DNA of 64,000 nt, taken from the NCBI RefSeq assembly GCF_030389965.1, contig NZ_CP128400.1:558001-622000 (forward strand). The letters are read 5' to 3'. This document shows positions 1-64,000 of this stretch, piece after piece. The stretch's first letter is position 1, and the number at the start of each line of letters is the position of its first letter. The notes under the pieces are model-generated. The model did no database searches, was not told the origin of the DNA, and saw nothing but the letters and a program-made list of their open reading frames with translations. The translations under genes and the position numbers were made by a program. The DNA comes from Candidatus Chlorohelix allophototropha. Its GTDB lineage: Bacteria > Chloroflexota > Chloroflexia > Chloroheliales > Chloroheliaceae.

Positions 1-1075
1 GTGCAGTAATACGCGAACTATACTTTAGAGTTTGAGCCTGATCTTCTAGGGCGGTTGGTTTACGGTAATAGAAAGTGTCAAAATTATTGATCAGTTTGAA
101 TTTATCAGAAATTTGCCAGAGTGTTTCGCTATAACCTATGAAAAGATAACTAGCCTCGTTCATAGCTCGATAAATATTATCGATAACCCGACGAGTAATT
201 TCCTGTGAAAAATAAATAGTTACATTTTCGCATATCACTAAATCAAAATTAGAAAACAGATCGACCGGATAATTATCTGAGGCAAGGTTGAAATAGTAAA
301 ATGTCACTGCCGCTTTAATCTCTGGTTTTATGAGATATGTGGCGCGACTCTTGCCACGCGCATGCGGGGCGCGACCATACCCTGAAAATTGCTCCAATTC
401 CAAAGGAGCAGTCGCAACACGTTCATGGGTAGGCGCAAAAAAATACTTATCAACCAGCGTGCGCTCTATCTGACTAATATCATCATTGCGATAACGACCT
501 TCTGCTGCAATGTTCAGGGCTTTTTCACTAATATCGGAAGCAATTATTTGAACTTCCCAATTCTCTTTTGTACCTTTTCGGTTCTGAATCTCGGTAATAG
601 CTTCGGTAACAAGCATTGCTATCGAATACGGCTCTTGCCCGGTCGAGCAACCAGAACTCCATATCCTCAGTTTTTTCTCGCTTGCCCGGCTTTCAATAAG
701 TTCAGGCAAAACTTTCTCACGTATTGCCCTAAAATGTTCTTTATTCCTGAAAAATTTCGTCTCGTTTACCGTAAGTAACTCAACCAAACAATGCGATTCC
801 CGAGTAGCTGAGTTAAGCGCTTGTTTAGATTCACCGAATGTTCGAATCTCGCTGTCAATAGGAAAGGAGTAACTCGCCTCGGCTGCGGCAATAAGCTCAA
901 TATAAGCAGCAATGTTCTTAGGCTTGATTTCCTTGAACCTCTCTTTTACGGCGCTCTTTAGAGTGGGGAATTTGGAGGTATCAAAATACAATCCAAACTT
1001 GCTTTGAAGTATTGAGGAAAGCAGGTTAAAATCATCTAGGTTAAATTCATCGCCGCTAGCGCTAGAATCGGTCAT
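1..1075 (-). CDS. cheR: Chemotaxis protein methyltransferase CheR (partial, cut by window edge)
   Basis: SAM-dependent methyltransferase that methylates glutamates of chemoreceptors. The open frame runs from the ATG at 1075 off the left edge, giving about 358 codons without a stop. Visible motifs are FFRNKEHF before the fold, the SAM-binding stretch IWSSGCSTGQEPYSIAM, a CENVTIYF strand (canonical CheR has C-R-N-V-L-I-Y-F) and FIGYSETLW near the end. A Gly/Arg-rich insert (GYGRAPHARGKSRAT) sits before the beta strand that usually reads VTFYYFNL. The start codon overlaps the cheB stop in an ATGA (1072-1075), which implies translational coupling. The frame continues past the methyltransferase core, so a C-terminal extension beyond the window is possible. 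Confidence 0.9.
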   Translation of the reverse strand, partial: MTDSSASGDEFNLDDFNLLSSILQSKFGLYFDTSKFPTLKSAVKERFKEIKPKNIAAYIELIAAAEASYSFPIDSEIRTFGESKQALNSATRESHCLVELLTVNETKFFRNKEHFRAIREKVLPELIESRASEKKLRIWSSGCSTGQEPYSIAMLVTEAITEIQNRKGTKENWEVQIIASDISEKALNIAAEGRYRNDDISQIERTLVDKYFFAPTHERVATAPLELEQFSGYGRAPHARGKSRATYLIKPEIKAAVTFYYFNLASDNYPVDLFSNFDLVICENVTIYFSQEITRRVIDNIYRAMNEASYLFIGYSETLWQISDKFKLINNFDTFYYRKPTALEDQAQTLKYSSRITA

Positions 1076-2190
1076 AGTATTGTTCTCCGTAATAACTGCT
1101 TACTGAGAACATTTAACCGTGGCGCAATAGACTCAAGCGGCAAAACCTCGCTTACTGCACCCGCTTCAAAAGCAGCTTTCGGCATCCCGTAGATCAGGGA
1201 AGTTACCGCATCCTGCGCTAGGGTACAGGCTCCCGCAGCGTGCATAGCGGAAAGACCTTTTGCACCATCATCACCCATTCCGGTTAATACTACGCCAATC
1301 GCGCGGTTGCCATAGTTTTCTGCAACCGATTGCATTAGTATATCGGCATTTGGACACAATATTACCTTGCCAACCGCAATAAGGGAGACTCGCCTATCTT
1401 GTGTAACCTTAATATTATAGCGGTCAGGGGAAAACAAAACCACACCCGGTTCTAGTAATTCGCCATCCTTTGCTACTCGCACTTCAAGCGGAACCTCACG
1501 ATTAAGCCATTCCACTAGACCACGAGTAAATCCTTCTGAAATATGTTGAACCACAATAAATGGAATAGGTAAATCAGAAGGAAGGTCTGTCAATATTTTC
1601 AACAGGGCGCTAGGTCCGCCGGTACTACAAGCGATGGCGATAAGCTGATATTGATAATCTTCATAAACAAGCGCTTTATTAGAATGAAAGTCAAGTTGAA
1701 TCGGTTCAGTGTTAGTTGTCACATAGGCAGGTGTGGTTTCTGCAAGTTTAGATTCAGATTGCATCGGAGAAGACTTGATATAGGTTTTTATTCCTGCCAA
1801 TAACCGAGCTTTTGCAATCAGCTCTTTTTTCTGGCGCGTCCACATATCCCAACCACTCATCACGGGCTTTTCAATGACATCCAGCGCGCCAGCCGCCATC
1901 ATGCGCAAAGATAATTGCACATCTTCCTTAAGATTGGTAGAGGTAACCACCAGAATAGGGGTTGGATTAGTCGCCATAATCCGCTCGACCGTCTGAAAAC
2001 CATCCATAACAGGCATCCAGACATCCATCGTAATAAGATCGGGATTTAAGCGGGGCAGTAACTCAAGCGCCTCCCGACCGTTGGCAGCCCGCCCGGCAAC
2101 TTTAATATACCGGTCACTCTCCAGTGCCTGAATAAGTATTTCAGCTACCATGTCAGAATCTTCGACTACAAGAACTTTAATTATATTCAT
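1072..2190 (-). CDS. cheB: Chemotaxis response regulator protein-glutamate methylesterase CheB
   Basis: Removes methyl groups from receptor glutamates (and deamidates glutamines) when phosphorylated, opposing CheR. Residues 1-120 form a receiver with acidic pocket E10/D11 and acceptor D56 in LITMDVWMP. After a Q/S/T-rich linker the CheB methylesterase domain follows, with Ser189 (IACSTGGPS), His216 (VVQHISEG) and Asp308 (TGMGDDGAKG) as the expected catalytic triad. At 372 aa it is close to family size. The ATG at 2190 has no strong Shine-Dalgarno sequence and follows the upstream receiver gene by 36 bp. Its stop overlaps the cheR start. Confidence 0.95.
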   Translation of the reverse strand: MNIIKVLVVEDSDMVAEILIQALESDRYIKVAGRAANGREALELLPRLNPDLITMDVWMPVMDGFQTVERIMATNPTPILVVTSTNLKEDVQLSLRMMAAGALDVIEKPVMSGWDMWTRQKKELIAKARLLAGIKTYIKSSPMQSESKLAETTPAYVTTNTEPIQLDFHSNKALVYEDYQYQLIAIACSTGGPSALLKILTDLPSDLPIPFIVVQHISEGFTRGLVEWLNREVPLEVRVAKDGELLEPGVVLFSPDRYNIKVTQDRRVSLIAVGKVILCPNADILMQSVAENYGNRAIGVVLTGMGDDGAKGLSAMHAAGACTLAQDAVTSLIYGMPKAAFEAGAVSEVLPLESIAPRLNVLSKQLLRRTIL

Positions 2191-2226
2191 CAGGAAGCCG
2201 AGGAGTAATTGTTAAAATTGCTAAAA

Positions 2227-2634
2227 TTAATTGGCGGGCTTTCCCTCTTCTTCTTCAAGCCCACGCAAGCGGAAAACCAGCTTAACGCGGTAAGGTAAAT
2301 CTAAAAGGTCAAATTCTTTCACCAGATAATCGTCAGCGCCTACTCTGAAACCTGCCAGTTTCTCTTTGATATTGCCCCGCGAACTTAGCATAACAATGGG
2401 CAAGGATTGAGTTTCTGGCTTTTCGCGAAGGCGACGGCACACCTCAAAACCATCTATACCCGGCATATATACGTCCAGAATCATTAGATCAGGAATTTCG
2501 GCGCCAACTTTATCAAGGGCTTCTTCACCGCTGAAAGCCAGTTGCACCTCATAGTTATTTGCCTCTAGCTTAGCTTTCACCGCTTCTGCTACCAGAGTGC
2601 TGTCATCCACTACCAGTATTTTTCGTTTTGGCAT
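2227..2634 (-). CDS. Single-domain response regulator (CheY/PilH-like)
   Basis: A stand-alone receiver of about 135 aa. It shows the acidic pair in VVDDST, phospho-acceptor Asp in LMILDVYMPGIDG, the switch Ser in IVMLSSRG and the conserved Lys in DDYLVKEF. I place the start at the ATG at 2634 (MPKRKILVV) because an AGGAGA sits 6 nt upstream at 2641-2646. An upstream in-frame start at 2667 would add residues with no family match. It lies between the hybrid cheA and cheB, so it probably receives phosphate from CheA, either as output or as a phosphate sink for the CheA receiver domain. There is no DNA-binding domain. Confidence 0.9.
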   Translation of the reverse strand: MPKRKILVVDDSTLVAEAVKAKLEANNYEVQLAFSGEEALDKVGAEIPDLMILDVYMPGIDGFEVCRRLREKPETQSLPIVMLSSRGNIKEKLAGFRVGADDYLVKEFDLLDLPYRVKLVFRLRGLEEEEGKPAN

Positions 2635-2698
2635 CAATGATCTCCTAAGATAATGAGACACGCACAAATATCTGTAATTATAGCAAAATTTGAATACT

Positions 2699-5494
2699 TT
2701 AATCTGTCAAATATTCAATTGTATTAAGTAAACTATTCTGATTAAAATCGCTTTTTGTAATATAAGCCTGCGCACCAACTGCAATACCCTTACGTTTTTG
2801 TTCTTCATTATTCAGTGAAGATACAATTATAACAGGTAAATGACGGAGTTTAGAATTTGATTTTATACTAGTGGTTAGCTCAAATCCATTCATATGGGGC
2901 ATCTCAATATCAGATATTACAAGATCGTAGCGGTTATCGACCAATAGAACCTCAAGAGCGCGAGTACCATCATCGGCAATATCCACCAGATAGCCATTTG
3001 CCTCAAGAATACTCTTTTCCAGTTCGCGGGTAGTAATGCTATCGTCCACTACCAGAATACGCTTCTGACGCGGTTTTTCCTCTTTTAACCTCAAGCTGCT
3101 GCGGGTAGTGGTTATTTTTACACGGGCAGTTGAAACCAGATTTGGAACATCTAGAATCATTACCACTTTACCGTCACCTAGAATAGTAGCACTATTGACA
3201 TGCGGAACTTTTAACAACTTTCCTAGACTCTTTATTACGATCTCAACCTCATCTTCGAGGGAGTCGACCAACAAGCAGAAATGGCGTTCGCTTGAACCAA
3301 CTACAACGGCTGGCATCCGCTCAAAATTAAACCGTGCTGGATTCCGGCGCTCGCTTTCCGTATTCATCATCCTAATACGGGTACTCGCGGTAGGGTCAGC
3401 CAGTGTCAACCCGCTTAGCGTATCGGTAATAGCCTCTTTCGAACTTGAGATACCTGTGCTATAGCTACCCTTAACCGCTAAACCCTTTCCTGTAGTTTCA
3501 TTCCGGTTTCGTTGCATAGCAGCTAGTTGCCATTGGAAAACAGGATGTTTGGCGTTGGCAAATTCCCCCAATAATTCGCTCAAGCGTATAATCGGAACCA
3601 GTATATTCCGGTGCATTACTACATCTCGTCCGGCTCTGGTTAAGATATCTTCCGGCGCAAGATAAAGCATCGACTCGATATTGGGGGCAGGAATAGCATA
3701 AACCTGTGAATCAACCTTAACCAGCAAAGCGCGACTGGTGGCAATTGTCAAAGGTACTTTCAGGTTAAAGGTGGTGCCTTTTGTTTCTTCGCTTATTATT
3801 GAAACCTGACCACCCAACCGCTCCACGTTCTTCTTAACTACATCCATCCCTACGCCACGCCCGCTGACATCGGTAATTATTGCGCTGGTGCTAAAACCGG
3901 GTTCGTAGATCATTGTGATCAACTCTTCTTTGGACATGCTGCGCGCCCGGTTTTCCGAAACCAAGCCTTTCATTATGACACGTTCCCTGACTCTATCCAG
4001 ATTTATACCGTTGCCATCATCCGAGATTCTTATCGTTACAAAGCTCCCTTCCTGAGCCGCTTCCATTGTCAGGCGACCTTCTTCTGGTTTTCCCGCCGCA
4101 AGCCGCTGTTCTGGAAATTCTATCCCGTGATCAAGCGCGTTTCTGAGTAGGTGTAATATCGGGTCGCGAATATCTTCCAGTACTTTCTTATCAACTTCAA
4201 TTTCACCGCCCATTACGGTTAGCGTAGGGTTGCCACGCCCCAAAGAGCGCGCCAAATTACGTACAAAGGGGCGGAATTCCTCAAATAACGTGCCGATTGG
4301 TAGCATCCGAATACTCAGAACATTGCGCTCTAGTTCATCTACTGTATTTTGCAGGTGATTGGCATGTTCCTCGTAAACTCTAAAGGTGGAGCGCAAAAGT
4401 CCTTCTAGGAGAGTATCAATTTCCTTAACATCGAACAGTTCATCGCGCAATTCAAAAAGGGTTGCAATCTCGGAGGGGTCGCGGTTATTTGTAATAAGCG
4501 CGCGCGATAACGGTCCAGAGCGTTGCTTGCGCCTTAACAAATCCATAATCTGCCGCAATTTATCCAGTACCGACATTGCTTCCATTTTACTCAGTACAAA
4601 TTCGCTGGAAATGTTCATTAGGTCGTCCAGCTTGTTGACATGCACCGCTAAAGTTTGCGCTTCGAGGCGATTTGTCAATTGAGGTGGATTTTTCTGAACG
4701 GAAATAGCGGGAGGTACTTCTATCTCTATCTCATGCGTGTTACCAAGCAAGCTGTGTAATTTCTGAACTAACTCGCTGGTATTCTCATCGGAAGGTGAAT
4801 TAGATACCGCATGCTCGATGTATTCTAATCCCTCAAAGATAGTATCGAGCATATCGGACTGTAGCTTCAAGCCATTATCGCGTGCAGCAGCAAAGATTTC
4901 TTCAAGTTCGTGGGCTACCCTCTTGATGCTATGATACCCAAGCATCGCGGCGTTACCCTTCAAGGTATGTGCTAACCGGAATATCTCTTGCAAAATCGCG
5001 CCATTGCCGGGCGTACGTTCCATTTCAACCAGCAACTGGCTGATTTTTAGGAGTTGCGTTTGCGCTTCTTCGGAGAATCTTTCATTGTGTGATTGAGTAG
5101 TGCTAACCGCTGGAGGCGCTTTAAAGAGTACTTTCAGTTTATTGGTTATTGAAGTTATATCCGGCATGGTTGCGCCCGAAGTAACCGAAGCGTCTACACA
5201 GCTTTGCAAAATGTCCAACGCTTCAAACAGCAGATCGGTTATTTCCGGGCGCATAGATAATTTGCCATCACGCATATCACCGAAAATAGTTTCCATGTCG
5301 TGCGCCAAATTGCTGACCGGAATAATATTCAACATTCTGGCGTTACCTTTAAGCGTGTGCGCCGCTCTGAAAATGGAATTAATCAATCCCAGGTTCTGCG
5401 AATCTCGTTCAAGGTCAACCAATTGCTGGCTTATTTGCAGAAGTTGCTTATCGGCTTCTTCTTTGAACTTTGGTAGAAATCTATCCCTTTCCAA
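2699..5494 (-). CDS. cheA: Hybrid chemotaxis histidine kinase CheA with C-terminal receiver
   Basis: Central kinase of the chemosensory array, 931 aa. Two HPt domains carry His46 and His176, both in HTLKGNA motifs. A dimerisation region lies around 285-400. The HATPase domain shows HLLRNALDHG (about 448-457), SDDGNGI (491-497) and SGRGVGMDVV (544-553). A CheW-like domain spans about 580-800, interrupted by a low-complexity linker near 645-730. A receiver at 811-931 has acceptor D862 (VISDIEMP). This hybrid layout resembles the alternative-function (Pil-Chp, Frz, cyanobacterial) type more than the E. coli type. The start is a TTG at 5494. It is the only start available, since an in-frame stop lies seven codons upstream, and it overlaps the end of the preceding HPt gene by 14 nt. 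Confidence 0.92.
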   Translation of the reverse strand: MERDRFLPKFKEEADKQLLQISQQLVDLERDSQNLGLINSIFRAAHTLKGNARMLNIIPVSNLAHDMETIFGDMRDGKLSMRPEITDLLFEALDILQSCVDASVTSGATMPDITSITNKLKVLFKAPPAVSTTQSHNERFSEEAQTQLLKISQLLVEMERTPGNGAILQEIFRLAHTLKGNAAMLGYHSIKRVAHELEEIFAAARDNGLKLQSDMLDTIFEGLEYIEHAVSNSPSDENTSELVQKLHSLLGNTHEIEIEVPPAISVQKNPPQLTNRLEAQTLAVHVNKLDDLMNISSEFVLSKMEAMSVLDKLRQIMDLLRRKQRSGPLSRALITNNRDPSEIATLFELRDELFDVKEIDTLLEGLLRSTFRVYEEHANHLQNTVDELERNVLSIRMLPIGTLFEEFRPFVRNLARSLGRGNPTLTVMGGEIEVDKKVLEDIRDPILHLLRNALDHGIEFPEQRLAAGKPEEGRLTMEAAQEGSFVTIRISDDGNGINLDRVRERVIMKGLVSENRARSMSKEELITMIYEPGFSTSAIITDVSGRGVGMDVVKKNVERLGGQVSIISEETKGTTFNLKVPLTIATSRALLVKVDSQVYAIPAPNIESMLYLAPEDILTRAGRDVVMHRNILVPIIRLSELLGEFANAKHPVFQWQLAAMQRNRNETTGKGLAVKGSYSTGISSSKEAITDTLSGLTLADPTASTRIRMMNTESERRNPARFNFERMPAVVVGSSERHFCLLVDSLEDEVEIVIKSLGKLLKVPHVNSATILGDGKVVMILDVPNLVSTARVKITTTRSSLRLKEEKPRQKRILVVDDSITTRELEKSILEANGYLVDIADDGTRALEVLLVDNRYDLVISDIEMPHMNGFELTTSIKSNSKLRHLPVIIVSSLNNEEQKRKGIAVGAQAYITKSDFNQNSLLNTIEYLTD

Positions 5495-5849
5495 TTTCGT
5501 CCACTTCCCGTGTCAGTTCTGCTACTAGAGCAAGGAGTCTTTGTCTCTTCAATTCTGAGAAAAGATTGGGTCTTTTAAAAACTTTGTGCAGGCTATTTTC
5601 CAGCCGCTCGGCTTTATCGGCAATTTCTTGCAACCCCACCATTGCCGCTGAGCCTTTAATAGTATGCCCCAAACGGAAAAATTCCCGCAATTCAGGATTG
5701 AGCGCAGTAAGTTGGTCAGTATTTTCGACAGGTTGGGATGGTATGTTAGGCTGCACTTGGCGCAAGCCCTGCTCAAGCAGTTGCAAATGCGCTGCTGCTT
5801 CCTGCTTGAAACGAAGCACCCATTTCAAACTTGTTGGTGGTACACTCAT
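5481..5849 (-). CDS. Stand-alone histidine phosphotransfer (HPt) protein
   Basis: A 122-aa protein that is essentially one HPt domain, with the phosphorylatable His in GHTIKGSAAMVG. The flanking helices resemble those of the two HPt domains at the start of the downstream CheA. The ATG at 5849 overlaps the preceding CheW-like stop in an ATGA, and its own stop lies 14 nt inside the cheA frame. It could pass phosphate between CheA and the receivers. Alternatively it could be a third HPt that was once, or still is by frameshift, part of a three-HPt CheA. The in-phase junction would need a +1 shift near the AAAGGG run at about 5484-5489. Confidence 0.8.
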   Translation of the reverse strand: MSVPPTSLKWVLRFKQEAAAHLQLLEQGLRQVQPNIPSQPVENTDQLTALNPELREFFRLGHTIKGSAAMVGLQEIADKAERLENSLHKVFKRPNLFSELKRQRLLALVAELTREVDEIGKG

Positions 5850-6553
5850 TGCAACTTGCCTGAATAAATAATATCTTTTATGGTAGCTAGATTAATCAAG
5901 GCTATCGGGCGGCGGGTATCGGTAGCAATGTTATTTCTACCCACATTTGCCCCCTCTAATTCCGGTTTGCCGGACACAATAGCCTTATTCTCAATTGAGC
6001 TTATCAAGTTAACCGGCTGTAATATTCCAGAATCTAGTAATGGTTCATCTTCCGAGAGCAGCAACTCATGATCCACCAGCACCATTCCCATCAAAATACC
6101 TTTGAGCGCAGGGGCTACCCAGTCGGGTAGCGTATGAATATCGGACAGACGGAAGGTTTGGATTGTAAGTAGGTCATCCAACGCAATACCGAAGGGTTGT
6201 AAAATCTTGTCACCTGCTCTGGATGTACCACTAACCAAGATACGAGAACGATCAAGCGTTTCCACGAGTGGTAATTTTAACAGACGCGCTAATTCTAACA
6301 CTGGCAATTTACTGTCCTGATATGCTACTTCAGCCCATAGAGTTTCATCATTGGGTTGTGGTGAGTGTAACACCTGAATACCAGAAACAATAATGTTATA
6401 AATCTGGCTCATGAGCAACGCCACCGGTTGATTTCCGGCATAACCAAGCATAAGGGAAACCTGCTTGAGCGTATTCGGTTTGCCAGTTAGGGCAGCGCCT
6501 TTGAGCATTAGCTCAGTTAGCCCTTTGGAAAAAGAAGAAAAGTCAGGAGGCAA
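5846..6553 (-). CDS. Divergent CheW-like protein
   Basis: A 235-aa soluble protein between a clear CheW and the HPt/CheA genes. The middle and C-terminal parts look CheW-like: WAEVAYQDSKLPVLELARLL resembles the strand/helix in which CheW sets its ligand loop, and FGIALDDLLTIQ and LKGILMGMVLVDHELLL resemble later CheW strands. The first 50 residues are helical and unlike standard CheW. The start is ambiguous: TTG at 6553, or ATG at 6508, which shortens the protein by 15 residues. The stop overlaps the HPt start (ATGA). Position and fold suggest a second coupling protein or an adaptor that docks the detached HPt. This assignment is inferential. Confidence 0.55.
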   Translation of the reverse strand: MPPDFSSFSKGLTELMLKGAALTGKPNTLKQVSLMLGYAGNQPVALLMSQIYNIIVSGIQVLHSPQPNDETLWAEVAYQDSKLPVLELARLLKLPLVETLDRSRILVSGTSRAGDKILQPFGIALDDLLTIQTFRLSDIHTLPDWVAPALKGILMGMVLVDHELLLSEDEPLLDSGILQPVNLISSIENKAIVSGKPELEGANVGRNNIATDTRRPIALINLATIKDIIYSGKLQ

Positions 6554-6576
6554 GCTTACAAACTCATTTCGTTAGA

Positions 6577-7110
6577 TTACGACTGATCTGCACCGGCTAT
6601 CATTCTTAATATTGCTTCTATATTTAAAACCCCAAGCATTTTACTGTCAAGACTGATTTCAGCATTAATATAGTTGCTAATACCGGAACTGCTATCCACC
6701 TGTTTGTTCAACTCACTTTGACGCACGTGTTTAACTTCGGTGGTCGAATCAACCAGTATTCCGAAAGGGTGGTGTTCATGATTGATTATTACTATGCGAC
6801 TGGCACGAGTCGGCAGCGAAGGAATCAATTCAAACATTTTGTGCAAATCAATCAATGGGTATATAGCGCTTCGGTAATTAACAACCCCCAGTATGTAGTT
6901 TGATGCTCCCGGAACTTGTGTCACTTCCAACATCCGCGCTACCACTTTTATCTGCTCTAGCAGTATTCCAAACCACTCATCTCCAAGGTAAAAAGTTAGC
7001 AGAGTTACATCCGGTTCAGGGGAGTTTTCCCCTGCGCGCTCGCTGTTGCGTTTTTCTAACTCAAGGGCAAGGAGTTCTGCCTCGGTAAATTCTTCGCCTT
7101 GCATGCTCAC
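6577..7110 (-). CDS. cheW: Chemotaxis coupling protein CheW
   Basis: Scaffold linking receptors to CheA. The 177-aa protein has an acidic 35-residue N-terminal tail and then the CheW fold: LTFYLGDEWFGILLEQIKVV, VPGASNYILGVVNYRSAIYPLIDL (the NxRG-type turn reads NYRS here), and FGILVDSTTEVKHV. GTG at 7110 is preferred over the ATG at 7104 because GGAGGGG lies 13 nt upstream of the GTG. That Shine-Dalgarno sits inside the end of the mcp gene, whose stop is 5 bp away, so the two are translationally linked. Confidence 0.9.
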   Translation of the reverse strand: MSMQGEEFTEAELLALELEKRNSERAGENSPEPDVTLLTFYLGDEWFGILLEQIKVVARMLEVTQVPGASNYILGVVNYRSAIYPLIDLHKMFELIPSLPTRASRIVIINHEHHPFGILVDSTTEVKHVRQSELNKQVDSSSGISNYINAEISLDSKMLGVLNIEAILRMIAGADQS

Positions 7111-7115
7111 TTTAG

Positions 7116-8987
7116 TTATATCCCCTCCGGATTTAGTGAAGGGGCATCCAATTTGTCACGATAGGGTATCTCCTCATTTTCCGGCTCTAAACCGGATGTA
7201 ATGCCATTTGTTGAGGAAGTGCCACCGCTGCCCGTTTCATCAAGTCGTATTTTGAATTGACTAGTAAGCTGTTTCATAGTTTTAGCTACTTCATCTAGTG
7301 AGGTTGCCAGTTTGCTATTGTGTACCGCAGAAGCTGCCGCATCTTCAATTACTATAGCTATTTGTCGCATGTTTGCAACCACTTGTTCACTGGCGCTACG
7401 TTGTTGCTGGGTCGCCAGAGAAATAGCATTAGATAGTTGGGCTGTCCGATCAATCTGCTGGATTATATTCTCGTTAGCATCGCCGGAACGATGCGCCAGC
7501 ACCACACCGTATTCTGCCTGTTTCATACCCTGTTCGGTAGACATTACGCTGGCAGCAGTAGCATATTGGATTTCGGTTAATACTTCTTGAACCTCACGAG
7601 TAGCTGCCCGACTGCGCTCTGCCAGCTTTTTAACTTCCGCTGCTACCACCGCAAAGCGTTTCCCGCTTCCTCCCGCCGCTGCGCTTTCGATAGCAGCATT
7701 AAGTGCTAGCAAATGAGTTTGGTCAGCAATTCCGGTAATTTGCTCAATTATATGACCTACGCGCTGTGAACGCTCGTTCAAAGCTAGAATTTTCTCGGCA
7801 ATATCCTGCACTTTCAGTTTTAGCTGGCTTATGCTGTTAATGCTTTCCTTTAAAGTAATCTGACCTTCACCAGCATCCACCAGAGCTTCTTCAGCCGCTT
7901 TTACCACCAGTGAAGCTGCTTCGGCAATTTCTCCGGCAGTATGATTTAGCTCCTCGATTGTCAGGGTAGCTTCCAGCACCGCTTCAGCCTGTTCATTACT
8001 GGAAGTTGCAGAAAAGCGGCTGGCAGAGGCAATCATCGCTGAAGATGCACTAATCTGGATGGATTTTTCTTGTAATTGGCTATAGGATTTGGCAAGGCGA
8101 TGGATTGTCTCATTGTAGGTTTTGCCAAGATCTCCAAATTCATCCCGATTGATTATCTCTAGCGAAGTAACCAAATCACCTTCAGCCAATCCTTTAAGGT
8201 GCTCTTTAAGAGTCAGAACCGGACGTGTAAACAAATAGCTGAAAACTGTCCCAAGACCCAATGCCAACGTTATGGCTAAAAGACCTGCAAATAATAATAT
8301 CCAAAGGGCGGTTTCCTTGTATACATTAGCTTGCCGCACAGTCTCGGCATTCTGACCCTGAATTTTTATTTGGTTTTTCTGAACCGCATCCTGAAAATTG
8401 GATAAATTAACAGTTATCGCGCTAAGTTTTGTATCAGACTGTACCCATAGAGTACGAGCCACTTCAGGATGGTTAGTAACACTTAAATCTACAACCCGAT
8501 CTAAATCCGATAAAAGAGCCTGCAAATCACTTATCAGGTTTTGCGCTGTCTGCACAAGCTGGTTAGTTTTCGCACCTTGCAAATCAAAATTGGCGGGCAA
8601 ATCCTGAATTTGCTGGAGAGTTGAATCAATCTGAACTCGTTGTCCCTTAAAATCCATCACATAGCCATTTATAAGAGAAACGGCTTGTGTAGATTGAGCC
8701 ATATTGGTCAAAACCAACTCATTAGTCCGATTGATTGTATTTATGTCAACTCTAATACGGGAAAGCTCATTCTCAAGGTTATCAGCAGAGTGCATTAGAT
8801 TGAGCGCTTTATCAACTTCAAGTTGCGAAGAATAGACCTGATTCAGGTTATCTATCAGATTAACTCTTACAGAAATTCCGAAGATGGCAATGATAATAAT
8901 GCAAAGGCTGGTAACAAAAAAACCACTGAGCAATTTAAAAAAAATGTTGGCTTTCCACAATTCCAGCCAGCGCAACAACCTGTTCAT
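7116..8987 (-). CDS. Methyl-accepting chemotaxis protein (transmembrane receptor)
   Basis: A receptor of 623 aa that controls CheA through CheW. TM1 is about 17-41 and TM2 about 227-252. Between them lies a helical extracytoplasmic sensor of roughly 185 residues, probably a four-helix bundle. A HAMP domain follows (about 253-305; [19 protein letters not shown]). The cytoplasmic signalling hairpin contains [20 protein letters not shown] and [16 protein letters not shown], the CheA/CheW contact region. It is the first gene of the chemosensory operon. A 162-bp AT-rich gap separates it from the upstream signalling operon. The ligand cannot be inferred. Confidence 0.93.
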
Positions 8988-9149
8988 TTGCTCTGATTAC
9001 CTGCCTTTCCAGGTCAGATTTATGTAGTAGGTAATGAAGTTAAAACTTGGCAAATATAGTACAATTTTTACAAGCTTCATTAATTAATAATCATTATAAA
9101 AATAATACTACCATAAAAAGAGGGTTTTGACAGTAATGATTCTTAAGGT

Positions 9150-10361
9150 TTAAACCAGCAGAGCAAGCCCACTCTCTGCCAGTTTAAGGGCAAAAGAAGC
9201 AGAGGAAGCCAGTTCTTCAAGCTCGGTCAGATTTAGAGAGTCAATATTGATTTGAACCAGACGATCTCGCTCATCTTTGGCTTTAGCATAGAATTCGCTG
9301 GCGCGCACCGGAACCGCCTGCTTTTCATTTATAGTCACTCGCAGGCTGATAACCGCTTGCTGCAATTGCTGAACCAGACTCCGCGAATTAGCCAGTAGCT
9401 CTTTAACGCGGTTAGCTTCTTGAACGGCGCGTTGTAAGCCATCCTCCAACAAATTAAGGGCTTCTACCGAAAGTCGGTAGCAAGTAAGGTTCTGGGGAGG
9501 GTTTGCTTTGGTAGCTCTACGCGCTTCGCCTATGCGCTGAATCGCCTCAAATAAATAGGTGTTGGGTTCAATTTTGATAATTGGGGTAAGACTCTCCAGT
9601 TCGTTTTTAACTTCTTGTAATCGACTGAGAGCTTTTTGCAGCTTTTGTTCGGCTTCCCCCGCAGCCTTTTCAAATTCTTTTCCCGCCAGTTTGATACTAT
9701 CCAGTTTGCTCATAGCCGAGTCAAGCATGGAATCGGCGCGCTGGCATAAATCCAACACCTCATGAAAAACCGAACGTTGATGTGCTTGACGAGCCGCTGC
9801 AAGAAGCTGAGCCGCCGCTGAAGTTTCCCGCTCTGAAGTTAGCAAGGCTGCGCTAGTTTCGGGGTATTTTTCAGCGTGTGCTAACCCCATTTGTTCAACT
9901 ACTGGACGAGCGCTCGCCAATGCCGAATCAACGTTCAATTTCTTCTTTTCCACATTAACAAGGCTCTGATCAACATTCTGGCGAGAGCGATCAAGTTTCT
10001 TTTTGAGGTCGGTGGCATGTTGTAGATGCTGGCGCATTTCGGCGGCTTTCGCTTCAATGCGCATAGCAGGCTGCACCAGCATATAAGCTTCTTGATCGGT
10101 TATGCGTTCCCCAACACTGGAAGCGGTCATCTGTGCCACTTCTTTGAAAAGGTCATCTAGCATTAGCTGTCCGCGCTCTACCAGCTTTTTCAGGCTATCC
10201 AGTTCGCTAGGGCGATAATAGGGTGCATCTAGTTCTGTGCTAATCCGAATTTCCGCCAATGCCGAATCAAGGTCGGTTACCTGTGCTGCCGCCACATTGC
10301 GCCGCCGGGAAACCGCTTCCGCCCTATCCTGTGCTTCCTTTTTACCCCCACCCGGAAACAT
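9150..10361 (-). CDS. Coiled-coil protein of unknown function in FHA/VWA/kinase operon
   Basis: A 403-aa protein, almost wholly helical, rich in Ala, Glu, Leu, Gln and Lys with heptad-like spacing. It has no signal peptide or transmembrane segment. The N-terminus is Gly/Lys-rich (MFPGGGKKEAQDRAEAVSRRR). I recognise no family; the architecture loosely recalls PspA/TelA-type stress proteins, but no diagnostic motif is visible. Its ATG at 10361 lies only 3 nt after the FHA-gene stop and has no Shine-Dalgarno of its own, so translation is probably coupled to the FHA protein, and they may act together. Thr/Ser residues are plentiful, making it a candidate kinase substrate or FHA partner (inference). 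Confidence 0.75.
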   Translation of the reverse strand: MFPGGGKKEAQDRAEAVSRRRNVAAAQVTDLDSALAEIRISTELDAPYYRPSELDSLKKLVERGQLMLDDLFKEVAQMTASSVGERITDQEAYMLVQPAMRIEAKAAEMRQHLQHATDLKKKLDRSRQNVDQSLVNVEKKKLNVDSALASARPVVEQMGLAHAEKYPETSAALLTSERETSAAAQLLAAARQAHQRSVFHEVLDLCQRADSMLDSAMSKLDSIKLAGKEFEKAAGEAEQKLQKALSRLQEVKNELESLTPIIKIEPNTYLFEAIQRIGEARRATKANPPQNLTCYRLSVEALNLLEDGLQRAVQEANRVKELLANSRSLVQQLQQAVISLRVTINEKQAVPVRASEFYAKAKDERDRLVQINIDSLNLTELEELASSASFALKLAESGLALLV

Positions 10362-10364
10362 AAA

Positions 10365-11171
10365 TTAAGCTATTGTGATCTGAATATTATAGCGAGTGCC
10401 GATTTTAATCACATCCCCATTCTTGAGTTGCACCGGTTCGCCCGGTGGCATATCTGAATCATTTAGAAGAGTGCCATTAGAGCTTTCTAAATCCTGAGCA
10501 TAGAATTTCTCATCGCTCGCTTCTTGCCAGATAGCAAGATGGCGGCGTGAACTAGCTGCATCATCTAGCGCCACATCTGGGAAGATGCGAGTTTTTATAT
10601 CCTGCCGTCCCAGTAACAATTCACGACCTATGTAAGTAACTTTTTCCACGCCATATGGTCCTGAAATTGTGAGAATTAAATTTCCAACGGCTATGGCAGG
10701 CGCGGCTACCTCTTGTACAGCTACTGCGGCAAAACCCGAAGCGGGTTGAACAGGAGTCGCTACAGGAGTCGGTTGGGCGATTTCTGCCGCAGGCAGGGGC
10801 GCACCGCTAGATAACATTTTCTCAAACTCATCTGCGCTAATATCTGGCTGTGAGTTACTATTCACCGCAGTGGCGGGTTGCGTTGGCGGATTGGAAACTG
10901 CCGCTGCTACTTGAATCGAGCTAGCGGGTATGGCGTGCTGCTTGGTTAAATCGTAACCGCAATTGAAGCAAAATACATCGCCGATGGTAAAAGGCGCTTT
11001 ACAATTTGGACAAATCAGAATATCAGAAACCTGAGCAGAAGCAGGGGTGGCGACCGCTGTGGCAATTATTCCGCTTGTCGGTACGCTCACCGGAAGTTGT
11101 GCGCCACAGTTCTCGCAAAATTCCACGTCATCAGGATTTTGATGGTTGCACTGCTGGCATTTTACGCTCAT
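10365..11171 (-). CDS. Double zinc-ribbon FHA-domain protein
   Basis: A cytoplasmic phospho-threonine reader of 268 aa. Two CxxC-x(11-12)-CxxC zinc ribbons lie at residues 5-22 and 54-71. A Pro/Ala-rich linker runs from 75 to 165. The C-terminal FHA domain (about 180-265) shows LLLGRQD, DDAASSRRHLAI, LESSNGTLLND and LKNGDVIKIG; these carry the Gly-Arg, Ser-x-x-His and Asn-Gly signature residues. AGAGGA precedes the ATG at 11171. It lies 39 bp after the VWA gene. In this context it probably binds targets phosphorylated by the kinase at 12604-14868 and dephosphorylated by the PP2C at 14878-16224. Confidence 0.9.
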   Translation of the reverse strand: MSVKCQQCNHQNPDDVEFCENCGAQLPVSVPTSGIIATAVATPASAQVSDILICPNCKAPFTIGDVFCFNCGYDLTKQHAIPASSIQVAAAVSNPPTQPATAVNSNSQPDISADEFEKMLSSGAPLPAAEIAQPTPVATPVQPASGFAAVAVQEVAAPAIAVGNLILTISGPYGVEKVTYIGRELLLGRQDIKTRIFPDVALDDAASSRRHLAIWQEASDEKFYAQDLESSNGTLLNDSDMPPGEPVQLKNGDVIKIGTRYNIQITIA

Positions 11172-11210
11172 TTTTTTCCTCTTGGTAACTTATATATTCC
11201 TGTCAGATGC

Positions 11211-12479
11211 TTACTTCAAACGGCTAGTTTTACCGCTATTAACCGCCACACTCTTGAGGTCAACGGCGCTGGCAGATTTGTTCAATCGTGCCGTACCGTT
11301 CGGCTCATTCGTTACAATTTTCTTGAGCATCTGGGTCATATTCTCGTTGCCGGTTTGCTCACTCAATTGCAGGGCACGTCCCAGTAATTGAGTAGCGCGC
11401 TCGTTGTCACCTTGTGCTAACGCTTTGTGACCTTCTTCAACAATAGTGCTAAGCTCGCTCTGATTGGTGTAATGTGCCACATGCCGCTCAATTTTAGAAG
11501 ATTCTACCGGATCATCAGTCCATTGGGCGAATATCCAACCTTTTTTATCGGTTTTCTCCTCAATATCACCCTGTCCGGCTACATAATACAACAGGCTTGG
11601 ACGCGCCATCAAAAATTGCTGACCCGGGGTGTAAGTGGGAATGGTTAAATCTACTACATAATCGCGCTTTTCATCGCGCCCGAACGAACCGAGCTTGAAT
11701 TCGGTAATTCGTGGACTATCCGGATTTGGCGTACCTGTCAAAGGCAAAATACTGGGATAAACCTGCTGCACCGCTTTAATAGTTACGCCCACAGGTGTCC
11801 AGAGATTTAACCGCACATTGGTAGCGGTAATTTTTTGCATCTCGGAAAAGGCAAAACCAAAAGCTCCAGCGATCTGGTCTGGAGATGGGATTATATCGGC
11901 GCTGCCCTTTGTTTCGTTGGCAATATATTTTAGTTCGTTTTCATCCCAATCTACTCCCATGCCCCACGCGCTAACCTCAATATCGGCTTCTTTCACCCGC
12001 TGTACCGCTTTATCAAGGATATTGCGCTTCTCTCCTTCATTCTTGCCATCTGTCAGAAACAGGATTTTGCGAGCGCGTCCTTGCGCTGAAGACATTTCAC
12101 GGGCTACCGCCGCTAACCCGGTGGACATACAGGTGCCGCCATTGCTATAGATATTGCGGATAGCCGCAATAGCGCGTGTCTTACTTTCGGTGGTTGCCGA
12201 AGTGGGTGGAACAATCACATTAGCAGTTTCATTAAAGGTAACTACCATAAAAGCGGTGCTAGGGTCAGCCGATTGAATTACTCGAATGGCAGCATCCTTA
12301 GCCGCCTCAATCTTTTGCCCTTCCATTGAACCGCTGCGATCAATAATTATACTCAGTGCAAGTGGCATAGAACCAGTTTTGACCGGACCACTATCTTCGA
12401 GGCTAAGTGACACCACAGCCTGCATCGTAGATGCGCCGGTACGTAAATATGGGTTCTGATAAGCCGAAACATCGAACAT
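11211..12479 (-). CDS. VWA-domain protein (TerY/Mg-chelatase-like von Willebrand A fold)
   Basis: A 422-aa cytoplasmic protein with a VWA domain from about 38 to 215. The MIDAS motif DRSGSM sits at 47-52, with the conserved Thr in NGGTCMSTGL and the late Asp in FLTDGKNEG, so metal-dependent adhesion should be intact. The C-terminal part (about 220-330) is beta-rich, followed by a helical, TPR-like tail (LAQGDNERATQLLGRALQLSEQ). It has a strong Shine-Dalgarno, GAGGAG, 6 nt before the ATG at 12479. Its place between kinase and FHA genes parallels the TerY-kinase-phosphatase triads described for stress-response loci. No TerD/TerC-type genes are seen in the window. Confidence 0.9.
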   Translation of the reverse strand: MFDVSAYQNPYLRTGASTMQAVVSLSLEDSGPVKTGSMPLALSIIIDRSGSMEGQKIEAAKDAAIRVIQSADPSTAFMVVTFNETANVIVPPTSATTESKTRAIAAIRNIYSNGGTCMSTGLAAVAREMSSAQGRARKILFLTDGKNEGEKRNILDKAVQRVKEADIEVSAWGMGVDWDENELKYIANETKGSADIIPSPDQIAGAFGFAFSEMQKITATNVRLNLWTPVGVTIKAVQQVYPSILPLTGTPNPDSPRITEFKLGSFGRDEKRDYVVDLTIPTYTPGQQFLMARPSLLYYVAGQGDIEEKTDKKGWIFAQWTDDPVESSKIERHVAHYTNQSELSTIVEEGHKALAQGDNERATQLLGRALQLSEQTGNENMTQMLKKIVTNEPNGTARLNKSASAVDLKSVAVNSGKTSRLK

Positions 12480-12603
12480 CGGAGACTCCTCATCGGTGTT
12501 AGTTCGAAAATGGCATGATAGCGCCTAGCTATCTATATTTATACGGAATATGACACCAAATAGTCGCATCTCGTTTCAAAATTCACTTAACAAATTTTAA
12601 GCT

Positions 12604-14868
12604 TTAAATCAGTCGCCATGGTGCAACCTTGAACTTGGCTCGCACTATCGCTTCCCGATTAAGAGATTGTGGAACACGGTGCAGATATGCCCGATAATTT
12701 TCCTCTGCCAGTTTACCCAACACCCGACGCGAGGGCGTAGGTGGCGGTGTTGGGGATAAGGGTTGGTGAGGCAAGGAAAATTGAGGCGGTAATTTGTTTT
12801 CAGCCACCAACTCAGCAGCACGGCGGTAAAAATCCGCCATAACCAGCAGGTAATCGGGAGTATCTATCCCCAACTGGCTGAGTCGTCTCAGCGATTCGGA
12901 AGCAACCGCCAAATCATCAGGACCGTTTTGCGGCTTGCGATACAGAAGAATCCGGCAGATTTGCAAACGTGCTTCGATATACCATGAAGAGTTTTCATTT
13001 ACCCGTTCCAGAATATGTGCCGCATCGTCAAACCGATTTTGTTTCAGCGTCGCTTCGCAGGCTCCAAAAATAGCGTCGGTGTTGTCCAAATCAGTAGTCA
13101 TAACCAAATTATAGCTAGCGAGCGCGGCTGGAATATCACCCATCGCCAGTTGCACCCGTGCAAGCGCCAGTTGGGGAGGCAATTCACCGGGCAGATGCTT
13201 TGCCACTTCCATATAAGTCTGGCAGGCGGCTGGGAAATTTTCCTGCACCTCCAGCAAACGTCCACTAAGCCAAACCGCTTTCCAGTTAAAACCGGACTTT
13301 CCGTACACCACATCTAGTTGGGTTTTGGCTTCTCCGTACTTCCGTTGTTCGATTGAAACTTCTGCCAAACGCAAATGCGCGTCCACACTATCCCGGTTGC
13401 GACCGACAGCCTCGTTATAAATCCGCTCTGCCGATTGTAAATCTCCGCGCATCATTGCCATATCGCCCTGACGCAAGAAATCAATAGCAGAGTCACTTTC
13501 ATCTAGCAGGGTATAACCTTCCGCATCCAGCCGATTGGTTTGATAGAGCGAACCGGACGCAAATAACTTGCTACGTATCGGAACGCCGGGTTTGCCGCCC
13601 TCTATAATCCGAAGCAGCCCATTTAGCTGATCATACAGTTCATCGGCGCTTTGGAAACGACGCGCCGGTTCAGGATGAGTACCTCGATATAACAGGTAAT
13701 ACAAAGAGGGTAGCGATTTATACACTGGGAAGACATCTATAGCAGGCATCCCATACTGGGGTTTGTTCAAATCCATCCATGTAACCATCCATGCCAACGA
13801 GCGGCAAATGGTGTACAGGTCGGTTTGGGGAGAGGGATGATCAACCGCTTCGGGAGCATAAAATCCGGTTGTGCCGTAAACCGCTTCGGGGTCTGGTTCG
13901 TATTTGATTACCGTACCGAGGTCAATCAGTTTAACCGTTTGGGAACCATCTTTGAGGGTTTCGACAATCACATTCTGAGGCTTGAAGTCACAATAGATCA
14001 AACCGAGCTTGTGCAGATAAGAAAAAGCGGACAGAATTTCACTAATATAGCGAACTGCGGTAGCCGGGTCAAAGGGACGGTTTTGCTGCTCCATAATCTG
14101 ATAGAGAGTGCGCCCGTTCACGAATTCCATCACGATGTAACCTTCAGTACCGATGTTGAAGAAATCGTAGATGGAAACTATGCCGTGATGCTTCACGGCG
14201 GCAAGGAACTCGCGCTCTTTGATACTGGCAGCTACCAAGTCGGGGTCATCGCTATGCAATAAAGCCTTGATAACGACCTGACGTTTCAGGATAGTATCGT
14301 CCGCCAGAAAGACTGCTCCCATACCGCCTTTACCGACCATGCGCGTAACCCGGTATTTGCCGTTTTCACCCAGCATCATACCTTCGCGCAGTTCGGTGCG
14401 AGGCGCTTCTTGCGTGGTAAGATGTGGAGAATTGGTTGAAAGCTTGCTGCTGGTTATCAAGCCCGCGCCGACAAAGTTAAAACCGCACTTGCGGCAGAAA
14501 CGGTCGCCTTCTTGCAAGGGCGCGGAACAACTGGGGCATTTGGTTATCGGTCTGGAAACACGCCCTGAAATCGGACGCGCCGATCCGGTTGTGCTAGAAA
14601 CAGCCTTTTGCCCGCCACTTGCAACGCTAACCACTCCATTTTTGGTGAGTTGCGCCCCGCAATTTTCACAAAAGTCGTCCCCGGGATTGGGTATTTTCCC
14701 GCAGTTTTTGCACTGTAATCCGGCAGCGGTAGCCACAACGGGAGTAGCAGCCTTGTTTGAAGGCGGAATCATAGGACTGCCCGCCATTACATTAAGAACA
14801 ACTCCGCAATTATCGCAAAAATCATCTTTCGGCGAAACTTTAACACCGCAATTAGGGCAGTTCATCAC
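12604..14868 (-). CDS. Zinc-ribbon Ser/Thr protein kinase with C-terminal TPRs
   Basis: A cytoplasmic Hanks-type kinase of about 754 aa. Three zinc ribbons lie at residues 4-21, 53-70 and 111-128. The kinase domain runs from about 172 to 430: GKGGMG loop (179-184), Lys201, Glu220, a catalytic loop reading YCDFKPQN (Asp294) and DLG at 316-318. The Arg of HRD is replaced by Cys and DFG by DLG, so this is a non-RD type that may not need activation-loop phosphorylation. Tetratricopeptide-like repeats fill about 465-690, followed by a Pro-rich stretch. GTG at 14868 or ATG at 14865 can start; the ATG has the better spacing to a GAGG. The PP2C stop is about 10 nt upstream, so the pair is tightly coupled. 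Confidence 0.93.
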   Translation of the reverse strand: MMNCPNCGVKVSPKDDFCDNCGVVLNVMAGSPMIPPSNKAATPVVATAAGLQCKNCGKIPNPGDDFCENCGAQLTKNGVVSVASGGQKAVSSTTGSARPISGRVSRPITKCPSCSAPLQEGDRFCRKCGFNFVGAGLITSSKLSTNSPHLTTQEAPRTELREGMMLGENGKYRVTRMVGKGGMGAVFLADDTILKRQVVIKALLHSDDPDLVAASIKEREFLAAVKHHGIVSIYDFFNIGTEGYIVMEFVNGRTLYQIMEQQNRPFDPATAVRYISEILSAFSYLHKLGLIYCDFKPQNVIVETLKDGSQTVKLIDLGTVIKYEPDPEAVYGTTGFYAPEAVDHPSPQTDLYTICRSLAWMVTWMDLNKPQYGMPAIDVFPVYKSLPSLYYLLYRGTHPEPARRFQSADELYDQLNGLLRIIEGGKPGVPIRSKLFASGSLYQTNRLDAEGYTLLDESDSAIDFLRQGDMAMMRGDLQSAERIYNEAVGRNRDSVDAHLRLAEVSIEQRKYGEAKTQLDVVYGKSGFNWKAVWLSGRLLEVQENFPAACQTYMEVAKHLPGELPPQLALARVQLAMGDIPAALASYNLVMTTDLDNTDAIFGACEATLKQNRFDDAAHILERVNENSSWYIEARLQICRILLYRKPQNGPDDLAVASESLRRLSQLGIDTPDYLLVMADFYRRAAELVAENKLPPQFSLPHQPLSPTPPPTPSRRVLGKLAEENYRAYLHRVPQSLNREAIVRAKFKVAPWRLI

Positions 14869-14877
14869 CCAACCTCA

Positions 14878-16224
14878 TTAACTGTAAATAGCTTCTACGA
14901 TGATAACACTAACGTTGTCCTGACCACCATTCTGGCAAGCGGTTTGTATAAGATGCTCGACAGTTTGGGGTAAATCTTTTTCATTGCCCAAAATCTTTTC
15001 AATTGCAGGGTCTCTAACCATTTCCCATAACCCATCCGAACATAAAAGAAGTTTATCGCCCGTATAGAGGGTGCGGTCATACACATCTACCACGATTATT
15101 TCTTCCGGCGAGCCAAGCGCATGTAAAACCACATTGCGGCGCGGGTCGGTATAAACTTCATCGCGGGTAAGTAGCCCTTGTTGTACCAAGTCCTCAACCA
15201 ACGATTGGTCACGGGAAACACGCTCAAGATGCATTAATTCAGAGGCAGGAGTGAAAGATGGAGAACCGGGTTTAGTCAATTTCTGGGTTTTTGCGCTGGT
15301 AGAAACCGGAGAGAGGCGTTGAGTAGGCGCGTCTGCGGTTGTTTCCGGCTTAAGCCGCCATAGGTAAGTGCGGCTGTCCCCCACATTAGCCACTACCACC
15401 AGATCATCCACTACACAGCAAAGTGTGGCAGTAGTACCGGAGTCACAATTGTGGTCGGCATTATACTGGCGGATAAACATATGAGCTTCGATCATGCTTC
15501 GCTGTAGCACCTCACCGATTTTTTCCTTGCTCATAGTTTGTCCATCGAGCCAAGGAAGCAACAATTCGGTTATTACAATCGAAGAAACCGTTTTGATTGC
15601 GCTTTTACTGGCAACCTCACCGGCTGCCTGCCCGCCCATTCCATCTGCAACCATGTAAAACCCGAAGCTTTCCGGACGCGCTTCGTACATTCGGCGAGTT
15701 TCAAGCGTAAAAACGCTATCTTCGTCGGCGTTACCGCGACGGGAAATGCCTTCATTGGTATTACTGGCGCTATGCAACCGCCACCCCAATCTAACTCCAC
15801 TACCTTCCACCATCTTTATGGTTGGTTGTGGGTATAACAAAGGCTCTATCTGTTCAATTTCCGGTAGCCCGGTTGTAACCCTTAGCGCACCACAGCTTTC
15901 ACAGTATTCCCCCGCGTTCTGGTTCTCAGTTTTGCACTGAACACACACCCAACTTTCAAGCAATTCAGCTTTCGCTTGCGAGATTGGCGGGGGTATTAAA
16001 TCGGCAAAAGAACCAAGGGTGAGTGGTTCTGAAGGTGTGTCGGGCGATTCTAACTCTGCAAGTTGCTCAGGAGATTCCAACTGGTGGGTCGGCGCAACTG
16101 GCATTTCTCTTAACATTAAATTTGGCGCTCTGGGTCCTGTTAGAGACTGTCCGCAGTTAGCGCAATAGGCATCGTCTTCGTTAACATCACGTTTGCAGGT
16201 AGGACAGGTCAACGCCATATTCAT
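14878..16224 (-). CDS. Zinc-ribbon PP2C-type protein phosphatase
   Basis: A metal-dependent Ser/Thr phosphatase of 448 aa. N-terminal zinc ribbons lie at residues 7-24 and 94-111, joined by a Pro/Glu/Ser-rich linker. The PP2C domain (about 150-447) has RRGNADED near its start, the metal-binding VADGMGGQA with Asp194, NVGDSRTYLW, LLCSDGLWEMV and GGQDNVSVIIV at the end. An insert of roughly 40 Ser/Thr/Pro-rich residues follows the NVGDSR strand. There is no transmembrane segment, unlike many bacterial PASTA-kinase partners. It is the natural antagonist of the kinase encoded immediately downstream, and the shared ribbons suggest co-localisation on one scaffold (inference). Confidence 0.93.
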   Translation of the reverse strand: MNMALTCPTCKRDVNEDDAYCANCGQSLTGPRAPNLMLREMPVAPTHQLESPEQLAELESPDTPSEPLTLGSFADLIPPPISQAKAELLESWVCVQCKTENQNAGEYCESCGALRVTTGLPEIEQIEPLLYPQPTIKMVEGSGVRLGWRLHSASNTNEGISRRGNADEDSVFTLETRRMYEARPESFGFYMVADGMGGQAAGEVASKSAIKTVSSIVITELLLPWLDGQTMSKEKIGEVLQRSMIEAHMFIRQYNADHNCDSGTTATLCCVVDDLVVVANVGDSRTYLWRLKPETTADAPTQRLSPVSTSAKTQKLTKPGSPSFTPASELMHLERVSRDQSLVEDLVQQGLLTRDEVYTDPRRNVVLHALGSPEEIIVVDVYDRTLYTGDKLLLCSDGLWEMVRDPAIEKILGNEKDLPQTVEHLIQTACQNGGQDNVSVIIVEAIYS

Positions 16225-16258
16225 TCTCTCTTGCCGTTTCAGGTTATAAGTATCAGAA

Positions 16259-17695
16259 TTAAGCCACTTTGCTGTTCTGGGAATCTTTCAGCTTGTCAGT
16301 AGTAACCTTTTTAGACAAAGCTTCGGGCGAATCGGCTGGCTTCTCTTCCGTTTCTGAATGAGTTTCCAGCCGCTCGACTTTTAAACGAGCGATTCGCAGA
16401 TTGTCCATTTCCTCTACTCGGAGGTTATATTGTCCTAACGTAATCTCGTCACCAACTCCGGCAGTACGCCCCAGTTCACCAAACACAAAACCGGCGATGG
16501 TTTCGTAATCGGTTTCTTCAAATTCTACTCCGAAACGTTCTGCAAAATCAGGTAACGCCATAAGCCCATCCACCGAACTAGAACCATCGGGCGACAATTC
16601 TACTTCAAGGCGCGACCCTTCCTCGCGGGTATCGAACTCGTCCTGCACCTCGCCGACGATTTCCTCCATAATATCTTCCATCGTGACAATGCCCGCAGTC
16701 CCACCATACTCGTCAATCACTACGATTAAGTGCGCCTGCTTAGATTGCATCTGGGTTAGCAAATCTTCGACCAGCACTGTTTCCGGCACTTTTAAAACCG
16801 GACGCATAACATTCAATAGGTTAAAAGGTTTATCCAATACCCGGTTACGCAAAAGCGGGAAAAGGTCTTTAACATGGATTACCCCGATAATATTATCAAG
16901 GGTATTATCATAAACCGGGAAACGGGTGTATCTTTCGTCCGCAGCCATTTCCACTAGCTGTTCGAGTGTACTATCTTTGGAGACACCCACAATCTCGGTG
17001 CGCGGCATCATTATCTGATTGACTGTTTTGTCACCGAAATCAAATACACGCCTTAATAATTTTTCTTCCTGCCGATCCAGCACCCCTGCCTCACGGCTTT
17101 GCGTTACCAGCATTTCCAGTTCTTCGACCGAATGTACTGAAGCGTGTTCGCCAGAAATCGACAACCCCAGCAATCGTACCACTGTACCGGCAACCCCGTT
17201 CATGAAAATAATAAACGGTCTGAAGACTACGGCAAAGATATAAAGCGGGCGAGAAACAAACAAAGCTACGTTTTCCGCTCGTTGCAAAGCAATGGATTTC
17301 GGCACAAGCTCGCCCAACACGATGTGAAAACAGGTGATTAGAGCAAAGCCAATTGCAATTGCTACACTATGGGCAACCGGCTCTGCTGCCTCTCCTGCAA
17401 TCCCGATAAAGAGAGGCTCGAGCAAATGTGCCACTGCGGGTTCTCCAACCCAGCCCAGGGCGAGACTTGCCAGCGTAATACCAAGTTGAGTTGCTGCAAT
17501 GTAATTATCAAGCCGATTCAATTCGGATTGAACTAATAAGGCTGAACGTTTTCCTTCTGCCACAAGCTGGTCAATGCGGGTGGTACGTACTTTTACCAGT
17601 GCAAATTCTCCCGCTACAAAAAAGCCGTTAGCGCTGACCAGCAAAACAACCGCCAACAGCCCAAATATGGAACCAGTATCCAAGTATTTAAACAC
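16259..17695 (-). CDS. CNNM/CorC-HlyC family membrane protein (DUF21-CBS-CorC)
   Basis: A 478-aa protein with the full CNNM-type layout. An N-terminal DUF21 region has about four hydrophobic segments (residues 8-30, 60-85, 95-125, 135-160). A CBS pair occupies about 215-335 (IMMPRTEIVGVSKD; VIDEYGGTAGIVTMEDIMEEIVGE), and a CorC_HlyC C-terminal domain about 350-440. Family members are implicated in Mg or other divalent-ion transport or sensing, and older 'hemolysin' labels are misleading. The final 40 residues are charged and variable. The start is uncertain: GTG at 17695 lies directly against a GGA, while TTG at 17683 has better spacing. It precedes the PP2C gene by 34 bp and is probably the first gene of the operon. 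Confidence 0.88.
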   Translation of the reverse strand: MFKYLDTGSIFGLLAVVLLVSANGFFVAGEFALVKVRTTRIDQLVAEGKRSALLVQSELNRLDNYIAATQLGITLASLALGWVGEPAVAHLLEPLFIGIAGEAAEPVAHSVAIAIGFALITCFHIVLGELVPKSIALQRAENVALFVSRPLYIFAVVFRPFIIFMNGVAGTVVRLLGLSISGEHASVHSVEELEMLVTQSREAGVLDRQEEKLLRRVFDFGDKTVNQIMMPRTEIVGVSKDSTLEQLVEMAADERYTRFPVYDNTLDNIIGVIHVKDLFPLLRNRVLDKPFNLLNVMRPVLKVPETVLVEDLLTQMQSKQAHLIVVIDEYGGTAGIVTMEDIMEEIVGEVQDEFDTREEGSRLEVELSPDGSSSVDGLMALPDFAERFGVEFEETDYETIAGFVFGELGRTAGVGDEITLGQYNLRVEEMDNLRIARLKVERLETHSETEEKPADSPEALSKKVTTDKLKDSQNSKVA

Positions 17696-17770
17696 TCCAC
17701 AAGGTTAGCTACAACACTCAAAAATTGATGAATTTGTAGCACACCGCTATTATTAAAAAATGGTACTTTT

Positions 17771-17776
17771 ATTATA
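17771..17776 (-). promoter_or_regulatory. Candidate -10 box for the 17695-9150 operon
   Basis: On the minus strand the 6-mer at these positions reads TATAAT, about 75 nt before the CNNM start. Upstream lies an AT-rich stretch with TTTACT about 19 bp away, a poor -35. The 308-bp gap between the CNNM and hslU genes otherwise holds only AT-rich sequence and a weak GCTGTGA/TCACAGC hairpin near the hslU 3' end. Confidence 0.35.
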
Positions 17777-17953
17777 CAGGATTTACGCTTTTTTTAGTAA
17801 AAAGTTTGAATGAACCGCACTTTTTTTGAATCTGAATCATTATACCAGCCGCTCGTGGGTAAATATTACTTCGCGTATGATTATTTTTCACCAAAAGCCG
17901 TTGTGAAGGTACAGGAGAAATAATTAGCAAATTTTAGAGGGTAAATGAGCGGG

Positions 17954-17978
17954 GCTGTGACTTTCGAGGATTCACAGC
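17954..17978 (-). terminator. Weak hairpin downstream of hslU
   Basis: GCTGTGA (17954-17960) pairs with TCACAGC (17972-17978) around an 11-nt loop, 26 bp beyond the hslU stop. No T-run follows on the minus strand, so termination by this element alone is doubtful. Confidence 0.3.
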
Positions 17979-18003
17979 ACAACCCAACCCATTCCAGATT
18001 GAA

Positions 18004-19503
18004 CTACAGAATATAACGGCTCAAATCCTCATCTTCTACTAGATCGCCTACCTGCTGCTGTACGTATTCGCGATTGACCACAAAACAGTCACCCTTCCGC
18101 TCGGCAGCACAGAAAGAAATTTCCTCCAGCACTCTTTCCATTACGGTATGCAAACGGCGCGCCCCGATATCCTCGTTGCGCCGATTTACCTCGCTGGCTA
18201 CGTAAGCAATCTCATCCAAACCGTCATCTTCAAATGTTAGGTTAACGCCTTCGGTAGCTAACAACTCGATATACTGATGAGTTAGCGAATTATGAGGCTT
18301 AACCAGTATTTCCTTGAGATCTTCCTTATCGAGGCTATCCAGTTCAACCCTGAGCGGGAAACGACCCTGCAACTCTGGAATCAAATCGGAAGGCTTGGCG
18401 TTATGGAATGCCCCTGCCGCGATAAAAAGGATGTGGTCGCTTCTTACCGAGCCGTAGCGAGTCATTACGGTAGAACCTTCAACGATTGGCAGCAAATCAC
18501 GCTGTACCCCCTCACCCGAAACATCTGGACCGGTTTCGTTACCATTTCCGACAATCTTATCGATTTCGTCTAGAAATACCACGCCCATTTGCTCCGAGCG
18601 CCGCAAGGCTTCATCCACTACCTCATCGAAATCGATCAGCTTGTGGGCTTCTTCGTTGATTAGCACCCGCCGCGCCTCCTTAACGGAAAGGCGGCGAGTA
18701 CGGCGGCGGTTGAGTGAGCCAAGACTCTCCATAAAATCTGGAAAGCCATCACTATGATCATCAGTTCCCATGCTAGCAACAAATTCAATTATTCCGCCAA
18801 AGCTCCCGTCATGGTCAAGATCAATTTCGATGGTCTGCTCTTCCAATTTCTTTTGGTTTAGCATATTAGCAACATGGCGACGACGGCGTTTCAGGCGACG
18901 TTTTTCTTCAGGCGAAAGCTCCGGTTCAGCTTGCTTTTCGTCACTCTCGACAATCTCAACTTGCTTTTCCAGTTCGGCGGGTTTCTTATGGTCTTTATCT
19001 TTGTAGTAAAGTTGCAACACCAGATAGTTTACCAGCTTTTCGTTAGCCGCAATTTCAGCTTTCTCGTTTACTTCCTTGAGCTTTTCTTCGCGCACCATCT
19101 GGATACTAGCTTCCAGCAAATCACGAATTATTGACTCAACATCGCGCCCTACATATCCCACCTCGGTAAATTTAGTTGCCTCTACCTTGATAAAAGGTGC
19201 ATCAATAATTTTCGCCACCCGCCGCGCAATTTCGGTTTTGCCAACCCCGGTGGGTCCAATCATCATAATATTTTTAGGTGCTATTTCCTCGCGCAATTCC
19301 TCGCTCAGACGCAAACGGCGATAGCGATTGCGTAAGGCAATCGCAACAGCGCGTTTGGCTTTATCCTGACCAACAATAAATCTATCTAGTTCCGCTACAA
19401 TCTGTGGTGGAGTTAGATCGGCAAGGGTATTTAAATTGGTAGTTAACTCAGGAGGGCGATGGACGCTCTCTGGGTTTTGTGTGTTCTTCAGTATATCGTT
19501 CAA
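18004..19503 (-). CDS. hslU: ATP-dependent protease ATPase subunit HslU (ClpY)
   Basis: AAA+ unfoldase that normally caps the HslV peptidase. The 499-aa protein has TPPQIVAELDRFIVGQDKAKR at about 31, Walker A GPTGVGKT at 83-90, the pore-loop region YVGRD near 117-121, Walker B VVFLDE at 308-313, and the conserved C-terminal LSRYIL tail that in known HslU docks into HslV. It exceeds the E. coli protein by about 55 residues because of a roughly 27-residue N-terminal extension and a long charged I-domain (about 165-275, with a KRRLKRRRRH patch). TTG at 19503 is the only plausible start; GAGG lies 11 nt upstream. No hslV is adjacent; the next gene upstream is divergent. Confidence 0.93.
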   Translation of the reverse strand: MNDILKNTQNPESVHRPPELTTNLNTLADLTPPQIVAELDRFIVGQDKAKRAVAIALRNRYRRLRLSEELREEIAPKNIMMIGPTGVGKTEIARRVAKIIDAPFIKVEATKFTEVGYVGRDVESIIRDLLEASIQMVREEKLKEVNEKAEIAANEKLVNYLVLQLYYKDKDHKKPAELEKQVEIVESDEKQAEPELSPEEKRRLKRRRRHVANMLNQKKLEEQTIEIDLDHDGSFGGIIEFVASMGTDDHSDGFPDFMESLGSLNRRRTRRLSVKEARRVLINEEAHKLIDFDEVVDEALRRSEQMGVVFLDEIDKIVGNGNETGPDVSGEGVQRDLLPIVEGSTVMTRYGSVRSDHILFIAAGAFHNAKPSDLIPELQGRFPLRVELDSLDKEDLKEILVKPHNSLTHQYIELLATEGVNLTFEDDGLDEIAYVASEVNRRNEDIGARRLHTVMERVLEEISFCAAERKGDCFVVNREYVQQQVGDLVEDEDLSRYIL

Positions 19504-19671
19504 GTAAACAGTAACCTCATCTTATCCAATATTCAGGTTTATCCCAAAAACCTGATTAGTACATAATTATAACATATGACAAGATTATGGCACTTCCTTC
19601 GCCAATAATTTTTTGCAGCTCATGCTATCATAGAATAACGATTTAGGTCATAAAAATGGAAGAAGGCTAAT

Positions 19672-20868
19672 ATGGCAAAATTAAAAAGTGACGAAGCGTT
19701 AATTGCAGGCGCAACTCGTCTGCCTACCGGTAAGTTTCTCGGCGCACTGAGTGGGTTTACCGCTCCAGAATTAGGTGCACTCGCTATTCGTGCTGCTATG
19801 AAACGCGCTGAGATACGCCCCGAATTGGTCGAAGAAGTAATTATGGGAAACGTGGTACAAGCAGGAGAAGGGCAAGCTCCAGCGCGCCAAGCTGCTATAA
19901 AAGGCGGTGTTCCTGATGGTGTTCCGGCGCTAACCATCAATAAAGTTTGTGGGAGTGGCTTAAAAGCGGTAATGCTGGCAGCTAATTCCATCAAAGCGGG
20001 TGAGCAGGATGTAATGATCGCGGGCGGCATGGAAAGCATGAGCAGCGCCCCTTATATGTTGCCCAAAGCTCGTAATGGCTACCGGATGGGTAATGGCGAA
20101 CTGGTTGATCTTGTTGTCCATGATGGTTTGTGGTGCGCTTTTGAAAATCTGCATATGGGTATGAGCGCGGAGCTAATCGCTGATAAATTCGAAATCAGCC
20201 GCGAAGCACAGGACGAATTTGCTTATAACAGCCAGCGTAAAGCTGCGCAATCTATTGAAGCAGGAGTGTTCAAACGCGAAATTACTCCGGTGGAAATTAA
20301 GACCAAAAAAGGTGTGACCTTGTTTGAGGTGGATGAACCGCCGCGCTTTGATACTACTCTCGAATCGTTAACAGCCCTGAAACCCGCTTTCAAGCCACAG
20401 GGCGGCTCGGTAACCGCTGGCAATGCCCCCGGTTTGAGCGATGGTGCCAGTGCGATGGTGGTACTCAGCCGCACCGCTGCCGAACGATACGGGATTGCGC
20501 CACAAGCCCGCATCACGGGGTATGCTTCCGCCGCACTTGAGCCTAAATATGTCTTTGCTGCACCACCGCTTGCAGTAAATAAATTGCTTGAGCAAACCGG
20601 CTTAAAGTTAGGCGATTTTGATTTAGTAGAAGTCAATGAAGCGTTTGCCGCGCAGGTTCTGGCAAACCACAAAGAACTGCACTTCGACCTCTCTCGTGTA
20701 AACGTGCGGGGTGGGGCTATCGCTTTAGGGCATCCAATCGGATCTAGCGGCGCGAAAATCCTGACTACCTTGATTCACGCCTTGCAAGATACCGGCGGCA
20801 AACGCGGGCTGGTAACGTTGTGTCTGGGCGGTGGTGGTGCGGTGGCGCTTAGCATCGAACTTATCTAA
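19672..20868 (+). CDS. Acetyl-CoA acetyltransferase (thiolase)
   Basis: Condenses two acyl-CoA molecules or cleaves 3-ketoacyl-CoA. At 398 aa it has normal thiolase length, with nucleophile Cys93 in VCGSGLKAV, the His motif near NEAFAAQ, GHPIGSSGAKI and the second Cys in CLGGGGAVA. AAGAAGG precedes the ATG at 19672. It is a separate unit from the PHA operon thiolase at 25815 and is followed by a good terminator. Either this or the second thiolase could supply acetoacetyl-CoA; sequence alone does not settle chain-length preference or direction. Confidence 0.93.
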   Translation: MAKLKSDEALIAGATRLPTGKFLGALSGFTAPELGALAIRAAMKRAEIRPELVEEVIMGNVVQAGEGQAPARQAAIKGGVPDGVPALTINKVCGSGLKAVMLAANSIKAGEQDVMIAGGMESMSSAPYMLPKARNGYRMGNGELVDLVVHDGLWCAFENLHMGMSAELIADKFEISREAQDEFAYNSQRKAAQSIEAGVFKREITPVEIKTKKGVTLFEVDEPPRFDTTLESLTALKPAFKPQGGSVTAGNAPGLSDGASAMVVLSRTAAERYGIAPQARITGYASAALEPKYVFAAPPLAVNKLLEQTGLKLGDFDLVEVNEAFAAQVLANHKELHFDLSRVNVRGGAIALGHPIGSSGAKILTTLIHALQDTGGKRGLVTLCLGGGGAVALSIELI

Positions 20869-20882
20869 TAACCGGAATCCGG

Positions 20883-20910
20883 GGGATATCTTAAGCGGTA
20901 TCCCTTTTTA
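20883..20910 (+). terminator. Rho-independent terminator after thiolase
   Basis: GGGATATC (20883-20890) and GGTATCCC (20897-20904) form an 8-bp stem with one G-T pair and a 6-nt loop, followed at once by TTTTTA. It lies 15 bp after the thiolase stop. Confidence 0.8.
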
Positions 20911-21843
20911 TTTATTCAATTTTGCTGCTCAGCGGGAGACTCACAGGCTGCTGTCATCGCTAAAGTTTGCCAAAGCAGTCAAGTTTGCGCACCGCCCTTT
21001 TTTTGACCCTCCCTGATCTGTTACATTTAGAAAGTAAAAATAAATCCACTGCACTATTCCGAACAAGGACAATGCAAAATGCACTCATTGTAATTGTTAG
21101 ATTTATATCATAGAATGTCTAAGGTTTACACAGAGAATTTATTAATGATAATTTAATCTCTTTAGCAGAGATTAATATGAGCCATTTATAATCTGTTATA
21201 TATCCGTTTACACAAGATTAAAGGTTGTGCCTGCTTGAGCCTATACTACGAGACTTCGATAGGTTTTTAGCCCGATTTTGTACTTTCCTGCTTATATTAA
21301 GAACGTAAAAAGCTTAGTGTTTTAATTATTGTTTAATCAGAATATCTATAAAGACTATTCTTTTCTGTGAGATATTAAACTCAGTCTTATTTTGTGGTTA
21401 CATTCGCCCTGCTAGTTCTCCATTACACCCCACCCAATCCATTTTCCAAGCAGGTGGATTGGCAAGTAAATAAGCTGCTGAACCTGATTTATAGTGATAG
21501 TTGGGTATATCCGCTTCAATTATTGCAGATGGTAAAAAGGATTTAATGTTTTAGTATTCGGGATTTTACAATGTTCTGATAAAGTTTGACTTCAAAATTA
21601 CTACACCACATTTAGTAATTAGCCAGAATAACTACCGTTTCAAAGATGTCAATAAAGACATTAAAATTTGGTTCCGTGAAGTGTTAAAAGTAATAATAAT
21701 TGAAAATACAACCACTTGGAACTGTTTGTATTGCGTTAGAACTAACTAATTAATACTTTCATTGATACAGCTACCCGGTTAACAACAAATACCCTGGGCA
21801 CCAATGTACTGGATAGCCGGTATACCTGGAAGGAGGCAACTCA
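20911..21843. other. Long AT-rich intergenic region before the NarL-type regulator
   Basis: About 930 bp with no credible gene on either strand. Two perfect 8-bp hairpins are visible: TTAATCTC/GAGATTAA at 21152-21174 and CCAATCCA/TGGATTGG at 21434-21462. Neither is followed by a T-run. A good AGGAGG sits just before the GTG start of the regulator. The region may hold a long leader or promoters, but I could not assign convincing boxes. Confidence 0.5.
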
Positions 21844-22494
21844 GTGACTATTCGTGTAATGATTGCTGATGATCACAACATTGTAAGACAAGGACTACAC
21901 TTAATTCTTAAATTAGATCGTGGGCTGGAAGTAGTGGGAGAAGCAGCGGATGGTGCAGAAGCTATATCGTTGGCGCGGAAGCTTAAGCCCGATGTAGTAT
22001 TGATGGATCTTTTGATGCCGATAGTAGATGGGATTACAGCTACCTCAATTATTCGTAAGGAATTGCCTGATACCGAAGTACTGGCTTTGACCAGTGTTCT
22101 CGAAGTGATTTCGGTGGTAGATGCGGTGCGCGCCGGTGCAATCGGCTATGTAGTTAAGGATAGGCAGGCAAAAGATGTGTGCCAAGCCATTAGAGCGGCT
22201 GCGGCAGGGCAAGTGCAACTATCCTCGGATGCAATGGTACGAATAATGCGCGAGATGCGCGGGGACGAACATGCTGTGCAACCCGCCGAGCTAACCCAGC
22301 GAGAGATATGCGTACTGAAGTTGCTTTCTCAGGGCTATTCTAATAAACAGATAGCCGATAGTTTGGGTATTACCGAAAGAACTTCCAAAACCCATGTGAG
22401 CAATATTCTCTCAAAATTAGGAGTACAAAGTCGTACCCAAGCGGCTTATCAGGCTATCCAAATGGGAATGATTCATTCTCAAAAGAAGGAGTAG
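21844..22494 (+). CDS. NarL/FixJ-family response regulator
   Basis: A 216-aa DNA-binding response regulator. The receiver domain has ADDHN acidic residues, acceptor D55 in VVLMDLLMP, and the switch Thr/Ser and Lys (KDRQ) positions. The C-terminal LuxR-type helix-turn-helix reads LTQREICVLKLLSQGYSNKQIADSLGI in overlapping parts, with the recognition helix near SKTHVSNILSKL. GTG at 21844 follows GGAGG with 7-nt spacing. It overlaps or abuts the following sensor kinase gene and forms its cognate pair. Targets could include the flanking thiolase or PHA operon (inference from location only). Confidence 0.92.
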   Translation: MTIRVMIADDHNIVRQGLHLILKLDRGLEVVGEAADGAEAISLARKLKPDVVLMDLLMPIVDGITATSIIRKELPDTEVLALTSVLEVISVVDAVRAGAIGYVVKDRQAKDVCQAIRAAAAGQVQLSSDAMVRIMREMRGDEHAVQPAELTQREICVLKLLSQGYSNKQIADSLGITERTSKTHVSNILSKLGVQSRTQAAYQAIQMGMIHSQKKE

Positions 22495-22510
22495 CCACAG
22501 CGACCGAGCA

Positions 22511-24160
22511 CTGAAAGGGGGCGGAAACACGCAAAAAACCAGTCGGGAAAAAAATAACACCTCTCAACAACCGGAGCAAAAATTACTGGATAGCGAAAAA
22601 GGATACCAGCAAATTTTTGAGAATTCCAGTGATAACCTGCTGGTATATGAGTTGAAAAGCAATCTTATTACTGAAGTTAATCATGCTTGCTGTAAGTTAT
22701 TTGGCTGTTCGAGGCAGGAGTTAATCGGGCAAAGTCTCGATAGTTTTATTCATCCTGATTATCTAAAAGCATTCAAGGAATTTACTGAAAAGGCTAAGAC
22801 CCAAAATCAATTTCAGGGTCAATTTCTCTGTCTGAAACACACCAATACCGCTTCTTTTAATAGTCAGATTTTTGCAACAACTCTCAGTTACCGCTCTAGT
22901 AGTACCCATCTTCTTATGGTAATTCAGGATGTAACTCAGCAAATAGAAACGTACCAATTGCTTGAGCAAATGGTAGCAGCACGTACCCAAGAATTATCTA
23001 CCCTGTTGGAAATTTCGCAGCAGATTGTAGCCACTCTTGACTTGAAAGCTCTTGAAAATGTCGTTTTTAAACAGCTAAAGCGTATTGTAAATTACACCGG
23101 AGCTATGCTCTTTTCCTATAAGGGAAACGAACTTGAACTTTTGTTTAAGCAAGCGCCCTTATCTGAAGAGCAAGCTATGGTAATGGTTTCTCCTCTGGAA
23201 CATTTGGCTATCGCAAACCAACTGTTGCAGAAACGAAAACCGCTAATAATTGCGGATGTACAAGAAGAATCTGGGCGTACCACGCTTAAGCTACCCGAAC
23301 TTGGCGAATCGCATACCTTGATTTATTCCTATGTGCGTAGCCAGATGTTCGTTCCGTTGGTCATTAAGGATAAAGTGATCGGAGTAATAAGCTTAGTTTA
23401 TCACGAACCGAATTATTATACCGAAGAACATGCCAATCTGGTGCTAACCATTGGCAACCAAGTAGCGGTAGCGTTGGAAAATATCCGGCTTTATCAGCAT
23501 GCCCGTGAATTAGCCACCTTGCAGGAACGCCGGCGGGTTGCGCGTGAATTACACGACTCAACCTCACAGGTACTCACCAGTATTTTATTGGTATCCGAAA
23601 CAGCGCGTTCATTAGTTGAACAAAAACTGGATGAACCAGACCAACTTCTCACCTTACTAAGCCACGTAGTGGCGTTAGCAGAAGGGGGTCTGGAAGAAAT
23701 GCGCACCCTAATTTATGAATTACGCCCAGAAACGTTGGCAAAGAAAGGGTTAGTCGCTGCCTTGAAAGGCGAGATAGGCTCTTTGCGTTCCCGACATGGT
23801 ATCGAAGTAACAGATGAGCTTAACGTAGTCGAAATGCAAGGGCTGTCGCTAATAATACAGGAAGCGCTTTATTGGATTGCACGGGAGGCATTGCACAATG
23901 TAGTCAAGCATGCTCATGCAACCTCTGTAAAAATTTCCATTCAATGCCCTGAAGAAAATAAAAGTGTTGTTGTGATGAAGGTAAGCGATAATGGGCGGGG
24001 CTTTAAGATCATAGACTTGTTCAAGAATCATCAGGGTTTATTGACCATCAGGGAAAGAGTAGCCGAACTGAACGGTATCCTTGATGTCAATAGTTCCCCC
24101 GGAGTTGGGACGTATCTTAGCATAAAATTGCCCCTAGAAATGCCTGTTTCTGAGGGTTAA
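22511..24160 (+). CDS. PAS-GAF sensor histidine kinase (HisKA_3 / NarX-type), start codon atypical
   Basis: Partner kinase of the preceding regulator. Domains: PAS at the N-terminus (YQQIFENSSDN to about 130), a short coiled linker, GAF in the middle, HisKA_3 with the phospho-His in RRVARELHDST, and HATPase (NVVKHAHA, SDNGRGF, GVGTYLSI). The first conventional start in frame is TTG at 22652, but that would cut off the first strand of the PAS domain. The frame stays open upstream to 22472, and the PAS homology begins near 22604. I therefore annotate from CTG at 22511 (549 aa, His348). No ATG, GTG or TTG lies between 22472 and 22652 in this frame, so the true start could also be ATT at 22475, near the AAGGAG at 22486. 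Confidence 0.75.
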   Translation: MKGGGNTQKTSREKNNTSQQPEQKLLDSEKGYQQIFENSSDNLLVYELKSNLITEVNHACCKLFGCSRQELIGQSLDSFIHPDYLKAFKEFTEKAKTQNQFQGQFLCLKHTNTASFNSQIFATTLSYRSSSTHLLMVIQDVTQQIETYQLLEQMVAARTQELSTLLEISQQIVATLDLKALENVVFKQLKRIVNYTGAMLFSYKGNELELLFKQAPLSEEQAMVMVSPLEHLAIANQLLQKRKPLIIADVQEESGRTTLKLPELGESHTLIYSYVRSQMFVPLVIKDKVIGVISLVYHEPNYYTEEHANLVLTIGNQVAVALENIRLYQHARELATLQERRRVARELHDSTSQVLTSILLVSETARSLVEQKLDEPDQLLTLLSHVVALAEGGLEEMRTLIYELRPETLAKKGLVAALKGEIGSLRSRHGIEVTDELNVVEMQGLSLIIQEALYWIAREALHNVVKHAHATSVKISIQCPEENKSVVVMKVSDNGRGFKIIDLFKNHQGLLTIRERVAELNGILDVNSSPGVGTYLSIKLPLEMPVSEG

Positions 24161-24169
24161 AGGGAAGTG

Positions 24170-24193
24170 GTTCTAGTACTTTGGTACTAGAAC
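24170..24193 (+). terminator. Perfect 10-bp hairpin after the sensor kinase
   Basis: GTTCTAGTAC (24170-24179) and GTACTAGAAC (24184-24193) pair fully around a TTTG loop, 9 bp after the kinase stop. There is no T-run, so it may be a Rho-independent-like stop, an mRNA-stabilising hairpin or an operator. Confidence 0.45.
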
Positions 24194-24441
24194 ACTACGA
24201 CTTTAGGACTAGACGCTTTATAAGCCATTATGACAAAAATAGAGCCGGAAACCTGATACTTTCTATACAGTTTGAACCGTCCTTTCGCCTGTTACAAATC
24301 TTTTAGCAAGCCTCTATAATGATTTTATACTGAAAATTAATAGAATCATAACACTTCATTCTATATCTGAGTTTTAAGTAAAATTCGGTGAATTTTACCA
24401 ATATCAGAAAAGACTTGAAATGGGATGTTCTTTGGGAGAGA

Positions 24442-24522
24442 AAGATATGTACCAACTTAAGCGGTTAACTAATTCAAGTGCAATGGAGCATTAGATTAGT
24501 TCCCCTTAAGCTGGTATATCTT
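24442..24522. repeat. Long imperfect inverted repeat (about 30-bp arms)
   Basis: The left arm 24442-24473 and right arm 24495-24522 share AAGATAT, ACCA, CTTAAG, GG and AACTAAT blocks in inverted order, interrupted by two 2-nt insertions and two mismatches. The loop is 21 nt. It could fold as a long RNA hairpin or be a palindromic mobile-element remnant. Confidence 0.6.
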
Positions 24523-24910
24523 CCTAAAATATTAGTTTCGAAATCAATTTAATGCTTTTATTTAATTTTAGGGTTGCTGCTAACAGTAATCCTTAGATTT
24601 AGTTGTGCCAATTGACGGTTCATTATTTAACGTCTCATTAGGGTTTTTGACCAGTTACTCCACTCACCTCAATCCACCAATGCAGTGTTGCAATATAACA
24701 TCCAAGCCTGAGGTCAGGAGAGTTTTCTATAGATTAAATAATGGCAAGAAAGGTTATCGAAGAATTTCCCAATTAGAACTCTCGCTCAATTGTAGTAGAA
24801 ATGAGCCTAGAGTAGAAGCAAGGGGCTTGAGCAAAATGCTTGAAACCCTTTAAGAAAAACACACGAATGTCCTTTGAAGTATTTCTAATAAGAGAGGTGC
24901 GAAACGGAAT

Positions 24911-25684
24911 ATGAGTAGCGTGCATACTGAGCTGGTTGATAAATTTGGGGTGATAACCCTGAACCGCGAAGAGAAGCGTAATGCTCTATCCGCGGAACTA
25001 ATTTCAGATCTAGTCGCAGCTTTGGATTTTATGAAACAAAGTAATGTTCGTGCAATAATTTTGCGAGCCTCAAGCAAAAGCAAAACTTGGTCAGCCGGAC
25101 ATGATGTATCGGAGTTGCCTCGGAATAATGCTGATCCCCTGCGCTGGAGTGACCCCTTGGAAGAAGGCATTCGAGCCATTAACCGCTTTCCTACGCCGGT
25201 GATTGCTATGGTGCATGGTACAGTCTGGGGTGGGGCTTGCGACCTGACTTTTAACTGCGACTTAATTGTAGGCGACCCCACTTGCGCTTTTGCGATCACT
25301 CCCGCCAAGCTAGGCGTTCCCTACAACCCAAGTGGCATTATGCACTTTTTGATGCGGTTACCTTTGAATGTCGTCAAAGAAATGTTCTTCACAGCTTTAC
25401 CCTTAAACGCCGATCGGGCATTACAAGTGGGAATTCTAAACCATTTGGTAAGTGAGGATGAGTTGGAAGCTTTCACTTATAACCTAGCCACCCATATCTG
25501 CACCCTATCACACCATAGCATTTCGGTAATCAAAGAACAGGCTCGGATTATAGCCGACTCCTTTTCGATTAATACCGAAACTTGGGAATACATTCAAGAG
25601 TTACGTAGGCGGGTTTATCAGGGACGGCATTACCACGAAGGTATCGAGGCTTTCTTAGAAAAACGCTCTCCGAACTTTGTCTAG
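24911..25684 (+). CDS. scpB: Methylmalonyl-CoA decarboxylase-like crotonase-family protein (ScpB/YgfG type)
   Basis: A crotonase-fold enzyme of 257 aa. From memory, the sequence follows the E. coli ScpB pattern closely: NALS near 24-27, SAGHDVSELP at 61-70, MVHGTVWGGA at 100-109, LGVPYNPSGI at 134-143, and a C-terminal FLEKRSPNF. His64 and Tyr138 occupy the places of His66 and Tyr140 reported as active-site residues in the E. coli decarboxylase, and the Glu residues typical of enoyl-CoA hydratases are not evident. The predicted reaction is methylmalonyl-CoA to propionyl-CoA plus CO2. It is the first gene of the PHA cluster, 130 bp before a thiolase, so a role in feeding propionyl-CoA to odd-chain PHA precursors is plausible. 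Confidence 0.8.
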   Translation: MSSVHTELVDKFGVITLNREEKRNALSAELISDLVAALDFMKQSNVRAIILRASSKSKTWSAGHDVSELPRNNADPLRWSDPLEEGIRAINRFPTPVIAMVHGTVWGGACDLTFNCDLIVGDPTCAFAITPAKLGVPYNPSGIMHFLMRLPLNVVKEMFFTALPLNADRALQVGILNHLVSEDELEAFTYNLATHICTLSHHSISVIKEQARIIADSFSINTETWEYIQELRRRVYQGRHYHEGIEAFLEKRSPNFV

Positions 25685-25753
25685 CCTGACAGGGTTTAGG
25701 AGTCTCTTACCCTAGGTGAAACAGAAGATTTTGTTAGGTAATTGGTGTCTGCT

Positions 25754-25780
25754 TAGTCTGGCTTGCTTTTTCCCAGACTA
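25754..25780 (+). terminator. Hairpin between scpB and phaA
   Basis: TAGTCTGG (25754-25761) pairs with CCAGACTA (25773-25780) around an 11-nt T-rich loop. No T-run follows, so read-through into the thiolase gene is likely; it may act as a processing or attenuation site. Confidence 0.35.
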
Positions 25781-25785
25781 GCAAC

Positions 25786-25797
25786 GTTCTATAGAAC
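25786..25797. promoter_or_regulatory. 12-bp perfect palindrome before phaA
   Basis: GTTCTATAGAAC is fully palindromic and ends 3 bp before the AAGGAG ribosome-binding site of the thiolase gene. It could be an operator. The same GTTCTA and TAGAAC half-sites bound the hairpin at 24170-24193. Confidence 0.35.
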
Positions 25798-25814
25798 AAC
25801 AAGGAGAATTGATC

Positions 25815-27014
25815 ATGGCGCAGAGCGCACGGGAAGAAGTGGTAATAGTAGCAGGAGCACGCACCGGAGTTGGCACTTTTGGTGGGCAATTTAGTGAAGT
25901 TCCAGCCGCAGAATTGGGCGCTACCGCGATTAGAGCGGCAGTTGCGCGCGCCGGTATAAATGGCGCAGATATAAACGGGGTTGTAATGGGTTGTGCCGGA
26001 CAAGTTGGCAAGGATGCTTATGTATCACGCGCAGCCGGTCTAGGCGCGGGTTTGCCAATCGAGGTTCCGGCTGTAACAGTCAATCGGCTTTGTGGTAGCG
26101 GTTTGCAAGCGATTAACCAAGCTACCTTGGAAATCAGCAGCGGCAACGCCGAAATCATGGTAGCAGGCGGCACTGAGAATATGACCCGTTTTCCCTACTT
26201 CCTAGAAAAAGCCCGGTACGGCTATCGAATGGGCGACTCACCATTAATGGATAACCTGACTACCGTGCTCAGTGATCCTTTCACCAACAATCATATGGGA
26301 ATAACTGCCGAGAATTTGGCAGAGAAGTTTTCCATTAGCCGTGAAGACTCAGATGCTTTTGCCTTACGTAGCCAGCAATTAACCGATGCGGCAATTAAAG
26401 CAGGGTATTTTAAGGATCAAATAACCCCGGTCACCATACCCCAGAAGAAGGGCGAGCCATTACAAATAGTTGCCGATGAGCATCCTCGCCCACAGACAAC
26501 GCTGGATACGCTTGCCAAACTAAAACCGGCTTTCAAAAAAGACGGAGTTGTGACTGCCGGTAACGCTAGCGGTATAAACGATGCGGCAGCAGCGGTAGTG
26601 CTGATGTCTGCTTCAAAAGCTCAGCAACTTAAGCTGAAGCCAAAAGCACGCATCGTGGCGCAAGCGGTAGTGGGCGTACCACCGGAGATTATGGGAATTG
26701 GTCCGGTAATGGCGATATATTCGGTGCTTTCCAGAGCGCAAATGACCATTGACCAGATTGACATGATAGAGTTGAACGAAGCATTCGCTACCCAGGCGTT
26801 GGCTTGTATTCGCGAGCTTGATTTGGATATGGACAAAGTAAATATTAACGGTGGCGCTATTGCGCTTGGACATCCTATTGGCGCGACCGGTGCAATTCTA
26901 ACCGTCAAGCTGATGTACGAACTTGAACGGCGCGGCGCACGTTTTGGACTGATTACAGCCTGCATAGGTGGTGGTCAAGGTATCGCAACAATCTTGGAGA
27001 ACCTGAGCCTCTAA
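25815..27014 (+). CDS. phaA: Acetyl-CoA acetyltransferase / beta-ketothiolase of PHA operon
   Basis: Condenses acetyl-CoA (and possibly propionyl-CoA) to the 3-ketoacyl-CoA used for PHA synthesis. Thiolase signatures include Cys93 in LCGSGLQAIN, NEAFATQA, GHPIGATGA and CIGGGQGIA. I place the start at the ATG at 25815 (MAQSAREE), because AAGGAG at 25801-25806 is 8 nt upstream. A TTG at 25809 is too close to that Shine-Dalgarno. The protein differs clearly from the other thiolase at 19672-20868, so the cell has at least two. The gene symbol rests on its position directly before phaC. Confidence 0.88.
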   Translation: MAQSAREEVVIVAGARTGVGTFGGQFSEVPAAELGATAIRAAVARAGINGADINGVVMGCAGQVGKDAYVSRAAGLGAGLPIEVPAVTVNRLCGSGLQAINQATLEISSGNAEIMVAGGTENMTRFPYFLEKARYGYRMGDSPLMDNLTTVLSDPFTNNHMGITAENLAEKFSISREDSDAFALRSQQLTDAAIKAGYFKDQITPVTIPQKKGEPLQIVADEHPRPQTTLDTLAKLKPAFKKDGVVTAGNASGINDAAAAVVLMSASKAQQLKLKPKARIVAQAVVGVPPEIMGIGPVMAIYSVLSRAQMTIDQIDMIELNEAFATQALACIRELDLDMDKVNINGGAIALGHPIGATGAILTVKLMYELERRGARFGLITACIGGGQGIATILENLSL

Positions 27015-27032
27015 TAGCAGAGGAGTTGAGTA

Positions 27033-27067
27033 GGAAGGGTCACAAGCTTTTTTATCTGAACCCTTCC
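27033..27067 (+). other. Hairpin in the phaA-phaC gap
   Basis: GGAAGGGT (27033-27040) pairs with ACCCTTCC (27060-27067) around a 19-nt loop that contains a T6 run. A T-run inside the loop rather than after the stem does not make a standard terminator. It may alter the relative expression of the two genes. Confidence 0.4.
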
Positions 27068-27127
27068 TCTTCCCTCCTCTTAATTTTAAGGGGTGCAATT
27101 CCCTGATAAGGCTGTGGAGATAATACA

Positions 27128-28963
27128 ATGGTAGATTCGTTGGATAAAAGTCAAAACTATCCTTTTGAAGCTTGGAACAAATTCATTCAAACCACTCTCA
27201 AAACCAGTTCGTCGGTTCAACCTATGCCCTTGCCGATTCTGGATGGTAGTAAATTTGTAGACCCTTGGCTGAGTATGATTAATCAGGCTTGGAAAACAAA
27301 TCCCTACAAAAAGTTCCTTTCCCTTGAACCGGCAGAGTTCACAGAGGCATTTCAGCAATTGTGGACAGACACAATGGCTAATGCTTTCAATACAATGAAT
27401 AACTACAGCCATTTTATGCAGCAATATGCCGAGCTAATGACCACCGAAACCATGAAATTCTGGGGCAATCGCAATAAGTTGGAGGCGGTAGCACAACCAG
27501 AAAAGGGAGACAAGCGGTTCAACGCCCCGGAATGGGATGAATATGCGGTTTTCGATTCTCTCAAACAGTTTTATTTGCTTACGGCTACTACCCTGCTCAA
27601 AACCACCTCAGAGGCGCGTGGGTTGGATGAAAAACAGCAGCATAAGCTAATTTTCTATATTCGCCAGTTCCTTGATGCAATCAGCCCGACTAATTTTACT
27701 TTTACCAATCCGCTAGTGATTGAAGAAACCGTCAAAAGTGGTGGTCAAAATCTGGTTGCCGGTATGCAACACTTACTTAGGGACATAAAAGCTGGGCAAA
27801 TTAAAATGACCGATACCGAAGCTTTTGCTCCCGGTCGCAATCTGGCAATTACCCCCGGACAGGTGGTTTATCGCAATACTCTGATAGAGTTAATCCAGTA
27901 CACCCCAACCACTGCGAAAGTACATGAGTTTCCCATTTTATTTTTACCGCACTGGATAAACCGCTATTACATTCTGGATTTGCAAGCCCATAATAGCCTG
28001 ATTAAGTTCTTGGTCGATCAGGGCTTTACCGTTTTTGTAATTAGCTGGAAGAATCCGGATGCTTCTTGTGCGGATATTACTTTCGATGATTACCTCACAA
28101 TGGGTTCTCTCAAAGCCCTTGAGATTGTAAAGGATATAACCGGCTCGAAAAAGGTAAATACAGTTGGCTATTGCATTGGCGGTTCGTTACTTGCCATGAC
28201 ATTGCCCTATTTAGAGGCAAAGCACGATGATACCGTAAATTCAGGAACCTTCTTTGTTTCTATGCAAGATTTCAGCGATGTAGGCGAAACCAGCGTATTT
28301 ATTGACGAACCACAGGTTGCCTTAATGGACGGGCAAATGCAAAGTCAAGGCTTTCTGGATAGTCGCCAGATGGCTAATATGTTCAACCTATTAAGAGATA
28401 ATGACCTTATTTGGAGCAATGTAGTTAACAATTACCTGCTCGGTAAAGAGCCGCCCGCTTTCGATCTGCTTTATTGGAATGCAGACGGTACTCGGATGGC
28501 TCCCAAAGCACATTCCTATTACCTTCATAACATTTATCTTGAAAATAACCTCATCAAACCGGGCAAGATAGTGCTAAATGGTGTGCCGATTGACCTGAAC
28601 ACTATCAAACAGGATGTGTACTCAGTCGGTACTGAGCAAGACCACTTAGTACCCTGGAAATCGGCTTGGCGTATAACAAAGCTTATCAAAGGTAAGGTGC
28701 GATTTATTCTGGGAGGCAGCGGGCATATCGCCGGGATTATTAACCCCCCTTCCAAAGGACGGGGGTACTGGACAAATGATAAACCCGTTTCAACTGCTGA
28801 AGATTGGTTTGAAGGAGCAGAAGCACATAAGGGTAGTTGGTGGACAGATTGGGTGGAGTGGCTAAAAATCCGCTCGGGTAAGTTAGTGGATGTACCTTCA
28901 ATGGGCAACGAAAAGTATCAGCCTTTGGTTCCTGCACCGGGCACCTATGTTTTAGAAAAATAA
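27128..28963 (+). CDS. phaC: Class I poly(3-hydroxyalkanoate) synthase
   Basis: Polymerises 3-hydroxyacyl-CoA into PHA granules. At 611 aa it has class I length, with an N-terminal domain of about 230 residues and then an alpha/beta-hydrolase fold. The lipase-like box GYCIGGSL holds nucleophile Cys349. The catalytic Asp505 is in TEQDHLVPW and His533 in GGSGHIAG. The family motif FVISWKNPDAS precedes the box. A GGAG lies 9 nt before the ATG. No phaE or phaR subunit gene is adjacent, consistent with class I rather than class III/IV. No phasin gene is seen in the window. Confidence 0.96.
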   Translation: MVDSLDKSQNYPFEAWNKFIQTTLKTSSSVQPMPLPILDGSKFVDPWLSMINQAWKTNPYKKFLSLEPAEFTEAFQQLWTDTMANAFNTMNNYSHFMQQYAELMTTETMKFWGNRNKLEAVAQPEKGDKRFNAPEWDEYAVFDSLKQFYLLTATTLLKTTSEARGLDEKQQHKLIFYIRQFLDAISPTNFTFTNPLVIEETVKSGGQNLVAGMQHLLRDIKAGQIKMTDTEAFAPGRNLAITPGQVVYRNTLIELIQYTPTTAKVHEFPILFLPHWINRYYILDLQAHNSLIKFLVDQGFTVFVISWKNPDASCADITFDDYLTMGSLKALEIVKDITGSKKVNTVGYCIGGSLLAMTLPYLEAKHDDTVNSGTFFVSMQDFSDVGETSVFIDEPQVALMDGQMQSQGFLDSRQMANMFNLLRDNDLIWSNVVNNYLLGKEPPAFDLLYWNADGTRMAPKAHSYYLHNIYLENNLIKPGKIVLNGVPIDLNTIKQDVYSVGTEQDHLVPWKSAWRITKLIKGKVRFILGGSGHIAGIINPPSKGRGYWTNDKPVSTAEDWFEGAEAHKGSWWTDWVEWLKIRSGKLVDVPSMGNEKYQPLVPAPGTYVLEK

Positions 28964-28991
28964 CTTTTGTGCAGATGCTATGGAGAGAAGA

Positions 28992-29462
28992 ATGAAGACC
29001 CATACTATTGAGTTTGAAGTACAGCACGAAGATACCGATATGCAAGGTGCTGCATTCAATCCCAAATATCTCTTCTGGTTTGATACGGCTACAAATGCTT
29101 TTCTAAAATCTGTTGGACTGCACTATGGACAGTTATTATCCCAATATCACTATGCCTACCCGGTAACCGAATGTGGATGCCAATTCATTAATACCATGCA
29201 CTACGATAGACCGGTTAAGGTTGCTACCAGCCTTACCGAATTAAAGGAACATTCTTTCAAGTTGCAGCACGACATTTTCAGCGGTGACATGCTATTGGGC
29301 AGCGGGTATGAGGTGAGAATCTGGGTGAGGATTGATCAGCCGGAAAATAACAGGCGTATTGTGGTTGTACCGATTCCCGAAGAGATGGTTTTAAAGCTTT
29401 TGGAGGTTAGCAATAGTTATCAGACCGGGACTTACAGTGAACATGACAATTTACAAGACTAA
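28992..29462 (+). CDS. Hotdog-fold acyl-CoA thioesterase (4HBT/FadM-like)
   Basis: A small cytoplasmic thioesterase of about 156 aa. The 4HBT signature appears as HEDTDMQGAAFNPKYLFWFD, with the expected catalytic Asp in DTDMQG, followed by the long hotdog helix (ATNAFLKSVGL). I use the ATG at 28992, because GGAG lies 6 nt upstream; the ATG at 28980 lacks a ribosome-binding site. It sits between phaC and the reductase gene, so it may hydrolyse hydroxyacyl-CoA or ketoacyl-CoA and limit or redirect the PHA precursor pool. Substrate is not predictable from sequence. Confidence 0.82.
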   Translation: MKTHTIEFEVQHEDTDMQGAAFNPKYLFWFDTATNAFLKSVGLHYGQLLSQYHYAYPVTECGCQFINTMHYDRPVKVATSLTELKEHSFKLQHDIFSGDMLLGSGYEVRIWVRIDQPENNRRIVVVPIPEEMVLKLLEVSNSYQTGTYSEHDNLQD

Positions 29463-29553
29463 AGGTGTAATTACTAGTAAACCAATTTGTTCAATAGAGT
29501 TGTAATTCTTATTGAGGCTAAAAAAGCCCTTTTGTGATGTACAGGAGGTTTAG

Positions 29554-30303
29554 TTGGTTATGAGAAAGTTAGAAGGTAAGGTCGCGATTGTTACAGGAGG
29601 CTCCAGAGGAATTGGACGCGATATTGCGTTAGCTCTGGGAAAAGAGGGTGCGGGAGTAGTGGTCAACTATGCCCGTAATCAGGATGAAGCCGATAAGGTA
29701 GTGGCAGAAATCATGGCATATGATAGCCCGGCGGTTGCGATAAGAGCAAATGTTGCCAACCACGAAGAAATCGCCGAAATGGTGACGGCAACTCTAGAGA
29801 AATTTGGTCGGATTGATATCTTGGTCAACAACGCTGGTATCAATCGCGATAAATCTTTCAAGAATATGACGGTCGATGCCTGGAATGAGGTAATTGCCAC
29901 CAATCTTGGCGGTGTCTTTAACTGCACTCATCTGGTATTACCGACTATGTTGAATCAAAAAAGTGGCTTTATCGTAAACATCGGTAGCGCCAATGGGCAG
30001 GTTGCCTCTTTTGGGCAGACCAATTATAGCGCATCAAAAGCCGGTATTATCGGGTTAACCCGAAGTTTGGCGCTTGAATTGGGCAGAAGTGGTGTAACAG
30101 TAAACATAGTCAGCCCCGGTTTTACCAGCACCGATATGCTTTCAGGGATGCCGGATGACGTTCTGGATAAGATAAGGGCAAAGATTCCTATGAATCGCTT
30201 GGGCGCAGCGGAGGAAGTGGCTAAAGGAGTTTTATTCTTGGTCACTGAAGGCAGTTACATTACCGGACAGCAGATTAATATTAACGGTGGCTACACTATG
30301 TAG
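29554..30303 (+). CDS. phaB: SDR-family 3-ketoacyl-CoA/ACP reductase (acetoacetyl-CoA reductase role)
   Basis: A short-chain dehydrogenase of 249 aa. The Rossmann TGGSRGIG lies near residue 14, NNAG near 92, and the Ser-Tyr-Lys triad is in NIGSANGQ and YSASKAG, all intact. The family includes FabG and PhaB, which differ little. The placement after phaC and a thiolase points to NADPH-dependent reduction of 3-ketoacyl-CoA for PHA. AGGAGG at 29543-29548 serves either TTG at 29554 (spacing 5) or ATG at 29560 (spacing 11). The preceding 91-bp gap means it could also have its own promoter. Confidence 0.85.
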
Positions 30304-30312
30304 CATGCCCTA

Positions 30313-30334
30313 CTTTGCCATAGATTTGGCAAAG
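30313..30334 (+). terminator. Hairpin after the PHA operon
   Basis: CTTTGCCA (30313-30320) and TGGCAAAG (30327-30334) form a perfect 8-bp stem with a 6-nt loop, 10 bp after the reductase stop. No T-run follows. It is a candidate 3' end of the PHA transcript. Confidence 0.45.
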
Positions 30335-30352
30335 CCTTAAACGATTGCAAAT

Positions 30353-30419
30353 AGAAGGCGGCAACCTGTCCGGCAAATTGATGTCGGTGGGATAATGCAA
30401 CTAAGTTGTTCCGCCTTCT
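30353..30419. repeat. Inverted repeat AGAAGGCGG / CCGCCTTCT
   Basis: Perfect 9-bp arms at 30353-30361 and 30411-30419, 49 bp apart, in the gap between the PHA and hut clusters. Function unknown. Confidence 0.4.
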
Positions 30420-30421
30420 AA

Positions 30422-30613
30422 CTTCATGCACCCAATGAATCGTACTTGTTCGGGCAATTGGACAACCTAAATTTGTATTCCCTGCTTTGGGCAAAAATAC
30501 CGACCTTAAAGCCGCTTCAAACTGCCCTTAAACTTCTGGATATTGCCGATAGCGAAATGAAAGCCTATCTACCCGATTATGCCGGAGCAGTTTTGGAAGT
30601 GGCTAAACGCTAG
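30422..30613 (+). pseudogene. Possible 3' gene remnant (63 open codons)
   Basis: The 331-bp gap between phaB and hutH contains an open frame from 30422 to the TAG at 30611-30613. It reads as a protein C-terminus (for example SLLWAKIPTLKPLQTALKLL and YLPDYAGAVLEVAKR), with protein-like composition and amphipathic helices. There is no ATG before the middle and no ribosome-binding site; a TTG at 30446 is the first possible start. I recognise no family. It may be the tail of a lost gene or a short hypothetical protein. Confidence 0.25.
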
Positions 30614-30634
30614 GTACAAGCAACCCTTGTGAGG

Positions 30635-32185
30635 TCATGATTCCGAATAATGCAGATTGCCACCCGCAACAAGCGCCTTTACCTTCTCAATATACTGATA
30701 TAGCACCGTATCGCTTTCAAGAAAGGGGACATGCTTTCGCACCAATTCGTAAACCGCGCGTGTACCGTTGCCCAATTGCGCGCCCGGAGGCAATTTTTCT
30801 TTGCGAAAGTCGATACCCTGCGCTGCCGACATTAGTTCCAACGACAAGATATGTTCCACATTGCTGATGATTTGACGCGCATGTAGGGCAGCGTTACAGC
30901 CCATGCTTACATGATCTTCGATGTTAGCAGAGGTTGGAATGGTATCAACACTGGAAGGATGCGCCAGCACCTTATTCTCGGTTGCCAAAGCAGCAGCGGT
31001 ATATTGCATAATCATAAAACCTGAATTCAAGCCGCTATTTCGAGTCAAAAAGGCGGGGAGTAAAGTACCGTGCACTCCCTCATCCAGAAGGCGCATGAGC
31101 CTGCGCTCAGAAATATTGCCAAGCTCTGCCATTGCTATGCTCAGATAATCCAGCGCAATTGCCAGCGGTTCGCCATGAAAATTGCCGCCCGATAGCACTT
31201 CTATAGATTCGTCCTCTTCATTTACAAAGATCAAGGGATTATCCGTAACTGAGTTCAGTTCGATTCGCATCATCCAATCCAGATAAGCGATTGCCTCGCG
31301 AATAGCTCCATGCACCTGCGGAATACAGCGCAGTGAGTAATTATCCTGTATATTTTTGGGGTCAGGCTGGCGCGTAAAATTGCTGTTTTCCAGAATCCGG
31401 CGGAGATGTGCGGCACATTCCATTTGGCGAGGCAACGGGCGCAAGCGATGAATCCTCTCATCAAAAGCCTGCACCGTGCCGTTCAAAGCTTCAAGGCTCA
31501 GGCATGCAATCAAGTCAGCCGCACGCATCAATAACTCGGCGCGATGGGTTTCAAGCACACCCAACGCGCACATAACCGAGGTGCCGTTGGTGAGGGCAAG
31601 ACCTTCTTTTGCTACCAAGCTTACCGACTCTAGCCCGGCGCGTTTGAGCGCATCTAATCCCGGCAGCACTTCTCCGTAGAACTCTGCCTCACCTTCACCG
31701 ATTAGCACCAAGCTCATATGCGCCAGAGGCGCTAAATCCCCGCTTGCGCCTAGCGAACCTTTCTCCGGTATGCAGGGATGTATCCCTTTATTAATAAGGT
31801 CAACCAGCCGTTGCAAAGTTTCGTAGCGGATGCCAGAATAACCGCTGGCGAGGGTGTTGGCGCGAATCAGCATGATTGCTCTGGTGGTGGGGATGTCAAA
31901 AATTTGCCCTGTGCCAACCGCATGGCTAACAAGGATATTTTGCTGCAACCGCGCAACTTCTTCACGCGGAATCAGCCGATCCTTTAGTGCGCCAAAGCCA
32001 GTAGTGATGCCGTAGGCAATTTGCCCGCGCTCTACCAATGTGTTTACCGCTGCGGCTGCCCGCGCTATCTTCGTTTTACTCTCCCCACTGATTTCGACTC
32101 TTGGGTTATTGGGGCTGCCATATGCCACCGCAATTACCTGTTCAATGGTGAGGTTGCTACCGTCCAGAATAACCGTTTCAGCCAT
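30635..32185 (-). CDS. hutH: Histidine ammonia-lyase
   Basis: First step of histidine degradation: histidine to urocanate plus ammonia. At 516 aa it is normal for the family, with the self-forming MIO cofactor motif Ala-Ser-Gly in GSLGASGDLAPLAHM and conserved DNPLIF, plus GCNAALHARQ and the C-terminal SAAQGIDFRK. The ATG at 32185 overlaps the hutI stop by 8 nt, so the two are translationally coupled. It is the last gene of the hut operon. Its stop is followed by the remnant-bearing gap next to the PHA operon. Confidence 0.96.
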   Translation of the reverse strand: MAETVILDGSNLTIEQVIAVAYGSPNNPRVEISGESKTKIARAAAAVNTLVERGQIAYGITTGFGALKDRLIPREEVARLQQNILVSHAVGTGQIFDIPTTRAIMLIRANTLASGYSGIRYETLQRLVDLINKGIHPCIPEKGSLGASGDLAPLAHMSLVLIGEGEAEFYGEVLPGLDALKRAGLESVSLVAKEGLALTNGTSVMCALGVLETHRAELLMRAADLIACLSLEALNGTVQAFDERIHRLRPLPRQMECAAHLRRILENSNFTRQPDPKNIQDNYSLRCIPQVHGAIREAIAYLDWMMRIELNSVTDNPLIFVNEEDESIEVLSGGNFHGEPLAIALDYLSIAMAELGNISERRLMRLLDEGVHGTLLPAFLTRNSGLNSGFMIMQYTAAALATENKVLAHPSSVDTIPTSANIEDHVSMGCNAALHARQIISNVEHILSLELMSAAQGIDFRKEKLPPGAQLGNGTRAVYELVRKHVPFLESDTVLYQYIEKVKALVAGGNLHYSES

Positions 32186-33452
32186 TCAGCCGCTTGCCTT
32201 TCTTGAAAATATGTTTCACCAGATTTACGCCAAATTGATATGCTAGATGTCGGTAATCTGATACATCTAACACCAGCAAATCTGCTTGTTTTCCAACTTC
32301 GATAGAGCCGATACGCTCGCCCATACCGCTTGCATACGCCGCATTAATCGTCACCGCATTCAAGGCTTCGGAAGGCAACAAGCGTTGATAGCGGCAAGCT
32401 ATCGCCATAACCAGCGGGATAGAGGGGCAAGGCGCAGAGCCGGGATTAATATCCGTTGCCAGTGCTAACGCCGCTCCCTGATTTATAATTTCGTGGGCGT
32501 TGGCAAAATGGTTACTGCCAAGGTTAAAATTGACTGCCGGGATAACCACTGCCACTGTTTCCGAGTTGGCAAGTTTTGCTATCTCGTTGGCATGGGTAAA
32601 ATCGAGATGGTCAATCGAGGTTGCACCCAACTCAATTGCTATGCTCGTACCCCCTAACGGCACAAATTCATCCACATGCGCTTTAAGCTTAAAACCGAGC
32701 TTTGCGCTTGCTTCCAGCAATTGACGGGTTTGTTCTGCGCTAAATGCGCCCTGTTCACAGAAAATATCCACGAAACAGGGTTTACCATGCGCTTTAAAAC
32801 TGCTTTGAGCATACCAGTTTGCTACGGCTGGCAGCATTTGTGCTATCACCAGTTCGATATACTCGTTTGCGCGTCCGGCAAACTCAGGCGGAATGCTGTG
32901 CGCTCCCAAAAAGGTTGGTATAAGTTCAATTGGCTGCGTTCGATCTAGTTCCTCAATTACCCGTAGCATTTTTAGCTCGCTGTCCGTATCCAAGCCGTAC
33001 CCCGTTTTTACTTCGGCGGTGGTAGTTCCCAACATTAGCATAGTTTGCAAACGTGCTAGGCTTTCCTTGTAAAGCTGTTCCGGGCTGGCAGCGCGGGTTT
33101 TGCGCATCGTACTGTTTATCCCGCCTCCCGCCTGCATAATTTCGAGGTATGTTTTTCCGGCAATCCGCATATCAAATTCATCTACGCGCTCTCCGGCATA
33201 CACCGCATGGGTATGTGCGTCTACGAAACCGGGGCAGACTACGCGCCCCCCGGCATCATATTTATCGGTAGAATCGTACTGTCCAAGGATTTCGGGAGAA
33301 GCCCCCACCGCTAGAATTTGCCCGTTTTTAATTGCCACCGCTCCATCGGCTATTTTCCCAACCTCGCGCATTGCCGCACCGCGTTTAGGCGCGTGTTGGC
33401 TGGCGCATGTAACCAATTGCCCTGCATTATAGATTATCAAATCCGCTTGCAT
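32178..33452 (-). CDS. hutI: Imidazolonepropionase
   Basis: Third step of histidine degradation: hydrolysis of 4-imidazolone-5-propanoate to N-formimino-L-glutamate. It is an amidohydrolase-fold protein of 424 aa. Metal-binding HTH is in FVDAHTHAVYAG, GERVDEFDMR and AGGGINSTMRKTRAA are family signatures, and further ligands appear in LKAHVDEF and ATDINPGSAP. The ATG at 33452 is 14 bp after the hutU stop. The end of the gene overlaps the hutH start. Confidence 0.95.
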   Translation of the reverse strand: MQADLIIYNAGQLVTCASQHAPKRGAAMREVGKIADGAVAIKNGQILAVGASPEILGQYDSTDKYDAGGRVVCPGFVDAHTHAVYAGERVDEFDMRIAGKTYLEIMQAGGGINSTMRKTRAASPEQLYKESLARLQTMLMLGTTTAEVKTGYGLDTDSELKMLRVIEELDRTQPIELIPTFLGAHSIPPEFAGRANEYIELVIAQMLPAVANWYAQSSFKAHGKPCFVDIFCEQGAFSAEQTRQLLEASAKLGFKLKAHVDEFVPLGGTSIAIELGATSIDHLDFTHANEIAKLANSETVAVVIPAVNFNLGSNHFANAHEIINQGAALALATDINPGSAPCPSIPLVMAIACRYQRLLPSEALNAVTINAAYASGMGERIGSIEVGKQADLLVLDVSDYRHLAYQFGVNLVKHIFKKGKRLNG

Positions 33453-33466
33453 ACTTTGCTTAACCT

Positions 33467-35122
33467 TTATTGTTGTTCCATCATCGGGATTTTCAGGTGG
33501 TTTGCACGGGCAAAGTTAATTGCTTCGGGATAGCCTGCATCCACATGACGCACCACGCCCATTCCGGGATCGGTGGTCAACACGCGCTCTAACCTGCGTG
33601 CCGCTTCGGGTGTGCCATCTGCTACTATCACTTGTCCGGCGTGGATGCTGTAACCTATACCCACTCCACCCCCATGATGCAAGCTAACCCACGTTGCGCC
33701 ACCTACCGCATTTATCAGGGCGTTTAGCAAGGGCCAGTCGGCGATAGCATCCGAGCCGTCGCGCATCGCTTCGGTTTCGCGATTGGGGCTTGCAACCGAG
33801 CCTGAATCGAGATGGTCACGTCCTATTACAATAGGCGCTTCCAGTTCGCTAGAAGCCACCATCTCGTTAAATTTCAAGCCAGCTTTCACTCGCTCGCCGT
33901 AGCCGAGCCAGCAGATACGGGCGGGCAACCCTTGAAATTCCACCTGTTTGGCAGCCATTTCTATCCAGTTGCACAGGTGCTTGTCATCCGGGAAGAGTTC
34001 CATTATGGCACGATCGGTTTTATAGATGTCTTGCGGGTTGCCAGATAATGCCACCCAACGAAACGGGCCTTTTCCTTCGCAGAAAAGCGGACGAATATAG
34101 GCAGGTACAAAGCCGGGATAATCAAAAGCGTTTTTCAAGCCATTATCATAAGCACGTTGACGTAGGTTGTTGCCGTAGTCAAAAACGATGCTGCCTTTAG
34201 CTTGCCAATCCAGCATCGCCTGCACATGCTGCGTAATCGAATCCATTACGCGCTTATCGTAGCTGTCAGGGTCACTTTCGCGCAGGGCTTTTGCAGCATC
34301 AAGGCTCAAGCCAGCCGGAATATAGCCATAGCGTATATCATGCGCGGCGGTTTGGTCGGTAACAATATCGGGTACGACTCCGCGCCTGACCAGTTCGGGC
34401 AGCACTTCGGCAGCGTTGCCGATTACCGCAATTGAGCGCGGTCGTTTTACATCCAGATATTCCTGCGCTACTTCCAACGCTTCATCGAGGTTAGCATAAA
34501 CCACATCCACTTGACGCATGGACTTGCGCCGTTCCGCTCTCCAAGGGTCAACTTCCACGAAAAGACCCACCCCACCGTTCATAGTTACCGACAACGGTTG
34601 CGCCCCACCCATTTCACCCAACCCAGCAGTTACCACGAATTTCCCTTTCAAATCCGCCCAGCCGTGTTTGCGCGCTAATGCGCCAAATGTTTCGTAAGTG
34701 CCTTGCAAAATCCCTTGCGTACCGATATAAATCCAACTCCCGGCGGTCATCTGACCGTACATTATCAACCCTTCCGCTTCCCACTTGTCGAAATTCTTTT
34801 GGGTAGCCCATGCCGGTACGATGTTGGAGTTGGCGATTAGCACTCTAGGGGCATCGGTATGTGTCCTGAAAATGGCTACGGGCTTGCCGGATTGTACCAA
34901 CAGCGTTTCGTCCGGCTCAAGTTCACGTAAGCATTTAAGGATAGCATCATAGGATTGCCAGTTGCGGGCAGCTTTGCCCCGCCCCCCATATACAATCAGG
35001 TTATCGGGGTCGAAAGCCACTTGCGGGTCAAGGTTGTTCTGGAGCATGCGATATGCCGCTTCGATAGTCCAGTTTTTGCAGCTAAGCTGCGTGCCTCGTG
35101 GCGCATGTATTTCCCGGTGCAT
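33467..35122 (-). CDS. hutU: Urocanate hydratase
   Basis: Second step of histidine degradation: adds water to urocanate, using tightly bound NAD as electrophile. The protein of 551 aa has the N-terminal [23 protein letters not shown], a Gly-rich NAD region ([19 protein letters not shown]) and the conserved Cys in [16 protein letters not shown] precedes the ATG at 35122. The gap to the upstream hutG stop is 12 bp, so all four hut genes form one transcript. Confidence 0.97.
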
Positions 35123-35134
35123 AGCTGACTCCTC

Positions 35135-36082
35135 TCAAACCACGCTATTTAAAGCCGTTAAATAAAAATATATTGCGGTTGCCACCAAACGGCTGGTGCG
35201 CAAATCAAGGTCGAAAAGTGGGTTTACTTCGCTGAATTCTACCAACCTAGTGCGATTATCCTGTCCCGCTATCCGAGCGATGGCGCAAAATTCTTCCGCG
35301 CTCAAACCCAACGAGTTAGGCGCACTTACGCCGGGCGCAGCCGCTACGTTTACTGCATCCACATCAAACCCCCAGAAAATAGCCTTTGCCGTTTGCTGAG
35401 AGAGTAGCGAACGAATTAGCTTTTCCACGCCTATGGATTTTAGCTCCTCAAGAGCGTGGATATTCACCCCTTTTGCTTCTAAGTAGCGGTGATAGATTGC
35501 CGAATTACTGAACGGCTGGTTGCCAATTTCATAGAATTTTGACGGTTGTAGATATTCTTCTTCCAGCAGTTGGCGATAGGGCGTGCCGCTATTGCGGGGT
35601 ATATCGGCACGCACATCATAATGAGCGTCAATATTAAATACCATTACTTCCTGAAAAACAACCGAAACAGCAGCACAATCGGGATAAGAAATATCGTTGC
35701 CTCCGCCCAACACTATCAGTCGCTTCCCATCGCCCAAAACCTGTTCTATGATACTTTGCTGAAGGGCGTGGGTCTCTTCCAGCGTAGGCGCGATTATGAG
35801 ATTCCCTAAATCGAAAAGGTTAAGTTTGAAACTATTAGGGATAGGCAACTTGTAAAAGCAACGCCGGATTTCGTCAGGGGCTAATCTTGCGCCGGGTCGC
35901 CCTTTATTGCGCGTTACGCCCTCATCCTGTGGGCAGCCCAAAATTACCAGATTGGCAGCCCTATAGGAGTCCCGTTTGGTAAGCGTTACTTCGCCGAAGC
36001 GCGGGTCGTTTGGGTCATTGCGTTTATATAGAATTTGTTCGTCCGGTCTGAGGGTTAAATCAAAAATATTGAGCATTGCCAC
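35135..36082 (-). CDS. hutG: Arginase-superfamily formimidoylglutamase
   Basis: Likely final step of histidine degradation: N-formimino-glutamate to glutamate plus formamide. The 315-aa protein has ureohydrolase motifs FNIDAHYDVR (the DAHxD metal site) and GFDVDAVN...APGVSAP (the SxDxDxxDP region, final DP lost). The first metal motif reads GGGNDISYPD, with Asn where most arginases have His. GTG at 36082 is preferred to ATG at 36076 because GGAG lies 8 nt upstream of the GTG. It is the promoter-proximal hut gene, with a hairpin 49 bp upstream and an IS66 insertion beyond it. Confidence 0.85.
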   Translation of the reverse strand: MAMLNIFDLTLRPDEQILYKRNDPNDPRFGEVTLTKRDSYRAANLVILGCPQDEGVTRNKGRPGARLAPDEIRRCFYKLPIPNSFKLNLFDLGNLIIAPTLEETHALQQSIIEQVLGDGKRLIVLGGGNDISYPDCAAVSVVFQEVMVFNIDAHYDVRADIPRNSGTPYRQLLEEEYLQPSKFYEIGNQPFSNSAIYHRYLEAKGVNIHALEELKSIGVEKLIRSLLSQQTAKAIFWGFDVDAVNVAAAPGVSAPNSLGLSAEEFCAIARIAGQDNRTRLVEFSEVNPLFDLDLRTSRLVATAIYFYLTALNSVV

Positions 36083-36130
36083 GCTGCAAACTCCACAATC
36101 AAAAATCAGAGGTGAAACTTCGCTGTGTTC

Positions 36131-36153
36131 AGCATAGCTTATTACGCTATGCT
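36131..36153. promoter_or_regulatory. Perfect 8-bp inverted repeat upstream of hut operon
   Basis: AGCATAGC (36131-36138) and GCTATGCT (36146-36153) with a 7-nt spacer. It ends 49 bp before the hutG start, within the presumed promoter zone, so it is a candidate operator. A hairpin role at the transcript 5' end is also possible. Confidence 0.4.
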
Positions 36154-36171
36154 TGAGAAGAGGGGAAGGGT

Positions 36172-36179
36172 AAATGTTT
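36172..36179. repeat. Left target-site duplication of the IS66 element
   Basis: AAATGTTT, identical to the copy at 37684-37691. The perfect match suggests recent insertion. Confidence 0.92.
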
Positions 36180-37683
36180 GTAACAATTCAGCCAGGGTCA
36201 GTTGACGAGGCTGGTAGACTAATAAAATGACATTAGAAGAGCAATTAGCCCAACTTCAAAACGATTACGCCCAACTTGAAGCTAAAGCCGCTTCACAGGC
36301 AGCTTTGATTGCCCAACTGATAGAGCGAATTCAAACCCTTGAAGCCCGGCTCTCTCAAGATAGCCATAATTCTTCCAAACCGCCTTCTTCCGACGGGTTT
36401 AAGCGCTCGCCCAAAAAACGCAGCTTGCGCAAATCCAGCGGTAAGAAACCGGGTGGTCAACCTGGTCACGAGGGTCAGGCTCTTAAACAAAGCGAAAACC
36501 CGGATACAGTGATTGCGCATCTGCCCACCACCTGTGAAAAGTGCCAGACTGACTTAACCAAAGAAGCAGCGCTACCTCACTTCGAGCCTCGTCAGGTTTT
36601 TGAGCTGCCTACTCAACTCAAACTGCACGTCACCGAACACCGCACTTACAGCAAAAAGTGTCCTACTTGTCAGACTGTTACCAAAGCCAAATTCCCGCAG
36701 TCCGTCAAGAATTGGGTGCAATACGGACCTGGGTTTCGGGCTCTGGCAGTTTACCTGATCACTTATCAACTGCTGCCTTATGCCCGGGTGTGCGAGCTAC
36801 TTAATGAAATCTACAGCGAAAGTCTTTCACCCGGCAGTTTGGTCAATATGATAGCGGAGTGCTACGAGCAATTGGCTGAGCCAGAAAAAACCATCAAGAC
36901 AGCGCTTACCCAGGTCAAAGTGTTACATTGCGATGAAACCGGGTTGTACGTAGAAGGCAAGCGCCACTGGTTGCACGTAGCCAGCACACCACATTTAACC
37001 CACTATGCTCACCATTTACGGCGAGGTAGTAAAGCCACAGACGAGATTGGGATTTTACCGGCTTTCCAGGGCGCAGCGATCCACGATGGTTGGTCTAACT
37101 ATCTGCGCTATGCCTGTACCCACGGTCTGTGTAACGCCCATCATCTCAGGGAACTTGCTTTTGTCCACGAACAACTCAAGCAGGCGTGGGCGGCTGAGTT
37201 CACCACCCTTCTTGTGGACTTGAAAGAAGAAGTGGAAGTCGCCAGGGCTAGGTCTGAAACCAGTTTAAGCAGTGCACGGTTAGCGCATTTCGAAGAGCGC
37301 TACCAGCAATTGATCGCACAGGGTCTGGCAGCTAATCCTCCTCCCCAGGGTGGCTGGCCTTGTGGAAAACGGGGCAAGCCCCGGCAGAGCAAGCCTAAGA
37401 ACTTACTGGATCGGCTGGATAAACAGCGTCATCAAGTGCTGCTGTTTGCCTACCGTTTTGATGTGCCTTTTGATAACAATCTGGCCGAGCGTGATATTCG
37501 GATGGTTAAAGTGCAACAAAAGGTTTCAGGTTGTTTTCGCAGCCAGGAAGGTGCCAGCTTCTTTTGTCGGATAAGAGGCTACCTTTCCACCATGAAAAAG
37601 CAAGGTGAAAATTTGTTGGTTGCGCTCCTTGACACTTTTTGTGGGCAACCTCCCCTTCCCAAGCTTTTGGTCTGAACTGTTAC
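36180..37683 (+). mobile_element. IS66-family insertion sequence, complete, with 8-bp target duplication
   Basis: A 1504-bp element. The ends are inverted repeats: GTAACAATTCAG on the left and, read inward from the right, GTAACAGTTCAG (one mismatch in 12). An identical 8-bp AAATGTTT flanks both sides (36172-36179 and 37684-37691), which is the duplication length known for IS66. It carries one large transposase gene and no separate tnpA/tnpB, like the single-ORF (ISBst12-type) branch. The right repeat begins at the transposase stop codon. Removing it restores GGGTAAATGTTTTACCC, a palindrome. Confidence 0.95.
36227..37675 (+). CDS. IS66-family transposase (TnpC type)
   Basis: DDE transposase of 482 aa. 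An N-terminal coiled coil (about 1-45) is followed by SQDSHNSSKPPSSDGFKR, a Lys-rich stretch with GGQPGHEG, a zinc-binding CEKC...CPTC region (about 103-145), and the catalytic domain. The latter shows LHCDETGLYV and IHDGWSNYL for the two Asp residues, NAHHLRELAF, and DNNLAERDIRMVK with the Glu. All signature residues look intact, so the element may still be active. The start lies 47 nt inside the left end and the stop 8 nt from the right end. Confidence 0.96.
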   Translation: MTLEEQLAQLQNDYAQLEAKAASQAALIAQLIERIQTLEARLSQDSHNSSKPPSSDGFKRSPKKRSLRKSSGKKPGGQPGHEGQALKQSENPDTVIAHLPTTCEKCQTDLTKEAALPHFEPRQVFELPTQLKLHVTEHRTYSKKCPTCQTVTKAKFPQSVKNWVQYGPGFRALAVYLITYQLLPYARVCELLNEIYSESLSPGSLVNMIAECYEQLAEPEKTIKTALTQVKVLHCDETGLYVEGKRHWLHVASTPHLTHYAHHLRRGSKATDEIGILPAFQGAAIHDGWSNYLRYACTHGLCNAHHLRELAFVHEQLKQAWAAEFTTLLVDLKEEVEVARARSETSLSSARLAHFEERYQQLIAQGLAANPPPQGGWPCGKRGKPRQSKPKNLLDRLDKQRHQVLLFAYRFDVPFDNNLAERDIRMVKVQQKVSGCFRSQEGASFFCRIRGYLSTMKKQGENLLVALLDTFCGQPPLPKLLV

Positions 37684-37691
37684 AAATGTTT
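37684..37691. repeat. Right target-site duplication of the IS66 element
   Basis: AAATGTTT directly after the right inverted repeat; it pairs with 36172-36179. Confidence 0.92.
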
Positions 37692-37731
37692 TACCCAATC
37701 CCCGAAAGCTATTTAAACGAAAGTCGGCTTT

Positions 37732-38499
37732 TTAGCTAGAGGCAAGGCTTATCAATAAAAAGAGCATAAAACCGACAAAGAACATTGCAGTGCCGAAAAT
37801 CGTATCATGCTCTTTGTGGGCTTCCACCAGCAGTTCCTCGGTGACCAGAAACATAAGCGCGGCAACCCCGAAAGCCAGAAAGACTTCAAGCACTGCTCCC
37901 GATAGCCCGCCAAGTAAGGTTGCGCCGAGTACACCCCCTATACCTATCAATAATGCCAATCCAAAATGTAGCAGAATAGTTTTTTGTCTTGATACTTTAG
38001 CTCTGCTCATTGCGCTAGATGTAGCCAAACCTAGGAAGAATATTTCGATGCCGAGCGCAACGGTTAGCAAAATACCTTCACGTCCACCAGCCGCAAAACC
38101 CAATCCAACCAACAAGCCATCAATCGAAACATCAATTGCTACGGTGATAAACAAGCTAGTGGGTTGCTTCGTCCCTTCTTCTATTCCTTCCGCGCCTTCC
38201 GCAAACTTTTTGATTATCAGCATCAAAATTACGCCAACCGAAAAGCCGATGATAATAGCGATCGGCTCTTTCTCCCGCATCATTTTTGGCAATAATTCCA
38301 CCGCTACCGCAAAAAACACTACTCCGGCAGCAAAATGTTGTACCGTGCTTGTAAATACCGGACCCGGTATCATAAAACTGGCAAGAATGCCACCCCCCAC
38401 AATCGCTGCCATCGGAATCAGTACGTATAGCAGCACTTCGGTAATCGGGGTGTGTTCCACTGCTTGCGCCATCACGCTTGTCAGAATATTAGCCTGCAA
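37732..38499 (-). CDS. ZIP-family transporter-like membrane protein lacking canonical metal-binding histidines
   Basis: A polytopic membrane protein of 255 aa with about eight hydrophobic segments, arranged like ZupT/ZIP. The third helix region VELLPKMM and the C-terminal LVTEELLVEAHKEHD match ZIP landmarks. The segment that normally reads HNxxEG in TM4 is instead VSIDGLLVGLGF. The following TM5, normally H-E-x-P-H-E, reads GIEIFFLGLATSSAM, so several metal ligands are replaced. The cytosolic loop EGAEGIEEGTKQ is acidic instead of His-rich. The start is TTG at 38499 with GGAG 6 nt upstream. Substrate is uncertain; it may move something other than Zn, or may be non-transporting. Confidence 0.72.
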   Translation of the reverse strand: MQANILTSVMAQAVEHTPITEVLLYVLIPMAAIVGGGILASFMIPGPVFTSTVQHFAAGVVFFAVAVELLPKMMREKEPIAIIIGFSVGVILMLIIKKFAEGAEGIEEGTKQPTSLFITVAIDVSIDGLLVGLGFAAGGREGILLTVALGIEIFFLGLATSSAMSRAKVSRQKTILLHFGLALLIGIGGVLGATLLGGLSGAVLEVFLAFGVAALMFLVTEELLVEAHKEHDTIFGTAMFFVGFMLFLLISLASS

Positions 38500-38550
38500 T
38501 TTTGGCTCCTCTCAAACTTAGCTAAGGTTAGGTGTTTGCAATTCTCTAAG

Positions 38551-38577
38551 AGGGGCTAACTTATACAGAAAGCCCCT
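38551..38577 (-). terminator. Hairpin downstream of the aminotransferase gene
   Basis: AGGGGCT (38551-38557) pairs with AGCCCCT (38571-38577). It lies between the class V aminotransferase stop and the ZIP-like gene start, both on the minus strand. No clear T-run follows on that strand. Confidence 0.45.
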
Positions 38578-38651
38578 TTGTTTGTACTGCACTATCTATG
38601 TGGTAGGTTGAATTTTAAAGAGCCTAAAATGAGGAATCTCGCATTAATATA

Positions 38652-39830
38652 TCATGCTTTTGCGGTAGCAGTTTCGGCAATAACCTCTGCAATACCCTTA
38701 ACCAAGCGGTCAATATCTTCTACCGAATTGTAAAATCCCGTAGAGGCTCTGACTAATACCGGGTCTGGAGTTGGTCTTACCTGTATGCCCTTTTCAGCCA
38801 GTTTTGTGCTTAGGTCAGGCGCGGTTATTTGCTCAAAAGAGAAATGAACCAAACCCGCCATACTTTCTTTGGGAGTGTACATTGAGACACCCGGAAGCTC
38901 TGAGATTTGTTCGTAGCAATACTGTCCTAATTCAGCTATACGCTTGTAAATCCAGTCCCAGCCCACCTCCTGCTCAAGCCATTCCAGCGTGACACGCCAA
39001 GCCTTGACCGAGGGAGGGTATAGGGTTGCAGCCATGTAGCGTTTTGCGCCATCGTTTGGTACAAAGTTACCGGAGTAATCACTGGCTTTTATTCCAAAAT
39101 ACCCAACAAAAGTTTGTGCCAAACTCCCGATAAGGTTTTTACGAATGAACAACGCGCCTGTTCCATCAGGACCGCAAAGCCACTTTTGACCTGATATAGC
39201 GTAAGCATCCACGCCTAGTTCGTAAACGTTGCTGGGAACCATCCCGCAGGATTGGGCGGCATCGCAAATCAGCAGCGCATCGGTTTGATGCACTAAGTCG
39301 GCAATTTCACGTATGGGCAATACCATGCCACTGCTCCACGAAACATGCGAAAGCACCACCGCCTTAGTTCTGCTATTCAATACTCGTTTTAATTCCGTAA
39401 TTGGGTTTACACCGGGTTTTCCTATACTGGTCTGTCGAATTTTCACGCCGTAGCGTTGCTTGAGCAGATAGGCGGGATAAAGACCGCCGGGATGTTCGGT
39501 AGTAGCGGTAATTATCTCATCGCCTTTGCTCCAATCCATCCCCATCAGGGCAATATTCATCCCCTCGGTGGTATTGTGAGTCAAGACTATTTCTTCGGAA
39601 TCGCACCCAAGCAAGGTAGCCACTGCTTTGGTAGCAAGGGTAAATTCGCGAAACATCTCAGTAAAAGACTCAAAGCCGATTCTGCCACTTTCGTATTGTT
39701 TCTGCGCATATTCAAGCGTAGCTTTATGACCACACTCAGGGAATGGACCATTAGTGCCGGTATTCAAATACGCCTTGGCTAGAACGGCTGGAAAATTCGC
39801 CCTTATTTGCTCGATTTTTTCGGCATCCAT
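38652..39830 (-). CDS. Class V aminotransferase / cysteine desulfurase-like PLP enzyme
   Basis: A fold-type I PLP enzyme of 392 aa. The Schiff-base Lys216 is in AISGQKWLCGPDG and the pyridine-N Asp190 in ICDAAQSCG; TEHPGG near 111 and the C-terminal Arg in VRASTGFYN fit the family. There is no Cys-containing active-site loop like that of IscS/SufS, which weakens a cysteine desulfurase role. Similar proteins include isopenicillin-N epimerase-like and EgtE-like enzymes. AGGAG lies 9 nt before the ATG at 39830. Neighbours give no pathway clue. Substrate unknown. Confidence 0.85.
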   Translation of the reverse strand: MDAEKIEQIRANFPAVLAKAYLNTGTNGPFPECGHKATLEYAQKQYESGRIGFESFTEMFREFTLATKAVATLLGCDSEEIVLTHNTTEGMNIALMGMDWSKGDEIITATTEHPGGLYPAYLLKQRYGVKIRQTSIGKPGVNPITELKRVLNSRTKAVVLSHVSWSSGMVLPIREIADLVHQTDALLICDAAQSCGMVPSNVYELGVDAYAISGQKWLCGPDGTGALFIRKNLIGSLAQTFVGYFGIKASDYSGNFVPNDGAKRYMAATLYPPSVKAWRVTLEWLEQEVGWDWIYKRIAELGQYCYEQISELPGVSMYTPKESMAGLVHFSFEQITAPDLSTKLAEKGIQVRPTPDPVLVRASTGFYNSVEDIDRLVKGIAEVIAETATAKA

Positions 39831-40132
39831 TTCTATAACTCCTGCCCTTCAAGAACTTGATAGAACCAAATTAGCCAAGAAAACAAAAAAACACGCCAAA
39901 CCAAGATTCGGCTTAATGCGATTTCTATTTTCGGCTGAGGTTGGAAATAAATCCAGCTATCCCGAATGTAGGCTCAATATTAGCGGTTGTTCCGGGACTT
40001 GGAAAGATTTCGACTGATCGAATCATAGCACATCCTATCCTCGTTTGTTTTAGAACATAGCGATTTGTTTCCGCTGCCCATTTTAGAATGCTACAGCTAA
40101 GCTTAACAGTAGTTGCGGAAATTAATCCAATT

Positions 40133-40148
40133 ATTAGAAACTTCTAAT
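40133..40148. promoter_or_regulatory. Palindromic operator-like site
   Basis: ATTAGAA, 2-nt spacer, TTCTAAT: perfect 7-bp arms ending 17 bp before the candidate -35 box of the gene at 40220. The arrangement would suit binding of a dimeric activator. Confidence 0.35.
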
Positions 40149-40165
40149 AGTATTCCAATAAAAAC

Positions 40166-40194
40166 TTGTTAGTCTATTCATAGCTAACTAAATA
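40166..40194 (+). promoter_or_regulatory. Candidate promoter of the small membrane protein
   Basis: A -35-like TTGTTA and a -10-like TAAATA separated by exactly 17 bp. The -10 ends 25 bp before the start codon, which is preceded by AAGGAG. Confidence 0.4.
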
Positions 40195-40219
40195 AAAATG
40201 TTAAGGAGAATGAGCAAAA

Positions 40220-40519
40220 ATGACCATGAAAAACTTGATACCAGGCTTAATATTGGGAGTAATCTTTGTAGTAGCCTTCTTTTTTGGTATCGCCCTCCTA
40301 AATAATGGCAACACAAGTAATGCCACTTCTGCGCCTGCCTCGACGGTGGTAGTTCCGAACTCTGGAGGAATCTCGGCTGACCCTGTGGTTACCACCACAC
40401 AACCGGAGGTGATCAATAGTACGCCCGATGCTTCCACTGTCACTACCCCTGTCGTCACTAAAAAGGCATCTCATGAAAGTGAAGACGATGATAAAAATGA
40501 AAAAGAGGGTCACGATTAA
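40220..40519 (+). CDS. Small membrane-anchored protein of unknown function
   Basis: A 99-aa protein with one N-terminal hydrophobic segment (about 5-26), then a Thr/Ser/Val/Pro-rich extracytoplasmic stretch and a strongly charged tail rich in Glu, Asp, Lys and His (ESEDDDKNEKEGHD). It may be an uncleaved signal-anchor protein. AAGGAG lies 11 nt upstream of the ATG at 40220; an ATG at 40226 is also possible. It has its own promoter-like elements and a strong terminator, so it is a monocistronic unit. No family recognised. The acidic His-containing tail could bind metal or calcium (speculative). Confidence 0.75.
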   Translation: MTMKNLIPGLILGVIFVVAFFFGIALLNNGNTSNATSAPASTVVVPNSGGISADPVVTTTQPEVINSTPDASTVTTPVVTKKASHESEDDDKNEKEGHD

Positions 40520-40619
40520 TTTGTTTTTGGTATTTTAGCTAGGTAAGACTAGACGAGTACCATAAAAGTAGTTATTGCCCCTTGTTGTCGTAATAAGCTG
40601 ATAATGCGGGATTAAGATA

Positions 40620-40663
40620 AACCTGACCTGAGCTAATATCTCTGGGTCGGGTTTTCTTTTTTT
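40620..40663 (+). terminator. Rho-independent terminator
   Basis: AACCTGACC (40620-40628) pairs with GGTCGGGTT (40645-40653) with one G-T pair, followed by TTTTCTTTTTTT-like sequence. It separates the small membrane protein gene from the kinase gene at 40792. Confidence 0.85.
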
Positions 40664-40791
40664 AGTATGTGAAATGCCCAACCAGCTAGGGTCTGATTCT
40701 CGTGTTATGACTCTTTGCTCTTAATGCGGTTTGCGCTTATAATGCGGTTTGAATATTTCGTCAGCTACTTCAAAATACTGCTCAAAATTCG

Positions 40792-42555
40792 ATGTCAGAT
40801 CAGTTAAAATTAGGCTCTACCATATTAAATAAGTATCTTATCGACTCCATCATTGGTACTGGAGGATTTGGTGCAGTCTATAAGGCTTATGACCTAAAAC
40901 TCAAACGTTGGGCTGCTATAAAAACTCTACTCTATACGCAGAGTAGGCTGGATAATCGTTATGGAGTCGGGGCATTTGAAGAATTCCTGAGTCGTTTCCA
41001 ACGAGAAGCAACCGTCAGTAGCTACTTTACTCAAAATCCCAATATTATCACGGTTTATGGTCTGGAAGAAGACGAAGATGGGGATTATTACCTAATCCTT
41101 GAGTTTGTCGAGGGTGGTTCCCTAACCGATTATATCCGTAATAATAAAAAATTAACTATCGAAGAAACCTGCGCAGTTACACTCGATCTTTCTAGGGCGT
41201 TAGTTGATATTCACAATCATCCTGCCGATATTGTACACCGTGATTTAAAGCCCAGTAATATCCTTCTACGAAAAAATGGGCAGGCGCTTATAGCAGATTT
41301 TGGAATCGCGCAGGTCGGTCACGAAAGCCAACGCACTACGATTGGCGCACGACATCCGGGTTCATTACCCTATATGTCGCCCGAACAGGCTAAGGAATAT
41401 AGCTATCTTTCGCCAACCTCTGATCTTTATTCTCTAGGCTTGATTATTTATGAAATGCTGACCGGTATGCTGTATGCCAAATACAAACGCATGCCCCCAA
41501 GTTCGGTTAATCCTGAAGTTCCAGCATGGTTGGATGACTTAGTAACCCGCCTACTTAGTATTCTGCCAGAAGAGCGCTTGCAGAAAGCCGAAGAAATAAG
41601 CCACCTATTGCTGGAAAATATACCTGAATTAGAAAAATTCAGAATAATACCGCATAGTTCTGCGCCAGTAACCCCTCCGATAGAAGCAATACGGACTACC
41701 CCACTAGAAGGGGCAGTAAACAATGAACTTCCTACAATTGATATATCTGATAAAAAACTACCTGAAACTCTGACTGAGACAATTGCTTTATCAAAACAGC
41801 CTACCGCTTTACCGACTACCGACAAACGCAGACCAAACTTTATATGGGTAGGCGCAATTACAGCAGTTATTCTATTTCTAGGAATAGTCGGCGTTTTATT
41901 GGCGGGTAATGGTCAAAATAACAACAATTTAACTGCAACTATTGCGGCAGCAGTAGAATCAACTTCAAAAACCACTTCAACTGTTACGGATAATACAACT
42001 TTATCCATTTCAAATATTAATACTGTAGCCACAATGCCCTTGACCGATTCCGTTACAGCGACTGAAATCCCTAGCACACCCACTCCTGGACCTTCATTGA
42101 TTATATTTGGGGTTGGCACAACTCAACGAGGTGATGTTGAAACAGTCCAACCTGCCGATGCTACCGATACTTTTACGCTTGGAAGTGAAGCCTTTGGCTA
42201 TATAAATTTCGATGGCGGCAGACCGGATTTGGATAAAGTGGAACTGTCCATAATTTCGGATTCGGTTACACGAACTCCCATTACTATAACAATTACCAAA
42301 AAATCTGGATTCCAGATTTTGTCGCTTGGAAAATTGGAACTCGGTTCTTATCGAATCGAATTGCGCTACAATGGGCAGTTATTACCAAATCAACCTCAGT
42401 TTAAAGTGGTAGCGCCACCCACTACTGTAGCAATCCCAACTCAGCGCCCTGTAAACCAGCAACCGCTTCAAACTACTACAGCACCTACACCCCGTACAAC
42501 TGCGCCTATACCTGCGCCAACTACTAAAACTGTCTGCCCACCGGGGCAATGTTAA
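40792..42555 (+). CDS. Membrane Ser/Thr protein kinase with extracytoplasmic C-terminal domain
   Basis: A 587-aa Hanks-type kinase. Its N-terminal cytoplasmic catalytic domain (about 14-275) has GTGGFG (22-27), Lys44, IVHRDLKPSN with Asp151, and DFG at 169-171, so it is an RD kinase and should be active. A linker of about 70 residues leads to a single transmembrane helix (about 347-368). Outside are a Thr/Ser-rich stretch, a beta-rich region of about 100 residues, and a Pro/Thr-rich tail ending in CPPGQC. There are no PASTA repeats. No clear ribosome-binding site precedes the ATG. It probably senses an envelope signal; the downstream secreted propeller genes may belong to its regulon (inference). 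Confidence 0.9.
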   Translation: MSDQLKLGSTILNKYLIDSIIGTGGFGAVYKAYDLKLKRWAAIKTLLYTQSRLDNRYGVGAFEEFLSRFQREATVSSYFTQNPNIITVYGLEEDEDGDYYLILEFVEGGSLTDYIRNNKKLTIEETCAVTLDLSRALVDIHNHPADIVHRDLKPSNILLRKNGQALIADFGIAQVGHESQRTTIGARHPGSLPYMSPEQAKEYSYLSPTSDLYSLGLIIYEMLTGMLYAKYKRMPPSSVNPEVPAWLDDLVTRLLSILPEERLQKAEEISHLLLENIPELEKFRIIPHSSAPVTPPIEAIRTTPLEGAVNNELPTIDISDKKLPETLTETIALSKQPTALPTTDKRRPNFIWVGAITAVILFLGIVGVLLAGNGQNNNNLTATIAAAVESTSKTTSTVTDNTTLSISNINTVATMPLTDSVTATEIPSTPTPGPSLIIFGVGTTQRGDVETVQPADATDTFTLGSEAFGYINFDGGRPDLDKVELSIISDSVTRTPITITITKKSGFQILSLGKLELGSYRIELRYNGQLLPNQPQFKVVAPPTTVAIPTQRPVNQQPLQTTTAPTPRTTAPIPAPTTKTVCPPGQC

Positions 42556-42728
42556 CCCACCAACTCACTTTCTATTATTTAGTAAACACATTGTGAAATT
42601 CTGAATTTGTAAGGCGTATTTATGCAATTTTCCAATGCATTATTATTTTTAAATTAGTATAATTCTATCTGTCATTCTGCTTTAACAATTCTCAATAACT
42701 CCCCATCAATTTTGGAAGGGTAATGTAC

Positions 42729-45149
42729 ATGCGAAAACCTGCAAATATCTTAATAATACTTGGGATTTTATTCTCCATTTTTACTTCTATTGGAACGGCG
42801 AATGCTACCGAGGATAGCCGTTATTTTTCGCAAACCGATAAAACCGTAAGCGGGAAATTTCTTGAGTATTGGGACAAAAACGGCGGGTTACCCGTCTTTG
42901 GCTATCCAATTACCGAAGCTCAAATGGAAGTGAACCCGGAAGATGGGCAGGTTTATCTGACACAATGGTTTGAACGCCATCGCTTTGAATTACATCCAGA
43001 GAAAGCGGGTACACCCTTTGAAATTTTGACGGGATTACTTGGTAAGGATTTAAAGCGGGAAGGACTTTCCATTGACCCCGATTTTTTACCGGCGGCTGTA
43101 TTGTATAACACTGCACAGCCTAAAGAGCAGCAATGGTATTTTGACCAGACCAAACACAATCTCCGCTTTCGTTTTCTCGAATATTGGATGGCTAACGGTG
43201 GTTTAGAGCGCTTTGGCTATCCCATTAGTGAGGAATATAAAGAGGTTGACCCTGAGACCGGGAACGTATATATCGTGCAATGGTTCGAGCGGGCGCGTTT
43301 TGAATATCACCCTGAAAATCAGCGACCTTACGATGTTTTGCTTGGTTTGTTGGGAAAACAGATAAAAAATGCAAAACCGGGCGACCTAAATTACCTTTGG
43401 AAAATTGGCGCTGCTCAAAACGATTTGCGCGCGCCCGGACCTATTGCAGTCGGACCGGATGGTAGCGTTTATGTTGCGGATAGTGGTACACGTATTCAAA
43501 AATACGATGGGGATGGACACTTTTTAGCGCGTTGGGGTACGGCAGGTCTCTTGGATGGGCAATTCAATGGTATTAATTCCCTAGCTATAGATAGCAAAAA
43601 TAATGTATATGTGCTTGAAACCAACCGAGTGCAAAAATTTAGCAGTGATGGAACCTTCTTGCTTAAATTCGGTGCGGTAGGTAGCTATGACGCTGTATTG
43701 GATACGCCGACTCAAATGGTGATAGACCCACAAGGTAATATATTCATAATAGAACGATCAAAATACTTTATCAAGAAGTTTGACAGTAACGGTAAATATC
43801 TCAAGAAATTTGGCGGGCTAGGTACTCAGGATAGTAACTTCCAGCAGTACCCTGAAAGATTTAAGCTGGACTCTCAGGGGAATCTTTTTGTGCAGGCGGG
43901 AGACTCGCTTCAAAAGTTTGATAAGGAGGGGAATGCTCTGCAAAAATGGCAAGGTACGGCTTTTGAGTTGTCTTTTCCAACTTATACAGATAAAGTCCCT
44001 TTTTCACGGCTTACGCTCCTACAAATTACCCCTGAAGGGTATTTTTCCTTATATTATGGGATTAATAATATGGTTTATGTGGTGGATTCCAATTTAACTA
44101 TCTTAAAAAAATGGACTCCATTGGGTGGTATCAGTAACAGTGCGACTGATGGTGTAGGAAATCTATATCTTTCAGGTGAAATGGTTTATAAGTATGACAG
44201 CAGCGGGAATTTCATTCTCAAATGGGGCGCTCAAAATTCTCAATCAAGTCTAATAAATAATTGGTATAACATCAGCGCGGATTATACCGGGAATTTGTAC
44301 TATCCTGATAATTCCAGCATTGTTTGGTTGGACGAAAACTTAAGAGAAACCCAGCGAGTTGATTTTGCAAGCCTCACGAGTGGGCAGTTCAACCAGTCAA
44401 TTGGTAGGTTTAGTTTTGATAATAACGGGAACATTTATGTGCTACTGGGTAATACAGAGTCAACAAAATACTTGCAAGTTTTTGATAGCGCAGGACATTC
44501 CCTCAACAAATGGACTTTGGGTAGTTGTTGCGGTTGGGAGGATGGCAAGATAGACCAAATCTATGATTTCGAAGTGGGCGGCAACGGCAATTTCTATTTG
44601 ATAGATTACTACAATTATGATGCTAACCACAATTACAGCTCCACTATTAACCTACTTCGCGTTCAAGCCTTTGATAACCGTGGAAATTTCATGGCAAAAT
44701 GGCTAGTACCTTTTTCATATATCGGGTTAAATCTGACTACTGACCCGCAAGGGAATCTGTACATCCTTTCACACTCTGATGCAGATAAAGGTACTGATAG
44801 AGGTACTATCACCAAATATAATGGCAATGGCAATGTGCTGGGCAAATGGGATTTGGCAGCCGCAATACATGCGCCTTCTACCGCTTCACCAAGTTTTTCA
44901 TTAGTAAGTGACCACAAAAATTCTCTGTATTTGACTGCCAGAAGTTATGACCAGAGTTCTGGTATCGTAGAGGGAATAATAAAATTATCTTTTGACGGGC
45001 AATTGCAGGCTTTCTGGCAAGTCAATGATCCGAAGAATACCGACCAAGGTGACATTTTCGGGGTTCCCTATGGCAATATTGTTGCCACCTCTAACGGCGC
45101 TATTTTTGTTAAAACATATACGGCAATTCAAAAGTTCAGAATACGTTAA
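42729..45149 (+). CDS. Secreted NHL-repeat beta-propeller protein with two FGYP/QWFER modules
   Basis: An exported protein of about 806 aa. The signal peptide (to about residue 27) ends in an ANA-type cleavage site. Two copies of a roughly 75-residue module follow, each with a GG-x-x-x-FGYPI turn, a QWFER-x-RFE-x-HPE strand and a GLLGK close; they recall LGFP-type repeats in spacing, but I cannot confirm homology. The rest (about 215-806) is NHL-like blades such as IAVGPDGSVYVADSG and IQKYDGDGHFLARWG, a probable extracellular propeller. I prefer the ATG at 42729, 8 nt after GGAAGGG, over that at 42723. It has a tandem paralogue 29 bp downstream. Confidence 0.85.
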   Translation: MRKPANILIILGILFSIFTSIGTANATEDSRYFSQTDKTVSGKFLEYWDKNGGLPVFGYPITEAQMEVNPEDGQVYLTQWFERHRFELHPEKAGTPFEILTGLLGKDLKREGLSIDPDFLPAAVLYNTAQPKEQQWYFDQTKHNLRFRFLEYWMANGGLERFGYPISEEYKEVDPETGNVYIVQWFERARFEYHPENQRPYDVLLGLLGKQIKNAKPGDLNYLWKIGAAQNDLRAPGPIAVGPDGSVYVADSGTRIQKYDGDGHFLARWGTAGLLDGQFNGINSLAIDSKNNVYVLETNRVQKFSSDGTFLLKFGAVGSYDAVLDTPTQMVIDPQGNIFIIERSKYFIKKFDSNGKYLKKFGGLGTQDSNFQQYPERFKLDSQGNLFVQAGDSLQKFDKEGNALQKWQGTAFELSFPTYTDKVPFSRLTLLQITPEGYFSLYYGINNMVYVVDSNLTILKKWTPLGGISNSATDGVGNLYLSGEMVYKYDSSGNFILKWGAQNSQSSLINNWYNISADYTGNLYYPDNSSIVWLDENLRETQRVDFASLTSGQFNQSIGRFSFDNNGNIYVLLGNTESTKYLQVFDSAGHSLNKWTLGSCCGWEDGKIDQIYDFEVGGNGNFYLIDYYNYDANHNYSSTINLLRVQAFDNRGNFMAKWLVPFSYIGLNLTTDPQGNLYILSHSDADKGTDRGTITKYNGNGNVLGKWDLAAAIHAPSTASPSFSLVSDHKNSLYLTARSYDQSSGIVEGIIKLSFDGQLQAFWQVNDPKNTDQGDIFGVPYGNIVATSNGAIFVKTYTAIQKFRIR

Positions 45150-45178
45150 CCAAACTATTAGCAGGCAGAGGAAAGTCA

Positions 45179-47608
45179 ATGAACCGCATTAAATTTGCAG
45201 GAGTGTTCTTTAGCGTACTACTGATGTTGGGTTTATTTGTGTCGGCTTTAACCCCCGCCTTGGCTGACGATAGCGAATATTTTGAGGCAACCGGAAAAAC
45301 TGTAAGCGGCAAGTTTCTGCAATATTGGCATTCAAACGGTGGGTTATCGGTTTTTGGCTATCCCATTACAGAAGCCCAAATGGAAGTGAATCCCGAAGAT
45401 GGACAGGTTTATCTGACGCAATGGTTTGAACGACATCGCTTCGAATTGCATCCAGAAAAAGCCGGCACTCCCTTTGAGATACTCACCGGGCTTTTGGGAA
45501 AAGACTTGCGGCGCGAGGCTTTAGAGGTTGACCCCGATTTTAAACGAGCCGATGTTCTATATAACGTGCTTCAGCCTAAAGAGCAGCAATGGTATTTTGA
45601 GCAAACCGGGCATAATCTGCGTTTCCGTTTTCTGGAATACTGGATGGCTAACGGCGGTCTGGAGCGTTTTGGATATCCCATCAGTGAGGAACATCGCGAG
45701 GTTGACCCTGAAACAGGTAAAAGCTACGTGATGCAGTGGTTTGAACGGGCGCGTTTTGAATACCACCCTGAAAACCAGCGTCCCTATGATGTTCTGCTCG
45801 GCTTGCTTGGCAAACAAATCAAGAATCCGGTTCAAAACAAGTTGGAATTTATGTGGAAGATCGGCGCATCTGCCAATAATTTTAGAAGGCCGGATGCGTT
45901 GGCAATTGATAAAAGCGACAATGTTTATGTGGTAGATATTACTGGCAAGCGGGTATTCAAATACGGCAGTAATGGACAGTTTCAAGCAAGGTGGTCGGTG
46001 GACGGTCCTTCAGCGCTGGCAATAGACAGTCGCGATAATTTATTCGTAGCTAGACGTTCGGCAGCGCAAATAGCCAAATATGACTCGAATGGTAGTTTAC
46101 TTTACCAAAAATATTTATATGCGATTAATAATAGTAACTATAGAAGTAATATCCAACTCGGTGTTATTGCAATAGATCCGTATGACAACCTGTTTGTTGC
46201 CGATCCCGATACTGCGCAGGTTCATAAGTTTGATGGAGAAGGTAATTTTCTTCTTACGATTGGTGGAGAAGGGGCTGGAGATGGGCAGTTCGGTTTTTCC
46301 AAATACGGCTATAATTTTATCAATGGTTTGGGTTGTGATGCTCAAGGAAATTTATATGTGCTTGACCCGGTTAACAGCAGAATTCAGATTTTCGATAATA
46401 ACGGGAATTTTCTAAGAAAAATCACTAAAGTTTCCGGTATCGATCTTGGAAGAGCAGACTCACTTGCGGTAGATGAACAAGGTCAGCTTTATCTAACTAC
46501 TTACATCGTCTTAAATTCTACCAATTTCAACTATTCCCTGTTGAAACTGGATAGCAACGGCACTGTGCTGTTAACGGTGCAATTGAATAATCAAAACAAC
46601 AACAGTTCGGTTATTACCGTTCGGAATGGGAATTTATATATAGGTAGTTACAAAACCAAATTGGTATCAAAATATTCTACCGATGGGCAACTACTACTTT
46701 CATGGGGAAACAGCACAGACCCCAATACCCGTTTTGATTTTATTAATCATTTATGGCTTGACCGTCAGGACAATTTATACATTATTGATAATCAAACTAT
46801 GCGGAAGTTCGACAATAAAGGTCATTTCTTGCAGGCGTGGAATCCTCCTAGTCAAACTTGGGCAGTTTATTTTGACGGTAATGACAAGTTCTATTATAGC
46901 GAGGAACTTCGAGATACCGATACCCAGCCATATGAACGAGTTACGGTACTTAATACTACGGGGGGTCAAATCTCTCAGTTCTCGATAAAAAACCAGCCTT
47001 GTAAAAGCTATTCTTATGGTGGGCAACGTTTCTCCGGTGTAGATCGTCAGGGAGATCTATATTTCCTTTATTCCTACGACCCGGGTTCGAGTTATCCGGG
47101 GCAGCAAAAGGATTGTATTCAGAAATTTGACTCAACCGGCAAGTTGCTGGCAGAGTGGGGCAGCTACGGCAGTGGTGATGGGCAATTCAAATTTAAAATT
47201 ATTAACCCTGATGGTACAGGTTCGGGTTATATACCGCAAATTGCTTTGGATGAACAGGGCAATTGCTATGTTACTGACTTGGGTAATTACCGAATCCAGA
47301 AATTTGATAGCACAGGTAAATTTCTGGCGCAATGGTCCTTATTCATACCACCGGATTATAAACGTGAAGATATGACTCCAAACAATTTGATCGTTGATAA
47401 TAAAAGTCAGGTGTATGTAGAAGTTGCAGGCTATTTACAAAAATATGACAGCAACGGTAACCTAATTATTAACATCAAAACAACAGATGATTATTCCATA
47501 GAATCGGCAGATGGAAGTTTTTTCTCTCGAAGTATAGCTATAGATACCGCCGGGCATTTGTTCGTAGGCGATTATAGTGAACGTGTTCAAAAGCTAGTTT
47601 TGAGGTAA
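45179..47608 (+). CDS. Secreted NHL-repeat beta-propeller protein, tandem paralogue
   Basis: An 809-aa exported paralogue of the preceding gene, with the same order: signal peptide (cleavage probably after ALA near 29), two FGYP/QWFER modules (about 35-210), then NHL blades. The modules are almost identical to those of the upstream protein, while the propeller is only patchily similar, with different blade sequences. AGAGGAAAG precedes the ATG, and the 29-bp gap implies co-transcription. The blades show repeated YDSNG/FDSTG and YVxD motifs. Likely role is surface binding or adhesion with variable specificity; no catalytic residues are seen. Confidence 0.85.
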   Translation: MNRIKFAGVFFSVLLMLGLFVSALTPALADDSEYFEATGKTVSGKFLQYWHSNGGLSVFGYPITEAQMEVNPEDGQVYLTQWFERHRFELHPEKAGTPFEILTGLLGKDLRREALEVDPDFKRADVLYNVLQPKEQQWYFEQTGHNLRFRFLEYWMANGGLERFGYPISEEHREVDPETGKSYVMQWFERARFEYHPENQRPYDVLLGLLGKQIKNPVQNKLEFMWKIGASANNFRRPDALAIDKSDNVYVVDITGKRVFKYGSNGQFQARWSVDGPSALAIDSRDNLFVARRSAAQIAKYDSNGSLLYQKYLYAINNSNYRSNIQLGVIAIDPYDNLFVADPDTAQVHKFDGEGNFLLTIGGEGAGDGQFGFSKYGYNFINGLGCDAQGNLYVLDPVNSRIQIFDNNGNFLRKITKVSGIDLGRADSLAVDEQGQLYLTTYIVLNSTNFNYSLLKLDSNGTVLLTVQLNNQNNNSSVITVRNGNLYIGSYKTKLVSKYSTDGQLLLSWGNSTDPNTRFDFINHLWLDRQDNLYIIDNQTMRKFDNKGHFLQAWNPPSQTWAVYFDGNDKFYYSEELRDTDTQPYERVTVLNTTGGQISQFSIKNQPCKSYSYGGQRFSGVDRQGDLYFLYSYDPGSSYPGQQKDCIQKFDSTGKLLAEWGSYGSGDGQFKFKIINPDGTGSGYIPQIALDEQGNCYVTDLGNYRIQKFDSTGKFLAQWSLFIPPDYKREDMTPNNLIVDNKSQVYVEVAGYLQKYDSNGNLIINIKTTDDYSIESADGSFFSRSIAIDTAGHLFVGDYSERVQKLVLR

Positions 47609-47654
47609 TAAAATCGGCAATATCTTCATCGTGATATAAAGTAGCGTACATGAA

Positions 47655-47682
47655 AAGCCCTACCTTGTAAAAGGCAGGGCTT
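47655..47682. terminator. Bidirectional terminator between convergent genes
   Basis: AAGCCCT-a-CCTT (47655-47666) pairs with AAGG-c-AGGGCTT (47671-47682) with one mismatch and a 4-nt loop. On the minus strand it is followed by TTTT. It lies between the convergent propeller and DUF4097-like genes. Confidence 0.75.
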
Positions 47683-47700
47683 GCGAGGAAAGCTGGAAAT

Positions 47701-48618
47701 CTATTTTATCGTTACGCTACCGTTACCGGCGCTAATTCGTAAGGTAGGTCCATCGGCGGTGGTTAGAACATGGCGTTTATCCTTGATTTCGAAGTTAACG
47801 CCGCTCAGTTGAAAATCTATATTGCCATTACCCGTAGTAGCATCAAATATTACGGCATTTGTTTTGTCCAAGTTCAATTGGATTGAACCGTTGCTGGTTT
47901 CTATCATTCCGGCTGAAGTCTGTACCAACGTACCGTTTATATCAACCTGACCGTTGGAGGTACTGACCCGTTCAAGGTTCAGGTTGCTGTTATTGGCTTC
48001 GATTCTGCCATTACTGGTAGAAGCTTTTAACGAAGCGGTTGAATTATTGATAGTTTGAGCGCCGTTACTGGAATGAAGCTCCAAAACTTTCGCTTTAACT
48101 TGCTCAATCCGAATTGTGCCATTGCTGGTTTTAAGATAATTTGTAGCTTCGCTGTTGTTAAAATTCCGCAGAGTGATGGCACCATTACTAGATGTCAGGT
48201 TGGCAGCCATCGTTTGAGGCAAACTTACGCTGATTTCAACTCTAGCGTTGCCGATAAACCAATTTTCAAAACCCTGCGCCTTACCCGCTTTAATAATAAT
48301 ATTATCACCCTGTTGCTCTGCGGTAAAAGTAAGACGATCTATCGCTGTAGCGTCTGTACCATTGACGATTTTAACGGCGTTTATTGTAACTACAGTAGTA
48401 CCGGGTACGCCGTTTACATCAATCTTGCCGTTATCGTTTTCAATTACTATTTGACCTTTCCCGTTTACTTCGAAGGTTTTATTAACATCTTGCCTTTGTT
48501 CAGGCCCAAGACCGCTAATTAAGCTACCAAAACTGCCGGGAGCGAGTGCAACAATTATTAGCGCGACACTTACCAACACTACTAGGGCAATACCTAATAA
48601 AATGCCTGCCTTACGCAT
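47701..48618 (-). CDS. DUF4097-like membrane-anchored beta-repeat protein
   Basis: A 305-aa protein with one N-terminal transmembrane segment (about 5-30) and an extracytoplasmic region made of about 20-residue beta-strand repeats. At least seven carry an S/T-N/G-N-G turn (SSNGAIT, TSNGTIR, TSNGRIE, TSNGQVD, TSNGSIQ, TGNGNID). This pattern matches the DUF4097 / LiaG-like putative adhesin group, whose solved or predicted members form a beta-helix. Exact function is not known. AAAGG lies about 10 nt before the ATG at 48618. A 2TM protein gene precedes it by 31 bp on the same strand, so the two form a small envelope unit. Confidence 0.8.
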   Translation of the reverse strand: MRKAGILLGIALVVLVSVALIIVALAPGSFGSLISGLGPEQRQDVNKTFEVNGKGQIVIENDNGKIDVNGVPGTTVVTINAVKIVNGTDATAIDRLTFTAEQQGDNIIIKAGKAQGFENWFIGNARVEISVSLPQTMAANLTSSNGAITLRNFNNSEATNYLKTSNGTIRIEQVKAKVLELHSSNGAQTINNSTASLKASTSNGRIEANNSNLNLERVSTSNGQVDINGTLVQTSAGMIETSNGSIQLNLDKTNAVIFDATTGNGNIDFQLSGVNFEIKDKRHVLTTADGPTLRISAGNGSVTIK

Positions 48619-48649
48619 CGTTTTAAACCTTTCAATTTTAGAAGTTTAT

Positions 48650-48997
48650 TTATTTCTGATCAGTAGGTGTTTGATAGGTCGGATAATTGGTTACACCCAT
48701 TTTGCGCATTTCTTCATCGATCATTCGGTTGGTGTTGTAAGTGCCATCACCGAAGATAAATACTGCCAAGAAATTGAAAACTAATCCGATACCCCAACCG
48801 GCTAAGGGCCAGATAAACCAAGGGTAGTAGAGTCCACTCGCGGCTAGGGCGGTCAAGAGATAAATCCCAATTAAAAGCCCATTTACTACCAAGTAAGAGG
48901 CGAGATGCCAGTAAAAACCGACTTTAGCTTTGACGCGGCGCTCAGCTTGGCGATAAGCTGTTTCATACTGTACTCGTGTAGGATCGTAATTGTACAT
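48650..48997 (-). CDS. 2TM-domain protein
   Basis: A 115-aa membrane protein with the 2TM-domain pattern: an amphipathic, basic N-terminal helix (AYRQAERRVKAKVGFYWHLA), two transmembrane helices (about 33-53 and 60-82), and WFIWPLAGWGIGL between them. The C-terminus is polar. In other bacteria this domain occurs alone or fused to LytTR or histidine-kinase domains; its biochemical role is unclear. AAGGAG lies 7 nt before the ATG. It is probably co-transcribed with the downstream DUF4097-like gene. Confidence 0.85.
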   Translation of the reverse strand: MYNYDPTRVQYETAYRQAERRVKAKVGFYWHLASYLVVNGLLIGIYLLTALAASGLYYPWFIWPLAGWGIGLVFNFLAVFIFGDGTYNTNRMIDEEMRKMGVTNYPTYQTPTDQK

Positions 48998-49224
48998 AAA
49001 ATTTCTCCTTTTGATTTCTGATTATTTTTATACTACTGCTCACATATTTATCTTATTAGAGATTGTAAGGTTTTACATCAGTCTTGAAGCTTGGGTTAAG
49101 TAGGGAAGAGGGGTGAACCGAATCTAGGTCTTTGGGATTACTTAAATGTAGGGTAAAGAATAAGACTGCCTACCAAAGAGTCAGTGAACGTTTATTGAGC
49201 GAGTTAAAACCAGAATAACAAAAA

Positions 49225-49253
49225 GCAAGAGTTGCATTGATTACAACTCTTGC
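49225..49253 (-). terminator. Rho-independent terminator of the two-repeat secreted protein gene
   Basis: GCAAGAGTTG (49225-49234) and CAACTCTTGC (49244-49253) form a perfect 10-bp stem. On the minus strand it is followed by TTTTT. It ends 44 bp beyond the stop at 49297. Confidence 0.88.
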
Positions 49254-49296
49254 CTTTGGGTTTAGCTCACAACATTGTGTAGCCAATTCCTAGTTA

Positions 49297-50169
49297 TTAG
49301 TCCGCGGTAGTAGCGAAACCAAATATCTGCGAAGTACCGGTCAGATTACCCATAGTGCTTAAACTCCAGTTACCAACTGAGGGTTTGTAAAGGATAACCA
49401 GTAGATAGGTATCAACTGCATTACCACTTGTATCATACTCGGTAATCAAGCGGGTATAGTTGCCGCCGAAAGTCTGAGCCAAGCCTTCAGGGTCGGTAGT
49501 TTGTACACGTACTTGGATGTTGCCATTGTCATCAGCCGTAATGTAACTGGCATCTAACGCTGCGTTCTTGGGATCAGTTGTCCACAAACTAACACGTTCG
49601 CCTGCGCCATAGCCACTACCTTTCATGGTAAAGATAGTACCAAGTGCGCCAGTGGCAGGTGTAGCGATAATGGTGCTGCTACTCTTTTCGCCACCAAGCA
49701 CTTGGAAATTCATAACTTGCTGTACACTGCTAAGTTCGCCGTGTCCGGTTACACTCCAAGTACCAACAGATGGTTTGAAGAGAATTAGTTGCAGGTAGGT
49801 ATCAACCACGACCCCGTTTACGTCAAAATCAGTAAATAAGCGGGTGTAGTTACCTCCTAAAGCTTGTGCTAAGCCGTCAGGGTCAGAAGTTTGTGCCTTT
49901 ATTAGAAAACTCCCAGTTTGATCTGCTAGAACATAACTAGCAGAAAGTGCAGCCCCAGAAGGGTCGGTAGTCCAGAGGTCTACCTTCTCGAAGGGTGTAA
50001 ACCCGCTCCCCTTCAGTGTAAAGACACTTCCTTCCAATCCAGTTGATGCATTACTGGCAGCATGCGCTGTAAAAGCACCTAGCGAATAAAAAATCATTCC
50101 TAGCATTAACAATACCGCCAGCCCCATTTGTAAGGTAGTACGCCTACGGGAAATTTGGCTTGAAAACAT
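49297..50169 (-). CDS. Secreted protein with two tandem Ig-like repeats, unknown function
   Basis: A 290-aa exported protein. The signal peptide (about 1-37) ends in AHA-A. It is followed by two homologous repeats of about 110 residues. Each has the order F-T-x-K-G-S-G, a LWTTDP strand, ASY-x-x-AD, a QT(S/T)DP-(D/E)-GLAQ turn, GGNYTRL, VDTYL and a KPSVG-x-WS strand. The beta-rich pattern suggests an Ig-like or IPT-like fold, but I recognise no named family. AGGAG precedes the ATG at 50169. It has its own strong terminator and is divergent from an OmpR-type regulator gene, so it is a single-gene unit and possibly regulated by it. Confidence 0.8.
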   Translation of the reverse strand: MFSSQISRRRTTLQMGLAVLLMLGMIFYSLGAFTAHAASNASTGLEGSVFTLKGSGFTPFEKVDLWTTDPSGAALSASYVLADQTGSFLIKAQTSDPDGLAQALGGNYTRLFTDFDVNGVVVDTYLQLILFKPSVGTWSVTGHGELSSVQQVMNFQVLGGEKSSSTIIATPATGALGTIFTMKGSGYGAGERVSLWTTDPKNAALDASYITADDNGNIQVRVQTTDPEGLAQTFGGNYTRLITEYDTSGNAVDTYLLVILYKPSVGNWSLSTMGNLTGTSQIFGFATTAD

Positions 50170-50540
50170 TAAATTGCTCCTTTCGTATATTCTTTAGTGT
50201 TCGTTACTGCTTGGCTATTGCCAAGATCAATATAACCCTGTAGTTTTAAGATTTCGGTCAGAATTTGCTAAGTAACCGACAAGATTTAATAAAAACTTTT
50301 TTAATATAATCGGGAGTATTTTTACTTTTATGTGGGGTTTTTGAGCCTACAGGGGAGTTAGAACCATCTAGTAAATATTAAATTTGCTCAGAAAATTTGA
50401 ATTGTCTTTGCATTTACTTAGTTTTTTCATATTATTTTTACCTTAAAATGATTTTGAGGCGCACACATTTCTGCAAAATCAATGTAAAAAGCACAAGCAC
50501 TTTGTAAAAAAGTAAAATAGTTTGGTAGGGTTAAAATGCT
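50170..50540. other. Divergent AT-rich promoter region
   Basis: 371 bp between the secreted-protein and OmpR-type genes; no gene seen. A TAATATAAT block near 50303-50311 could be a -10 for the plus strand, but no good -35 is present. Confidence 0.35.
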
Positions 50541-51353
50541 ATGGTCTTGAGATGGATTAATCTCGGTGTAAAGGCTGATATAGCAAAGCCGAGTGAGAGA
50601 ATATTTCAACCTGAAATTATTGAAAAGTCGCAGCAATTAAAGAAAATATTAATAATAGAAGATCAGGCTGATATTACCGATTTTATTACACCTTATTGTG
50701 AAAAGGAGGGCTATTACGTAGAAAGAGCAAATAGTGGTGAGCAAGGGCTTGAGATGTTTGAGTCGTTGCAACCCTCAATGATATTGCTCGACCTCGTTCT
50801 TCCGCGGCTTGGCGGCTTAGAGGTCTGTCGTCGAATTCGAAATGCCAGTGAAATACCCATAATAGTCATTTCGGCACGTCATGAGGAAGTAGATAAAATA
50901 CTGGCGCTAGAGACAGGGGCGGATGATTATCTTACCAAACCATTTAGTCCCCGTGAGTTGATGGCACGAATCCGGTTAATTATACGTCGTTATGAAAGAG
51001 GGGTAACCGAAAAATCATTAGAGCACGTTTCAGTTGATCATTTCTCCGAATCAAAAATACTAAAAATCGGTAAGCTTTCTATAAATCTTCAGAACCGGGA
51101 AGTGCTTTATCTACGCCAGCAAATAACAACCTTGACCAAAATGGAATTTGAATTGCTCGTACAATTGGCACGGTATCCGGGTAGAATCTATTCTTCTAAT
51201 GAATTGGCTGAGGCAATTTATGGGTTAGATCATGCGATAGAATCTAGAGTAATCTCAGTTCACATCTCAAATCTGCGCAACAAACTACCTAATCCTGAAT
51301 TGATTGTCACTTGTTATGGGCTTGGTTATAAACTAATACGCGAGTCTGATTGA
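50541..51353 (+). CDS. OmpR/PhoB-family response regulator (orphan)
   Basis: A 270-aa transcription regulator. The first 33 residues are an atypical extension. The receiver (about 34-150) has IIEDQAD acidic residues, acceptor Asp in ILLDLVLPRLGG, the switch Ser in VISARHE and Lys in YLTKPFS. The C-terminal winged helix (about 175-268) shows LTKMEFELLVQLARYPGR and the recognition-helix region AIESRVISVHISNLRNKL. No histidine kinase gene is next to it. It is followed after 212 bp by a polysaccharide deacetylase gene and is divergent from a secreted protein gene, both candidate targets. Confidence 0.9.
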   Translation: MVLRWINLGVKADIAKPSERIFQPEIIEKSQQLKKILIIEDQADITDFITPYCEKEGYYVERANSGEQGLEMFESLQPSMILLDLVLPRLGGLEVCRRIRNASEIPIIVISARHEEVDKILALETGADDYLTKPFSPRELMARIRLIIRRYERGVTEKSLEHVSVDHFSESKILKIGKLSINLQNREVLYLRQQITTLTKMEFELLVQLARYPGRIYSSNELAEAIYGLDHAIESRVISVHISNLRNKLPNPELIVTCYGLGYKLIRESD

Positions 51354-51565
51354 TTATTAAGAATCAGCATGCGTTTCTAAGCACCGGCAATGTTGCAATA
51401 CAAATATCCGGTGTTTTAACTTATGCTAAATTAAATAAATATGGTATAATGCCCTCGATTTGCGAACATCGCTGTGCGCATTATTTCATTGAGCAGAAAT
51501 ATGCGCTAAATTATTGTTTATCTACTAACGTTATACCAAACATTCTAGTGATACGGATTATATAA

Positions 51566-52942
51566 GTGAAGAGAAAGCCGAAAAATATTGTAGTTGGGGT
51601 CAGCCTTGCTATTATATTGCTTTTCTCTGCAACCCTATTACCTGTAACCGCCGCAAGCCCTGAAAACGGATTTTCCTACCTCGCAGAAGTTGCAGCAGCC
51701 GTTAATGTTCGAAACCCTCGTCAATTCCAATATTATAATCAAACGGGGCATAGTGTAAGCGGACCGCTATTGAGATATTACCGCAGTACCGGTGGAATTA
51801 CCCGTCATGGCTATCCTATTACTGAACTCCTTTTGCGCGATGGTCATTACGTCCAATATTTTGAGCGAAGTGTGCTAGAGTTTTACCCAGATTACAGCGG
51901 TACTCCCCAAGAAGTTGCCCCAGTATCTTTATTTGGAGCCGATAATATCGGTGATAAAGCTACGGTTCAAGCTTTTGAAAGCACAGCTGATCGCTGGTAT
52001 TTCCCAGAAACTTCCCATAGTGTGTCGGGAGAATTCCTGTCATTCTGGCGGAATAATGGAGAGCGTCAATCTCTTGGTCTGCCACTGAGCGAACCCTTCG
52101 AAGAAACTCAACCTGACGATTCTAAATTGCTGGTACAATATTTTGAGTATGCCAAGCTCGAATATCACGCCGACTCGGAAGGGATTCAAATTGCCCATTC
52201 CGGGTTAAAGAGAGCAGAGTCTGAGCTTGACTCACAGCTTTTTGCTACTGCTCCTTTGGCACGTCTGACTGAACAGCGTCAGGTAAGAATACCCTCGCTG
52301 ATGTTCCATTATGTTAGAACGGTAGATCGAAAGAAAGATTTGCTTGGGTATCGCCTTTCGGTAACTCCCGAAACTTTTGGTAAATATCTGGACTGGCTCA
52401 AGGAGAATGGCTACCATACTGTAACGCTCGCGCAAGTTATGGATGCGCTTAAATATGGAGTGCAACTGCCTGAAAAAGCGATTAACCTACGTTTCGATGA
52501 CGGACATGCTGATATGTGGACTGCCTACCTCGCTTTAAAAGAGCGCGGCATGACTGCTACCTTTTATGTAATCACCCAACGGCTTGAGTTGTTGCCGGAA
52601 CAATGGCGACAAATTGACCAAGATGGTTTTGAGGTTGCACCGCATACCCGTACTCACCCAGATTTGCGGACAGTGCGCGATCTAAACGCGGAAATAAGCG
52701 GTAGCAAACAAGACCTCGAAGAGATGTTGGGGCATCCAACCCGCACTTTTGCTTACCCCTATGGCAAATACAGCGATGCTATTATTAAAGCCACTACCGA
52801 TAGCGGGATTGAAATGGCGGTTTCCACCGATGGCGGCTATAACTTCCTCTTGAATAATATGTACAAGCAACCCACGATTAGCGTAACCGGAGACGATACT
52901 ATGCAGGACTTTATCAATAAAGTAAAAGCCGGAACCCGTTGA
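51566..52942 (+). CDS. Secreted polysaccharide deacetylase (CE4/NodB) with two FGYP-type modules
   Basis: A 458-aa exported enzyme. The signal peptide is about 1-29. Two divergent copies of the module seen in the propeller proteins follow: GHSVSG...GGITRHGYPITE...VQYFER and SHSVSGEFLSFWRNNG...LGLPLSE...VQYFEYAKLEYH. A NodB-type domain (about 235-455) has LRFDDGH (first Asp pair), HTRTHPDL (metal His pair) and YPYGKYS. The canonical TFDDG Thr is Arg here. Expected activity is N-deacetylation of peptidoglycan or another amino-sugar polymer. GTG at 51566 is used as start; no good Shine-Dalgarno is visible. The modules probably hold the enzyme at the cell wall (inference). Confidence 0.86.
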   Translation: MKRKPKNIVVGVSLAIILLFSATLLPVTAASPENGFSYLAEVAAAVNVRNPRQFQYYNQTGHSVSGPLLRYYRSTGGITRHGYPITELLLRDGHYVQYFERSVLEFYPDYSGTPQEVAPVSLFGADNIGDKATVQAFESTADRWYFPETSHSVSGEFLSFWRNNGERQSLGLPLSEPFEETQPDDSKLLVQYFEYAKLEYHADSEGIQIAHSGLKRAESELDSQLFATAPLARLTEQRQVRIPSLMFHYVRTVDRKKDLLGYRLSVTPETFGKYLDWLKENGYHTVTLAQVMDALKYGVQLPEKAINLRFDDGHADMWTAYLALKERGMTATFYVITQRLELLPEQWRQIDQDGFEVAPHTRTHPDLRTVRDLNAEISGSKQDLEEMLGHPTRTFAYPYGKYSDAIIKATTDSGIEMAVSTDGGYNFLLNNMYKQPTISVTGDDTMQDFINKVKAGTR

Positions 52943-53252
52943 TTTACCGCAGTCACACCAACTTTCCACAGGAATAATTATCCCACATTTATCCACTAAA
53001 AAGATTTAGATTTACAAAGAAAAAAGCTGCTGGAATCGCTAACAGCGGGTTGACCGCTCCTCAGTGTGGACAGCAAGAAAAAGGAGTTGATCGGTAACTT
53101 CAAGAAAAGTGGACAAACATGCAGCAAAAGCCAGAGTATGTAAATGTCCATGATTTCGGTCAGGAAGGGTTGATCTAATCTGTCCATCCTGAAGAAGCTG
53201 CTTTAGGAGAAAACGGGAAGTTGTTTTTTTACGACCCCTGCGTTTTGTAACT
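52943..53252. other. Convergent intergenic region
   Basis: 310 bp between the deacetylase gene and the convergent REC-GGDEF-EAL gene. No gene is supported and no strong terminator stem could be identified. A minus-strand frame at 52996-53187 has Leu/Ser-rich random composition. Confidence 0.4.
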
Positions 53253-54980
53253 TTACTCGGATAAAACTAGTGTTTTTTCACTTTGCAATAATACTTCGAA
53301 ATCTGCGGCTGGCACTGGACGGCTAAACAAGTAGCCTTGCATCTCATCGCAGTTCTGTTGCGACAAGAAGCGTGCTTCAGATTCGTTTTCGACTCCCTCA
53401 GCTACTATCTTTAACCCTAGGTTATGTCCTAATTGGATAATCGATTTAGCGATCGATTGCGCCTCAAGGTCTTGAGATAAATGTATTACAAAGGAGCGAT
53501 CGATTTTGAGTATATCGAAAGGCAGTTGCCTTAAATATGACAGAGAGGAATAACCGGTTCCAAAATCGTCAATTGCCAATTCAATACCCAACATTTTAAG
53601 CTCACTAAGTATCCGACTGACCGTACTAAAATCCTTAACCAGAATACTTTCAGTTAATTCTAATTCAAGGTTATGGGGATTGAGGGAACTTTCTTCAAGG
53701 GTATCTCTGATTTTCTGGCTCAATAGAGGGTCAGAAAATTGGCGGGCTGAGATATTGACGGCAATTCGAAAATCGGAGAAATACTTATCGCACCATTCTT
53801 TTGCTTTCAAACAGGAGACCCGAAAAATATAATCCCCCAATGGGATAATCAAGCCGGTATCTTCGGCGATAGGTATAAATTTAGCTGGGGAAATTATCCC
53901 CTCTTCTGGGTGTAACCAGCGTATCAAAGCTTCCGCACCCACGATTTTTCCTGTTTTCAGATTTATTTGAGGCTGAAAATAAACCTCAAACTCGTTCCTC
54001 TCCAAAGCCCGATGCATTGAAGCTTCGAGCTTAAGGCTTTCAATAGATTTATTATGTATAAATGGGCTATAAAACTGGCTTCGGTTTGCGCCTAATTTTC
54101 TGGCTTCCAGCAAAGCTTCTTCCGCCCGTCTCAGCACAATATCAAAATCATCGCCATCTTCTGGATAAAATGCAAAGCCTATATTGGTATTAATATAAAC
54201 TTCTTGATCCTTTAGTTGGCATGGTTTGAAAACCGTTTCGGCAATAATTGTGGAGAACTCCTCCATAAAGTCTTTTGGTTGGGGCAATGAGCTAAATAAG
54301 ACCGCAAATTTATCATTATCGACACGGGCAAGAGTTTGATTCTGATCAAGCAAATCGTTCAATCGTTCCACCACAGTTCGAACTATGGTATCACTAGCTT
54401 CCTGACCTAAGCTGCTGTTTATTTCATTCAGCCTTTCGATACTTAATACTAAAACTGGCAATGAGAGCAGGTCAAGATCAATTAGGTTTGCCACAGCATC
54501 TCTGAAACGACTGTACATCTGGCGACTATTGGGTAACCCTGTCAGATTATCGAAAAGCAACAGGCGATCCATTTCTTCTTTTATTTCTGCTTGATATTTT
54601 TGTTTGCGAGTCTGTTGCTTGGAAAGTTGGGTTCGGATAGCGTCTAGCACTTCAATACGAGTAAAAGGTTTGGTTAGATAATCTTCCGCGCCAAGGCTCA
54701 TTCCCTGCCTGAAATCGGCTTTAGAAGCGCGAGCTGTCAGGAAAAGGAAAGGAATTGTATCTGTAGTGGCATCATTTCTAAGGGTGGTTAAAACCCCATA
54801 ACCGTCCAATTCGGGCATCATCACATCACAAATGATCAAATCAGGCAGTTCTTGTTTGGCTTTTTCAACCCCAAACCGTCCATTTTCTGCATCAAAAGCC
54901 TCATAACCTTCTGCCAGTAAGAGTTCAACGAGGTTTGCTCGGACGTGTTTTTCATCTTCGATTACCAGTATTTTAACCAT
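53253..54980 (-). CDS. REC-GGDEF-EAL response regulator, probable c-di-GMP phosphodiesterase
   Basis: A 575-aa output protein. The receiver (1-125) has acceptor D52 in LIICDVMMPELDG. The GGDEF domain (about 140-300) is degenerate: the GG(D/E)EF position reads VDNDKF, so cyclase activity is unlikely. The EAL domain (about 315-565) keeps EALIRW, ELTESI, DDFGTGYSSLSYL, LKIDRSFV and VAEGVE, so hydrolysis of cyclic-di-GMP is expected. It is the last gene of a four-gene sensor operon, 36 bp after a PAS kinase. The receiver resembles that of the receiver-kinase at 56338-57462, suggesting a common phosphodonor. Confidence 0.92.
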   Translation of the reverse strand: MVKILVIEDEKHVRANLVELLLAEGYEAFDAENGRFGVEKAKQELPDLIICDVMMPELDGYGVLTTLRNDATTDTIPFLFLTARASKADFRQGMSLGAEDYLTKPFTRIEVLDAIRTQLSKQQTRKQKYQAEIKEEMDRLLLFDNLTGLPNSRQMYSRFRDAVANLIDLDLLSLPVLVLSIERLNEINSSLGQEASDTIVRTVVERLNDLLDQNQTLARVDNDKFAVLFSSLPQPKDFMEEFSTIIAETVFKPCQLKDQEVYINTNIGFAFYPEDGDDFDIVLRRAEEALLEARKLGANRSQFYSPFIHNKSIESLKLEASMHRALERNEFEVYFQPQINLKTGKIVGAEALIRWLHPEEGIISPAKFIPIAEDTGLIIPLGDYIFRVSCLKAKEWCDKYFSDFRIAVNISARQFSDPLLSQKIRDTLEESSLNPHNLELELTESILVKDFSTVSRILSELKMLGIELAIDDFGTGYSSLSYLRQLPFDILKIDRSFVIHLSQDLEAQSIAKSIIQLGHNLGLKIVAEGVENESEARFLSQQNCDEMQGYLFSRPVPAADFEVLLQSEKTLVLSE

Positions 54981-55016
54981 AGTTACCTTTAAGCCTTGTT
55001 AACGTATGCTAGAACT

Positions 55017-56216
55017 TTATGTAAGAGGGATAACCACTTGAATAGTTGTTCCAACCCCTTCGATACTGGAAATATTAATTTCTCCCAAATGTCGGTCAAT
55101 GCAGCGCTTGACAATGGCTAGACCTAAACCTGTACCCGGAATATTACCCACATTGTTGCCACGATGAAAAGGTTCAAACAAGCGGGAACGATCATTTTGT
55201 GGGATGCCAATACCTTGGTCTTTGATAGTGAAAACAATCTTATCAGGCTCACGTTTTAACTCGAATTCAACGATAGTGTCCTGTGCAGAATATTTTGTAG
55301 CATTAGTCAACAGGTTCCAAAGTATATTGCGTATCAATTTCCAATCGGCAAATACATTAAAATCCGAACCTTCCTGACTGAAATTTATCTTGTGGCTTGT
55401 CTCATCTGCAAATTGCACCTCTTCAACAAGTTTTAAGCCGAAAGCTGCAATATCGAATTCATAAGGATCAAAGCTTAGTTTATCAGATTCTGCTTTCCCG
55501 ATAATAAGTATATCATTAAGCAAAGTCGTCATGCTTGTTACACTTGACTTGATAAATCCAATGTGTTTTAAAACTTTCTCCCACGCCCATTTCTCTCCAT
55601 AAAACTCCATTAATTCAGCTGAAGATAAAATAGTGGTTAACGGAGTGCGAAATTCATGGGAAACCAACGATATAAACCTGTTTCTAAGTTCAGTAAGCTC
55701 TTTCTCAGTTTCCTGTAACGAGTTTGATACTTCAAATATTTTATGATCTGTGCCCTTAAAAATGAATTCAATAGTCCCTAACTGATAACCTGATTGATCT
55801 AATAATGGAATAAGTTTCATTATATAAGATTTATTCTCATAGTGAAATTCGATTATAGATTCTATTCTAATAAATATATCTGATAAATATGTTTCTATTT
55901 TAGAATAAATTTCTGATGGTAAAGTTTCTCTAATGTGCTTTCCAACTACATGTAACTCGGCTAAAGGTTCATTTTGGGTAACAAATCTACCTTCAACCAT
56001 AGTATAAATCAGGTTATTATCCAGTAATGCCACTAGTTCAAAAGGCATATTCTGAATCAAAGTTTTATTTTGATATGCCTGTAACTTTAAAGCCTCTTCT
56101 AACCGCTCCTTTTCCCTTAACGCCTCTTGCAAAAGCAATCTGGTTTCATCCAAATTCTCCGATATTGCTTTAGCAGTATAATTTGTATTTTTTTCCTGCT
56201 CGAAATAGCTCATCAC
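55017..56216 (-). CDS. PAS sensor histidine kinase (soluble)
   Basis: A 399-aa cytoplasmic kinase. A short coiled coil (about 20-50) is followed by a PAS-like domain (about 54-155), HisKA with His187 in SHEFRTPLTT, and HATPase with LLTNATKYS, KDQGIGIP, LFEPFHRGNNVG and GTGLGLAIVK. All catalytic boxes are intact. Its FHRGNNVG box is near-identical to those of the other two kinases in this operon, which suggests duplication. It has no receiver, so the adjacent REC-GGDEF-EAL protein is the likely target. The 121-bp gap upstream could hold an internal promoter. Confidence 0.9.
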   Translation of the reverse strand: MMSYFEQEKNTNYTAKAISENLDETRLLLQEALREKERLEEALKLQAYQNKTLIQNMPFELVALLDNNLIYTMVEGRFVTQNEPLAELHVVGKHIRETLPSEIYSKIETYLSDIFIRIESIIEFHYENKSYIMKLIPLLDQSGYQLGTIEFIFKGTDHKIFEVSNSLQETEKELTELRNRFISLVSHEFRTPLTTILSSAELMEFYGEKWAWEKVLKHIGFIKSSVTSMTTLLNDILIIGKAESDKLSFDPYEFDIAAFGLKLVEEVQFADETSHKINFSQEGSDFNVFADWKLIRNILWNLLTNATKYSAQDTIVEFELKREPDKIVFTIKDQGIGIPQNDRSRLFEPFHRGNNVGNIPGTGLGLAIVKRCIDRHLGEINISSIEGVGTTIQVVIPLT

Positions 56217-56337
56217 TTAGCCCTCAATGGATCGGTTTCGATGCTGCAAAGCAATAATCCAATTTTTACCAGATTCATAATTAATGCTTTCATATACAAT
56301 TTTACTACATTTCGCGGGTAATCAAATCAGCAATATT

Positions 56338-57462
56338 TTAATTACTTGTGGTATTGCATGGAATCGATATATAGAAAGTTGTACCGATACCGGAGGTACT
56401 CTCAAATGTTATTACACCCTTATGCATCTCTACAGCCTGTTTGGTAATCAATAAACCCAAGCCTGTACCGGTTATCTCTCCAACATTATTAGCACGATGA
56501 AATGGCTCAAATAAGTTAGCCTGATCTTCAGGCGGGATTCCGATACCCTCATCTTTAACTTTGATTACACAATTATCACCTTCAGCAACTATTTCGATTA
56601 GCACTTTACTACCGAATGAGGAATATTTAATGGCATTTGAGATTAGATTAGAGAATATTTGTCTGATTAATTTGAGATCTGCTAGTAGCACCCCATGAAA
56701 ATTACTTGCAAAAACTACTTTATGCTTTGCTCCCATTGTAAGGCGCATCTCACTTATAATACTTTCAGCATAGTTTGAAATATCTATTAATTCTGGTCTA
56801 AAATTAAAGCGTGAAGTCTCAAGCTGCCCTATTAGCAATATATCATCTAAAGCCTGTGATAAACGCAAAGCAGCGGATTCTGCATGTTTTAAATAGATTT
56901 GATGCTCTTCTAGCGTTAATTTATCACTATAATCTCGTATTAAATTTATAGAAGAAATTATTACAGTTAGGGGAGTTCGAAATTCATGAGAAAACATAGA
57001 TATAAATTTTGATTTTATTTTGAAGCGTTCTTCAGCTTGTATTAGAGACTGACTCAAATCCTCAAGTTTTTGCTCATAATCTCTTTCCAGAATCTGCTTT
57101 TTTTCCAACCGCGCTTTTATTGATTCCAATAATTCCGAGAGAGTAAAAGGTTTGGTGAGATAGTCATCTGCACCCAACGCCATCCCCCGCCGAATATCGT
57201 TTTTTTCGGTTCTAGCCGTAAGAAATATAAATGGTACATTTACCAGTTTGGGTTCAGCGCGAACGCCTAATAAAACTCCATATCCATCTAGTTTAGGCAT
57301 CAGCACATCACAAATAATTAGATCAGGAACTTCGCCTATTGCTAATTCGAGTCCTTGCTGCCCATCCGAAGCGCTAAGCACCACATAGCCTTCGAATCTC
57401 AGATTCTCTGAGACCTCTTCTAATAGAGGAGCTTCATCATCAATTACTAAAATGCAAGTCAT
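56338..57462 (-). CDS. Receiver-histidine kinase (REC-HisKA-HATPase)
   Basis: A 374-aa protein with an inverted hybrid layout. An N-terminal receiver (acceptor D52 in LIICDVLMPKLDG) is joined by a coiled coil (about 118-150) to HisKA (His159 in FSHEFRTPLTV) and HATPase (NLISNAIKYS, KDEGIGIP, FEPFHRANNVG, GTGLGLLIT). The kinase may be gated by phosphorylation of its own receiver, making it a relay node between the large PAS kinase upstream and the GGDEF-EAL protein downstream (inference). The start is the ATG at 57462, 22 bp after the upstream stop. Confidence 0.9.
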   Translation of the reverse strand: MTCILVIDDEAPLLEEVSENLRFEGYVVLSASDGQQGLELAIGEVPDLIICDVLMPKLDGYGVLLGVRAEPKLVNVPFIFLTARTEKNDIRRGMALGADDYLTKPFTLSELLESIKARLEKKQILERDYEQKLEDLSQSLIQAEERFKIKSKFISMFSHEFRTPLTVIISSINLIRDYSDKLTLEEHQIYLKHAESAALRLSQALDDILLIGQLETSRFNFRPELIDISNYAESIISEMRLTMGAKHKVVFASNFHGVLLADLKLIRQIFSNLISNAIKYSSFGSKVLIEIVAEGDNCVIKVKDEGIGIPPEDQANLFEPFHRANNVGEITGTGLGLLITKQAVEMHKGVITFESTSGIGTTFYISIPCNTTSN

Positions 57463-57484
57463 GCGCTAAATCTCCAAATAATGC

Positions 57485-60400
57485 TCAAACCTGAAATGCT
57501 GGTAATTCAACAATGAAGGTAGAGCCTTCCCCTACCTGACTTTCAAAAGAAATTGTGCCATAGTGTTGCTCAACGGCGTTAAGCGTAATTGTTAAGCCCA
57601 ATCCGGTTCCTGCCACAGAGCCGACATTTGCTGCCCTATGGAAAGCATCAAAGAGCAACGATTTATCCTTTTCGGGTATTCCTATGCCAAAATCTTTAAC
57701 TTTAATTATTATATTACTATTTACCCTTGCCAATTCAAAGATAATATTACTACCTACGGGTGAATACTTACAGGCATTGGTCATCAAGTTATTTATTACC
57801 TGCCGCATTAGCTTACGGTCAAAAAGAGTTACTAAGCTTTCATCATATGCGTTAAAAGAAAAATTATGGCGGTTTTCATCAAGCGTAATTATTTCATCTA
57901 CTATATCCAAGCAGAACAATCTCAAGTCATCCAGCACCGGGTTAAACGGTACACGTTCTTCTTGAATCCGGCTTATTGATAAAACGTCATCCAATAATTG
58001 GGTCATATGCTTTACTGCGTTATGGATTTTATCCACACGTCTATGAACCTGTTCAATATTCATTCGTTCTATATAATCTTGCAGCGCATCGCTGGCAGCT
58101 TGAATGGTGGCAAGAGGAGTTCTAAATTCGTGTGAAGCGGTTGATACAAAACGGGATTTTAATTCGGTTAATTCCTTTTGCTTTTCCAGTGCTTGGCGTA
58201 AGCTTACTTCAGCTTCTTTACGCTGTGTAATATCATAGAGCGAACCAAAAATATAGTTATTATCACGTGTATGTATTTTATAAGCGCGTATTTCAACTAC
58301 CAGCTTTACGCCATCTTTTCTCTTGAAATTAACCTCAAGCGTTGGTATCGCAATAGTTCCTTCCATTTTTTGGAACAATGCTCTAATTAGCTGCATATCA
58401 TCTTCAGAAACAATGGCAAGTTGCACAATCGGTTGTTCCACTGCTTCAAAACGACTATAACCACTCAGTTCGGTAAAAGCATTATTAACATCCAACACTA
58501 TGCCATCCATAGTGGAAAGCATCAAAGGGTCTGGCGAATATTCAAACAATACTTTAAAACGTTCTTCACTTTCGCGTAACGCTTGCTCTACCGCTTTTTG
58601 CTCGGTTATATCCTGGAATGTTCCAAATAAATGGGTTACTTTTCCATTCTTGATAATTGGCTTGATTCTATTGTAGAGATAAATTCCATCGCCTTGCGGA
58701 TTTATAAAGCGAATTTCCCCATCAAAGTTCACTTGATTGGTAGCAACATCCTCAAATGCATTTATTAGTAATTGGCGATCCTCTGAATGGCATGAATTGA
58801 TTAAAGCGTTAAAATCAGGGATGTCTATTGCCTGTTCGTATCCTAGCACTCGGTGCGCCTGTTCTGACCAGTTAAACTTTTTTTGCTCCCAATCCAAAGA
58901 CCAGTTTCCAATGCTTGCCATACGTTGAGCTTCCGCAAGAACTGCTTCATTTTCTCGCAGTTGTTCTTCCATCAACTTACGCTCGGTAATATCAGTGGAA
59001 ACACCACAAATGGCATAGGCTTTTCCATCCAAATCAAATAGCGGCGACTTAATAGATAGGTAGATATGAATCCCGTCCGGTTGCGGCACTATTTCCTCAA
59101 ACTGAATTGGTTTTCTTAATTCCATCACTTTCCGGTTATTTTCTAAATATTGGCGAGCATTTTCAGTCTGATATATATCGAAAAGATTAATCTTTCCAGA
59201 AAAGGAACGATCTTTTATAAATAGTTCCTCATATCTACGGTTTAGCAGCAGCATATTGCCATCGTAATCAGTCACATAGATAATTGCACTGGAATTATCC
59301 ATTATTGCTTGCAATTGGTCGGTAGTTTTGCGCAAGGTTTCTTGGTAACGTTTGCGAGCAGTAATATCACGGCTTACACATACTGCGCCGATATGTTCAC
59401 CTTCATCATTTTCCAGCACTTCTATTGAAGACAACAGGTTTATTTCTATTTCATCTGCTCGCATGTAACAGATTTCTTCATTCCAATTACCTTTATCTTC
59501 GAGTTGTTGCAGAATCTCGTAACGACGTAATAATAATTCGGATTTTTCACCGAATACTTCAAAAAAGTCGCGGCTTATTGCATGTTCCGCCTTTAAACCG
59601 AATATACGCTCAGCAGCTTTATTCCAACTGCGAATTTTAAAGCTTGCATCCGTAGCAACCACCGCTTCTTGAACGTTATTTTGCAAACTGGCGTGGTAGA
59701 GCATTTGCTGCTCCCACTGCTTGCGCTGAGTAATGTCCCGCACAATGCCAACTACACCGTTTTCGCCGGATTCATCGGTTATTGATGATATGGAAAGTTC
59801 GGCTTCGAAAAAATCACCACTCATACGTGTGGCTTTAAACTCAAGTTGCTGTGTTATTCCATTTACCAACACTTCTTGCATTATTAATTGAAGTTGAGCT
59901 TGTGATTCAGCGCTAGCCAGCTCAATAAAATTCTTGCCGATACAGTTTCTTTCACTACAGCCAAAAATTGTGATGAAGGCTTGATTTATCTGTGCAATCC
60001 CTTTCCCAATGTATTCCAGAAATATTGCATCACTACTATTATGAAATATGAGTTCTAGCCGTTCTTTTGAGCGTTTAAGTTCATTAGTGCGCTCAAGAAC
60101 CCTATTTTCCAGTTCCTGTGAATAAGTTACTATTTGTTCGTGTAAGCTTGCCTGTGAAATTGCAATTGCTAGCAAATCAGCTACTTCGTGAACTATTTGT
60201 TGGTCATAAGGGGAAATAGAAAACGGAACTGACGAACTAATCCATAAAACACCTAACAATTCATCTTGTCGGATCAAGGGCACTTGAAGAACTGAGCGCA
60301 CGTCTTTAGGATAGAGAATAGTATTTCTATCTTTGATAGAATTTATATCATCTAAAAGTAAATCTGAACCTTCGCTTAAATTCTCAATATCAAATATATT

Positions 60401-61837
60401 TAGCGGTATTTGGCTTCCTATCACAATATTATTCAGCCAGTCGCTTTGATAACCAAGAATAGAAGCTTCTGATCTTTTCAGGTCAAAACCGATTACACCT
60501 GCGTTCTGGCAGTTTGCAAATTCTTTTATATGTGCCAACGCTTTTTTAGTTATTATTTGCGGAGAATGCTCACCAAGTATAGAGCGATCAAGATTATGTA
60601 ATCCTTCAAGGCGCTTAGCGGTTATAATCTGCGCCTCCTCTGCAATTTTACGCTTGGTTATATCAATCATGAAGCCGATTTGATGACGATTGCCACCCTG
60701 TTCATCTTCTAATATATGTACCGTATCGTAAATCCAGACAATTCTGCCATCTGCCGCTATGAAACGGTACTCATGCTCGTAATCAGAGTTTTTGTACATC
60801 ATCTCGTTCATTAAATTGATGGTAGGGGTTCTATCTTCAGGATGTAAATGATTCTCCCAAAAATAGTTATTAAGCCACTCTCTACGAGTATATCCAAATA
60901 TGGATACTGCCTGTGGACCAATATAAACAATGCGCTTCTCAACAAAATCTGCTTCCCACAAAATTGCATTGGCTTTTTCTGTTAGAATCCTAAACTTGCG
61001 TTCATTTTCTTCTATATCTTTCAAGGCATTTCGATAATCGGTAACGTTGGTTAGCGCGCCTGCCACCCGAATCATAACCCCAGCTTCATTCCATTCAATA
61101 AAACCCCGACCCAGAATATAAATGGATTCACCTTTTATATCCTGCATTAGCATTTCTCTAGACCATTCATTTTCACTATGCCCTTCGTAATGCCGAGAGT
61201 TTGGTAAAGCTTCTTCAGGTTGGATGAGCAGGTTAATCAAAGGGGCATCAAAACTGATTTCTCCAAATAGAAGCTTGAAAGCATCATTTGTCCATACCAG
61301 TCGGTTAGCGAGGTCGATATCATAAAGGGCATCATTAGAAGAGCGGGTAATTAGTCGTAGTCGCTCTTCGCTTTTTTTCAAAGCGCTTTCAGCCTCTTTT
61401 TGTTCGGAAAGATCGTTTGATGTTCCAACAATATATTCTAGCAATTTTAACTGGGCATCATTACTTTTTTGCCGTAGGTTTTTACCCACAATATAGGGAA
61501 GAAGTTTTAAATAAGAATTATCCAGCCCTTTTATCAAAAAATCGGCTGCGCCCTCTCTTAAAGCTTTGAGCACTAATTCCTCATTACCAGATTCGGTGAT
61601 AAAAATAGCTGGAATATCTCCGGTTAGCCGAAGTATATCAAAGACAGTGCCATCTTTTAACAAATCCGCGGTTATAATTAGCTCAAAGGAATGCGCTTGA
61701 AGTAGAATTAGAGCCTCTACCACCGATGAGGCTATCCAATAGTTATAAGGTAGCATTTCTTGTGAAATGAAATTTTCAATTGCCGCTTGGTCATCAATGT
61801 TACTTTGAACTAGTAATACCCTAACTGTTTTGTCCAT
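57485..61837 (-). CDS. Large multi-PAS/GAF hybrid sensor histidine kinase
   Basis: A soluble sensor of 1450 aa with no transmembrane segment. A receiver-like N-terminus (about 1-125) is followed by two PAS/PAC units (about 155-400), a GAF domain (about 405-570), a coiled coil, and five further PAS/PAC units (about 590-1205; openings such as SEERLRLI, NERKFRIL, SKERLELI, SEERFKVL). The kinase core has His1236 in SHEFRTPLAT and HATPase boxes NLMTNACKYS, KDFGIGIP and GTGLGLTI. In the receiver the acceptor region reads LIITADLLKDG, with the usual Asp position unclear, so it may be a pseudo-receiver. It is the first gene of the operon and integrates many cytoplasmic signals. Ligands and cofactors are unknown. 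Confidence 0.9.
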   Translation of the reverse strand: MDKTVRVLLVQSNIDDQAAIENFISQEMLPYNYWIASSVVEALILLQAHSFELIITADLLKDGTVFDILRLTGDIPAIFITESGNEELVLKALREGAADFLIKGLDNSYLKLLPYIVGKNLRQKSNDAQLKLLEYIVGTSNDLSEQKEAESALKKSEERLRLITRSSNDALYDIDLANRLVWTNDAFKLLFGEISFDAPLINLLIQPEEALPNSRHYEGHSENEWSREMLMQDIKGESIYILGRGFIEWNEAGVMIRVAGALTNVTDYRNALKDIEENERKFRILTEKANAILWEADFVEKRIVYIGPQAVSIFGYTRREWLNNYFWENHLHPEDRTPTINLMNEMMYKNSDYEHEYRFIAADGRIVWIYDTVHILEDEQGGNRHQIGFMIDITKRKIAEEAQIITAKRLEGLHNLDRSILGEHSPQIITKKALAHIKEFANCQNAGVIGFDLKRSEASILGYQSDWLNNIVIGSQIPLNIFDIENLSEGSDLLLDDINSIKDRNTILYPKDVRSVLQVPLIRQDELLGVLWISSSVPFSISPYDQQIVHEVADLLAIAISQASLHEQIVTYSQELENRVLERTNELKRSKERLELIFHNSSDAIFLEYIGKGIAQINQAFITIFGCSERNCIGKNFIELASAESQAQLQLIMQEVLVNGITQQLEFKATRMSGDFFEAELSISSITDESGENGVVGIVRDITQRKQWEQQMLYHASLQNNVQEAVVATDASFKIRSWNKAAERIFGLKAEHAISRDFFEVFGEKSELLLRRYEILQQLEDKGNWNEEICYMRADEIEINLLSSIEVLENDEGEHIGAVCVSRDITARKRYQETLRKTTDQLQAIMDNSSAIIYVTDYDGNMLLLNRRYEELFIKDRSFSGKINLFDIYQTENARQYLENNRKVMELRKPIQFEEIVPQPDGIHIYLSIKSPLFDLDGKAYAICGVSTDITERKLMEEQLRENEAVLAEAQRMASIGNWSLDWEQKKFNWSEQAHRVLGYEQAIDIPDFNALINSCHSEDRQLLINAFEDVATNQVNFDGEIRFINPQGDGIYLYNRIKPIIKNGKVTHLFGTFQDITEQKAVEQALRESEERFKVLFEYSPDPLMLSTMDGIVLDVNNAFTELSGYSRFEAVEQPIVQLAIVSEDDMQLIRALFQKMEGTIAIPTLEVNFKRKDGVKLVVEIRAYKIHTRDNNYIFGSLYDITQRKEAEVSLRQALEKQKELTELKSRFVSTASHEFRTPLATIQAASDALQDYIERMNIEQVHRRVDKIHNAVKHMTQLLDDVLSISRIQEERVPFNPVLDDLRLFCLDIVDEIITLDENRHNFSFNAYDESLVTLFDRKLMRQVINNLMTNACKYSPVGSNIIFELARVNSNIIIKVKDFGIGIPEKDKSLLFDAFHRAANVGSVAGTGLGLTITLNAVEQHYGTISFESQVGEGSTFIVELPAFQV

Positions 61838-62320
61838 ATGCTATATTTCTTTTTACAAGGGAAATTATTAACAAAGAAATAATATGCGAAAGTTAAATAA
61901 TTCAATAAATCCAGAATGATTAGGATTACCTTCAACAATTATATACATCAAACTATATTATGTGGGTAGTGTATATATATTTTAATGCCCAAAATATCTT
62001 GAGATCAAACTGATTTGGTAAACTTTAGAAATGACATCCCAAGAAGAAAATAGTCTACTAAAAGCAGAAATCGAAATCGGAATAGATGCTAATCAATATA
62101 AATCCTCACTTAAACGTTCCAAACCCTCCTGATTAGACCGCCACACATTCGGATTTCCGCTCAATTGTTATGAAAATAATACTTTCTTTGCAATTGGATA
62201 ATACCTTTTTACAAAATGCCAAATCTTTTGAAATATCTATTAGTTAAGATAGAACTGTAAAGGAATACGAGCAGTGTGCTCGAACGAGGTTTAATCAATC
62301 TAAAATGAAGGGCAATTAGT
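61838..62320. other. Divergent intergenic region between sensor operon and protease gene
   Basis: About 480 bp, very AT-rich near 61900-62000. No convincing gene is present; a 33-codon frame at 62031-62132 has no ribosome-binding site. It should hold the promoters of both divergent units. The palindrome at 62268-62282 is listed separately. Confidence 0.45.
62268..62282. promoter_or_regulatory. Palindrome CGAGCA-GTG-TGCTCG upstream of htrA-like gene
   Basis: Perfect 6-bp arms with a 3-nt centre, 38 bp before the start codon. It could be an operator or a leader hairpin. Confidence 0.35.
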
Positions 62321-63754
62321 ATGAATTATAATAATGAAATTCCATCCCAGGAAGGAAACGAAAGCTTCTCGCCTTATCCAGAAGAGTATAATACTAACGA
62401 AATACCACAGCCAACCACTGGCATAGGCAATACGAGTCAGGCTTATTATGGCTACACGCAGCAAACTGCTAATTGGTATAACCCTACACCAGAAAATTTC
62501 CAGAATCCAACTGCACCATACAATCGTGCGCCTCGCAAAGCCGGAAAAGTGCTACGTTTTGTCATGTTTCCTGCACTGTTCTTGCTGGCGTTGATATTTG
62601 GTATGGTAGCTTCAAACATGTTTTTGAACGTAAATAATAGTTCTAAACCCGCAGGGTCAGTAGCCACTATAAACAATAATATCCCGGCAAAAGTAGTTCC
62701 GGCAAGTCTTTCCACTACTGCGGCAGGACAATTAACCGTTACACAAAACGCAGAAAAGAATCGCCCTGCTGTAGTGCAGATTACTACAATGCAAAACGCT
62801 AGCACCTCATCTCGAGTTAGTCCCTTCAGTGGAAACTCAAGCTCAAGTCCTATACAAACTGGCGTTGGCTCTGGTGTTATCTATGATGCCTCTGGCTATA
62901 TTCTTACCAATTACCATGTGGTGAACGGAGCGGATTCGCTACTCGTATCGCTACCGGACGGGCGTTCTTTTGATGGAACAGTGGTTGGTAAAGATATGAT
63001 AACTGACCTTGCCGTGGTCAAGATTGATGCTGGTGGCGCAAGCTTACCGGTAGCTGAGCTTGGCGACTCTTCACAGCTTAAAGTCGGCGATGGTGTAGTG
63101 GCAATTGGTAATGCCTTAGCTTTGCCGGGTGGTCCTACCGTTACCGCTGGCGTGGTTAGTGCGCTTGACCGTAGCGTAACTGAACCAAGTACATCCGGTG
63201 GTAATAGCCTGCGAAGTAATACTGCCAGTGGTCCCCAACTTTATGACTTAATTCAAACTGATGCCGCTATCAATCCCGGCAACAGTGGTGGCGCTTTGCT
63301 AGATATGCAGGGTAAAGTAATCGGTATCAATACACTGGTAGCTGGTCAGGCAGAAGCTGGTTATCAGGCAGAGGGAATCGGCTTTGCCATCTCTATCAAT
63401 CAGGCGAAGCTAATAATTGATCAACTGGTAGCAACGGGCAAGGTAGATCATGCCTTTCTAGGCATCTCGTTCCAACCTCTAACCCCGGCGGAAGCTAAAA
63501 AGCTTAGTCTTGCTACGGGTCAGGGTGGGTCGGTTGTGATGCAAGTACAAAGTGGTTCACCGGCAGCTCAAGCAGGAATTAGCAACGGAGATGTAATCAT
63601 CTCGATAGATGGTCAGAAAATAATCGGTGAATCGACTTTGGGCGAGATTATCAGCCAGCACAAACCGGGCGATAAAGTAAAGCTCGAAATCATCGGCAGT
63701 AACTCACAGTCACGGACTGTAGAAGTGACCCTAGGATTGCGAAATTCAGCTTAA
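62321..63754 (+). CDS. Membrane-anchored HtrA/DegP-type serine protease
   Basis: Envelope quality-control protease of 477 aa. A 72-residue cytoplasmic N-terminus rich in Asn, Tyr, Gln and Pro leads to one transmembrane helix (about 77-103) and a Ser/Thr/Asn-rich linker. The trypsin-like domain (about 140-360) has His199 in TNYHVV, Asp229 in TDLAVVK and Ser322 in INPGNSGGAL. A single PDZ domain follows (about 375-470; GISNGDVIISIDG). All triad residues are intact. The start ATG is followed by a clear reading frame, though the ribosome-binding site (AAGGGCAATTAGT) is modest. It is a monocistronic unit ended by a strong hairpin. Confidence 0.94.
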   Translation: MNYNNEIPSQEGNESFSPYPEEYNTNEIPQPTTGIGNTSQAYYGYTQQTANWYNPTPENFQNPTAPYNRAPRKAGKVLRFVMFPALFLLALIFGMVASNMFLNVNNSSKPAGSVATINNNIPAKVVPASLSTTAAGQLTVTQNAEKNRPAVVQITTMQNASTSSRVSPFSGNSSSSPIQTGVGSGVIYDASGYILTNYHVVNGADSLLVSLPDGRSFDGTVVGKDMITDLAVVKIDAGGASLPVAELGDSSQLKVGDGVVAIGNALALPGGPTVTAGVVSALDRSVTEPSTSGGNSLRSNTASGPQLYDLIQTDAAINPGNSGGALLDMQGKVIGINTLVAGQAEAGYQAEGIGFAISINQAKLIIDQLVATGKVDHAFLGISFQPLTPAEAKKLSLATGQGGSVVMQVQSGSPAAQAGISNGDVIISIDGQKIIGESTLGEIISQHKPGDKVKLEIIGSNSQSRTVEVTLGLRNSA

Positions 63755-63780
63755 CTTCCTAACCTTCTTTTCTCTCTTCT

Positions 63781-63823
63781 AAAGACCGGTATCTCTGGAA
63801 AATATCTAGGGCGACCGGTCTTT
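63781..63823 (+). terminator. Hairpin after the htrA-like gene
   Basis: AAAGACCGGT (63781-63790) and ACCGGTCTTT (63814-63823) form a perfect 10-bp stem with a 23-nt loop, 27 bp after the protease stop. The T3 that ends the stem is the only T-run. Confidence 0.65.
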
Positions 63824-63869
63824 GGATAAATAAAATTTATTATTTCAAGTAGCTTAAGGAGATTTGTCT

Positions 63870-64000
63870 GTGAGTATAGGTTCTATGGTTTTTAGAAAAA
63901 AGAGTTTTGTAGGTTTAATGTTTCTTTTGTTGTTAACTATTGCTCTGGTAGCTTGTGGCGATGCACCTACCAGCACTCCGGTTCCCGCCAACAATGCAAC
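63870..64000 (+). CDS. Lipoprotein, N-terminal fragment (cut by window edge)
   Basis: An open frame from GTG at 63870 to the right edge, 43 codons. AAGGAG at 63856-63861 lies 8 nt before the GTG. It encodes a basic N-terminus (FRKKS), a hydrophobic core (VGLMFLLLLTIALVA) and a lipobox LVAC-G at about residues 26-30, followed by a Thr/Pro/Ser-rich linker. It is a signal-peptidase II type lipoprotein; the mature domain is outside the window, so no function can be given. Confidence 0.8.
   Translation, partial: MSIGSMVFRKKSFVGLMFLLLLTIALVACGDAPTSTPVPANNA

Follow-up and report, generated by a model that had tools for sequence, protein, structure and literature searches.

Three exported proteins of Candidatus Chlorohelix allophototropha share a repeated unit, and the question raised by this locus is whether the unit is a protein domain in its own right, to what it is related, and what it does for the proteins that carry it. 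The window, meaning the whole stretch of 64,000 nucleotides analysed here, corresponds to C2:558001-622000 in a genome of five contigs, the three largest of which measure 2.96 Mb, 2.45 Mb, and 375 kb; the closed genome of strain L227-S17 has been published (PMC10972752). Within the window, three plus-strand ORFs (42723-45149, 45179-47608, and 51566-52942) contain six copies of the unit, all in frame. The first ORF (808 aa), for which an ATG start is possible at 42723 or 42729, encodes a signal peptide at approximately residues 1-29 (42723-42809, placed by eye on a hydrophobic stretch with a KD value of 2.75 followed by IGTANA), module copy 1 at residues 34-110 (42822-43052, 119.7 bits), copy 2 at residues 139-214 (43137-43364, 124.0 bits), and an NHL-repeat-like beta-propeller passenger (43395-45146) that matches Pfam NHL at 6e-9. 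The second ORF (809 aa) also consists of a signal peptide, a module pair, and an NHL-type beta-propeller (3.6e-15), with its copies at residues 34-110 (45278-45508, 119.9 bits) and 139-214 (45593-45820, 124.0 bits). The third (458 aa, GTG start) carries, behind its signal peptide, copy 1 at residues 56-124 (51731-51937, 71.2 bits), a degenerate copy 2 at residues 145-208 (51998-52189, 80.0 bits), and a NodB-type polysaccharide deacetylase domain (52463-52816; PF01522, 6.9e-25). The FDDG, HTRTH, and AYPYG motifs of this deacetylase are intact by eye, and NCBIfam places it as PgaB-like with a score below the cut-off. Directly upstream of both propeller genes lies a Ser/Thr protein kinase with a transmembrane segment and an extracellular tail (40792-42555), and a response regulator gene (50541-51353) lies directly upstream of the deacetylase gene on the same strand. 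Scans for Rfam families, promoters, and terminators added nothing.

The six copies align with one another by BLASTP within and between proteins at 35-90% identity (E 1e-9 to 1e-59), the weakest E-value (1e-9) being that between the two deacetylase copies, and a profile built from the six matched no further place in the six-frame translation of the window. The recurrence is thus far beyond chance, and the observation of the earlier note that each of the three proteins carries the unit twice holds. Its outline of 70-75 residues needs adjustment, as the unit is real but spans approximately 76 residues, with a start-to-start spacing of approximately 88-108 (median 101). The consensus of 28 diverse copies reads YFxETGHxLSGxFLxYWxxxGGLxxFGYPITExFxE...VQYFERxRxEYHPxxxGTxxEVxLGLLG, and in a profile of 86 copies positions 26-29 are occupied by F (0.56), G (1.00), Y (0.71), and P (0.97). 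Aromatic residues make up approximately 17% of each copy. Among the signatures first described, the (T/S)VSG-type opening fails for the second copies of the propellers, which open with HNLRFRF, and the FGYP and Q(W/Y)FER motifs apply except in deacetylase copy 2, which has LGLP and QYFEY instead. When the three window proteins are searched against Pfam and NCBIfam, only the passengers are named (NHL propellers and the NodB-type deacetylase) and the module regions are left uncovered. The unit is a genuine protein domain, uncatalogued in Pfam and NCBIfam.

A profile search of whole genomes, which the earlier note had recommended, reveals how common the module is. In the Chlorohelix genome, a single query pair matches 58 places, iterating a profile yields 86 copies spread over 46 ORFs, and a family profile finds at least 116 places (150 of 197 candidates scored). 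Together with a diverged YkuD protein at C2:405784, the 46 ORFs of the iterated profile bring the genome to at least 47 module ORFs. Exactly two copies are present in 40 of the 46 ORFs, none having more, and in 58 of 66 survey ORFs. Four genomes of the same family as Chlorohelix hold 100-146 module places each by the family profile, and most other families of the class hold 23-121 per genome. In a genome-by-genome sampling confined to the phylum Chloroflexota, the module occurs in 160 of 301 genomes. It is almost absent from one family of the class sample (f7: G158, G295, G307, G309, G310, and G313), of which G158 and G295, the two members tested, both have murG. Among the contigs searched with the window pair, matches fall mostly in Chloroflexota; a contig labelled Gracilibacteria and two bacterial MAGs without placement also match, and the closest named match is a Ca. 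Chloroheliaceae MAG labelled L227-5C. In two related IMG/VR contigs (L151:3596-4645 and L152:3596-4672), a module pair and an Ig-like tail occur together on a secreted protein that may be a surface protein carried by a phage; L152 also contains a tape-measure-like ORF.

The earlier note regarded a likeness to LGFP repeats as too weak to claim, and simple searches gave the same impression: PF08310 has zero matches in the whole genome at E<=0.001, and LGFP has none in the three window proteins at E<=1. The absence of any relation, which the whole-genome result alone would suggest, is overturned by profile-profile comparison. When the profile of 86 copies is aligned by hhalign to one of 11 true LGFP repeats, taken from two proteins of Chloroflexota genomes, the probability is 93.6% (P 2e-7) and the score 38.4; the highest-scoring of 200 column shuffles reaches 19.2 and the reversed control 15.9. 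In the PDB, the only hmmsearch matches of the module profile are two MytA/PS1 entries, with 6swz at E 0.0087 (the LGFP reference structures being Corynebacterium glutamicum MytA/PS1, 6swz and 6sx4), and the alignment to 6swz is in register, placing FGYP over LGFP and QyFER over QeFEKG; querying PDB sequences directly with one pair produced no match. The LGFP fold of MytA consists of a helix at the N-terminus and an antiparallel sheet of three or four strands; AlphaFold2 models the pair, from an alignment of 18 pairs, as a helix plus strands (pLDDT 91, pTM 0.84). Foldseek of this model against 350,542 chains ranks 6swz first (E 1.2e-3, prob 0.97), with the next match at E 0.88. The fold prediction proposed at the outset thus gave a mixed answer, as the best match of the pair is an LGFP structure but the TM-score to it is only 0.27 and the single-unit model has no significant match in the PDB, leaving structural support moderate and resting on the pair. 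Most copies are invisible to the PF08310 model, and two module ORFs of the genome pass the Pfam LGFP cut-off by hmmscan (30.0 and 25.8 bits; cut-off 22). From the profile comparison, the in-register match, the Foldseek result, and these two ORFs, it is concluded that the module is a distant homologue, a diverged sister group, of the LGFP repeat, and the 86-copy profile allows a claim that the earlier note withheld. Membership of PF08310 itself is rejected: the LG(F/Y)P motif is present with L replaced by F and the profile resembles that of true repeats, but the window copies stay below the gathering cut-off, and in place of direct tandem repeats of approximately 54 residues there are mostly two larger units, spaced as described above. 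A protein from a Chloroflexota genome (L065) has a Ser/Thr kinase domain with several true LGFP repeats behind it.

The LGFP domain of MytA interacts with peptidoglycan-arabinogalactan (PMC11299179). A wall anchor is expected on exported or membrane proteins, and the N-terminus includes a hydrophobic stretch in 39 of the 44 module ORFs that reach 250 aa, compared with 22 of 101 neighbouring ORFs (Fisher p 2e-14), which agrees with the description of the bearers as exported and runs counter to the outcome that would have spoken against a surface role, namely profile matches confined to cytoplasmic proteins. Four of the five exceptions have an explanation: a PP2C protein with one transmembrane segment and the module beyond it, a fragment of a module gene truncated by an insertion sequence, a protein whose signal peptide is visible yet under the threshold, and a prophage endolysin that has no signal peptide. 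The CAP protein in L046, which has no hydrophobic N-terminal stretch, is the only one without an explanation. The PP2C phosphatase at L045:3573-7079, which has a transmembrane segment and, at its C-terminus, a module pair predicted to lie outside, is a possible wall sensor. The placement of the module between signal peptide and main domain, taken from the window to be constant, is true of the three window proteins but not of the genome, where it lies near the N-terminus in 18 ORFs, usually directly behind the signal peptide, and 4-29 residues from the C-terminus in 23.

The domains to which the module is joined bear on its function. In the Chlorohelix genome, the partners include Amidase_2 (two), M23 (two), YkuD (two), GH18, GH5 (three), GH42, GH17, PGA_cap, polysaccharide deacetylase, subtilases, C39, CAP, and NHL and BNR-type propellers. 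In other Chloroflexota, the partners are Amidase_3, Amidase_2, SpoIID, VanW, YkuD, M23, GH18, and sortase. The 25 commonest of 180 families in 90 neighbouring non-module ORFs include no such wall enzyme, a view that leaves room for single occurrences further down the ranking. The NHL and BNR-type propellers, the largest partner groups, are uninformative about the wall. There is also an exchange with LysM. One of the four YkuD proteins in the genome carries three LysM repeats, and in two of its paralogues that slot is taken by the module; among the four M23 proteins, LysM is present in one and the module in two. The fusions to GH5, GH17, GH18, and GH42 and to the deacetylase, along with the aromatic content of each copy, could instead indicate a carbohydrate-binding module that brings catalytic domains to external polysaccharide substrates. 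This is very unlikely given that the passengers, which include propellers, subtilases, a C39-type peptidase, a transmembrane PP2C, and proteins with no recognised catalytic domain, have no common substrate.

The module is also reused as a cassette. Between the two window propellers, the pair is 87% identical and the remainder 33%, and in four neighbouring chromid genes the pairs are 90-96% identical while the remainders are unrelated. A four-gene cluster (L050:2833-9573; C3:4832-11575) consists of near-identical signal-plus-pair cassettes with C-terminal parts of no known family. Elsewhere, an IS3-type element, recognised by eye, interrupts a module-NHL-propeller gene between its module copies (L048:3160-4440; C3 ~352160-353440). 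A further module-propeller gene (L061:2044-3738; C2:204540-206237) has a single unit with a copy 1-like start and a copy 2-like end, as if a pair had collapsed by recombination between its copies.

The prophage endolysin, an Amidase_2 protein at C1:1862482, carries a single module unit at its C-terminus. Its catalytic part matches endolysin families. Ahead of its gene come one for a tail tape measure protein (PHROG E 6e-69) and others that encode a neck protein, a spanin-like protein, and a small membrane-spanning protein. The prophage-like region (L158:41-17777; C1 ~1845540-1863276) comprises tape measure, neck, and tail genes, the spanin-like protein, and the amidase endolysin. Viral proteins related to it in the catalytic domain (identity up to 60%) are without the module and end in a different C-terminus, and nothing was found when known phages were scanned with the module pair. 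Known sorting domains occupy one fixed end of the protein. The mostly terminal position of the module and its presence in exactly two copies in most proteins would also suit a secretion, sorting, or oligomerisation domain that binds no ligand, but this is the least probable of the explanations considered, as the module occurs at either terminus, is found alongside ordinary signal peptides, and is present on an endolysin that has none.

Occurrence across genomes points in the same direction as the endolysin. Among the 301 genomes, 157 have both module and murG, three have the module without murG, 32 have neither, and 109 have murG only (Fisher p 7e-9, calculated without phylogenetic correction); expressed per class, the module is found in 157 of 266 genomes with a match to the murG model (which picks up other glycosyltransferases as well, archaeal controls included) and in three of 35 without. 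The three exceptions are MAGs that are 88, 74, and 77% complete. The small genomes without murG are read here as reduced Dehalococcoides-like lineages, and since these account for many of the murG-less genomes, the co-occurrence is confounded by phylogeny. The 109 genomes with murG only, and the scarcity of the module in family f7 despite murG in its two tested members, indicate that the module is dispensable for having a wall. Chloroflexota envelopes are multilayered, of a composition yet to be settled, and without BAM or LPS genes (PMC13319060, PMC7332563), and many passengers are propellers and external glycosidases, both of which would fit a module that binds an outer envelope layer, such as a sheath polysaccharide or a surface protein layer, rather than peptidoglycan, and retains proteins at the surface that way. 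Such outer-layer binding is nevertheless unlikely, because the endolysin, the fusions to amidases, M23, YkuD, and SpoIID enzymes, and the near absence of the module where murG is absent all point to peptidoglycan or something attached to it.

Taken together, the peptidoglycan-active partners, the use of the LysM slot, the C-terminus of the endolysin, the cassette reuse, and the near absence without murG lend good, though indirect, support to the earlier suggestion of a cell-wall or glycan anchoring domain. The module is probably a wall-binding domain, a sister group of LGFP, that serves as a generic retention tag in Chloroflexota. In the proposed mechanism, a module protein would be exported by an ordinary signal peptide, or would reside in the membrane with the module outside. 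Its two units, for which the models predict a single compact fold, would then attach to some component of peptidoglycan or of a polysaccharide linked to peptidoglycan, and the bound pair would hold its passenger, whether a propeller, protease, deacetylase, amidase, transpeptidase, or glycosidase, at the wall. For the window, this would mean that two NHL propellers and a NodB-type deacetylase are kept at the cell surface. We regard the domain as such, its occurrence in pairs, its extracytoplasmic location, the distant homology to LGFP, the set of partners, the distribution, and the reuse of the cassette as demonstrated, and wall binding itself, the identity of the ligand, and the requirement for two units as parts of the proposal that we infer. 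A stronger version, to which we give slightly less than an even chance, is that the pair is the main non-covalent anchor of the Chloroflexia envelope and recognises a group-specific wall feature, with prophages of the group using this very domain to aim their endolysins.

Most families of the class have between 23 and 146 copies in each genome, and the module probably ranks with the commonest surface domains there. Since Pfam and NCBIfam have no model that sees it, dozens of proteins in each genome go without this annotation, and a search of the literature found no paper describing it. How the layers and surface proteins of the Chloroflexota envelope are held is not settled (PMC13319060, PMC7332563), and the module offers a direct handle on this problem. 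Once it is named and has a testable ligand, localisation tags, sacculus-binding assays, and predicted surface proteomes become possible.

Among known systems, the LGFP repeat is the closest. It shares with the module the order of elements, namely a helix, a G(F/Y)P turn with an acidic residue after it, and a strand with a QxFE motif, as well as profile similarity, the top fold match, extracytoplasmic use, and a role as accessory domain of wall enzymes. The LGFP unit has 54 residues, whereas the module has approximately 76 with a linker that brings the start-to-start distance to approximately 101; MytA has five LGFP repeats, compared with exactly two module units per protein, and the signatures FGYP and VQYFERxRFEYHPE set the module apart. 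LysM takes the place of the module in YkuD (L,D-transpeptidase) and M23 paralogues of the genome but has no visible sequence relation to the module, and it is found at 12 places compared with at least 116. With the cell-wall-binding domains of phage endolysins, the module shares a place at the C-terminus, which in the prophage lysis region is behind Amidase_2, though related viral endolysins have another C-terminal sequence there (CWB2-like in several, by eye only), and the prophage enzyme has one unit in contrast to the two of most module proteins. The SLH domain is a short repeated module for surface retention, located at the N- or C-terminus. The present module resembles it in being short, repeated, terminal, and apparently used for retention at the surface, without visible sequence relation, and no SLH domain was found in the Chlorohelix genome. 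If the pair is indeed the main anchor of Chloroflexia, it would be the local counterpart of SLH, LysM, and LPXTG anchoring.

Follow-up and report, generated by a model that had tools for sequence, protein, structure and literature searches.

LGFP-like FGYP modules and NHL propellers of probably unequal age in a family of predicted exported proteins of Candidatus Chlorohelix allophototropha

The C-terminal domain of MytA, mycoloyltransferase A of Corynebacterium glutamicum, consists of LGFP repeats and is reported, in the accessible part of PMC11299179 (which cites Dietrich 2020), to bind peptidoglycan-arabinogalactan. A second point of reference is the work of Pereira and Lupas (PMC9218822), the available portion of which describes the ongoing amplification of propellers from single blades. 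Here, we describe two neighboring genes, A and B, whose products carry modules that recall the first system and propellers that recall the second. They lie in the window, by which we mean the whole 64,000-nucleotide stretch of Candidatus Chlorohelix allophototropha DNA that was analyzed (contig NZ_CP128400.1, positions 558,001 to 622,000). The assembly holds 6.09 Mb in five contigs, and the window falls on C2 (2,453,413 bases; C1 has 2,961,161 and C3 375,274); the accessible text of PMC10972752 gives a chromosome 1 of 2.96 Mb, a chromosome 2 of 2.45 Mb, and a chromid of 375 kb for L227-S17. Our literature searches found no account of LGFP in Chloroflexota, and the combination of LGFP with Chloroflexi led only to phage endolysins in the texts accessible to us. 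Searches for FGYP with Chloroflexi gave only unrelated work, as far as the available portions of those sources go, and Chlorohelix with propeller gave none.

A (42723-45149, 808 aa) and B (45179-47608, 809 aa) are tandem open reading frames on the plus strand with a gap of 29 bases between them. Position 42729 is the second in-frame ATG of A, which opens at 42723. Both encode predicted exported proteins with a signal-peptide region, two FGYP modules (together the head), and an NHL propeller tail (Table 1). Directly 5′ of A and in the same direction is a Ser/Thr protein kinase gene (40792-42555, plus strand) in which a kinase domain was found; its sequence reads as though a transmembrane segment and an outer tail were present, and a functional link to the A/B pair is possible.

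Table 1. Parts of A and B and a third family member, in window coordinates
Feature	Position	Strand	Evidence
Protein A, signal-peptide region, residues 1-29	42723..42809	+	ORF; 21% identity to B, dN 1.1
Protein A, FGYP (LGFP-like) module 1, residues 34-109	42822..43049	+	Own HMM, 118 bits
Protein A, FGYP module 2, residues 139-213	43137..43361	+	Own HMM, 122 bits
Protein A, NHL propeller tail, ~590 aa (~12 blade lengths), periodicity lost	43386..45146	+	Pfam NHL 36 bits (cut-off 20); autocorrelation only 0.09; 11 blade-like matches, 6 long enough for comparison
Protein B, signal-peptide region, residues 1-29	45179..45265	+	ORF; comparison with A
Protein B, FGYP module 1, residues 34-109	45278..45505	+	Own HMM, 118 bits; AlphaFold2 module-pair model, pLDDT 93
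Protein B, FGYP module 2, residues 139-213	45593..45817	+	Own HMM, 122 bits; AlphaFold2 module-pair model, pLDDT 93
Protein B, NHL propeller tail, ~590 aa (~12 blade lengths)	45842..47605	+	Pfam NHL 55.6 bits; 11 blade-like matches; Foldseek to solved NHL domains, e.g. 1q7f_B TM 0.70, 7qrv_D TM 0.75 (by target length)
Third family member: two more distant FGYP modules, then polysaccharide deacetylase domain	51566..52942	+	Module HMM; PF01522 E 6.9e-25

As modeled, the FGYP module is a divergent LGFP-like fold. The double-module model, built on an alignment (A2) of 48 of 80 loci plus A and B, is confident (pTM 0.86, with the pLDDT given in Table 1). In a full-length model of B made from four sequences, residues 1-235 fall below pLDDT 50 and the tail lies mostly at 60-90, and the head was modeled alone. 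The best solved match to the module is 6swz, the C-terminal domain of Corynebacterium glutamicum MytA (Foldseek E 3.8e-3, prob 0.91), which superposes on module 1 over 59 residues with an rmsd of 1.9 and a Z score of 7.2; the next unrelated chain reaches Z 3.1, and a Z below 8 is modest when taken alone. At the level of sequence, the link is faint. Neither A nor B matches Pfam LGFP (PF08310, gathering cut-off 22 bits) or any other Pfam module family, a search of the whole genome for LGFP gave nothing above cut-off, the PDB searched by sequence with module profiles gave nothing useful, and NCBIfam returned chance-level matches only on the module pairs. With a limit of E ≤ 10, weak LGFP signal was seen in 6 of 13 module pairs, the best at 8.3e-6, and with a limit of E ≤ 0.01 in 7 of 50, the best at 1.4e-7; one paralogue (L051) exceeds the PF08310 cut-off with a whole-protein score of 25.8 bits. 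The modules, of about 76 residues, recur at a spacing of about 105 residues rather than as the ∼54-residue tandem repeat of LGFP.

The initial annotation had proposed looking for further copies with other propellers in this genome and its relatives, and such copies are plentiful, with varied tails. A search of the genome with the head of A gave 59 matches; an iterated single-module HMM, run on the stretches around these matches and on three stretches with NHL matches, then found 93 modules in 49 open reading frames. The modules are N-terminal in 21 of these, C-terminal in 23, in the middle in three, and alone in two. Because an insertion sequence has divided one gene into two of these 49 reading frames, the family counts about 48 genes. 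The split gene (L032:2172-5726, chromid ∼351.7-355.2 kb) is broken inside module 2 by a transposable element, which we take to be IS3-like, with two open reading frames on the minus strand (3926-2747) and rve, HTH_21, and HTH_Tnp_1 domains. The 375 kb chromid holds 17 of the 49 against 3.0 expected (P 2.6e-9), a set that was gathered with the head of A as query and may therefore favor its near relatives. A Pfam scan covered 42 of the 49, namely A, B, and 40 other members; at E ≤ 0.001, 31 of the 40 carry a partner domain and nine have no match. The partners include polysaccharide deacetylase (the third member in Table 1), YkuD, M23 (twice), amidase_2 (twice), sortase, C39, GH18, GH5/42, GH17, subtilase (twice), CAP, PGA_cap, PP2C, BNR/sortilin-like, NHL, and others. 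The PP2C case, a 1169-aa protein (L062:2570-6079) with an N-terminal phosphatase domain and C-terminal FGYP modules, is unusual in that an enzyme generally found in the cytoplasm is joined to a module of the wall type. Beyond this genome, the module pair occurs in 24 of 31 genomes (the relatives, with this genome included), and the module occurs in 105 of 301 sampled genomes of Chloroflexota, where at most 11 candidates were scored per genome and copy numbers are lower bounds. The role of anchor that the initial annotation had assigned to the modules fits both the modeled LGFP-like fold and the partner domains, which together suggest attachment to the wall; the propeller, in turn, may bind a ligand.

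Both tails exceed the cut-off of Pfam NHL (PF01436), and the model of the B tail matches solved NHL domains over ∼270-310 columns, as would be expected of a propeller fold. Tail lengths in the family center on ∼560-600 aa, or about 12 blades of 47 residues, and on ∼280-310 aa, which suggests two six-bladed rings in each ∼12-blade tail. In several paralogues, a period of 47 residues is strongly marked (autocorrelation 0.41-0.56), and blades of a single protein can be as much as 100% identical; A and B have no such period (0.09). When blades with fewer than 30 filled columns are excluded, the median identity between blades of the same protein is 0.36 in A (six blades) and 0.33 in B (eight blades), as against 0.63-0.67 in the most repetitive members. 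Medians above 60% are found in C3_339, C3_342, C3_344, C3_356, C2_205, and the pair C134a/b of the genome G002, and in neither A nor B. An IS66 transposase gene lies beside the cluster (L032:770-2218 and L032:6794-8326), and the C-terminal end of C3_356 resembles the antisense end of the element; from sequence, the C3_356 propeller looks to have been shortened by an IS66-type insertion.

The reading that we prefer, with a probability of about two in three, is that constant wall-anchor heads spread by recombination and that propeller tails arise as blades are amplified and turned over. The young members on the chromid support recombination between heads: genes there that differ in their tails, or whose blades are not equivalent, have heads with 85-92% DNA identity. 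Four clustered chromid genes (at 5.0-10.6 kb, in the stretch ∼4.8-11.6 kb; L033:2833-9576) have heads that are 85-91% identical in DNA among the five listed of their six pairs, and their short, different tails share 17-34% protein identity and have no Pfam match. The clearest single case is C2_205 on chromosome 2, a chimera that begins like C3_333 through its first module (89% DNA identity over 369 bases) and, past a junction near nucleotides 330-360, continues like C3_356 with the end of module 2 and the propeller, so that one hybrid module is left. This is direct evidence of recombination inside a module between genes that are now on different replicons.

It is conceivable that whole genes duplicate in the normal way and that only the propellers rearrange, by unequal recombination of near-identical blades, with no exchange of heads. 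The blades themselves make this worth considering: their median identity within repetitive members is 53-67%, codon mismatch in the closest blade pair goes down to 0.07, and continuous amplification from single blades is what the accessible text of PMC9218822 describes. In the young pairs, blades at the same position are no more alike than other blades, either by the protein medians (0.67 vs 0.67 for C3_342/344 and 0.69 vs 0.65 for C134a/b) or by codon mismatch (0.521 vs 0.469 and 0.368 vs 0.377, respectively), so these tails are not related blade by blade despite their young heads. The signal peptides of C134a and C134b are moreover identical, and whole-gene duplication with blade turnover thus fits this pair as well as conversion does. 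C3_342 and C3_344, however, have a synonymously young head between old flanks: codons of the signal peptide are near random (ratio 0.93, n = 19), and no relationship is apparent in the DNA upstream (0.58). The C2_205 chimera, joined inside a module, and the presence of the same heads on genes with nonpropeller tails also speak against rearrangement of propellers alone, and we consider it unlikely.

The initial annotation had proposed something different for A and B, namely, an old duplication with strong purifying selection on the anchor and rapid change of the propeller. Its description of the pair holds up well. A and B match each other over the whole protein with E 1e-165, far above chance; their heads (residues 30-216) are 86% identical in protein, including the stretch FELHPEKAGTPFEILTGLLG, which is the same in both, and 77% identical in DNA, with 45% of third positions different and an NG86 pS of 0.71. 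The propellers share only ∼31% protein identity, with indels. A maximum-likelihood (ML) codon fit of the heads gives a dS of 2.17, near saturation, and an omega of 0.04, and forcing omega to 0.1 loses 5.4 lnL units; both the age of the pair and the strong purifying selection on its head are thereby supported. Recent gene conversion of the A/B head, which we had considered, was dropped because the head is near saturation. The A/B propeller fit, in which dS is unbounded (saturated) and omega 0.2 is worse by 10.3 lnL units, proves little alone because misaligned residues raise dS and lower omega, and at 30% identity alignment noise distorts it. Codon mismatch at identical residues is 69/152 in the head and 93/159 in the propeller (p 0.023), where the noisy propeller alignment would by itself drive mismatch to random; the head value is below the between-genus level (p 0.004 and 0.0003).

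Other pairs are better resolved. Head pairs were compared when both modules scored above 90 bits (trees) or when two modules were found and the first scored above 90 bits (rotation and codon tests); split or single-module genes (C3_353, C2_205), C1_1802, and one G003 gene (g3_C89) fall outside the head-pair counts. For C3_342/344, the ML fit gives a head dS of 0.24 with omega 0.127 and a propeller dS of 2.21 with omega 0.128, a 9.2-fold ratio of dS. For C3_339/342, the head has dS 0.58 and omega 0.095 and the propeller dS 2.32 and omega 0.118 (4.0-fold), and for C134a/b of G002, the head has dS 0.22 and omega 0.241 and the propeller dS 0.95 and omega 0.311 (4.3-fold). A six-gene codon model likewise gives omega 0.069 and tree length 5.3 for the head and omega 0.096 and tree length 17.4 for the propeller. 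With omega similar and dS 4- to 9-fold apart in the three pairs, the heads are of younger ancestry than the propellers. Codon mismatch at identical residues points the same way, at 27/169 in the head vs 163/322 in the propeller for C3_344/C3_342 (p 1.2e-14) and at 19/161 vs 125/341 for C134a/b (p 2e-9). Constraint per synonymous change is about equal in the two halves, and what differs is the time of divergence; head and propeller contrast because they are unequal in age and because blades turn over, and not because the propeller has a higher dN/dS. The initial annotation had named similar dN/dS across both regions as the outcome that would count against it, and this is the outcome we obtained; its rapid propeller change through weaker constraint is not borne out.

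A single old whole-gene duplication, after which the anchor was under strong purifying selection and the propeller, under relaxed or positive selection, diverged by point changes in place, nevertheless has the A/B pair itself on its side. Besides the low omega of their heads, A and B are sisters in the head tree (support 99/96), and a sister grouping of their propellers is not rejected (p-AU 0.356 and 0.42). When the propellers are rotated against each other, the in-register alignment scores 340 vs 147-282, the best of 12 rotations, which favors a shared ancestral propeller, and we regard such an ancestor as possible. A similar in-register excess is seen for A and for B against C3_342 and is not seen for B against g2_C134a. 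The five comparable A/B blade pairs give 0.38 at the same position vs 0.34 elsewhere. The best propeller partners in the genome differ (C3:342868 for A and C1:1146872 for B) and a free tree splits the two; we dropped this as proof of different sister genes, as the branches are long and the A+B grouping is not rejected. In four genomes of the same family, no clear orthologues of either tail were found. Against contrasting selection stand the similar omega values just given, the young pairs that show no positional homology of blades, and the neighboring genes that bear the same head with unrelated tails, and we judge it unlikely as well. That the head DNA is constrained as nucleotides, through codon choice or RNA structure, such that low dS would not mean recent ancestry, would explain why head codon mismatch is below that of the propeller in 10/10 within-genome pairs tested, but between genera head codons are about as random as those of the tail (0.563 vs 0.574 against G002; 0.594 vs 0.639 against G001/G003), so that head codons are not fixed, and mismatch rises to 0.6 in many head pairs of the same genome, which leaves very little room for this idea.

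Under the preferred reading, heads spread by recombination and tails amplified from blades, A and B would each be held to the cell wall by two LGFP-like FGYP modules, and their ∼12-blade NHL propellers would bind something outside the cell. A and B would be an old tandem pair in a lineage-expanded family. Purifying selection would keep the heads of this family alike, joined in the younger members by recombination among paralogues, either gene conversion or crossover through module DNA. By kinship, A and B probably went through the same process. Amplification and turnover of blades would build the propellers, which would later erode, and an entire tail could be exchanged at the module. One may also imagine the chromid as a workshop for surface-protein variation, where clustered and interchangeable LGFP-like heads, helped by insertion sequences, feed heads and tails to chromosomal loci via recombination in module DNA. 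This is a long shot; if true, it would be akin to the silent cassettes of antigenic variation, but in a free-living phototroph. Our results highlight a wall-binding-like module that standard libraries fail to detect in A and B and that ranks with the most heavily reused exported parts of the genome; once recognized, it would allow dozens of unannotated proteins of Chloroflexota to be interpreted as wall-bound. They also show that a conserved head beside a diverged tail can pass for contrasting selection when the two halves differ in age. In the young chromid genes, propeller birth, erosion, and head exchange can be watched within one genome.

Set beside known systems, the FGYP modules share with the LGFP repeat (PF08310, MytA) the fold of the single module, a helix and a small β sheet, the arrangement in tandem on exported proteins with wall-active enzymes, and a weak link in sequence. 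They differ in their wider spacing, in having two copies instead of five, in the motif FGYP instead of LGFP, in their host phylum, and in that A and B miss the LGFP model. The ScyF-type NHL proteins (NCBIfam NF035926) resemble A and B through their NHL propeller, with 91 and 130 bits; these scores are far under the cut-off of 350 bits, and the N-terminal half is unlike. NHL β-propellers in general (PF01436) include A and B by score and by the modeled fold of the B tail, but here ∼12 blade lengths stand in one chain on wall-anchor-like modules, and the blades of A and B are strongly eroded. The highly repetitive propellers treated in PMC9218822, to the extent that its accessible text allows comparison, are matched by the paralogues in which blades recur every 47 residues with median identities of up to 0.67, and also in that blades are homologous and whole propellers are not matched by position. 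The family described here differs from them in that the head itself is common to the genes and is synonymously younger than the propeller that it carries.
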